33,901 nt of DNA from Dehalococcoidia bacterium (GTDB taxonomy: Bacteria > Chloroflexota > Dehalococcoidia > UBA3495): positions 1-33,901 of the forward strand of contig PCAH01000166.1 of the NCBI GenBank assembly GCA_002730485.1, written 5' to 3'. Below are positions 1 to 33,901 of the stretch, in pieces (the stretch's first letter is position 1; each line of letters begins with the position of its first letter). Both the position numbers and the translations under genes were made by a program. The notes beneath the pieces are model-generated. The model did no database searches. It was not told the DNA's origin and saw only the letters and a list, made by a program, of their open reading frames with translations.

Positions 1-1
1 A

Positions 2-529
2 CTGGTTGAAACCGGCTACGACCCCAAGGGTACCCGCGCATTGATCCTGGGTGCTGGTGGCGCTGCCCGTGGAATCATGCTGGCTCTGATTCGAGGCGGC
101 GTTGATTCTCTTGTGATTGCCAACCGGACACTGGAGCGTGCGGACACCCTCTCCGAACTCTCAATCGAAAGTGGCGTGCATTGCCAGTCGGTTCCCATCT
201 CAGGGGACCCTCTGACCGAGGCAGCTGCATCTGCGGACCTGATCGTGAATTGCACCTCGGTTGGCATGTCTCACGGGCCTGACGAGTACGGGTCACCCCT
301 GTCGGCAGACCAGATCCCAGCCACGGCTATCGTCAATGACGTGGTGTATAATCCATTGGAAACTCCCCTCATCAAACAGGCGCAGATTGCCAAAGCCACG
401 GCTCTGGGTGGCCTGCATATGTTGGTGTATCAAGGGGTTCTGTCGTTCCAGATGTGGACCGGCCAGGACGCTCCGGTGGACGTGATGCTGGAAGCCGCCA
501 CCAAAGAAATGGCCTCCCGAAGCGCCTAG
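2..529 (+). CDS. aroE: Shikimate dehydrogenase, C-terminal part (5' end outside window)
   Basis: This enzyme reduces 3-dehydroshikimate to shikimate with NADPH in the cytosolic chorismate pathway. The reading frame is open from the first full codon at position 2, so the N-terminal substrate-binding domain lies upstream of the window. Visible parts are the glycine-rich dinucleotide-binding loop LILGAGGAARG, the NRTLERA segment typical of NADP-preferring AroE, the NCTSVGM motif, DVVYNPLETPL and the closing GGLHMLVYQG...F..WTG block. It is followed 42 bases later by aroC, so two steps of the same pathway are adjacent and probably cotranscribed. A TTG at 41 is an internal codon of the nucleotide-binding domain, not the start. 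Confidence 0.93.
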   Translation: MVETGYDPKGTRALILGAGGAARGIMLALIRGGVDSLVIANRTLERADTLSELSIESGVHCQSVPISGDPLTEAAASADLIVNCTSVGMSHGPDEYGSPLSADQIPATAIVNDVVYNPLETPLIKQAQIAKATALGGLHMLVYQGVLSFQMWTGQDAPVDVMLEAATKEMASRSA

Positions 530-571
530 CGCGCCAGTTTTCCCAACCAAGTATTTTCACGTAGGATTTAC

Positions 572-1756
572 ATGGTCAAATTTTCCACCGCAGGCGAGTC
601 CCACGGGCAGGGTCTGGTAATCATTTTGGAGGGCATCCCAGCGGGACTGCCCATTAGCGAAGACTATATCGGCATCCACCTGGGCCGCCGTCAAAAAGGC
701 TATGGCCGCGGTGGGCGCATGCTCATCGAGAAAGACCGGGCTAAGATCATCTCGGGCGTGCGCCATGGCGCCACTCTGGGCAGCCCCATCGGCATGACCG
801 TAGAGAATAGGGATTGGGCCAACTGGTTGGAGGCGATGTCGGTCGATCCTCTGGAAGGTGAACCCGAGAGTCCCAGAACTAGGCGTATCACCCGCATCCG
901 TGCTGGCCACGCCGACCTCCCAGGAGTCATGAAGTACGGATTCGAAGACGTGCGAAACGTCCTAGAAAGGGCCAGCGCCCGAGAGACCGCCGCCAGGGTC
1001 GCCGCGGGTTCCATAGCCATCAGACTCCTTGAAGAGTTTGGAATGAAGATCCACAGCCATGTCATTTCGATCGGCTCTGTGAATGCCGCGCCGGTGGAAG
1101 ACCCATCAAAGATAGATTGGGCTGCAGTTGAAGATTCGCCGGTCCGCTGTTCTGACCCTGATGCTGCTCTGAAGATGGCCGCTGAGATCGATGCCACCAA
1201 AGGTGCCGGAGATACTGTAGGCGGTATGTGCGAGATCATCGTAGAGAACGTGCCCATCGGAGTGGGTTCCCACGTTAGTTGGGACACAAAGATCGACGCC
1301 CTGGTGGCCCAGGCCCTCATGTCCATCAACGCTGTGAAGTCCGTTTCCATCGGTCCCGGTTGGGAAGTATCCACCCAACGCGGCTCTGAGGTTCAAGACG
1401 TTATCCTGCCAGTGACCGACCCGGATAAACCCTGGCAGCGGAACACCAATAAATTAGGTGGCACCGAGGGCGGGATGACCAACGGCATGCCCCTGGTCGC
1501 CCGCTTCGGCATCAAGCCAATACCAACCATGGTCACGCCTCTTCCTTCAGTCGACCTCGACACCGGAGAGGAGGTGCTGTCTCATTTTGAGCGCTCCGAC
1601 GTCTGTCAGGCACCTCCGGCCTGCGTGGTCGGTGAGTCCATGGTCGCTTTGGTCTTGGCAAAGGCGTTCATGGAGAAATTTGGCGGTGACTCTGTTCCGG
1701 AGACCAAGCGGAATCTGGAGGGCTACCTCAAGACCGTGGGGCCCCGTAAGATCTAA
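572..1756 (+). CDS. aroC: Chorismate synthase
   Basis: It catalyses the last shikimate-pathway step, converting 5-enolpyruvylshikimate-3-phosphate to chorismate with reduced FMN. The 394-residue product is full length for the family. It opens with the signature FSTAGESHGQG and then shows RRQKGYGRGGRM, HADLPGVMKYG, RASARETAARVAAG and GGTEGGMTNGMPL, all conserved FMN- and substrate-binding blocks. The ATG at 572 sits about 6 bases after an AGGA Shine-Dalgarno and gives the expected N-terminus. It lies between aroE and a membrane protein gene 18 bases downstream, so it is likely part of a longer transcript. Nothing is unusual. Confidence 0.97.
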   Translation: MVKFSTAGESHGQGLVIILEGIPAGLPISEDYIGIHLGRRQKGYGRGGRMLIEKDRAKIISGVRHGATLGSPIGMTVENRDWANWLEAMSVDPLEGEPESPRTRRITRIRAGHADLPGVMKYGFEDVRNVLERASARETAARVAAGSIAIRLLEEFGMKIHSHVISIGSVNAAPVEDPSKIDWAAVEDSPVRCSDPDAALKMAAEIDATKGAGDTVGGMCEIIVENVPIGVGSHVSWDTKIDALVAQALMSINAVKSVSIGPGWEVSTQRGSEVQDVILPVTDPDKPWQRNTNKLGGTEGGMTNGMPLVARFGIKPIPTMVTPLPSVDLDTGEEVLSHFERSDVCQAPPACVVGESMVALVLAKAFMEKFGGDSVPETKRNLEGYLKTVGPRKI

Positions 1757-1774
1757 CAATAGACCCACGGCTGG

Positions 1775-2860
1775 ATGATCGTGGCTCCCAAACCCCACTT
1801 ACCCAACATCTTCAATGAGGCCCCCCTGTGGACGGTCATAGGGGTGCTTGGGTTATTGCTAGGCCTGGTGCTGTTGATATTCGACGAGCTGGTCTTCACC
1901 TTGGTGGAATCGCTGATAGAGGTGGCTCACACCGGTCCATACGTTCTATCTGAGAAGCATTCTTCCGAGATCAGAGAGGGGATAGATACCTGGGTCTGGG
2001 CTGGCTTCGCCGTTGCTGTCGTCACACTTCCGTTTGGGAATCTCAGGTTTAGGTTCTGGCTGAGCAAACTCCTGCATCCGATAGTCTCCCGTCAACACGA
2101 TGATTCCCTGCATCCAGACCGCTACGGCCATTCATTTTTCTTGGCCATATTTGGGGTATTGGTTTTCTCAGTTTTAGCCCATTGGTCCCTCCGCACTTTC
2201 TTGGACACTGATTGGTTCGAGGGTGAAGATGGAGTCAGCGAATGGTGGTCAGTTGCAACCTACCTTGCGGCCGCAGTGGCTGCGGGGACCGTTGCCTGGT
2301 CATTGATGGCCACCAAGCATTCCAAATTGAAGTATTTCTACATTGTCCTGGCTGTGGCGTGCTTCCTAGGGGGCATGGAAGAGATCAGCTGGGGGCAGCG
2401 CATATTTGACTGGGGAACCCCTGCGGCGATGGAAGAGATCAATTTCCAGGACGAGACCACCCTCCACAACGTCAATTTTGCCAATAACGTCATCTTCGAG
2501 ATTCTATTTTGGGGCAGCGCTTTAGGTCTGGTCGGCGGGGTCTGGCGGCTGATCGCCAACGGGCGAGGTCTGAGCGACCGCATGAGGCTGGTGTTGCCAT
2601 CTCTGACCATGGCACCGGCCCTATTGCTGATACTGGTCTGGCGTACCGGAGATCTCTGGCGCACGGCCAATATACCCCGGCTGGTCATGGACCATTTCGA
2701 TTCCGGCCCCAGAGGTTCTGAAGTCCCCGAGGCGTTGCTGGGCCTCTGTCTCATAATCTACACATTCACAAATCTGCAAAAGGCGCGGTATCTGAGCCGC
2801 GTCGCTGCCCAACGTGCTGAAAACGATTCTCCCAAAGAACCTTCAAAGGAGTCCGTATGA
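1775..2860 (+). CDS. Polytopic membrane protein, function unknown
   Basis: I do not recognise a named family. The 361-residue product has about six to eight hydrophobic segments. Examples are residues around 15-45 (VLGLLLGLVLLIF), 70-85, 120-140, 155-175, 185-200 and 265-285. The most distinctive stretch is GGMEEISWGQRIFDWGTP near residues 197-214, an acidic EExSWGQR motif at the end of a membrane segment. From memory this motif recurs in uncharacterised bacterial membrane proteins. The C-terminus is hydrophilic. The gene starts 18 bases after aroC, and its TGA overlaps the next ATG (ATGA), so it is translationally coupled to the LLM oxidoreductase downstream. No catalytic function is assigned. 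Confidence 0.8.
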   Translation: MIVAPKPHLPNIFNEAPLWTVIGVLGLLLGLVLLIFDELVFTLVESLIEVAHTGPYVLSEKHSSEIREGIDTWVWAGFAVAVVTLPFGNLRFRFWLSKLLHPIVSRQHDDSLHPDRYGHSFFLAIFGVLVFSVLAHWSLRTFLDTDWFEGEDGVSEWWSVATYLAAAVAAGTVAWSLMATKHSKLKYFYIVLAVACFLGGMEEISWGQRIFDWGTPAAMEEINFQDETTLHNVNFANNVIFEILFWGSALGLVGGVWRLIANGRGLSDRMRLVLPSLTMAPALLLILVWRTGDLWRTANIPRLVMDHFDSGPRGSEVPEALLGLCLIIYTFTNLQKARYLSRVAAQRAENDSPKEPSKESV

Positions 2861-3858
2861 AATTTGGAGTGTCACTGGTCCCGCACGACCTGAGAGAGAC
2901 GGCGGCCAGCGCCAGATTGGCCGAAGACTTGGGGTTCGATTATGTTGGTATCCCCGATTCCCAATCCCTGTGGAAAGAGTTGTATCTGAGTTTGGGCGTG
3001 GTAGCGGGAGCCACCAGCAAGGTGGGCATCGGCCCCACAGTGACCAACGCCCTCACCAGGCACCCGGCTGTTGCCGCATCAGCCATCTCCACTCTGAACG
3101 AGATGTCCGGAGGCCGCGCCTACTTCGGGATCGGCACTGGTGACAGCGCGATCCTCAATCTGGGGCTGCGTCCCGCTAGACTAAAGGAACTGGAAGATTA
3201 TATCGAGGCCATGCGGACCATCCTCTCCGGCGAATCTTATGATTACAAGGGCCGGTCCATACACGTCCAATGGTCGGACAACCCGGTACCGATCATCATG
3301 TCGGCAGAGGGGCCAAAGACCCTGAACCTGGCTGGTAGGATCGCCGATGCCGTTATCGTGCACTCTGGTCTGACCAAGGACGTACTGGCCGATACCATCA
3401 CCAGGATTAGAGAAGGTGAAAGAGCTGCTGGCCGTCCGGAAGGCACTACGAAGGTGTGGGCGTTTGCCAAGTGCAACGTAGCAGACCGACGGGAAGACGC
3501 CATCGATGAGATAAAGATGGCGCTCGCGGCATCGGGCCATCACGCGTTCCGGTTTACCCTGGAGGGGAAGCACGTTCCAGATGAACTCCAAGAGGCAGTG
3601 ATGGCGCTCCAGGGAGAGTACGTCACATCGCAACACGAACAGCTTGGGGAGACGCGCAACGCGGCTCTCAGCGATGAACTGGGGATAACCGACTTCCTGG
3701 CCGATCGGTTTGCCGTGGCGGGCACACCAAATGAGTGCTTGAAGAAGGCACGTATCATCCGTGACGCAGGCGTGGACAACCTTCTGATACTGGCCATAAG
3801 TTCAGATTCGGACAACATCATCCGTCGCTTCGGTGAAGAGGTCATCGCAAAGCTCTAA
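2857..3858 (+). CDS. LLM-class (luciferase-like) flavin/F420-dependent oxidoreductase
   Basis: This 333-residue cytosolic enzyme belongs to the bacterial luciferase/methylenetetrahydromethanopterin reductase-like TIM-barrel superfamily. The sequence shows the N-terminal strand MKFGVSLVPH, ARLAEDLGFDYVGIPDSQ, the GPTVTNALTRHPAVAASAISTLNEMSGGR block, GIGTGDSA, LNLAGRIADAVIVHSG and the closing RDAGVDNLLIL. These are standard family landmarks. The GIGTGDSAILNLGL segment resembles F420-dependent Mer-like members more than FMN-dependent alkanal monooxygenases, but cofactor and substrate cannot be settled from sequence alone. The ATG overlaps the upstream stop by 4 nt. Large expansions of such enzymes are known in SAR202 Chloroflexota, where oxidation of recalcitrant organic matter has been proposed. 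Confidence 0.92.
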   Translation: MKFGVSLVPHDLRETAASARLAEDLGFDYVGIPDSQSLWKELYLSLGVVAGATSKVGIGPTVTNALTRHPAVAASAISTLNEMSGGRAYFGIGTGDSAILNLGLRPARLKELEDYIEAMRTILSGESYDYKGRSIHVQWSDNPVPIIMSAEGPKTLNLAGRIADAVIVHSGLTKDVLADTITRIREGERAAGRPEGTTKVWAFAKCNVADRREDAIDEIKMALAASGHHAFRFTLEGKHVPDELQEAVMALQGEYVTSQHEQLGETRNAALSDELGITDFLADRFAVAGTPNECLKKARIIRDAGVDNLLILAISSDSDNIIRRFGEEVIAKL

Positions 3859-3947
3859 AAGCCTGGTTTTACTTATGCTGGGTAGAGCTGGCGTATGCCA
3901 GGCACGAGCTACGATGCCGATACAGTGAGTTTGGTGGCGGATTTGGC

Positions 3948-3975
3948 TTGACACGTAGAAGTTATGCGCTAAACT
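3948..3975 (+). promoter_or_regulatory. Sigma-70-type promoter of the selenoprotein gene
   Basis: A consensus -35 box TTGACA (3948-3953) is followed by a 16-base spacer and a -10 box TAAACT (3970-3975). It lies about 40 bases upstream of the ATG at 4013 in the gap after the LLM gene. It supports independent transcription of the short reading frame that follows. Confidence 0.65.
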
Positions 3976-4012
3976 GTGTTTAGCCAAACTTAGGACTACT
4001 CGGAGGATTCAC

Positions 4013-4297
4013 ATGGAAGGAAAGTTTCAGATAGAAATTACCTATTGCGTAAGTTGACAGCACCACGCTGTCGCCACGTGGATGGCGAATGAATTTTTCC
4101 GGCACTATGGCAAAGATGCTGCCATTGCTATCTCCCCCCGCGGACAGGGCATCATGGAAGTATTTTTCAATGGTGAGCGGATCTTCGACAAGAAAGGTGA
4201 AGGCAACATCTATCCTGACCTGAAACGGGTTCGGGAGATGCGCCAGGTCATTGATGCCAAGATTGAGACCCTAGAGCCCACACCGGCAGACGACTAG
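4013..4297 (+). CDS. SelW/Rdx-family selenoprotein (in-frame UGA read as selenocysteine)
   Basis: From ATG 4013 the frame reads MEGKFQIEITYCVS, then TGA at 4055-4057, then QHHAVATWMANEFF, and ends at TAG 4295-4297. That is 94 residues with Sec at residue 15. The redox motif is YCVSU, a CxxU at the end of the first beta strand, exactly where Rdx/SelW/SelT/SelH thioredoxin-like proteins carry it. The rest fits the fold: an amphipathic helix, then GIMEVFFNGERIFDKKGEG matching the family's G.FEV..dG..i.SK pattern, then a C-terminal helix. A GGAGG Shine-Dalgarno lies 6 bases before the ATG and a good promoter lies upstream. Starting at the ATG at 4082 would remove the active site and place the start in mid-helix. 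The role is probably thiol redox. No selA/B/C/D gene is in the window. Confidence 0.87.
4071..4088 (+). promoter_or_regulatory. Candidate bacterial SECIS hairpin
   Basis: TCGCCA (4071-4076) pairs perfectly with TGGCGA (4083-4088) around the 6-base loop CGTGGA (4077-4082). The second loop base is G, 21 bases after the UGA. This matches the established bacterial SECIS pattern of a short apical stem with a G early in the loop, roughly 16-37 bases downstream. A competing helix GACAGC/GCTGTC (4056-4061 with 4067-4072) includes two bases of the UGA and would have to be opened by the ribosome. Confidence 0.65.
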
Positions 4298-4320
4298 ACT
4301 CTCTTTTTAAAAGAAGTTAA

Positions 4321-4356
4321 TAGAAAAGGCCCTCCCGCAAGGGAGGGCCTTTTCTA
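4321..4356. terminator. Bidirectional intrinsic terminator
   Basis: A perfect 16-bp stem (4321-4336 with 4341-4356) has a GCAA tetraloop, a GC core GGCCCTCCC and flanking A/T tracts on both sides. It sits between the convergent selenoprotein gene and tmk and can end both transcripts. Confidence 0.92.
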
Positions 4357-4377
4357 TTTGTCAGGACCAAGTTCAAT

Positions 4378-4983
4378 CTAGAGTATGGTTTGCACCTTGC
4401 TCCATATTTCTCGCCCAAGTTCCTCCGTTGGGCGTTGACCGTCTAGTACCAGCCACCCCTCCGGGTCTGCTGCAGCTAAAGCGCTGTAGCCGCGCCTTAT
4501 CTTTCGGTGGAAATCCACTGGTGCACCGTCAAAGTTGTCCTGGTCTCCATGGTCCTTGCGGGCCAAGGCAGTTTCCACCGGCAGATCTAGCAGCACTGTC
4601 AGATCTGGTTCCAGCCCACTTGTGGCCTCCCGGTTCAGACGCTCAATCAATTCCCGGTCCAGGCCGCGACCGTAGCCCTGGTAGGCCATGGTGGAGCTGG
4701 TAAATCGGTCGGCGATGACGACCCCGCCCTCGGATAGAAACGGTTTGATGACTTGTTCCACCAATTGGGCGCGGGCGGCTTCAAACAGCATCAACTCGCT
4801 GATGGGTGCCATCGGCTCGCCGGACTTTAAAAGCTTGCGCAGGGATTGGCCAAGGGATGTCCCGCCAGGTTCGCGTGTTCGGAGCACGTCGATACCACGG
4901 CGGTGCAGACGGCGTTGTAAAGAACGGACCTGGGTACTCTTTCCCGAGCCGTCGCCGCCTTCAAAGACGATAAAACAGGCCAT
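4378..4983 (-). CDS. tmk: Thymidylate kinase
   Basis: It phosphorylates dTMP to dTDP with ATP in the cytosol for DNA synthesis. The 201-residue product has the P-loop FEGGDGSGKST (residues 7-17), the REPGGT motif, ADRFTSSTMAYQGYGRG containing the family's DR(Y/F) and dTMP-binding residues, and a charged lid near RKDHGDQDNFD. The length is typical. The ATG at 4983 follows the R3H ATPase stop by 52 bases, so it is the last gene of the leftward pdxS-led cluster and is followed by the terminator at 4321-4356. Confidence 0.96.
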   Translation of the reverse strand: MACFIVFEGGDGSGKSTQVRSLQRRLHRRGIDVLRTREPGGTSLGQSLRKLLKSGEPMAPISELMLFEAARAQLVEQVIKPFLSEGGVVIADRFTSSTMAYQGYGRGLDRELIERLNREATSGLEPDLTVLLDLPVETALARKDHGDQDNFDGAPVDFHRKIRRGYSALAAADPEGWLVLDGQRPTEELGREIWSKVQTIL

Positions 4984-5035
4984 TTAACTTCTCATCCGAT
5001 CTTTCGACCTTACCGGTCAGTTGGACCCGGATGTA

Positions 5036-6859
5036 TTAGACCCGGTAGAACAAGACAGAACGCTCCGGCTCCCGACCCTGGCTGACCGACGCCACATTGT
5101 AGCGTTGTCCCAGTAGATGCTGCAGACGGCGAATGTAGGACCGCTGTGGGGATAGGTGCACGGTCTGCTCACCGGAAAGTACCCGGTTCGCCGCATCTTC
5201 AGCCTCGCTCATGGCCTTCTCCACGGTCGGGGAACTGTTTGCGCCGGTGAACGGAGGGCCGTCGTCATCGTTGCCCATCCCCGACAGAGTGCCTGCGCCG
5301 TCGCCGTTACGGTGCCAATCCTTGATGGCAGTGTCTAGGAATTCCTGCAGTTGCGGCATGGTGTTCTTTCGAAGTACACATACCGGAGTGCCGCTGGATT
5401 CGGCGATGCGTACCAACTGCGAACCACGGCGGTAGTGCGTCTTGGTGGTCAGGACGACGTCAGCCTGTCTCAGTTCATTTACGATATGGACCACCCGACC
5501 CGATTCGGCGGCAGCGGCTTCCAGCTTATCCTTGCCAACTCCAAAGAGGAATATCCGTACCTCGGCCTCTTTGACCTTGGATTCTGGGTCTCGCAACCCC
5601 GCCTGACCCACTGGTGCTGGCATCTGGCCTTGGGCCATGGGACTCTGAACGGTCTGACCAAATCCCTGAGGTTGTTGGCCTCCTTGGCGGCCACCCTTAA
5701 GGCTTTCAGGCTGCCAGAATCCGGGTTTGGCCTCGCTGACGCGAGCTTGTTCTTGGGTGCGGAGAACCTCGCCGCCGGGGCCCATGGTTCGCACTTCCGG
5801 AGAGATTGGGAAGCCCCTCAGCCACTGGTCGACAACCTGGGCCACGTTGTCATGGACGGCCAGTTTGTCCCAGCCTTGGATCTCAATCACAACATCGAAC
5901 GTCGGTGGAGCCTTGCGCTCCAGTACGCTCTTCTGGGTGCCCCGGTACCGTGCTTCTTGGTCTCCCAAGGTTACGGTCTGAATCCCGCCGACCAGGTCTG
6001 ACAGGGTGGGGTTCATTATCAGGTTATCGAGGGTGTTACCGTGGGCGGTAGCGATCAACTGAACGCCCCGTTCCGCAATGGTACGGGCGGCGGCGGCTTC
6101 CTGTTCGCTGCTCATCTCATCGATGATGATGGTCTCGGGCATGTGGTTTTCCACAGCTTCGATCATGACGCCATGCTGGGCATAGGGCGACTTGACCTGC
6201 ATCCGCCTGGAACGGCCAATCGCCGGGTGCGGTACGTCGCCATCACCAGCGATCTCGTTGGAGGTGTCAACGATGATCACCCGTTTTCTAGCCCGCTGAG
6301 AGAGAACTCTAGAGACCTCACGAAGCATGGTGGTCTTGCCCACACCAGGGCGGCCCAAGAGAAGGATGTTCTTCCCTGAGAATGCCAAGTCTTCGATGAT
6401 AGTCATGGTTCCGAAGACGGCTCTACCCACCCTACAGGTGATACCGACAACTTGTCCCCTTCGGTTGCGGATGGCAGAGATCCGGTGGAGTGTCCGTTCG
6501 ATACCGGCGCGGTTGTCTTCCCCAAAATCGCCGATCCGACCAATCACATTTTGAATGTCATCGGCGGTGACAGGGTTTTCGTCCAGTTCAGCATCTCCGT
6601 CCACAAACCGGGCCTCGGGCAAGCGGCCCAAGTCCAGTATGATCTCCAGCAACTGATCCAGGTCATCTCGTTTTCGCAGGATGGCGGCGACGGCCGGCGG
6701 CAGAACATCCAGTACTAGTTCAAGCTCTTCGCGGTCACGTTCGCTTGCTGGATTCTGGAGATTGTCTTTTCCATATACCTCAACCTGCTCTTCGGCGCTC
6801 GCCTGGATGTCCTGCTCCTCTGCTCCCTGCCCTGTTTCTTGAACCGTTGCCAATATCAC
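5036..6859 (-). CDS. R3H-domain AAA-type ATPase (SpoIIIAA/Ycf45-like)
   Basis: The 607-residue protein has an N-terminal helical region, then an ATPase core with Walker A GRPGVGKTT (169-177), a hydrophobic strand plus DTSNE and Walker B TIIIDEMSSE (about 243-252), and the family block TLSDLVGGIQTVTLGD. A low-complexity Gln/Gly/Pro linker (about 375-430) follows. A predicted nucleotide-like fold comes next (about 435-520), and a C-terminal R3H-type segment (about 545-607, SPQRSYIRRLQHLLGQRYNV) is expected to bind single-stranded nucleic acid. The GTG start overlaps the upstream stop as GTGA. Family members are known in Chloroflexota, Deinococcus and plastids, and their function is poorly defined. 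Coupling to pdxT and tmk does not suggest a specific role. Confidence 0.88.
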   Translation of the reverse strand: MILATVQETGQGAEEQDIQASAEEQVEVYGKDNLQNPASERDREELELVLDVLPPAVAAILRKRDDLDQLLEIILDLGRLPEARFVDGDAELDENPVTADDIQNVIGRIGDFGEDNRAGIERTLHRISAIRNRRGQVVGITCRVGRAVFGTMTIIEDLAFSGKNILLLGRPGVGKTTMLREVSRVLSQRARKRVIIVDTSNEIAGDGDVPHPAIGRSRRMQVKSPYAQHGVMIEAVENHMPETIIIDEMSSEQEAAAARTIAERGVQLIATAHGNTLDNLIMNPTLSDLVGGIQTVTLGDQEARYRGTQKSVLERKAPPTFDVVIEIQGWDKLAVHDNVAQVVDQWLRGFPISPEVRTMGPGGEVLRTQEQARVSEAKPGFWQPESLKGGRQGGQQPQGFGQTVQSPMAQGQMPAPVGQAGLRDPESKVKEAEVRIFLFGVGKDKLEAAAAESGRVVHIVNELRQADVVLTTKTHYRRGSQLVRIAESSGTPVCVLRKNTMPQLQEFLDTAIKDWHRNGDGAGTLSGMGNDDDGPPFTGANSSPTVEKAMSEAEDAANRVLSGEQTVHLSPQRSYIRRLQHLLGQRYNVASVSQGREPERSVLFYRV

Positions 6860-7776
6860 GCCTCCACGTAGGAAAGTTCGCGACTTCTAACCGGTACTGC
6901 TACCGTTTTGATTAAGATAATATAATGGCCGGCATCATGAAAACCCTGCCGGGTTAACAGGTCTACGATGTTTTCCTGATAGCTGGGTATCAGCCAATTT
7001 TGAGTCTGCCACGATAGCTGTATTAGATGGGAGACCAATTCAGGGTGGTTGGGATGCCACTGCATCCGCCCTGAGGAGGTCTTCCCAAACGGTTGCTGCG
7101 CCCACCAACCGACTATTTTACCGTCGATCTTCAGGACCGTTTCGCTACCATGCGTCTGGTATGGTTCCTGGGAATCGTGCCATTGGTCAATGGTCAGGCC
7201 GATACCCTCTCTGACCCGTTGCGGCGTTGAAGCGCAGTATAGCTGGAACAAACCATGAAAGTCGGAAGCGGTCGGTTCCTCGGGAGCAAATTTGCCCATT
7301 TCGCCGATAACGTCACTGTGTTGAGCTAAGACCTGTAACGACTCTTGGGCCGCCAGGTGTGTCTCTTCAAAATAGGGATAGAACCCCGTTTTGCGTGCTA
7401 GGTCTGTGATTGGGCTGTCCGGCGCCACTCTTAGAAAGACCCTTTCTGCTCCACGGGCGCCGGCGCACTGAACAACATGCTCAAGCAGGTCCAAGGCTTT
7501 TTCTGGCGCTTGATCCGGCAGATACAGCCGATCAACTTCCCAGGCCCTGACACCGCTGCGTACCCTGGCCGAGGCCAAGCTCGAGACGTCCATACCCTTC
7601 CAATTTCCCACGGTGACCCGGTTGTGATCGCGGGCAATGGACTGCCGCCAGAAGGTGGTGTTTCGGAGCGGTCGGCACCGCACCATAGACTCGGTAGACG
7701 CCGCATGATTGGGTCCGCCGGGCGCGCCGACCAGCATGCAGCGCAATGCGTCACCTAGTCGGAAAGTTGTAATCAC
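6856..7776 (-). CDS. GNAT-like N-acetyltransferase-fold protein
   Basis: The 306-residue product looks like a GNAT-fold protein of two poorly conserved halves. The N-terminal half contains VDRLYLPDQ...LLEHVVQCAGARGAERVFLRV followed by ARKTGFYPY, which resembles the helix-strand and GF.y end of acetyltransferases. The C-terminal half ends with DLLTRQGFHDAGHYIILIKTVAV, again a GF.....y.l motif. I see no strict acetyl-CoA loop (R/QxxGxG/A), so activity is uncertain. The GTG start at 7776 overlaps the pdxT stop by 4 nt, and its own stop overlaps the R3H ATPase start by 4 nt. It is therefore embedded in a coupled operon. Proteins of this type next to R3H ATPases would be worth a neighbourhood search. 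Confidence 0.7.
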   Translation of the reverse strand: MITTFRLGDALRCMLVGAPGGPNHAASTESMVRCRPLRNTTFWRQSIARDHNRVTVGNWKGMDVSSLASARVRSGVRAWEVDRLYLPDQAPEKALDLLEHVVQCAGARGAERVFLRVAPDSPITDLARKTGFYPYFEETHLAAQESLQVLAQHSDVIGEMGKFAPEEPTASDFHGLFQLYCASTPQRVREGIGLTIDQWHDSQEPYQTHGSETVLKIDGKIVGWWAQQPFGKTSSGRMQWHPNHPELVSHLIQLSWQTQNWLIPSYQENIVDLLTRQGFHDAGHYIILIKTVAVPVRSRELSYVEA

Positions 7777-8375
7777 GGGGAGCCGTTTCCTGAAGACTTG
7801 CCATTACCCTTGGCCAGTTCCAAGAAATAACTGTGGAATCGGTAGTCGTTGGTCAGTTCAGGATGGAACGACGTGGCCATCAGGTTACCCTGCTTCACTG
7901 CCACCGGCCTTTCGTCTTCCAGTGCGGACAGGACTTCCACATCTTTACCGATCCGAATGATCACCGGAGCGCGGATGAAGATAGCGTGGAATGGGTCACC
8001 ATCGAGGCCGTTTATATTCAGTCTCTGTTCGAAGCTATCCACCTGACGGCCAAAGGCATTTCTCTGCACGCCGATGTCCATGATGCCCAGGGGGACGGGG
8101 TCGTTCTCAGTGATCTCCTGGGAAAGCATGATCATCCCGGCACAGGTGCCCCAGACGGCGCGCCCTTCGGCGGCCATCTGCTGGAGTGGCTCTCTCAGGT
8201 CATAGAGGGTCATCAGGCGGGAAAGCGTGGTGCTTTCTCCCCCTGGAATGATAAGTCCGCTCAGAGAGTCCAGGTGTTCCGGAAGGCGAACCTCCCTGGC
8301 CTTGACACCCAGATTGCTGAGAACAGCTATATGTTCGGCGAAGTCGCCTTGTACTGCTAAGACGCCTACTTCCAA
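7773..8375 (-). CDS. pdxT: Pyridoxal 5'-phosphate synthase glutaminase subunit
   Basis: It hydrolyses glutamine and channels ammonia to PdxS for PLP synthesis. The product from the TTG at 8375 is 200 residues: VGVLAVQGDFAEH at the N-terminus, IPGGEST oxyanion strand (residues 44-50), nucleophile Cys78 in WGTCAGM and the His171/Glu173 pair in SFHPEL. A longer open frame reaches 8576, but the extra 67 residues overlap the end of pdxS, are unlike the family and contain no homologous sequence. The TTG reproduces the usual MxVGVLALQG start. A GGA-containing SD is rather distant (about 13 bases), so the start is likely but not certain. Confidence 0.93.
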   Translation of the reverse strand: MEVGVLAVQGDFAEHIAVLSNLGVKAREVRLPEHLDSLSGLIIPGGESTTLSRLMTLYDLREPLQQMAAEGRAVWGTCAGMIMLSQEITENDPVPLGIMDIGVQRNAFGRQVDSFEQRLNINGLDGDPFHAIFIRAPVIIRIGKDVEVLSALEDERPVAVKQGNLMATSFHPELTNDYRFHSYFLELAKGNGKSSGNGSP

Positions 8376-8408
8376 CTCAGATCGCTGATCCTTTCTTGTA
8401 CATTTGCC

Positions 8409-8457
8409 GTGTTCTTCTGTCCTCCCTGATCTACCTAATGGTGAATGAGAAGAACAC
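8409..8457 (-). promoter_or_regulatory. Inverted repeat between pdxS and pdxT
   Basis: A perfect 10-bp inverted repeat GTGTTCTTCT/AGAAGAACAC (8409-8418 and 8448-8457) encloses a 29-base loop in the 106-base gap between the two subunit genes. It lacks a T-run, so it is not a standard terminator. An RNA hairpin that adjusts the PdxS:PdxT ratio by processing or partial termination is possible. Confidence 0.45.
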
Positions 8458-8481
8458 TGATACGGTCTTAATCCAAGTCTG

Positions 8482-9372
<891 letters not shown>

Positions 9373-9462
9373 CTTTGCCGTCCTCCGAGTGTTTGCGTTT
9401 TAGTTGGTGGCAAGAGACAAACTTTCTCAGTAATAGGAAAAATCAGCCTCGGTTGCGCCTAT

Positions 9463-9492
9463 ATTATACGCCTACGGCATGACGATTATCAA
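9463..9492 (-). promoter_or_regulatory. Promoter of the pdxS operon
   Basis: On the minus strand a -35 box TTGATA (9492-9487) is separated by 18 bases from a perfect -10 box TATAAT (9468-9463). Transcription would start about 80 bases before the pdxS ATG. Confidence 0.7.
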
Positions 9493-9508
9493 TTGAGCAG
9501 GTCATCTC

Positions 9509-10120
9509 TCAGTGGAGACTGGAGTCGTGTCTAGAGGGGGCATAACCATTGATCATCTCTTCTAAGGTTTGATACCAGGGGTTGTTATTTTCGTTAATAC
9601 GGACGGACATGTTGACCAGTGACGCAAACTTAGCTACGTCTGCGTCGAGGGGAAGGGCGTCCATGACATCGTTGATAACTGTCATTACACCTTCAAGGTT
9701 CCCGTCCTGAGCCCAGTAGCTCTTACGCATGATCTCCGCATATTCGGCTACCGCGGCGTCCGATCAGAATCGGGGAAAGGCGTCGTTCCTGCCGCGGTCG
9801 TCAATTTCTTGTCCGTGTCGACCCACTCTCATCAGCCAGTACTTTTCAGGCCCGAACTGAGACGGGGCAGCCTCCATGTGGATTGCAAACGCTTCATCCT
9901 CTGGAGGCTCATATCCCTGTTCAAAATAGTTTATGAACTCCTCTATCAAAACGGAGCCCGGGTTGGGTAGGTGGCCGTCATTGAAGAACCTTCGAGCAAT
10001 GGTGTAAGAGGCCGTATCCACATCCATGGCAAAAGTTGAGAGGCGATCGTCTTCTGTGTCTATGAAGGGACTAACACCGGAATTCTCGAAAAATGTGGCG
10101 CCATAGGCAGTGTCGTTCAA
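9509..10120 (-). pseudogene. YfbK-type von Willebrand factor A protein, internally deleted remnant
   Basis: The upstream part (10120 to 9764) reads SPFIDTEDDRLSTFAMDVDTASY...RRFFNDGHLPNPGSVLIEEFINYFEQGY, the N-terminal domain that precedes the VWA domain in YfbK-like proteins. It stops at TGA (9764-9766) just after GREI-like GQEIDDRGRNDAF. The same frame continues directly after this single stop with SDAAVAEYAEIMRKSYWAQDGNLEGV, the C-terminal domain of the same family. The whole VWA/MIDAS domain (DxSxS) and its surroundings, normally some 300 residues, are missing between the two parts. The 5' end is also gone: a TAG lies 9 bases before the TTG and no signal peptide is present. It is a clear deletion pseudogene, and the TGA sits at the junction. 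Confidence 0.85.
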
Positions 10121-10487
10121 CGTACACTAATTGGGGACACGAGCGGTCGGGTTTGCCGTAAGTGCACTCGAGTTAGCCACCTTATCCAAAGTATTCAGAC
10201 AGGAAGATAAGATCAGGATTAAGACCGACCTTTCTGATAACAGAAGAGATATACCGAGGATGCTGTATCGAATTATCGTCATTGGATTTCTCCCGTTATG
10301 GTAATTTAAATTTCGCGCTCAATGCCACATATCATCCGCTAAGATTTTAGGCCCAGCTGATTTGGTTATTCTTTGTAAGACGGAAACGAGGACAAAAAAT
10401 CCCAAGAACAGGAAGTGCGGGTCTTAAGGGCTGGTGTCAGGGCATAAATCCCGATTTGGCCGAGATGGGATTTGCCCTACAGGCTTC
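10121..10487. other. Gap without a recognisable gene; contains a long hairpin
   Basis: I see no coding sequence. Near its end lies a strong hairpin at 10439-10478: AGGGC and AAATCCC on the left pair with GGGATTT and GCCCT on the right, 12 bp with a 2-base bulge and a 14-base loop. It sits immediately before the tRNA promoter and could insulate it from upstream transcription, but it lacks a clear T-run. Confidence 0.5.
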
Positions 10488-10517
10488 TTGACAGTAGACG
10501 TGCGTAGATTTGATAAT
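10488..10517 (+). promoter_or_regulatory. Promoter of the tRNA-Phe/tRNA-Gly unit
   Basis: TTGACA (10488-10493), an 18-base spacer and GATAAT (10512-10517) end 10 bases before the tRNA-Phe 5' end. This is close to consensus, as expected for a stable-RNA promoter. Confidence 0.7.
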
Positions 10518-10527
10518 AGACCCTACT

Positions 10528-10603
10528 GCCGAGGTAGCTCAGGTGGTAGAGCACGGCACTGAAAATGCCGGTGTCGACAGTTCGAGTCTGTCCCTCGGCA
10601 CCA
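10528..10603 (+). tRNA. tRNA-Phe (anticodon GAA)
   Basis: The acceptor arm GCCGAGG/CCTCGGC, D stem GCTC/GAGC, anticodon stem CGGCA/TGCCG with loop CTGAAAA (anticodon GAA), and T arm GACAG-TTCGAGT-CTGTC form a complete cloverleaf. CCA is encoded at 10601-10603. It is transcribed together with the tRNA-Gly 41 bases downstream. Confidence 0.97.
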
Positions 10604-10644
10604 TTAACAATCTTGGTACCGGTTAGAAGCCGGAGCAGTATAGA

Positions 10645-10719
<75 letters not shown>

Positions 10720-10869
10720 ATTTTTTGAAGCTAAATCACCCTCTTCTTACACATACGGCAACTCATCAGTAGCCGTTTCCCCTTCGTTTTTCCCGACTTA
10801 GGCCAGGAAATCGGCCAAATTACACTAGTCCTGCATCCGTTCTACGAACTCACCGGTAGCACTGGCAAC

Positions 10870-11085
10870 CTATGGGCTGTTAGTCCTGACAACAGTCGAG
10901 GCTTCCACTAATTCCAGCCATGTTTCCAAGTGGAATAGAATCCTGTGATACTGGGCTGGCCGAAAGTCGCTGTATTTCTCATCCCAGTAGATGATGCTTC
11001 CGGCAGTCTTGCCTAAAATGTCATCATCCTGCTGAGCCTCTTTGAGTAAATCCCGCGCCTCATCCAATTTGTGTTTGGTAACCAC
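10870..11085 (-). CDS. Small hypothetical protein (71 aa)
   Basis: I do not recognise the family. The start is well supported: a perfect AAGGAGGT Shine-Dalgarno (11100-11093) stands 7 bases before the GTG at 11085. The product is soluble, charged and probably helical at the N-terminus (HKLDEARDLLKEAQQDDD), followed by GSIIYWDEKY and a Trp/Leu-rich segment HRILFHLETWLELVEAS. There is no signal peptide or membrane segment. It lies alone between the tRNA pair and the second LLM gene, on the opposite strand to both. The exact SD makes it more believable than most short frames here. Confidence 0.6.
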   Translation of the reverse strand: MVTKHKLDEARDLLKEAQQDDDILGKTAGSIIYWDEKYSDFRPAQYHRILFHLETWLELVEASTVVRTNSP

Positions 11086-11100
11086 ATTGATTACCTCCTT

Positions 11101-11126
11101 AAATAAAAATAGCCCCGTTTGGGCTT
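11101..11126 (-). terminator. Intrinsic terminator, apparently orphaned
   Basis: On the minus strand AAGCCC-AAAC-GGGGCT is followed by ATTTTTATTT. It points leftward, but no leftward gene lies upstream of it (rightward LLM gene beyond). It may be the end of a gene that has been lost, or an attenuator in the leader of the 71-residue ORF, whose SD begins right after it. Confidence 0.55.
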
Positions 11127-11319
11127 CAGATTTCCAATGTTTGGTACCGAAAAATATTGTTATCTTGGAAAGGAAAGCTTGTTAAGCTGGGATGTTAAAG
11201 AGTCCGGTATATGACTATTTTGTATTTATACAATGGTTTAACGCGATGAATCTTGGTGGTAGCTTTACGATTCCAATATGGTGTCTATCCATGACGACGG
11301 AAGCATGCCTGGTGAAGAA

Positions 11320-12381
11320 ATGAAATTTGGAATTATGACTTCTAAGGTTGATGAGATTGGGTATATAACGCACGCGGAAAATCTGGGATTTAGCCATTGC
11401 TGGGTGACAGACAGTCCGATGCTGCGTTCAAATTGTTGGGCTGTTCTGGCCTTGGCTGCGAATGCTACAAGGACGATGCAACTTGGGACTGGGGTGAGCG
11501 TTCCTGGCCTCAGACAGGCACCAGTTACAGCGAACGGTATTGCCACGATAAATCGCTTAGCACCTGGCAGATGTTTCGTAAGTCTAGGAACAGGAAATAC
11601 TGCTGCCAGAACTCTAGGTCAAAGACCGATGAGACTAGCTGAATTTGAAGAATACGTAAAGATTGTAAAGGCCTTAATCAGTGGAGAGGAAGCGGAACTA
11701 CATGATGCAGGGGAATCTCATAAAATTCAATTCCAGATGCTTGAGCATAATTTTATTGACCTAGAGCATCCGATCAAACTGTATATCGCAGGATTTGGTC
11801 CCAAGGCTCAACAAATAGCTGGAAGTCACGGCGATGGGCTGATTTCAGGGATACCTAGAGGCGGAGATGTTAGTACGATGCTCGAGAACGCACGCCTAGG
11901 CGCTCAAAAAGCCGGGCATGGACTTGAGATGGATTTCGAAACATCGGTATTGGCAAACGTCATATTATTGGAATCTGGTGAGTCTGTCTTGAGCGACAGA
12001 GTCCTGCGTGAAGTCGGGCCTGCTGTAATAACAGGATTGCATTATCTAGTAAGTCAGTATCTCGAAACGGGAGACGAGCCACCTGAATATGCTAAGGGTA
12101 TATGGAACCAATATCTTCAATGGATAGATTCTTTTCCGGCAGACGTCAGGCATCAGCGATTACATGCATCGCATTACAGTTTCTTGGATCCCGAAGAAGC
12201 CCAATTCTTAGATATAGATCTGGTTAAAGGAAGTTGTTTGATTGGATCAGACGCAGAGATCATCGAGCAGATAGGAATTTTAGAAAAGAAAGGTCTGAAC
12301 CAGATTATTTTGTATCCGCCCTTAAACCGGCAATATAGGATGATAGAAGATTTCGCAGACAGGATAATTGTTCGTTCCTAA
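11320..12381 (+). CDS. LLM-class flavin/F420-dependent oxidoreductase, second copy
   Basis: From the ATG at 11320 the product is 353 residues and begins MKFGIMTSKVDEIG, the usual first beta strand of the family. It continues with AENLGFSHCWVTDSPM, LGTGVSVPGLRQAPVTANGIATINRLAPGR, SLGTGNTAARTLGQRPMR and GPKAQQIAGSHGDGLISG. An in-frame ATG at 11278 would add 14 residues with no family match. It is only distantly similar to the copy at 2857-3858, with a different insertion around residues 115-140, and its DNA is AT-richer. It is therefore probably an independent acquisition rather than a local duplicate. The likely role is oxidation or reduction of an organic substrate, which remains unidentified. 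Confidence 0.85.
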   Translation: MKFGIMTSKVDEIGYITHAENLGFSHCWVTDSPMLRSNCWAVLALAANATRTMQLGTGVSVPGLRQAPVTANGIATINRLAPGRCFVSLGTGNTAARTLGQRPMRLAEFEEYVKIVKALISGEEAELHDAGESHKIQFQMLEHNFIDLEHPIKLYIAGFGPKAQQIAGSHGDGLISGIPRGGDVSTMLENARLGAQKAGHGLEMDFETSVLANVILLESGESVLSDRVLREVGPAVITGLHYLVSQYLETGDEPPEYAKGIWNQYLQWIDSFPADVRHQRLHASHYSFLDPEEAQFLDIDLVKGSCLIGSDAEIIEQIGILEKKGLNQIILYPPLNRQYRMIEDFADRIIVRS

Positions 12382-12665
12382 TAGCTTCCGGTGAGAATCA
12401 CGGTAAGAACATCAGGGCACAGCTACGCTATTGGAAAACTCCGAGCATGCCTTAGGTGCACCCATTTTTAAGACCGCTTGTCACGGTGGGAGAGTGTATA
12501 CCCGCGTTTAAACCACGGAAATCAGATCGATAGATAGGGATTGATTATTGACTGGATACCCGATACATAAGTCGGAGTTTCAGCCTAGCACGTAATACAC
12601 GTAGGTTAAACCAAGTTCCAAATTCTATGATGTCTTGTGATAGGTTCATTTCTAGTTAAGGTTAC
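12382..12665. other. Gap, nothing recognised
   Basis: No coding frame, tRNA or clear hairpin was seen between the LLM gene and the pilin-like frame. The composition is AT-richer than the flanking housekeeping DNA. Confidence 0.5.
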
Positions 12666-13184
12666 ATAGAGAAGGTAATTGTATCCGGACTCCTGATTAT
12701 TGCGTCGGTAGTTGCTGCGGTTCTGACGATAACTGTTCTAGCGCCTAGTTCAGTAGACAGCAAGAATTCCATATTGGCATCGAATCAGGTAGCGAATAAC
12801 TTTGTCGGGACAAACATTGATGGTCTCAACGCCGTCCCAGACAGAGGGAATGGTCTAGCCATATCCGTATGGTTTAAGAACGTGGGTTCGGTGGATGTTC
12901 AGCCCGTATCTGCGATAGATGTCTTCTTGTTAACGGGAGATGGGTTGAGTGGTCGGTATATACCGTATTCGGATACTCCGACTTCTATAGATCGGTGGGA
13001 AGTTGTATCCCCACAAAATTCTGATGCGTGGATTCGAGGAGAGACTCTACTAATTAGACTGAATCTAGAAGCCAGTAGGCCGTTAAGCGCTGGTAGGTAC
13101 CTGGTGGCATTGACGACACCAAACGGCGTAACCGGAGAGATATTCTTTGAATATGCTCCGACTCCGACGCCGACTCCTCCTTGA
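12666..13184 (+). CDS. Archaellin/type IV pilin-like protein with ATA at the start position
   Basis: The frame from 12666 reads IEKVIVSGLLIIASVVAAV and onward to a TGA at 13182-13184 (172 codons). Family members in Chloroflexota, from memory, start MEK.I..GLLIIASV.AA with a class III-type hydrophobic helix. The body shows ISVWFKNVGSVDVQPVSAIDVFL, matching their W.KNVG....pi...DVF block. The C-terminus is a PTPTPTPP tail. Where ATG is expected the sequence has ATA (12666-12668), preceded by AAGG (12658-12661) and an in-frame TAA at 12655-12657. The next usable start, TTG 12774, would remove the whole membrane helix. The gene is either initiated at AUA or silenced by a start mutation. Confidence 0.65.
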   Translation: MEKVIVSGLLIIASVVAAVLTITVLAPSSVDSKNSILASNQVANNFVGTNIDGLNAVPDRGNGLAISVWFKNVGSVDVQPVSAIDVFLLTGDGLSGRYIPYSDTPTSIDRWEVVSPQNSDAWIRGETLLIRLNLEASRPLSAGRYLVALTTPNGVTGEIFFEYAPTPTPTPP

Positions 13185-13247
13185 GCCCCTACCCTATTAT
13201 CATGAATGGCACCATCTGGTATTGGTGCTAATGAATTTCTTGTACCT

Positions 13248-16200
13248 ATGTATTCAACAGTACACAGATTAATCCTACTAGGTTTTTTGGTATGTTTGAG
13301 TCTTGCTTGTGGCGGAGGGCAATCCTCTGACCAGTTGGTTAGCTCTACCGAAAAGATTACGGAAGACCAATCTAGCAAAGAAACAAGTGGCGCAAATCTA
13401 ATCCCCCCTGGGTCATCAGGTGGGGGCTCGAACATCGCCTCCAATACTCCCTCCAAAGGGGCGATTGCGAATGGTGGCACCGAGCGATCATCGACCTCAC
13501 TGCCGATGCTGAAATTTTTCGATCCGACTGAGGACGGATTCGGCTTCACTAATTTTGCCGGCGGTAGTGGCGCTGCCACCATCGGAGTGAACGACCTGGT
13601 GGAGTTATTTGGATCAGATGGTTTATGTATCCCAGGTGATTCCGGGATATGCGAACCCTACCCCGGAGTCGACCTTTTCCTCGGTCAACTGAACGCCGTG
13701 CTTGCTAATGGCCTCTGTTATGGCATAAGTGCTAGTGTCACGAACCATTTTTCTGGCGACAGAATTCTTGGGGGAATCGGGCCTGAGACAAAAGCTTTGG
13801 TGGACTTGAACCGAGGCGATGAACTCGATCACTCCATCGCCAAATTACACATGATGCAGTTCTCTGAAGAATATAGAGCTGCCCTCGACACCTATCTGGA
13901 TGACCGGCCAGATGAGATAGCTAGAGAGTTAAAAGCTTCGTTTGAGGACCCGGGGAACGGATCGACCCCTCCATATACCCTGGCCTTGTACACAGATGAA
14001 GGAGGGCATGCGATCACGCCTATAGGGATTGAAGAGACCGAATCCGGATATAGGGTATCTGTCTACGATAGCAATTGGCCCAGAGAGACGCGATGGGTGG
14101 ATATGGACGGGGACTCCTGGGAATATCAAGGGTCGGCGGTCTTAATAACTGAGGACAAGAACTCTGGCGGTGGATTATGGACCGGTCAAGGAGCTGGGAC
14201 GATGGCCCTGATACCGCATGCATTTCCGGACGACGGTTTCGATTGTTTCTTCTGTCAAGAAACTGGCTCCGGCTTATCAAAGAGCACCGGTTCCGTGATC
14301 ATGGTGAATGCTCAGGACATAAAGAATACCACCTTTGAAATGGCTTCTGATGACGGCCAAGAGATGACTTGGACCACCTTGGGGCGCTCAGGAAGACTCG
14401 AATCTGTCAAGACCTATATCCTCCCTTCACAGAGTGAATCTTTGGACGGTGGGAGTGACATCCTGATGGTTGTCGTCCCACCCGAGGTCAATAATTTTGA
14501 GGTCAACTTAACTCCTTTGAACGGCTCCAACGAAGAGATCGACCAGGCCGATTCTTTCGGGCTCGTCCTCGTTGGTCCCGGCATACCAACTACCGTCACG
14601 AAAGGGCATATTTTAGAAGCACCAGAGGAGGATTCTACGAATATCATAGAGTTCTCCAAAGACCCGTTGACTGACACTGTGGTGTTGTCTATCGATTCCG
14701 AAAAAGTTGAAACCATCGAGTCTGCGACTATCCAGTCGACAACGTTCGTTGAATTGGCTAGTGACGAACGGTATGAAGCCATCATCGTTGAAGACGCCCT
14801 CGACGATGTCGTAGTGGCACAGAAAGAGACCGCAGAAGTAGTTTTCTCACTAAAGGCGATTCTCGACGATGTGGAAACCCCATTAAGAACAACCGAAACT
14901 GGAGACGGGTTGAGATTCTCTAAATTTTCAGATGGGTCTGTAACGGTCGAATCGCCAGATAATGATTTGATCAATAAGACTGTGGATGCGGGATACGAAG
15001 TAGCATTCTCAGACGGGACGACCGCGTCTTTCCAAATCAGTGAAGACAGGGCGATGATTGGTAATTTCTCCGACGGTTCAACCTCAATAAGATTTAAATC
15101 AGGAAATGGAGTACATTCCACTGCTGATGGGTGGGTCATAAATGAGCCGACTAGAGGCGAGTATGAGGTACTACGAGAGAATTTAGAGGGAGTATTGGAG
15201 AGGCCTTCGTTGGATGCTCTAGCTCAGAACTTTACGATCGCAGCCGAGACCAAAGAAATGATGCGCGATCTTATATTTGATGAAGAATCTCAGCGGGATC
15301 CCAAAAATGACCCCCTGTTTGGTGTCGAAGGTGATGTTGGCGTTGCAGATGTTGTCAGCGTCAATACTGAGCGAGCAGAAATCCTTTACGACAAATATGA
15401 ATTATTAAAACAGGTAAGAGAAGTTATTGCGTTAGAGACACAAGACATTGGATCCAACGTGTTTGTCCAGGCCACGTTAGGATCGATGGAGACGACCGAT
15501 TGGTCGGTTAAATTGGAGGCTGAACAGAAATCGTGGGCCGATGAGATGGAAACTGCAGAGGCCATTGTAGTGGCTGAACAAGAAACTAGCGCTGAGTCTA
15601 CATCTGAAACTACGGGTGAGGCTGAAAGCGAATCGGAAGCCAACGCCGCCGAACGTGAAACCAAGCTTAAGGAGTGGGCAGATGCTGTGACAGAAGCCGC
15701 GGCAGAACGAGAAACCAGGGCCGAAGAGATAGCGGCTGCTGAAACCCAAGCCTTGGAAGATCGAGAAGCCAAACGAGAAATCGAAAGCGAAGCTCGGCTT
15801 AAAGATTGGGCAGATGCTGTGGCGAAAGCCGGAGTGGAACTAGAAGCCAGGATTAAGGATATAGAGCCTGTTGAAGCCAAAACCGAGGTGGAACGAGAAG
15901 CCAGAGTTAAAGAGATAGAGACTGCTCAAGCCAAAGCCACTGCAGAACGAGAAGCTAAGGTCAAGGAGTGGGCAGATGCCGCGGCCAAAGTACAGACTGA
16001 CTTGAAAACGACTACAAACGACAAAGAGGATAACAGCGACGGGATCGAGTCTACTGTGGAGGCCGAGGATTTCGCTTCAGAGGCCACTGTGACCGATAAC
16101 GGTAATTCCTCCGCAGAGGCCACTGCGACCGATGACGGTAATTCCTCCACAGAGGCCACTGCGACCGATGACGGTAATTCCTCCACAGAGGCCACCGCGG

Positions 16201-16373
16201 CCGATGACGGTAATTCCTCCACAGAGGCCACCGCGACCGATGACGGTAATTCCAACCCAGAAGAGTCAGGAGAGAATTCGGATGAGGGGCAGTCAAGCGG
16301 TAATACCGAAAACATACCGGACGAGATCCAAGAACGGATAGATGAAATGAGGGAGCGGTCGTCGCAACGTTAG
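13248..16373 (+). CDS. Large lipoprotein with papain-like Cys/His/Asp domain, coiled coil and tandem repeats
   Basis: From ATG 13248 the product is 1041 residues. A signal peptide RLILLGFLVCLSLAC gives a lipobox-like SLAC with Cys21, followed by a Gly/Ser/Thr linker. A domain at about 85-300 carries GLCYGIS (Cys157), EGGHAITPIG (His254) and VYDSNWP (Asp274/Asn276). This order and spacing suggest a papain-like cysteine-peptidase or transglutaminase fold. Residues 300-700 look beta-rich. About 745-930 form an Ala/Glu/Arg/Lys coiled coil with three KxWADA units, and five 12-residue repeats follow. An ATG at 13206 would add 14 residues before the signal peptide. The protein is probably extracytoplasmic and anchored by lipid. 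It lies 63 bases after the pilin-like frame. Peptidase activity is inferred from motifs only. Confidence 0.8.
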   Translation: MYSTVHRLILLGFLVCLSLACGGGQSSDQLVSSTEKITEDQSSKETSGANLIPPGSSGGGSNIASNTPSKGAIANGGTERSSTSLPMLKFFDPTEDGFGFTNFAGGSGAATIGVNDLVELFGSDGLCIPGDSGICEPYPGVDLFLGQLNAVLANGLCYGISASVTNHFSGDRILGGIGPETKALVDLNRGDELDHSIAKLHMMQFSEEYRAALDTYLDDRPDEIARELKASFEDPGNGSTPPYTLALYTDEGGHAITPIGIEETESGYRVSVYDSNWPRETRWVDMDGDSWEYQGSAVLITEDKNSGGGLWTGQGAGTMALIPHAFPDDGFDCFFCQETGSGLSKSTGSVIMVNAQDIKNTTFEMASDDGQEMTWTTLGRSGRLESVKTYILPSQSESLDGGSDILMVVVPPEVNNFEVNLTPLNGSNEEIDQADSFGLVLVGPGIPTTVTKGHILEAPEEDSTNIIEFSKDPLTDTVVLSIDSEKVETIESATIQSTTFVELASDERYEAIIVEDALDDVVVAQKETAEVVFSLKAILDDVETPLRTTETGDGLRFSKFSDGSVTVESPDNDLINKTVDAGYEVAFSDGTTASFQISEDRAMIGNFSDGSTSIRFKSGNGVHSTADGWVINEPTRGEYEVLRENLEGVLERPSLDALAQNFTIAAETKEMMRDLIFDEESQRDPKNDPLFGVEGDVGVADVVSVNTERAEILYDKYELLKQVREVIALETQDIGSNVFVQATLGSMETTDWSVKLEAEQKSWADEMETAEAIVVAEQETSAESTSETTGEAESESEANAAERETKLKEWADAVTEAAAERETRAEEIAAAETQALEDREAKREIESEARLKDWADAVAKAGVELEARIKDIEPVEAKTEVEREARVKEIETAQAKATAEREAKVKEWADAAAKVQTDLKTTTNDKEDNSDGIESTVEAEDFASEATVTDNGNSSAEATATDDGNSSTEATATDDGNSSTEATAADDGNSSTEATATDDGNSNPEESGENSDEGQSSGNTENIPDEIQERIDEMRERSSQR
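16080..16259 (+). repeat. Five tandem 36-bp repeats inside the lipoprotein gene
   Basis: Units start at 16080, 16116, 16152, 16188 and 16224, and each encodes EATATDDGNSST with small changes (VTDNGNSSA in unit 1, AADDG in unit 4, SNP in unit 5). Units 2 and 3 are identical at the protein level. The acidic, Ser/Thr-rich repeat is likely an extended stalk and is prone to copy-number change. Confidence 0.95.
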
Positions 16374-16448
16374 ACTGGGTAATCCACAATATGAGAGTTC
16401 TTATTCTGGTAAAGACTAGATAGCTCGGGCCTTTGGCAAGCTAATAAT

Positions 16449-16742
16449 TTGATTCTAACGGTGAACAGGCCGTGGGATTATCATTCCAGAGGCTACGCTC
16501 ACTACATGAATGAACAATATTTTAGGGCCATCAGTGATTTAAATGAATCCATTCTAATTGAACCTACACAGAAGAGATTCGAACTTCGCGGCGCATCGTA
16601 TTATTATTCAGGTGGGGATATATTCAAAGTCCAATATCAAAATGCCCTTAGCGACTTTGAGGAAGCGATACGGATGAATTCGACTAGTAACTTGATTGCA
16701 TGGGAATCGGCTGCGTATTCTAAACTCGATCAGTTCGATTAA
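16449..16742 (+). CDS. TPR-repeat protein fragment
   Basis: The frame contains two recognisable tetratricopeptide units: DYHSRGYAHYMNEQYFRAISDLNESI and RFELRGASYYYSGG...YQNALSDFEEAIRMN, with the usual G/Y/A and A/I/L positions. Only 97 residues follow the first possible start, a TTG at 16449 without a Shine-Dalgarno, and the frame ends at TAA 16740-16742 just after another helix begins. It may be the remnant of a longer TPR protein, which usually has an N-terminal signal or a C-terminal extension. It follows the large lipoprotein by 75 bases on the same strand. Whether it is expressed is doubtful. Confidence 0.45.
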   Translation: MILTVNRPWDYHSRGYAHYMNEQYFRAISDLNESILIEPTQKRFELRGASYYYSGGDIFKVQYQNALSDFEEAIRMNSTSNLIAWESAAYSKLDQFD

Positions 16743-17104
16743 TCCGGTCGACCACCTGTCTTACCTCGGCGATGATGGTGGCGGTCATAGCCCTGTAGAT
16801 TGACGAATAGAGTTCTCAGAACCACATAGATTAAACTATTCTCAAATAAACCATATACTACCCATCTGATTGAGGTAGCATAAGATAAATATCTAAAACA
16901 TTCGAATCCGAATCGTTTTGATGTTATAAGCAAAATCAGATATCAAACAATTAAATCGTATCGCTCAAGGTATAGAAACAGATTTATTTGACCGGATATC
17001 GGCGTTTGACCCAATTGTGCTTGAGCCGGTCAGGCTTGTTGTCTCGTCAGAATAGACCAGCCTATAGTTCAAAATTCAAGGCTGAACGCTAAGGGGGAAA
17101 ACCC
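16743..17104. other. Gap, AT-rich, nothing recognised
   Basis: No credible gene is seen. The first 200 bases are very AT-rich with no clear promoter. An SD-like GGGGG stands just before the ATG at 17105 and belongs to the next gene. Confidence 0.5.
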
Positions 17105-17554
17105 ATGCCACAGCGTACTCTATGGATGCACGGCGTAAATATGCAGGTTGAATATCCCAACCGTTTGACCTCGGTCCGTGCCACTGGTCCTTTTGTCAGA
17201 ATCGAGGGCGCAAGAGGGCAGAACACTTGGCTCCATTTCCCTATACCAACATTGGCTGTCGTAGACGGCTCCAAAATGAATATCCAAGGAGCGATGGTCA
17301 GCTTCAGAACCCGTGACCACGCCTCCGTCCATGAAGTAATAATCTACGATGGCGAGTCTCGTATAGCTGAACATATGGACTTGGACTTGCGGGGCGACCA
17401 TCTGGACCATGGGTTCGACGTGCCAGGTGACCCCCACATTCACAAAGGAATCAACGTAACCCTTGGTGTCCGCTTCGATGAGAGCGCGCCTGATGTCCGT
17501 TCCATGCAGATTGAAGTCATCGGCGTCGGTCTGGAAACTTCAAGCGACGATTAG
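17105..17554 (+). CDS. DUF6623-like protein
   Basis: The 149-residue product looks like a single beta-sandwich domain: LWMHGVNMQVEYPNRLTSVR, then GQNTWLHFPIPTLAVVDGSKM, VSFRTRDHASVHEVIIYDGESRIAEH and a final GINVTLGVRFDES....QIEVIGVGLE. From memory this pattern (WxHG..vqvEyP, WfHf.iPTPv, VhvyDG) matches the uncharacterised DUF6623 family. That assignment needs a profile search. There is no signal peptide. A strong purine-rich SD (AAGGGGGAAAA) precedes the ATG. It lies 75 bases before the aldehyde dehydrogenase gene on the same strand, so cotranscription is possible. No function is known. Confidence 0.72.
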   Translation: MPQRTLWMHGVNMQVEYPNRLTSVRATGPFVRIEGARGQNTWLHFPIPTLAVVDGSKMNIQGAMVSFRTRDHASVHEVIIYDGESRIAEHMDLDLRGDHLDHGFDVPGDPHIHKGINVTLGVRFDESAPDVRSMQIEVIGVGLETSSDD

Positions 17555-17629
17555 CAAAACGAGACACCTCGAAACCAACAGATCAAAACTACTGAAGTTC
17601 AGATGAACGTTCAGGCGGAGGAATATACC

Positions 17630-19108
17630 ATGGCCGCTACGCAGGTTGCGACACATAAAAATTACATCGGTGGAAAATGGGTTGAGTCGGTTACCGGCAG
17701 GACCTATCCGGTGCATAACCCAGCCCATACTGACCAGTTGGTGGGTGAATTTCAAACTTCGGGAGCAGAGGACACCCGTCAAGCAATAGAGGCTGCCAAA
17801 GATGGGCTCAAGACCTGGACCAATACTCCAGCTCCAACGCGGGCAAACGTCATCTACAAGGCCCTGGAGATCATGAGCCGTCGGTTTGAGGAATTGGCGG
17901 AGACTATCACCATCGAAGAAGGAAAGCCCATCGCCGACGCCCGGGGTGAGGTCAAACGGGCCATGGCCATCATGGAATACGCGGCTGGTGAAGGTCGCCG
18001 GATGTTCGGCTACACCACACCCTCAGAGATGCCTGACACCGTGGCCTATACCACCCGTCGACCGCTGGGAATCGTAGGAATCATAACCCCCTGGAACTTC
18101 CCTTTGGCTATTCCCGCTTGGAAGATCGCCCCAGCTCTGATCTGCGGCAACTCCCTGGTCTTTAAACCAGCATCTGCTACACCGCACAGCGCTGTGAAAT
18201 TACTTGAGATATATGAGGAAGCAGGGTTGCCCGCCGGAGTGCTAAACCTGGTCACCGGACCGGGCGGACAGGTGGGTAATGCGCTGGTCGAGAGTCCTGA
18301 CGTAAAGGGTATCTCGTTCACCGGCTCCACTGAGATTGGCACAGACCTATACAGTGAGAGTGCTAAACGTCTAAAGAAGGTGCAGGCTGAGATGGGAGGC
18401 AAGAACGCAGTCATAGTGCTGTCTGACGCTGACATGGACAAGGCCATGAACGGCATTGTGCAGGGAGCATTCGGTTCTACTGGACAGCGTTGCACCGCCA
18501 CCAGCCGAGTCATCGTGGAAGAGAGTGTCCACGACCAGTTTGTGAAGGAGCTTATCGATCGGACCAGCAAGCTGACTGTCGGCGACGGCCTTGATCCGTC
18601 AAACGACGTTGCTCCGCTTTCTAGCCAGAACCAGAAGGACAAAGTATTGGAGTTCATCGGTGTCGGCACCGAGGAAGGCGCCGAATTAGCCTTCGGTGGC
18701 CGCGATATGACTGATGGAGAACTCAACGAGGGTTACTACGTGGAGCCGACGGTCTTTACCGGGGTCACATCCGACATGCGGATAGCCCAAGAGGAGATAT
18801 TCGGTCCGGTGCTCACAGTCTTCAAGGCTAAAGACATTAAGGACGCTATCGAGATTGCCAACTCGGTGGAATTTGGCCTGTCATCTTCTGTCTACACCAA
18901 AGACATAACCAAGGCCTATGAGTACATCAACACCGTGGAGACCGGCATGGTCCATGTTAATGCATCTACTCTGGGTGGTGAAGTACACCTACCCTTCGGC
19001 GGACTGAACTCCTCTGGAGTTGGGCAGCGCGAGCAAGGCACCGCTGCGGTGGACTTCTTCAGCGAGGTCATAACCGTCTATATAGACCACGCTGCGGAGG
19101 CTTCCTAG
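17630..19108 (+). CDS. NAD(P)-dependent aldehyde dehydrogenase (semialdehyde dehydrogenase type)
   Basis: This 492-residue enzyme oxidises an aldehyde to the acid. Landmarks are the TPWNFPLAIPAWKIAPAL block, GNSLVFKPAS cofactor-binding strand, FTGSTEIG, general base Glu254 in AEMGGKNA, nucleophile Cys288 in GQRCTATSR, EEIFGPVL and LPFGGLNSSGVGQREQG. The chosen ATG at 17630 has an ideal GGAGG SD 8 bases upstream. An ATG at 17603 would add 9 residues without an SD. The overall pattern resembles succinate-semialdehyde and alpha-ketoglutarate-semialdehyde dehydrogenases, but the substrate cannot be read from sequence alone. A terminator follows at 19147-19178. Confidence 0.93.
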   Translation: MAATQVATHKNYIGGKWVESVTGRTYPVHNPAHTDQLVGEFQTSGAEDTRQAIEAAKDGLKTWTNTPAPTRANVIYKALEIMSRRFEELAETITIEEGKPIADARGEVKRAMAIMEYAAGEGRRMFGYTTPSEMPDTVAYTTRRPLGIVGIITPWNFPLAIPAWKIAPALICGNSLVFKPASATPHSAVKLLEIYEEAGLPAGVLNLVTGPGGQVGNALVESPDVKGISFTGSTEIGTDLYSESAKRLKKVQAEMGGKNAVIVLSDADMDKAMNGIVQGAFGSTGQRCTATSRVIVEESVHDQFVKELIDRTSKLTVGDGLDPSNDVAPLSSQNQKDKVLEFIGVGTEEGAELAFGGRDMTDGELNEGYYVEPTVFTGVTSDMRIAQEEIFGPVLTVFKAKDIKDAIEIANSVEFGLSSSVYTKDITKAYEYINTVETGMVHVNASTLGGEVHLPFGGLNSSGVGQREQGTAAVDFFSEVITVYIDHAAEAS

Positions 19109-19146
19109 CGGGCGGGTTTGTCTAAACCAAGACTTAGCATAACTAA

Positions 19147-19178
19147 AAAGGGCGTCCCCATTGGTCGGGACGCCCTTT
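19147..19178. terminator. Bidirectional intrinsic terminator
   Basis: AAAGGGCGTCCC (19147-19158) pairs with GGGACGCCCTTT (19167-19178) around an 8-base loop, flanked by A and T runs. It separates the aldehyde dehydrogenase from the convergent DUF2203 gene. Confidence 0.9.
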
Positions 19179-19199
19179 CTGATTGGTATACCCGCTACC

Positions 19200-19595
19200 C
19201 TAAAGCGGTTGCCTGTGCTCGAAGCCAAAGTTGGTCTCATGCCAGAACCTTATTTCTTCTTCGCCTCCGATCCAGCATAGGAAGACCTCCCTGCCGTCTC
19301 TTTGGGAAGGGAAATCTACCAGGCCGCTGGACACATCCCTCAGGATGATACCTCGATCGAGAATCTCTTGGACTCTGTCTTCAACCTGGGCGGCCAGATT
19401 CTTCACGCTGGCGGCAACCTCCGCCAACTCAAGGTCTGGGGTCGACCCGTCTTTGGTTGGGTCGTGAACTATCTCATCGAACCGTTTCTGGGCCGCTAAG
19501 TATTGCTGACGGCGCAGCTTTAGCTCAAGGAATTTCTCCTGCAGCCAGGGCACCAAGGCGTTTGCTTCTTCTAGTGTGAATTGGTCTGCTTCCAT
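19200..19595 (-). CDS. DUF2203-family protein
   Basis: The 131-residue protein has an N-terminal helix (FTLEEANALVPWLQEKFLEL), a long coiled helix with ELAEVAASVKNLAAQVEDRVQEI, and the family's C-terminal block GLVDFPSQRDGREVFLCWIGGEEEIRFWHETNFGFEHRQPL. This is the highly conserved diagnostic part of DUF2203. The length is typical and the ATG at 19595 is clear. Family function is unknown. It faces the aldehyde dehydrogenase and shares its terminator. Confidence 0.9.
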   Translation of the reverse strand: MEADQFTLEEANALVPWLQEKFLELKLRRQQYLAAQKRFDEIVHDPTKDGSTPDLELAEVAASVKNLAAQVEDRVQEILDRGIILRDVSSGLVDFPSQRDGREVFLCWIGGEEEIRFWHETNFGFEHRQPL

Positions 19596-19745
19596 GGTTC
19601 ACTCATACTCAGAGGTGGATTCATGTAGGGATTCGAGTCGACGAACACTTTACCCTATGAGGTTTGCCCTGCTCAAAGTAATTTGGCGGCAAAGTTAGGT
19701 GAGTCTGGCACCAGTCCACCTCTGATGGTTTAAGGCGTACAATAT

Positions 19746-20675
19746 TTGCCACGACAATTCGATTTCGAACCAAGGCAGACCGTAGATTTGAACGAAACTC
19801 AAACTGATAAGAACAAATTCCAGGTAGGCGATTTGGTCCTGCTGATAGACCGCAAAGACCGCCGTTACATGATTACCCTGGTGGCAGGTGAGACGTACCA
19901 CTGCCATCTGGGGCAGTTATCCCATGACAAGATCATCGGTAATAACATCGGCGGATGGTTCCGCACCGACAAAGGCCACATCCTTTTGGGCATAAGTCCT
20001 TCCTTGGGTGATTTCGTGCGTCAAATGCCTCGTGGCCCCCAGATCGTCTACCCCAAAGATCTGGGCAACATAGTCAACTTTGCTGATATATTCCCTGGCG
20101 CAACGGTCATCGAGGGCGGGCTTGGTTCCGGAGCTTTAACCTCAGCGTTGCTCCGTGCGGTGGGTAACACTGGTAAGGTTATCAATTACGAGATCGACGA
20201 TGCGGTGCTGCCGAAGGCGCTGCGAAACATCGAACGCATAAACTCCGACACCTCCAATCTTGAGGTGAAGATATCTAATATCTATGAGGGGATTTCCGAG
20301 AGGAACGTCGACCGTGTGGTGTTGGATGTTCCGGAACCGTGGCAGGCCCTTAAAGGTATCGGCGATGCTCTGGTCATGGGTGGGATAATGCTCAGCTTTG
20401 TGCCAACCATCATTCAGGTGCAGAAGCTTGTGCTAGCCATGGAGGAAGACGGCCGATTTCAGATGATTGAGTCCATGGAGACCTTGCTCCGCACCTGGCA
20501 TGTGACTGAGCGCAGTGTGCGTCCAGACCACAGAATGATAGCCCATAGCGGTTTTCTCACCACCGCCGTCCGCTGCGACCCCAAGCCCTACGGTCGTGTT
20601 CCACCGCCTACCAGCGATGACTTGGAAGAGACATCTCTCGAAGATGATAAGTCAGAAGTAGAGTCTACGGGCTGA
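19746..20675 (+). CDS. trmI: tRNA (adenine-N1)-methyltransferase, TrmI-like
   Basis: It transfers methyl from SAM to N1 of adenosine 58 in the tRNA T loop. The N-terminal small beta domain (VGDLVLLIDRKDRRYMITL) is followed by GHILLGISPSLGDFV, RGPQIVYPKDLGNIV, SAM-binding VIEGGLGSGALTSALLRAVG, the acidic YEID strand end and the LDVPEPW catalytic block (DxPxPW) typical of TrmI. The last 35 residues are an acidic tail. The start is uncertain. The TTG at 19746 gives a 309-residue product with no SD, and a TTG 13 codons later is also possible. It converges on the MidA-like gene at 20718. Confidence 0.9.
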   Translation: MPRQFDFEPRQTVDLNETQTDKNKFQVGDLVLLIDRKDRRYMITLVAGETYHCHLGQLSHDKIIGNNIGGWFRTDKGHILLGISPSLGDFVRQMPRGPQIVYPKDLGNIVNFADIFPGATVIEGGLGSGALTSALLRAVGNTGKVINYEIDDAVLPKALRNIERINSDTSNLEVKISNIYEGISERNVDRVVLDVPEPWQALKGIGDALVMGGIMLSFVPTIIQVQKLVLAMEEDGRFQMIESMETLLRTWHVTERSVRPDHRMIAHSGFLTTAVRCDPKPYGRVPPPTSDDLEETSLEDDKSEVESTG

Positions 20676-20717
20676 GATGAAGAGGAATAGCCTCAGAATC
20701 GATACCTGATGGCATCT

Positions 20718-21980
20718 TTAATCAATAGGTAATGTTCCCGTTACGTCAGGTGGTTCTGCGTCTACGAACGGCCAAAATGCCTCGAATTCAATCCAGTCTT
20801 CGCTAAATTGACCGTCTAGCATTGACAAGTGTTGGTCGGTCAGAAGTGGGACGGGCAATTCGCCCACCAAGTCGGTTGCTTGGGGCGATTCTTTTAGTCC
20901 CCAAAGTTCTGGGCTACCAGCGTTCCTACCCTGGATTAGAACTTTGAAGTCACCCAGTCCTCCTGGCTTTACCAGGTCCGTTAAGCCGGCCCGGTTTGAC
21001 CGCAACTGCAGCGGCGACAGGCTGTGTTCTCTGAGCCGTTGTTGCAGACCACTCAGGTTCAAGTTAGTGAGGAACTCCCTTTGTGTGACTAAGCCCAATG
21101 TGTCCAGACCTGCAGCCTCTCCGGCGTGCGCCGCCGAAGTGAAGTCCACCTGGGCAGTGATGTCCTGGCTGCCAATCAACTCCAACGGCGAGTCCGTTTG
21201 CATGTGTTCGTGATAGGTTACAAGGGTCCCACGGTGGCGCTGGTCTGAGTCATACAAGTCTGGAGCGGTGCGGCCGTAGTCGATGGTCAGTACAAACCCT
21301 CGTTCCAATGTGGTGGCGATGTTGCTGGCCAGCCCTCCCAGTTCCAGATTGATCTCAGCAGTTTGCCAGGGGGTAAACGTCAAGCCCAGTTCATCAAGGC
21401 GACCGGCCAAGCCGGGGCGGGACAACTCTCCGGTCAACTCCACCAAATGCTGACCGTCCAGCCCCACATAGACCTCTTTCAGGACATCACCTGCTAGCAC
21501 GACCTGATGCACCGGGAAGGCATCGAAATATTCATTGGAGATGACGCAGCCGACCATGCCTTTGAATGGAAGACCTTCGGCCATGACTCGACTCGTGCCT
21601 GGTCTGCCGGGTTCAACAGGACTAACCGCTCTCCGGTCCAAGCATATGTAACGCAGAGATGCAGCGAATTTTTCCGGAAGGTTAAGGGCGTAGGATGTGA
21701 TGTCTCGACAGAGCAGCCCGTTTCCTGCGCCCAGCTCTAGGATTGAGAATGGGGAAGGCCGGTCTAGGCACTGCCACATCTGAAATAGTTGTACCGCCAG
21801 CAATGCGCCGAATGAAGGGTGTACTGCCGGGCTGGTGTAGAAGTCGCCTTGGGCGCCAACAGGCTCCCTGCCTGTGTAATACCCGCCCTGTGGCCAATAA
21901 AGGGCAATATCCATGAACTCGGCAAATGTAATCTTGCCGCGTTCGTTTATGCGCCGTCTGACTTCAAATTCCGCGTTCAT
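20718..21980 (-). CDS. MidA/NDUFAF7-like SAM-dependent methyltransferase (DUF185)
   Basis: The 420-residue product carries the family's N-terminal ITFAEFMDIALYWPQGGYYTG...GDFYTSPAVHPSFGALLA block and SAM motif ILELGAGNGLLCRDI. It continues with VISNEYFDAFPVHQVV and VLTIDYGRT. The eukaryotic homologue NDUFAF7 methylates an arginine of respiratory complex I subunit NDUFS2. A role in complex I maturation here is inferred only. The C-terminal 60 residues are more variable. The ATG at 21980 is clear. The gene sits downstream of citrate synthase on the same strand but is separated by a terminator. Confidence 0.9.
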   Translation of the reverse strand: MNAEFEVRRRINERGKITFAEFMDIALYWPQGGYYTGREPVGAQGDFYTSPAVHPSFGALLAVQLFQMWQCLDRPSPFSILELGAGNGLLCRDITSYALNLPEKFAASLRYICLDRRAVSPVEPGRPGTSRVMAEGLPFKGMVGCVISNEYFDAFPVHQVVLAGDVLKEVYVGLDGQHLVELTGELSRPGLAGRLDELGLTFTPWQTAEINLELGGLASNIATTLERGFVLTIDYGRTAPDLYDSDQRHRGTLVTYHEHMQTDSPLELIGSQDITAQVDFTSAAHAGEAAGLDTLGLVTQREFLTNLNLSGLQQRLREHSLSPLQLRSNRAGLTDLVKPGGLGDFKVLIQGRNAGSPELWGLKESPQATDLVGELPVPLLTDQHLSMLDGQFSEDWIEFEAFWPFVDAEPPDVTGTLPID

Positions 21981-22036
21981 TTGGCGCTGGCTAATCCTGT
22001 TGGTGGATTGAGATTGGTGGCTAAAAGGTGAAAAAC

Positions 22037-22061
22037 AAAAGAGGCCGATTCGGCCCCTTTT
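22037..22061. terminator. Intrinsic terminator downstream of citrate synthase
   Basis: AAAAG-A-GGCCG, loop ATT, then CGGCC-C-CTTTT: a 10-bp stem with one mismatch, with A and T runs on its arms. It lies between citrate synthase and the MidA-like gene. Confidence 0.85.
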
Positions 22062-22079
22062 GCGGTTCGCTTACCAAGT

Positions 22080-22146
22080 GGTGTCGGTCTATGATCGGTC
22101 GTCGCTAGTTTCTGACCGAGCGGTGTTGGTCTATGACCGATCGTCG
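22080..22146. repeat. Imperfect direct repeat spanning the citrate synthase stop
   Basis: Two near-identical 24-base blocks, GTGTCGGTCTATGATCGG-TCGTCG at about 22080 and GTGTTGGTCTATGACCGA-TCGTCG at about 22122, lie 42 bases apart. On the minus strand each encodes DDRS followed by TAG, so the last codons of citrate synthase and its stop have been duplicated downstream. Confidence 0.85.
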
Positions 22147-23264
22147 ATGGAGGTGTACTCCAAGTCCATCTCACCGGTGTACTCAGTCAGAGGACGGAGC
22201 AGGATGTTGTCCGAGTACTGCTCCACGCATTGCAGGGTCCAACCGGGAATGCGCCCGAGAGCAAAGATCGAAATGAATAGGTCATCTGGAATGCCCAGTA
22301 GGTAGTAGATGGAACCAGCAAAGAAGTCCACGTTCACGCAGATTCCCTTGGACACATAGGGCTTCATGGTCTCTTCTTCCAGATGTTGGAGAATCTGGAA
22401 CCACTCTGGGTGACCACTCTTCTCGCCGAGGATCTTGGAGCGATCACGTAAGTGACGGGCCCGTGGGTCTTCGGCTCGGTAGACGCGGTGTCCAAATCCC
22501 ATTATGCGGTTGCCGTTGTCCAGCAAGTTGGCGGCGTATTCGGCTGCGTTCTCTGGATTACCGATCTCCAAAGCCATCTTCATGACCTCTTCGGCTGCGC
22601 CACCGTGGGCTGGTCCCTTCAGAGTTCCAACACCGGTGGTTACGGCTGAGTGAAGGTCCGAGATTGTGGAGGCGGTCACCCTGGCAGCGAAGGCAGAGGC
22701 GTTGGGCCCGTGTTCCGCGTGGAGGATGAAGTCCACGTCCAAAAGGTTTGTCGTCTCTTGGTCGGGTAGTTCGTCAAACAGCATGTACAGGAAATTGCCG
22801 GCGTGGTTCAGTTCCGGATTAGGCGCAACCGGTTCCAATCCCTGGCGCAGCCGGTGGTGGGCGGCCGTGATGGTCGGTCCCATTGCGGTAAGGCGGATGC
22901 CCTTCCGGATGGTGGCTTCCACCGAATTGTCATTCACTTCGGGGTCAAAGGCGCTCAGGGCCGAGATACCAGTCCTGAGGGCGTCCATCGGGTGGCTGTT
23001 CTTGACCAGGTCTAGAACCTGGATAACCTCGTTGGGGATGATCCGGTTGGCGCGCAGTTGGGCGTCAAAATCGGCCAGTTGATTCTGGTTGGGAAGATCT
23101 CCGTAGAGGAGCAGATAGACCACTTCCTCAAAGGTCGACTTCTCAGCGAGGTCATGGATGTTGTAGCCGCGGTAGAGCAGCTTTCCTACTTCGCCGTCGA
23201 TGAAGCTGGACTTAGTCGTGTCAAAATAGACATCTTTAAGTCCTTTGATAATCTCAGGGGGCAT
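22131..23264 (-). CDS. gltA: Citrate synthase
   Basis: It condenses oxaloacetate and acetyl-CoA at the entry of the TCA cycle. The 377-residue protein has the length of the short citrate/methylcitrate synthase type. The catalytic residues are visible: His220 in KGPAHGGAAE, His259 in GFGHRVYR and Asp313 in VNVDFFAGSIYYLLG. It also has the GEVGKLLYRGYNIHDLA N-terminal block. A 2-methylcitrate synthase activity cannot be excluded for this subtype. The ATG at 23264 has a GGAAGG SD, and a near-consensus promoter lies about 140 bases upstream. Together with the isocitrate dehydrogenase at 28-30 kb it makes two TCA enzymes in the window. Confidence 0.96.
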   Translation of the reverse strand: MPPEIIKGLKDVYFDTTKSSFIDGEVGKLLYRGYNIHDLAEKSTFEEVVYLLLYGDLPNQNQLADFDAQLRANRIIPNEVIQVLDLVKNSHPMDALRTGISALSAFDPEVNDNSVEATIRKGIRLTAMGPTITAAHHRLRQGLEPVAPNPELNHAGNFLYMLFDELPDQETTNLLDVDFILHAEHGPNASAFAARVTASTISDLHSAVTTGVGTLKGPAHGGAAEEVMKMALEIGNPENAAEYAANLLDNGNRIMGFGHRVYRAEDPRARHLRDRSKILGEKSGHPEWFQILQHLEEETMKPYVSKGICVNVDFFAGSIYYLLGIPDDLFISIFALGRIPGWTLQCVEQYSDNILLRPLTEYTGEMDLEYTSIDDRS

Positions 23265-23401
23265 GGATCCACCTTCCTTCAGGGTATGTGGCCGGGTCCA
23301 ACTACGGGGTCACTGCGATTGGAATCGCAGAATTTACCGGGGAAATATCATTGGATATTGGGCTAAGAATTACATAATCATCCGACTCTAATTCGTGCCT
23401 A

Positions 23402-23430
23402 ATTCTAGCATCGCTCCATAGGGGTGTCAA
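23402..23430 (-). promoter_or_regulatory. Promoter of citrate synthase
   Basis: On the minus strand TTGACA (23430-23425), a 17-base spacer and TAGAAT (23407-23402) form a near-perfect sigma-70 promoter. The leader to the ATG is about 130 bases. The remaining gap up to 23681 shows no gene. Confidence 0.78.
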
Positions 23431-23681
23431 CCTGAAAACAAGCCTGGGGAAGCTGTCTAGTGATCCCCAAATCTAATCCTGATTTACGACCCAAAAAAGA
23501 GGATAAGACGGTTTAAAACTTAGACCCCGCAGGGGTTGCCCGAGGTTGTTTGCCAAAACACTCACGACACGGGACTAGCTGTGGTTGCGATATACAGGCG
23601 GTTCTCTAGCGTCCATTTTTGGGGCTACTGTTTATTGCTCGTACGTAGAAATGACTACTGAGTGAAGATATACGTTCAAAT

Positions 23682-23767
23682 GGAGAGATGACTAAGAGGA
23701 TGAAAGCGACGGTCTTGAAATGGGTCGCCGTGCGTACCATTGGGTTCATATGGCCCCAATCCCTTCC
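23682..23767 (+). pseudogene. Degenerate tRNA-Ser copy (putative att remnant)
   Basis: The first 39 bases match the intact tRNA-Ser at 26399 with four mismatches, including an identical 19-base block GAAAGCGACGGTCTTGAAA that covers the anticodon arm and TGA anticodon. After the anticodon loop the 3' half no longer matches well: only GGGTTC and a CCCC-AAT-CCCTTCC end resemble the T arm and acceptor. The acceptor and anticodon stems cannot pair properly, and no CCA is encoded. It is a pseudo-tRNA, most simply explained as a recombination scar of the element to its right. Confidence 0.8.
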
Positions 23768-23824
23768 ATGACTCGTGTCTACACGTACCAATACGTTCAA
23801 TGAGACCCAAGGGAACGTTGGGGT

Positions 23825-23847
23825 TTTGGGAGACGTTTTGGGAGATG
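23825..23847 (+). repeat. Direct repeat, left copy
   Basis: TTTGGGAGACGTTTTGGGAG plus ATG recurs at 26289-26310 with a single T deleted. Each copy is itself two TTTGGGAGA units. The left copy lies 57 bases after the pseudo-tRNA-Ser and the right one 88 bases before the intact tRNA-Ser, so the pair brackets the cargo genes. A weak hairpin (GGCCC...GGGCC then TTTGATTTTG, about 23865-23899) follows and may terminate transcription. Confidence 0.75.
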
Positions 23848-23914
23848 GATAGTCAATAAAAACGGCCCCCAGATGATGTTCTGAAGGGCCTTTGATTTTG
23901 TCCGTTGCCGTTGG

Positions 23915-24061
23915 TTAATCGACCGAAGGAGTCCGCTTCAGAATGTTGGCTACAACGTTCACCAACTCCTCTTGCATATTAGGCAGGACGTGGGAATACA
24001 GGTCTAGAGTGATTACGATGCTGGAGTGGCCAAGGTGTTCGCTAACCGCCTTGGCGGGCAT
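23915..24061 (-). pseudogene. Tyrosine recombinase (phage-type integrase), C-terminal remnant
   Basis: From ATG 24061 to TAA 23915 the minus strand encodes 48 residues: MPAKAVSEHLGHSSIVIT, then LDLYSHVLPNMQEELVNVV and a short tail. HLGHSS is the conserved H/R box, and Tyr22 in LYSHVLP is the nucleophile of the tyrosine recombinase family. The frame further upstream continues as unrelated sequence (RSSSRK and before), so the N-terminal and most of the catalytic domain (Arg box I, Lys) are gone. It is immediately inside the pseudo-tRNA-Ser, where integrative elements normally carry their integrase. Confidence 0.85.
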
Positions 24062-24078
24062 TTTACGGCTAGAACTTC

Positions 24079-24097
24079 GGACTGTGATTTCTGGAAT
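24079..24097 (+). repeat. Direct repeat flanking the pentapeptide gene, left copy
   Basis: GGACTGTGATTTCTGGAAT is repeated exactly at 24900-24918, and the similarity extends a further 17 or so bases as ATTCGACGATT versus TTTCGATGATT. The right copy is the 3' end of the small ORF at 24749-24937 (TVISGI..FDD), so the left copy is a fragment of the same gene. Confidence 0.85.
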
Positions 24098-24127
24098 ATT
24101 GTGATTCGACGATTTTAAATTCTTTTG

Positions 24128-24724
24128 TTATCTGGTTGGGACGTTCAAAGCACCACTGAAATCAGCACTTATAACGCCTTCCAGGTTGGCCCCAAAGAGA
24201 TCGGCCCCTCTCAAGTTGGCCCCAGACAGGTCGGCCCCGCTCAGATTGGCCAAGAACAGTTTGGCCCCGGAGAGGTCGGCCCCGGAGAGATCGGCCCCTT
24301 CCAGCGAGGCATCTTCCAGGTCGGCTTCAGTCAAGTCGGAACTGGCCAGGCTGGCCCCTTTCAGGTTGGCCTGCCACAGTATGGCTTCGGACAGATCGGC
24401 CCCTTTCAGGTTGGCCTCGACTAGGCTGGCTCCTGCCAAATCGCATTTTTGGCAAGACACCGCATTGTCCTGTTGTTTAGGATTCACCTTTTGTACAAAC
24501 GAATCTACGTCTTTGCCGAGTGGAGCAGTCGTGGAAGCCGTTGTAGAAGACGTCTCAGAATCCGTAGTAGGATCGTGCGTTGCTTGAGGGGCCGGACTGT
24601 ATCTGATGATCAGGGTAGACGCCAATATCAGGGTCATCGCAACAATGAGGGTTATTACGATGGTCATTCTGTGTATTTTTATAGGCCACATTCTGTGTAT
24701 TTTCATGGGCCACATTTTACACAA
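24128..24724 (-). CDS. Membrane-anchored pentapeptide-repeat protein
   Basis: The 198-residue product has a basic N-terminus, a hydrophobic segment (MTIVITLIVAMTLILASTLII, about 20-40, only the first part of which need span), a Ser/Thr-rich linker and a CQKC pair at about 90-93. It then has about 18 pentapeptide repeats of the A(D/N)LXX type (GANLRGADLFGANLEG), which fold as a right-handed beta helix. CxxC before the helix is common in this group. The first 16 residues come from an imperfect 24-bp tandem repeat (MxxMWPMKIHR/MWPIKIHR), so true initiation may be at the third Met. It points against its neighbours, and its function is unknown. It is inside the tRNA-Ser-bounded element. Confidence 0.8.
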   Translation of the reverse strand: MCKMWPMKIHRMWPIKIHRMTIVITLIVAMTLILASTLIIRYSPAPQATHDPTTDSETSSTTASTTAPLGKDVDSFVQKVNPKQQDNAVSCQKCDLAGASLVEANLKGADLSEAILWQANLKGASLASSDLTEADLEDASLEGADLSGADLSGAKLFLANLSGADLSGANLRGADLFGANLEGVISADFSGALNVPTR

Positions 24725-24748
24725 TTAGTTAGCTGTCCATCCACTGCC

Positions 24749-24937
24749 ATGCGCTACCTATCGACGCTATCACTAGCACTTATCGTGCACGTTCTGCGGA
24801 CCATCGGCATACTGATGGCGTTGGCCGCATCTCTGGGTAAATCCTCAGAATGGGCCATCGGTTTCTTCTTCGGCAACGTGGAACTTAGTTTGGAACTGTG
24901 GACTGTGATTTCTGGAATTTCAGGTTTCGATGATTAG
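24749..24937 (+). CDS. Possible small membrane protein (62 aa)
   Basis: The ATG at 24749 opens MRYLSTLSLALIVHVLRTIG, followed by ILMALAASLG and WAIGFFFGNVELSLELWTVISGI, ending FDD and TAG. Two short hydrophobic stretches suggest an inner-membrane protein. There is no clear SD. It is supported as a real, or formerly real, gene by the duplicated 3' end at 24079, which preserves its final codons with one stop introduced. I do not recognise it. Confidence 0.4.
   Translation: MRYLSTLSLALIVHVLRTIGILMALAASLGKSSEWAIGFFFGNVELSLELWTVISGISGFDD
24900..24918 (+). repeat. Direct repeat flanking the pentapeptide gene, right copy
   Basis: This is identical to 24079-24097. It lies inside the 3' end of the small membrane ORF. 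The two copies are 821 bases apart and enclose the pentapeptide gene. Confidence 0.85.
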
Positions 24938-25024
24938 GTGTGTGCAAACGGAAGCCATCTAGTTCTCAAGCACCGTGTTACCCTAGTTCCGGCGTATGAC
25001 TAGCCCGAATGGAGATAGTGAACG

Positions 25025-25615
25025 ATGCGAGTGGTTATTTTGCTTCTGGCAATCCTGGCGTTGTCAGCCTTTATTGGTTGTCAGGCCAAACCCATGGTTG
25101 TCTCAGAGAGCGGTTCCGAATCAGAGGGAATCAAGGTACACGGAGACTGGACTGTCGAGGTTACGAATCCGGACGGGAGTTTGGCGAAAAAGATTGAATT
25201 CAGTAACTTCATAACCGAAGATGGCCGCGAGGTTCTAGCGAGGCTATTGACGCATGGCCACTCTGTTGCTGATAGGCGTTTGCTTTTTATGCTTTTACCC
25301 TCAGAGTCTAACGGGGGGAACTCTTCAGGGATTAATTGTAATGATGCTGGCGAGGAGACTATGTTCCCCCGAGCTCCCAAAGCATCGGCAGTGATATCGG
25401 CAGACCATAAAAGCTCAATCTGGACTGCTGGTTGTACTGTATCAATCAAGAACGATTTAAAATCGGCATGGCTTCACACCGTATTCGGTAAATTAGTGTT
25501 AGAAGACGACAAGAACATCTGGCGGACATTTTCCCAAAAGTCTCTGTCCACCCCGGTAGAAGTGGTCGATGGCCAAACCATCTCTGCGACTGTCGTTTAT
25601 GCTTTCCAACCCTAA
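25025..25615 (+). CDS. Putative lipoprotein, element cargo
   Basis: The 196-residue product begins MRVVILLLAILALSAFIGCQAK, a lipoprotein signal peptide with Cys19 in FIGC. The mature part opens HGDWTVEVTNPDGSLAKKIEFSNFITEDGREVLARLLT. This 'W.vEV.npdG.l.....F.N.it.dG...la.ll' pattern I associate with uncharacterised secreted Chloroflexota proteins and some phage-tail-like domains. Two further Cys (INCNDAG and AGCTVS) could form a disulphide. The ATG follows a GGAGA SD by 8 bases. The next gene starts 19 bases after its stop, so the pair is probably cotranscribed. Function is unknown. Confidence 0.75.
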   Translation: MRVVILLLAILALSAFIGCQAKPMVVSESGSESEGIKVHGDWTVEVTNPDGSLAKKIEFSNFITEDGREVLARLLTHGHSVADRRLLFMLLPSESNGGNSSGINCNDAGEETMFPRAPKASAVISADHKSSIWTAGCTVSIKNDLKSAWLHTVFGKLVLEDDKNIWRTFSQKSLSTPVEVVDGQTISATVVYAFQP

Positions 25616-25634
25616 AATCGCACGAGCATTTTTG

Positions 25635-26192
25635 ATGGGTGAACTCAACAAAAGAGCAACCGCGGTTGTGCTGATGATAACTTTGACTATTGGTATCTTG
25701 GGACTGAATGTTTCATCCTCTATCGTTTACGCACAAAGAGGAACACCTGAGCCGGTGGTCGAGAGGGCAACTCCCGTGCCGCCTATTCCCACGCCGATTG
25801 TTATAGTCATAGAGGAGTCTGTTTCAGTTGAGGACGCGGGCGGCAACGGAGTACCAGGCTCAATAACTGAAGCTATAGCGATAGAAGACTCAATCTCCAC
25901 CATCAACCCGATAAACGAAACCATAGAGATTGAAGACCAAGTACATGTTGAACCTGGGATGGCGCCTGGGAGGCAAAGAACTGCCGCGAGAGAGAAAACG
26001 TCTCGAGATGCCTTTTCCCATGGCACGGGGTCAGTTAAGGAAAATGGCGAAGGGTCTGACGATGGGAGTCTCGGCGAAGCTGGAAGCGCGGGTTCTGGCT
26101 GGATGGTGGTAGTTTACGTTGTTATAGGTCTGGTCGCCGTCGCATTGTTCGGGCTGTTGGGCAGGCGATTACGAAGAAGAATGCAGGACTGA
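25635..26192 (+). CDS. Secreted protein with C-terminal membrane anchor
   Basis: From ATG 25635 the product is 185 residues. It has a signal peptide (KRATAVVLMITLTIGILGLNVSSSIVYA), a Pro/Thr-rich linker (PVPPIPTPIVIVIEE), then short acidic beta-like repeats (SVSVEDAG, AIAIEDSIS, TIEIEDQVHVE). A Gly/Ser linker follows, and a final membrane helix WMVVVYVVIGLVAVALFGLL is capped by RRLRRRMQD, a positive stop-transfer tail. The frame is open to 25569, but that start lies inside the upstream gene and lacks a signal at its N-terminus. Topology suggests an outward-facing domain tethered to the membrane. It pairs with the lipoprotein upstream. I do not recognise the family. Confidence 0.72.
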   Translation: MGELNKRATAVVLMITLTIGILGLNVSSSIVYAQRGTPEPVVERATPVPPIPTPIVIVIEESVSVEDAGGNGVPGSITEAIAIEDSISTINPINETIEIEDQVHVEPGMAPGRQRTAAREKTSRDAFSHGTGSVKENGEGSDDGSLGEAGSAGSGWMVVVYVVIGLVAVALFGLLGRRLRRRMQD

Positions 26193-26288
26193 AGAACGGA
26201 GAGGGAGGATTAGGGGAATTCGTTGGTGAAAATCCTCCACTATGATTTCCCAACTCATTAAGAAGTTTGTCGACCGTATGTATAACCC

Positions 26289-26310
26289 TTTGGGAGACGT
26301 TTGGGAGATG
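26289..26310 (+). repeat. Direct repeat, right copy
   Basis: This is the right-hand partner of 23825-23847, differing by one missing T. It is followed by a terminator-like hairpin and the intact tRNA-Ser. Confidence 0.75.
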
Positions 26311-26336
26311 AAGGGCTGTAACTGATAAAACAGAAT

Positions 26337-26366
26337 GCCCTCTTATTTCTGGTCAGAGGGCGTTTT
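26337..26366 (+). terminator. Intrinsic terminator before tRNA-Ser
   Basis: GCCCTCT (26337-26343) pairs with AGAGGGC (26355-26361) around an 11-base loop and is followed by GTTTTC. It would stop read-through from the cargo genes, and it partly overlaps the tRNA promoter. Confidence 0.75.
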
Positions 26367-26378
26367 CATGCCTATAAT
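26350..26378 (+). promoter_or_regulatory. Promoter of tRNA-Ser
   Basis: TGGTCA (26350-26355), a 17-base spacer and a perfect TATAAT (26373-26378) end 20 bases before the tRNA. The -35 is weak and overlaps the terminator stem. Confidence 0.5.
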
Positions 26379-26398
26379 GTCTTGGTTGGCCACTATAT

Positions 26399-26488
26399 GG
26401 AGAGATGGCTGAGTGGACGAAAGCGACGGTCTTGAAAACCGTTGTGGCGGCAACGTCACCGTGGGTTCGAATCCCACTCTCTCCGCCA
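26399..26488 (+). tRNA. tRNA-Ser (anticodon TGA)
   Basis: It is a class II tRNA: acceptor GGAGAGA/TCTCTCC, anticodon stem with loop CTTGAAA (anticodon TGA), a long variable arm (GTGGCGGCAACGTCAC) and T arm GTGGG-TTCGAAT-CCCAC. Discriminator G and CCA are encoded at 26485-26488. It is the intact counterpart of the pseudo-tRNA at 23682 and the likely right boundary of the small element. Confidence 0.96.
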
Positions 26489-26501
26489 GATAAATAGCCG
26501 A

Positions 26502-26531
26502 AAAAGGCCCTGATTTTCATCAGGGCCTTTT
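26502..26531. terminator. Terminator after tRNA-Ser
   Basis: AAAAGGCCCTGA (26502-26513) pairs with TCAGGGCCTTTT (26520-26531), with one extra T-A pair and a TTTC loop, followed by CTTTT. It can end transcripts from both directions. Confidence 0.92.
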
Positions 26532-26596
26532 CTTTTGAGTACATCAGCGTTGGGTTCACCGCGAGATATTAGCCTACGGACGGTCTCATTCCTAAA

Positions 26597-26770
26597 TTAA
26601 GTGACTACAAACGCGATTACCGCCCATCCAATACCCATCAACGCTAAGGAGAACAACAGGGCGAGGAGGGACACTCCTAACGGACGCTCTTCGGGTAGGG
26701 CAGGGTCGTACCTGCCGGGTTCTTCTGGCTGGAACCTGTCGAGATAGTTTGGGTCTTGTATGGAAATCAC
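26597..26770 (-). CDS. Small single-pass membrane protein (57 aa)
   Basis: On the minus strand GTG 26770 opens a 57-residue frame ending at TAA 26597. It reads VISIQDPNYLDRFQPEEPG, then RYDPALPEERPLG, then one hydrophobic helix VSLLALLFSLALMGIGWAVIAFVV and a terminal Thr. A soluble acidic N-terminus plus a C-terminal membrane helix looks like a tail-anchored small protein. The overlapping frame in this place (Arg/Pro-rich, 77 aa) is not protein-like, whereas this one is well formed. It follows the M19 peptidase gene by 61 bases on the same strand, so it may be cotranscribed. I do not know its family. Confidence 0.6.
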   Translation of the reverse strand: MISIQDPNYLDRFQPEEPGRYDPALPEERPLGVSLLALLFSLALMGIGWAVIAFVVT

Positions 26771-26831
26771 CTACTCGCTTGTACGGGCTATGCAAGAAGA
26801 ATCTACGGGTTCGACCGGACGCCATAGGGAG

Positions 26832-27926
26832 TTAATTACCCATGACTCGGCGGAAGAACGTCAGTGCGTTGCCTCCTGTGATCTTGAGTATGTCGGCGTC
26901 CGAATAGCCCCGTAAGATTAGCCCGCGGATGATGTTCTTACCCTCGGCCGGGGATTCCACTCCCCTGACGAATCCGGAGTCCCTCACATCTACGCTGGAG
27001 TCTGTTCCGATGCCCACATGGTCGATGCCCAATAGGTTCACCATGTAATCGTAGTGGTCCAGCAGGTGTTCTATGCTCAACTCGGTCCCCCAACTGCTGA
27101 TCACAGACGGCGCGACAGTGACCCCGACCATGCCGCCCTTTTTCGCACAGGCCAGTAACTCTTCGTCCCTACGCAGACGTCCTGAAGCGTATTCGCCGCC
27201 ACCCTGTTTTAGGCCCAGCGTGTATGACCCGTCGTGGCTGAACAACACTGGGGTTTGGGAGAACTCTATGGCGTCCATGGCCGTCTTAAAAGATGCGTGA
27301 GACAGGTCGATCACCATGCCTAATTCGTTCATTCTCTTGGTAACTTCAATCCCGAAAGTACTCAGGCCGCCGTCGTTCCGCTCCAGGTGACCGTCCCCGA
27401 TATAGTTCTTGCGCCGGTAGGTAAGTCCTGCCAGCCGGACGCCGGCGTTGTAAAGCACGTCTAGACGCTGGATTTGGTTACCAATGGCCAGGTGCTCTAC
27501 CGTCGGCAGGAAACCTACATCTCCACGTTGCTTGGCCGCCTCGATCTCATCGGCGTTGCTGAATTTGACCACCCCTTTGGCACGGGTGACATCCGACAAC
27601 ATCAGGCTGATCTCGTCTAAGAGGTCTTCAAACCGGATGAACGACATCTCATCGGTGTTCAACATGCCGCGATAGACATTCGCCGTCCCAACCGCGGTGA
27701 AACCTCCGTGGCGTATCGCCTCAAAACCCCATTCATAAGTGTCGTTGCGCAGGTATTCCATCAACTGCCTAGGATCGACCGGCTTCACCATGGGGTGTTC
27801 GTGAAGGTCGATCATTACCGCCTTCTCAACCAGATCTTGGAATCGTTTTTCTTGACTTCTGTCCAGAGGGACTGCCACTGGACGGTCATGGATTACCTGA
27901 CTTGCTAACGGGATCGAATTTGCCAC
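26832..27926 (-). CDS. Membrane dipeptidase-like metallohydrolase (peptidase M19)
   Basis: This 364-residue TIM-barrel amidohydrolase resembles renal dipeptidase, which cleaves dipeptides with a dinuclear zinc centre. Family blocks are present: VMIDLHEHP (42-44 at the first metal motif), FLPTVEH with Glu144 as bridging ligand, VIDLSHAS with His210, PVLFSHDGS with His231, and GIDHVGIGTDSSVD near the C-terminus. The canonical first motif is HxD. Here it reads His42-Glu-His44, which is atypical. There is no signal peptide, so it is cytosolic. The start ATG at 27926 is preceded by AGGAGC. The substrate could be dipeptides or another amide, and bacterial members are diverse. Confidence 0.88.
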   Translation of the reverse strand: MANSIPLASQVIHDRPVAVPLDRSQEKRFQDLVEKAVMIDLHEHPMVKPVDPRQLMEYLRNDTYEWGFEAIRHGGFTAVGTANVYRGMLNTDEMSFIRFEDLLDEISLMLSDVTRAKGVVKFSNADEIEAAKQRGDVGFLPTVEHLAIGNQIQRLDVLYNAGVRLAGLTYRRKNYIGDGHLERNDGGLSTFGIEVTKRMNELGMVIDLSHASFKTAMDAIEFSQTPVLFSHDGSYTLGLKQGGGEYASGRLRRDEELLACAKKGGMVGVTVAPSVISSWGTELSIEHLLDHYDYMVNLLGIDHVGIGTDSSVDVRDSGFVRGVESPAEGKNIIRGLILRGYSDADILKITGGNALTFFRRVMGN

Positions 27927-27979
27927 TATAAAAGCTCCTATGCGCCTTTGAGTTTGAGAACTGTAATGCCTGCGAATGC

Positions 27980-28012
27980 AGAAGCCCTCTGACTGACCAT
28001 CAGAGGGCTTCT
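27980..28012. terminator. Bidirectional intrinsic terminator
   Basis: AGAAGCCCTCTGA (27980-27992) pairs perfectly with TCAGAGGGCTTCT (28000-28012) around a 7-base loop. It lies downstream of isocitrate dehydrogenase and upstream of the peptidase gene, both leftward. Confidence 0.88.
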
Positions 28013-28050
28013 ACTTGCATATCAACCAAGCCGACCTAGCCGTTGTCCAG

Positions 28051-30279
28051 CTAGATCGCGTCGATGATCCCATTCAAGGTGGGGCTGGGGCGCATGGCCC
28101 TCGATGCCATTTCGTCGTTGGGCAGGTAGTAACCGCCGATGTCCACCGGCCGTCCCTGAGCGTCGTTTAGCTCGCTAACAATCTTGTCTTCGTTGGCGGT
28201 CATCTGCTCAGCCACACCGATGAACCGAGCTTGTAGCTCTGTATCTTTGGTCTGCTTGGCCAGGGCCTCTGCCCAATAGAGGGCCAGGTAGAAGTGGCTG
28301 CCCCGGGTGTCCAGTTCTTTCACACGGCGAGATGGCGCACGGTCGTGTTCCAAATGCTGGCCGATGGCCTCGTCCAACGTGTCGGCCAGGAGCTGGGCCC
28401 TGTCGTTTGAGAAGACTCTTGCCAGATGCTCGAAGGATGCTACCAGGGCGCAGAATTCGCCCAGGGAATCCCATCGCAGATGACCCTCTTCAATGAATTG
28501 TTGGACGTGACGGGGGGCAGACCCACCGGCTCCAGTCTCAAACATTCCGCCACCCTTGAGCAGGGGGACGACCGAGAGCATCTTGGCGCTGGTTCCCAGT
28601 TCCAAGATGGGGAACAGGTCTGTTAGATAGTCACGCAGGACGTTACCGGTCACTGAGATGGTGTCCAGTCCAGCCCGGCTGCGTTCCATGGAGTACTTGA
28701 TCGCATCAACGGTGGTCATGGTGCGAATTTCCAGGCCGGAGGTGTTGTGTTCCGGCAGGTATTTGTCCACCTTCTTGATCAGTTCGATGTCATGGGCTCG
28801 GTTCGGGTCCAGCCAGAAGATGGACGGTGCGCCGGTGATCCTGGCCCGTGTGACGCCGAGTTTGACCCAGTCTTGAATTGGCTCGTCTTTGGTCTGGCAC
28901 ATCCGGAATATGTCGCCTTGCTCAACCAACTGTTCCATCAGGGTTGTACCCGAGGCGTCCACCACACGGATGGTGCCGTTGCCGGGGGCCCGGAAGGTCT
29001 TATCGTGGGAGCCGTATTCTTCGGCCTTTTGGGCCATCAACCCAACGTTTGACACGCTGCCGATGGTGCCCGGATCGAACGCCCCGTTCTTCTTGCAGTC
29101 GTCTATGACCGCCTGATACAGCGTGGCGTATGAGCGGTCAGGAATCATGGCCACGGTGTCGTGCAATTCGTTATCGGGACCCCAGGTGCGGCCTCCGTCA
29201 CGAATCATCACGGGCATGGTGGCGTCGATGATCACGTCGCTCGGAACGTGTAGGTTGGTGACGCCGCGGTTGGAGTTGACCATGAACAACTCTGGGCGAA
29301 CGTTATACACAGCCTGAATGTCTGCCTCGATCTCCTCCCGTTTTTCGTCGGTGAGTGATTGGATCTTGGTGTAGAGTTCGGCGATCCCGTTGTCCGGGTT
29401 CACTGCCAACTCGTCCATCTCGGCGGCGTGTTTGGTGAACACGTCCTGGTAGTAGACCGACACACAATGGCCGAATATGATCGGGTCGGAGATACGCATC
29501 ATGGTTGACTTCACATGGAGTGAAAGCAGAATGTTTTCTGCTTTGGCTTTTTCCATTTCTTCCGAATAGAACTCGCGTAGTTCCCGCACATTCATGACGG
29601 CACAGTCAATGATTTCATCTCCCGTGAGGTGGATGCCGTCTTTGAGCAGTGTGATGCGCCCGTCACGGGCCACATATTCGATGGAAGCCGATCCGTCATC
29701 GGCAATTGTTATCGCCTGTTCCGAGCCGTAGAAATCTCCGCTGGACATGTGTGCGACCCGGGCTTTTGAACCCTCTGGCCATTCGTGCATCATTTTGTGG
29801 GGATTGCGCTTGCCGTGTTCTTTCACCGCGGTGGCCGATCGGCGGTCTGAGTTTCCTTCTCTTAGAACTGGATTCACTGCGCTGCCGAGCACCTTGCCGT
29901 AGCGATCAAACACCGCTTGTTGTTGGTCGTTTGCCGGATCATCCGGATAATCGGGAATGTCGTATCCCTTCTCCTGGAGTTCGACGATTGCACCCTTTAA
30001 CTGGGGAATGGATGCGCTGATATTTGGCAGCTTGATGATATTCGCTGTAGGATCATCGCACAGCACACTCGACATGGACAGATAGTCTGGTACTTTCTGT
30101 TCTTCGGTCAATTTCTCTGGGAAATTGGCGATAATCCTGCCAGTCAACGAAATATCCCAGGATTCCAGTTCAATACCGGATCCTTTGGTATAGGCCTTCA
30201 ATATTGGCAGCAGCGAGTGCGTGGCCAGTGCCGGAGCCTCATCGATTTTTGTATAAACAATCTGGGACGCTTCTGGCAT
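28051..30279 (-). CDS. icd: NADP-dependent isocitrate dehydrogenase, monomeric type
   Basis: It oxidatively decarboxylates isocitrate to 2-oxoglutarate with NADP+. The 742-residue length is that of the monomeric (IDH-II) class, unrelated in sequence to the dimeric enzyme. Family blocks are visible: [97 protein letters not shown] and [15 protein letters not shown]. The ATG at 30279 has an AGAGGA SD. A TTG seven codons upstream would only lengthen the N-terminus. A TATAAT (30374-30369) upstream may be its -10 box. Confidence 0.96.
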
Positions 30280-30300
30280 ATTCTTCCTCTTAGTAAACAA

Positions 30301-30584
30301 GTTTCATAGGCAGCTACAGATTGGCAATGTGTGCACAGCGTTAGTTTCAACCGTATGAATCAACAAAGATTATATGTTAGCTACATTGTCATGCCTAGTC
30401 CTGGGTTTAAGCCGAACTGCCGCAGGGCATCAAAACGGCAGGTAATCCCGTACTAAGACGCGTGGCTCGGAATCAGGTTTTTCTTGGGTTTCTTTCCGGT
30501 CGGGCAGACGCCCAGCCTCTCGGCAGGGTCAACGCCAAGACGTTAATATCCCAGAACGGAAATATCACATCGGTGACTCATGGG
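30301..30584. other. Gap, nothing recognised beyond the isocitrate dehydrogenase leader
   Basis: It contains the probable -10 box of the isocitrate dehydrogenase gene at 30369-30374 and no other feature I can support. Confidence 0.5.
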
Positions 30585-30944
30585 CTAGATGGCTTGGGCA
30601 AAGATGATATCTGTCGATTGTTGTTCCCAAGACTTGCCCAGCAGGTGTTTAAAGCCTACAGCCTTTGCCCTTATGATAACGTCTATGAGATTAACCGCCG
30701 TTACTAGGACTACCGAGATTGACGCAGCCAACGGATAGTTCCTCAATTTGGTAACGAACAGCAGTCCGTCCCTCATGGATATGGTCATATCAGCAATCAT
30801 GACATCAATGGTTTCTTCTCGTACTCACTGTAGCGTAACGGCGCGGTTGTCTGCCTTTCTTACTTCGTGACTCATGTCTTCCAACTGGTCAACCAGTATT
30901 TGCCTGATGTCCTTTTTGTCCTCAATAACCAATACACAGATCAT
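30585..30944 (-). pseudogene. Response-regulator receiver domain interrupted by one in-frame TGA
   Basis: From ATG 30944, behind a GGAGGT SD 6 bases away, the frame reads MICVLVIEDKKDIRQILVDQLE, then HEVRKADNRAVTLQ, TGA at 30827-30825, then VREETIDVMIADMTISMRDG, FVTKLRNYPLA, ISVVLVTA and GFKHLLGKSW, ending TAG 30585. This is a full-length receiver domain of 119 codons: DD-like acidic pair (ED), phospho-acceptor Asp in IADM, Thr in VVLVTA and Lys in LLGKSW. A single stop in the alpha-1/beta-2 region breaks it. The sequence just upstream could encode the end of a histidine kinase (GLIVTISIRP), but that is weak. No Sec context is apparent. Confidence 0.8.
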
Positions 30945-31073
30945 CAACCGACCTCCATGGCTATTGGGCCTAATGGAAATGGTAACAATCAGCCCCTTAA
31001 CTTCAAGAGGAAAGCTCCGTGAAGGTTATTCGGCGAGTGGAATTAAGTGCCTATGGGAATTAGCCAGAAAGAT

Positions 31074-31322
31074 TCATAAAATGGATGCCACTAGTGACAG
31101 TTTTGCCTGCTTGTCCAGCGCTTTTATCTGGTTCTCGCGTTTTGATGCCAGACCGCGGTCTGGACAGCTTTCCCGGTAGACCAGCGAGAGAGGGCCTCGC
31201 CCCTTGGTGTACTTTGCGCCTTTTCCGGCTTGATGCTCGGAAAATCTTCGCTCTAAATCGTTGGTGATACCGGTGTAAAGGGTACCGTCGGCGCATTGCA
31301 GTATGTATACGGTCCAGTCCAC
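31074..31322 (-). CDS. GIY-YIG endonuclease-domain protein (UPF0213/YhbQ-like)
   Basis: The 82-residue single-domain protein has VYILQCADGTLYTGITNDLERRFSEHQAGKGAKYTKGRGPLSLVYRESC, matching the GIY (VYI) and YIG (YTG) strands and the conserved Arg and His of the nuclease fold (RRFSEH). The C-terminal KRENQIKALDKQAKLSLV helix with its catalytic Glu is present. The start is GTG 31322, and no strong SD is visible. Such short proteins have been linked to DNA repair or nuclease activity, but the specific role is unclear. It is intact in an otherwise decayed stretch. Confidence 0.88.
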   Translation of the reverse strand: MDWTVYILQCADGTLYTGITNDLERRFSEHQAGKGAKYTKGRGPLSLVYRESCPDRGLASKRENQIKALDKQAKLSLVASIL

Positions 31323-32337
31323 GTTTTGTGTCCTCTTTGGCCCTGTATATGGTTCATTGATTGTCGCGAAGTGGAACTATAGTCTGAGAACAGGTTACAT
31401 TTGCAGAAGTTGCTGAGGCACAAACCTACTTCAAGTCTGAAGTGTCGTCGGAATGGCTGCCCCTTAAGGCGCAGTGTCCGCACACTCGGCAAACAGGATG
31501 CAGGTTGTTGTATTGGGGATGCTGCTGTTTGCAGAAGCCGGCGTCGTCATCCCGGCATCTCGGACAGCCTTCACAATAGCGCCCACCAGTTCCTTGGGAC
31601 CGTTGAGTTTCTTTGTCTGTGGCTATGATCATTTGATTTCATACCTGGCTCACTCGGCCATGCCGATTCCACACGTGATTTGGGATCAGCCCCGACTCTC
31701 CTATGAGAATAGCATAGCGAAATCTGATGTCGTGCTGACAAATCTGATTGGATACCACTGATTTATTTATCGAGCTTGATGTCTTGCGCTCAAATAGAAA
31801 TCGCAAAACGGTAGGAGAGGAATTCCGATATTCGGATATGCGGTTACGATAACGAACCATTATGATAAATACGATGGCTCGTTAATCCAGCGCTGTAGAC
31901 TACCAGATCGTCATGACGCTGCCACTGGAGGTTCGGAGAGAACCCACGTGCTGAAAAGCAAAGCCCATGGGAACCAGCGAGAGATAGAAACGGAGCCAAA
32001 GCCACCGATAAGACGCTCGCTAAAATTGACGAAGAAAGAGCCTGCGGGGTGTGTTGATTCGGACTGGGAACTGCATGGCCACAGTATTAAACCTGAGCAG
32101 CCCACAATCCAGTACCAATGCGATCGTGTTGATGGCCCAAATGAGCCGTTGAATGGGTCCACAAGTGCCAAACTCAAATCAGACTCAACTAGGACCTGCT
32201 TGACTGGGTACTGAATTCGAAGCGTAGAATCGTAGGGTATCTGGCCTTTTGAGAGATGCAATCTCGGGTATTGACTACCAACCCGAGGTCGGATCCTTGC
32301 TATAGAACCATCCAAACCCAATCAGGAAAGGGATGAT
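31323..32337. other. About 1 kb without a convincing gene
   Basis: Open frames exist on both strands, but none has family-like composition, SD or neighbours. The longest (minus 31911-32321 and plus 31948-32214) overlap each other. A minus-strand stretch near 31500-31630 can be read as KKLNGPKELVGAIVKAVRDAG, which looks protein-like for about 25 residues, but the frame is short and its flanks are not. I regard this stretch as decayed DNA. Confidence 0.45.
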
Positions 32338-32709
32338 ATGACCGACCCAAACTATAACACTCTGAACAACGAAGAGAAGTACATAATCGAATACAAAGGC
32401 ACAGAACGCCCGTTCACCGGAGAATATGACGACTTCTACGAAGATGGGTCATATATCTGCCGCCGGTGCAACGCCGAGCTCTATCGGTCTATTGATAAGT
32501 TTGATGCCCATTGTGGTTGGCCTGCCTTTGATAAAGAGATAGAGGGCGCCGTTAAGCATCTTCCAGATCCAGACGGCCACCGGACGGAGGTAGAGTGCGC
32601 CAACTGCGGGGGCCACCTGGGGCACGTTTTCATGGGTGAAGGATTCACCGGCACTAACGTCCGCCATTGCATAAACTCTATTTCTATGAAATTCGTCCCT
32701 TTCGAGTAA
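32338..32709 (+). CDS. msrB: Peptide-methionine (R)-S-oxide reductase
   Basis: It repairs R-methionine sulphoxide in proteins. The 123-residue length is slightly short but complete. Zinc-binding CxxC pairs are Cys41/Cys44 (CRRC) and Cys87/Cys90 (CANC). HLGHVFMGEG and the catalytic Cys111 in NVRHCINS follow, with a likely resolving Cys59 in FDAHCGWPAF. The ATG at 32338 follows an AAAGGGA SD. The usual arrangement with catalytic Cys rather than Sec is seen here. It is the only clearly intact metabolic gene in the 30.5-33.3 kb zone. Confidence 0.95.
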   Translation: MTDPNYNTLNNEEKYIIEYKGTERPFTGEYDDFYEDGSYICRRCNAELYRSIDKFDAHCGWPAFDKEIEGAVKHLPDPDGHRTEVECANCGGHLGHVFMGEGFTGTNVRHCINSISMKFVPFE

Positions 32710-32901
32710 TCAAGTGCTGGGCGAACGCAAACTTTGAGGCAAATTGTTCTCCCAATCGGGCAGTAATGGTACTTTAGGGGAGGGCAGTAAGAGTGCGGAT
32801 ATAAGGGCGATTAAGCTGAAACCTAAAGACATTAGCAGTGGTGCCATATACGTCCCCGTCATATCCCACAAAACTCCGGCGACGAATGGAGCCGTCCCCA
32901 T
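32710..32901 (-). pseudogene. Major facilitator superfamily transporter, C-terminal remnant
   Basis: The 63 residues (MGTAPFVAGVLWDMTGTYMAPLL, then MSLGFSLIALISALLLPSP) match the last two membrane helices and GxxxDxTGxY loop of MFS transporters. A TGA lies 24 bases before the ATG in frame, so nothing of the first ten helices remains. It abuts the msrB stop on the opposite strand. Confidence 0.7.
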
Positions 32902-33044
32902 TTCACTAATGTGAGTTTCTTCTCAAAGTCTGCCGATTATCTCTGCTATCAAGTCATCTATTGCCATGTGTTTTCAATAGTGCGATGGATTTAATCTCAG
33001 TCGGCATAATACACACTTAGCCCAACGGCTATAGTCAAAAACAG

Positions 33045-33067
33045 CCCCCTCTAATGAGGGGGTTTTT
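33045..33067 (+). terminator. Intrinsic terminator
   Basis: CCCCCTC (33045-33051), loop TAAT, GAGGGGG (33056-33062) and TTTTT (33063-33067). It reads rightward, but on the left arm there is also AAAA, so leftward use is possible. Confidence 0.85.
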
Positions 33068-33103
33068 GTTGATTTCTTTTTTAGAAATCTGAAGGTCCAG
33101 GTT

Positions 33104-33292
33104 TTAGTATTTCCACTCCCAGAGGTCCCATGTTGAAATGTTATTAGCATCTACCTTGAAGGTATAGACCACTGCGGCAGCATTTAAACTTTCGAGAGCT
33201 GTAGTTGATGTACGGAAATATACGACTCCACCGAAATCAATTCCGCCGTCGCTATTGAACTTACCAATTCCGGTTACCCTAAAAGTAGCCAC
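33104..33292 (-). pseudogene. Beta-domain fragment, 3' end of an unknown gene
   Basis: The frame reads VATFRVTGIGKFNSDGGIDFGGVVYFRTS, then LNAAAVVYTFKVDANNISTWDLWEWKY. An in-frame TAA lies 9 bases before the first possible GTG. The GTG has GGAGA directly adjacent, too close for a normal SD. It looks like the tail of a small beta-barrel domain protein seen in related bacteria (from memory, G.GKF..DG....G..Y..T.....LN). It is cut off by, or shortly before, the insertion element at 33320. Function is unknown. Confidence 0.5.
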
Positions 33293-33384
33293 TTCTCCGG
33301 TTTAAGTCATGATGACTCCTGACCTGCCCCCCGAAAACTGGTCCAGGTGTAATGTTAGACCTGGGCTAGATGAAGGGAAGAGAA

Positions 33385-33663
33385 ATGCCGAGAAAGAAGC
33401 ACACCCCGGAGCAAGTCATTAACAAACTGCGGGAGGCTGAAGTGGCCTTGGCTCAAGGGAAAACAGTGGCGGAGGCCAGCCGGCAGATAGAGGTCACCGA
33501 ACAGGCCTTCTACCGGTGGCGCAATGAGTATGGCGGCCTGAGGATCGACCAGGTAAAGCGCCTGAAGCAGCTGGAGTCCGAGAACATCCGCCTGAAGAGA
33601 GCTATCGCCGACTTGACCTTAGATAACCAGATCCTGAAAGAGGCAACTGAGGGAAACTTCTAA
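33385..33663 (+). CDS. IS3-family transposase OrfA
   Basis: The 92-residue product from ATG 33385 has a helix-turn-helix: HTPEQVINKLREAEVALAQGKTVAEASRQIEVTEQAFYRWRNEYGG. A leucine-zipper-like helix follows: LKQLESENIRLKRAIADLTLDNQILKE. Both are standard for the DNA-binding, dimerising OrfA. An ATG at 33370 adds MKGRE, but AGGGA upstream of 33385 is better placed. It ends at TAA 33661-33663, just after the heptamer GGGAAAC. Confidence 0.92.
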   Translation: MPRKKHTPEQVINKLREAEVALAQGKTVAEASRQIEVTEQAFYRWRNEYGGLRIDQVKRLKQLESENIRLKRAIADLTLDNQILKEATEGNF

Positions 33664-33901
33664 GCCCAACCCGTCGCCGCCGGTGCGTAGCGCATGTGAG
33701 AGAGTCCTTTGGTGTTTCAGAGCGTAGGGTCTGCCGGGTACTTGGCCAACCCCGGTCCACCCAGCGGTATGAACCCATGGAGGCGGGAGACGAACGGATC
33801 CTCACTGAGGATATCGTCCGGTTGGCAAGCCGCTTCGGTCGGTACGGATACCGCAGGGTTACGGCGCTGCTACAGCATGGCGGTTGGAATGTGAACCACA
33901 A
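33657..33901 (+). CDS. IS3-family transposase OrfB, partial
   Basis: In the -1 frame relative to OrfA the sequence reads RRRCVAHVRESFGVSERR, VCRVLGQPRSTQRY, ERILTEDIVRLASRFGRYGYRRVTALL. These are the N-terminal HTH_21-like domain and start of the DDE integrase of IS3 OrfB. The 3' part with the DDE residues lies beyond the window. No independent start with an SD is seen near 33660, so expression as an OrfAB fusion by -1 frameshifting is likely. Confidence 0.88.

Follow-up and report, generated by a model that had tools for sequence, protein, structure and literature searches.

A gene for a 94-residue SelW-like (Rdx) selenoprotein lies in the 33,901-nucleotide stretch of Dehalococcoidia DNA analysed here (hereafter the window). 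We put the probability at about 0.96 that its in-frame UGA at 4055 is decoded as selenocysteine (Sec) through SelB and the hairpin at 4071-4088. SelB would bind both Sec-tRNA-Sec and this hairpin, as the machinery in the genomes of relatives and the conservation of the SECIS element suggest. In the predicted model, Cys12-x-x-Sec15 would form a redox pair that follows the first strand and precedes the first long helix, and the product is most likely a small thiol/selenol oxidoreductase, judging from its family. These results point to decoding of UGA as selenocysteine in SAR202-type bacteria. They also correct a gene model that, in most of the database entries listed, starts only behind the active site.

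The features of the locus are collected in the table below. The initial annotation had described an ATG preceded by GGAGG and a single TGA at the U of a CxxU motif, and the coordinates (4013, 4055-4057, CVSU) were verified. The frame 4013-4297 has 94 codons and one TGA, at codon 15. Similar purine-rich stretches were seen, uncounted, upstream of the genes of relatives.

Table. Features of the SelW-like locus in the window
Feature	Position	Strand	Basis
SelW-like/Rdx selenoprotein gene, 94 residues, stop TAG 4295-4297	4013..4297	+	direct reading, Pfam Rdx, 45 relatives, fold
Shine-Dalgarno GGAGG, 6 nt before ATG 4013	4002..4006	+	direct reading
In-frame TGA, codon 15, Sec in CVSU	4055..4057	+	TGA in 46/46; Cys in solved homologues
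Bacterial SECIS hairpin TCGCCA-CGTGGA-TGGCGA, 6-bp stem, loop CGTGGA 4077-4082	4071..4088	+	published rules, conservation
Internal ATG (Met24), start of truncated database proteins, within the SECIS hairpin	4082..4084	+	
Strong terminator-like inverted repeat, 18 pairs, between the selenoprotein gene and convergent tmk	4319..4358	. (scan reports -)	

Homologous loci were collected from 45 relatives in a genome_contigs scan, and every bin was named Chloroflexi, Chloroflexota, Dehalococcoidia or SAR202. The aligned codon is TGA in 45/45, and thus in 46/46 sequences with the window. Nucleotide identity to the window is 71.7-79.5% in the ten longest alignments, so the window species is probably related to, but different from, those relatives. 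A convergent thymidylate kinase gene (tmk) lies no more than 1.6 kb downstream in 39/45 loci. The pN/pS ratio is 0.098 for codons 1-14 and 0.142 for codons 16-60, as counted in 44 of the 46 sequences (L043 and L045 were omitted; the gene is partly masked in L045). Codons 1-14, which precede the TGA, are therefore under selection at the level of the protein.

The assignment to the Rdx/SelW family, which had been proposed from the sequence, is well founded. With Cys put at the TGA, Pfam Rdx (PF10262) matches residues 6-72 at 5.8e-14, with 52.5 bits where the cut-off is 22.6. The TIGR02174 model CXXU_selWTH (SelT/SelW/SelH) scores 34.9, just above its cut-off of 34.2, and the best Campylobacter SelTWH model, NF041051, scores 35.7, below its cut-off of 88. 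A structure predicted with Cys for Sec has a pLDDT of 89.2 and a pTM of 0.81; it has a thioredoxin-like fold with a strand at residues 5-12 and a helix at 18-35, and the motif follows strand 1. In a structure search, 22 PDB chains fell below E 0.001, with bacterial SelW-related proteins in the lead and mouse SelW at rank 22. Native SelW carries CxxU. The existence of Cys homologues at the U position had been suggested as a check, and they were found: Cys stands at the position aligned with the UGA in all five PDB alignments printed (of six PDB matches), and eight of 30 other Chloroflexota loci have CxxC.

Database gene models miss this site. Of the 441 homologues found by the search, 120 were listed, and 111 of these have 69-73 residues, as would a product begun at the ATG that follows the UGA. 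Six of 16 database proteins fetched begin with MANEFF, which corresponds to ATG 4082. It had been predicted that automatic calling would start at 4082 and lose the active site, and this is what these entries show. Some of the homologues listed are named 'predicted Rdx family selenoprotein' at the source, yet are truncated. Seven of the 16 fetched proteins (P0002-P0008) have Trp at the Sec site, which most likely reflects gene calls made with table 4. One 59-residue protein (P0075) has Cys at the Sec site; we regard it as a probable read error, as it also has a Trp-to-Cys change nearby. The locus had been called overlooked. This holds for the database gene models, but not for the SelW-like CxxU family, which is already well described.

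The prevalence of 69-73-residue entries among those listed (111/120) could be taken to mean that the real product is a 71-residue protein that starts at ATG 4082, and that the part upstream is untranslated. We regard this as very improbable. Purifying selection on codons 1-14 (pN/pS 0.098) is at odds with an untranslated leader, the Pfam match spans residues 6-72, a product from 4082 would forfeit the CxxU site, and ATG 4082 itself lies inside the SECIS hairpin.

The hairpin that follows the UGA was compared with the rules for bacterial SECIS elements. According to the figure legend of PMC13188914, these have a loop of 3-9 nt, a stem of 4-16 bp and a G among the first two loop bases, and lie 16-37 nt after the UGA with an energy of -7.5 or lower. 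The window hairpin has a loop of 6, a stem of 6, G at position 2, a distance of 19 nt and an energy of -7.8 kcal/mol, and thus agrees with all the rules given in that legend, as the initial annotation had held. Its description of a 6-bp stem and a 6-base loop with G as the second base was also right, but the distance of 21 bases from the UGA is that of the loop G (4078), not of the stem: the stem starts after 13 nt and the loop after 19 nt. Only 3/200 shuffled sequences fold as well. As a control, we applied the rules to every TGA on either strand of the window, whatever its frame. Of these 1191, the TGA at 4055 among them, 36 have a rule-conforming hairpin of -7.5 or lower and 114 one of -5 or lower. 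A single hairpin alone is therefore an event of about 3%, and conservation is the convincing part.

Conservation was seen at several levels. The loop sequence and the inner five pairs are present in 46/46 sequences, and the outermost pair in 12/46; loop and spacing from the UGA are kept in 46/46. Folded in isolation, the hairpins reach -5 kcal/mol in all 46 sequences and -7.5 in 12. Random draws of codons for the fixed protein, at pooled usage, gave the five pairs in 16-25% of cases per sequence. Synonymous variation at codons 20, 21, 22 and 25, which are in the hairpin, is the lowest of 52 windows of codons (L045 omitted). In an alignment of 20 sequences (A3), chosen for variety from 48 (the 46 and two distant homologues, L075 and L076), three of the six pairs have changes on both sides. 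The covariation score was reached by 0/500 shuffles, whereas 8/500 had as many pairs with both sides changed and 101/500 as many further pair types; slid versions of this alignment gave no pair changed on both sides. The other alignments were A2, with 17 of the 46 sequences, and A1, with 24 of the 46, which entered no count. Both distant homologues have the identical loop and distance, and their stems are altered yet paired. Folds of longer segments speak against the hairpin: the best structure of 71 nt (4040-4110) is without the SECIS hairpin (z-score only -0.15), and when 42 or 46 nt are folded a second helix takes the outer SECIS bases and four SECIS stem pairs remain.

A scan for terminators also lists 4071-4088, because a T run follows, and the hairpin might accordingly be read as a transcription terminator or attenuator instead of a SECIS. 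We consider this highly improbable: the T run is not conserved, with TTC as codon 28 in 13/46, whereas the loop and its spacing from the UGA are kept in all 46.

The second helix (4056-4072) includes the UGA and is a 6-bp stem of -8.0 kcal/mol, perfect as had been described. It competes with the outer SECIS pairs. We considered it as a conserved element and rejected it, as all six pairs are complete in only 11/46 sequences and none is changed on both sides. Within the clade of the window it might nevertheless have a role; the sequences of that clade are nearly identical over this helix and so uninformative. The consensus promoter that had been claimed upstream did not hold up: TTGACA-16-TAAACT at 3948-3975 is one match where 0.7 +/- 1.0 are expected, that is, at chance level. 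Searches with Rfam returned three tRNAs only at gathering scores over the whole window, and 18 matches at a loose threshold in 3900-4400, all below gathering scores and mostly on the terminator-like repeat.

Selenocysteine requires its own machinery, and the prediction that selA, selB, selC and selD would be present was borne out in the relatives. A selB gene scores over the cut-off in 41/45 of their genomes. tRNA-Sec scores above 60 bits in 36/45 and over the cut-off of the tool in 40/45; the first tally was read off the table, and weaker matches (about 47-55 bits) were taken for tRNA-Ser or similar. For the other two genes the search covered 21 of these 45 genomes, with selA found in 17/21 and selD in 21/21. 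In 14 control genomes, by comparison, selB was over the cut-off in two, selA in one, selD in two and tRNA-Sec in five. ARAGORN gave the anticodon UCA for all 12 tRNA-Sec loci fetched. All of selA, selB, selD and tRNA-Sec are present in G001, the nearest relative by protein, and in four single-chromosome genomes (G027, G035, G040 and G042). Four genomes of 1.9-2.6 Mb (G002, G011, G012 and G014) are without selB over the cut-off and without a strong tRNA-Sec, and three of like size (G017, G030 and G031) have both. A strong tRNA-Sec is also missing from G003, G008, G020, G022 and G033. The missing genes are likely due to incomplete bins. From the genomes of these relatives we infer that the organism of the window would also have the Sec-decoding machinery. 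The best match to selD has one in-frame TGA in 21/21 relatives' genomes, and SelD itself is probably a selenoprotein in these relatives. In one genome (G007, the source of L007), strong tRNA-Sec matches of 66.4 and 64.5 bits lie on two separate contigs, and selD is split into two parts that share a contig; a duplicated copy, a bin of mixed origin or an error of assembly could explain this.

The presence of SelB, SelA, SelD and tRNA-Sec in relatives also speaks against a selenium-free reading of the UGA, be it simple readthrough or decoding as Trp under table 4. The Trp placed at the site in seven of the 16 fetched proteins (P0002-P0008) agrees with such a reading. However, Cys stands here in the solved homologues, and of 14 window genes assigned to families none has an internal TGA and two end in TGA, so that we give this reading next to no credence. 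Equally negligible is a Cys-to-stop pseudogene, which would account for the one in-frame stop but not for the same TGA in 46/46 sequences, purifying selection on both sides of it and a convergent tmk kept within 1.6 kb in 39/45 loci.

An Rdx match was found in 138/301 Chloroflexota genomes searched, and by hand count at least 102 of the matches listed have one TGA and at least 48 have none. We fetched 30 other Chloroflexota loci; 22 have CxxU and the remaining eight are those with CxxC. A hairpin that conforms to the rules, at -5 kcal/mol or lower, is present in all 22 CxxU loci, compared with 114 of the 1191 control TGAs, and in four of the 22 it is at -7.5 or lower. G027 has three Rdx matches on one chromosome, and the two listed carry one TGA each, which suggests SelW-like paralogues.

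Within the window itself, a second selenoprotein candidate was searched for with Pfam in ten read-through frames, from 80 TGA sites open on both sides, and none was found; the only Pfam match was in the frame of isocitrate dehydrogenase, where the TGA is not needed. Other observations in the window include a 1055-residue open frame without a Pfam match at 13206-16373 (+), and a protein at 5036-6859 (-) in which a SpoIIIAA-like ATPase part is combined with an R3H domain and a PF25516 part. The region 30301-33901 has short ORFs only, and four read-through frames from it are without a Pfam match.

SelW-like proteins are prominent in marine surveys. With 48 genes they outnumber every other family in the Sargasso Sea set, in the part of PMC1088965 consulted, and they stand first, with 427, in the GOS table of PMC2398784 as excerpted. 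A 2022 review lists them as a prokaryotic selenoprotein family (PMC9312934, in excerpt). For Chloroflexi, passages of PMC1794560 count three selenoproteins and do not specify SelW-like ones. Passages of PMC5649159 describe SelA and SelB as occurring together in most sponge-symbiont bins, across various phyla, and SAR202 bins 22 and 87 of that study are the sources of L021 and L029. A search of the open literature, outside which most subscription journals lie, for SAR202 with 'selenoprotein' or 'Rdx family' found nothing. As the CxxU SelW-like family is already described, the lineage is only a modestly new point. SAR202-type Chloroflexota might account, unnamed, for a major part of the SelW-like selenoproteins that are so abundant in marine surveys, which would make a widespread ocean lineage selenium-dependent; we offer this tentatively and lean somewhat against it.

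The closest comparison in structure is with the Cys-containing bacterial SelW-related proteins 2p0g, 2ojl, 2oka, 2obk and 2fa8. These have the same fold (TM-score by query 0.66-0.77) at 24-33% identity to the window protein, and differ in having Cys at the position of its UGA. Mouse SelW (2npb) also has the same fold, with a TM-score by query of 0.69 and 16% identity. Eukaryotic SECIS elements sit in the 3' UTR, according to the part of PMC1088965 consulted, whereas the hairpin here lies directly after the UGA. The bacterial SelW-like (SELENOW-like) selenoproteins of PF10262 Rdx are the nearest known system. The lineage, Dehalococcoidia/SAR202, is unnamed in the excerpts of PMC9312934, PMC1088965 and PMC2398784 that we used, but the mechanism is no different: domain, CxxU motif and a SECIS just after the UGA are common to those proteins and the window gene.
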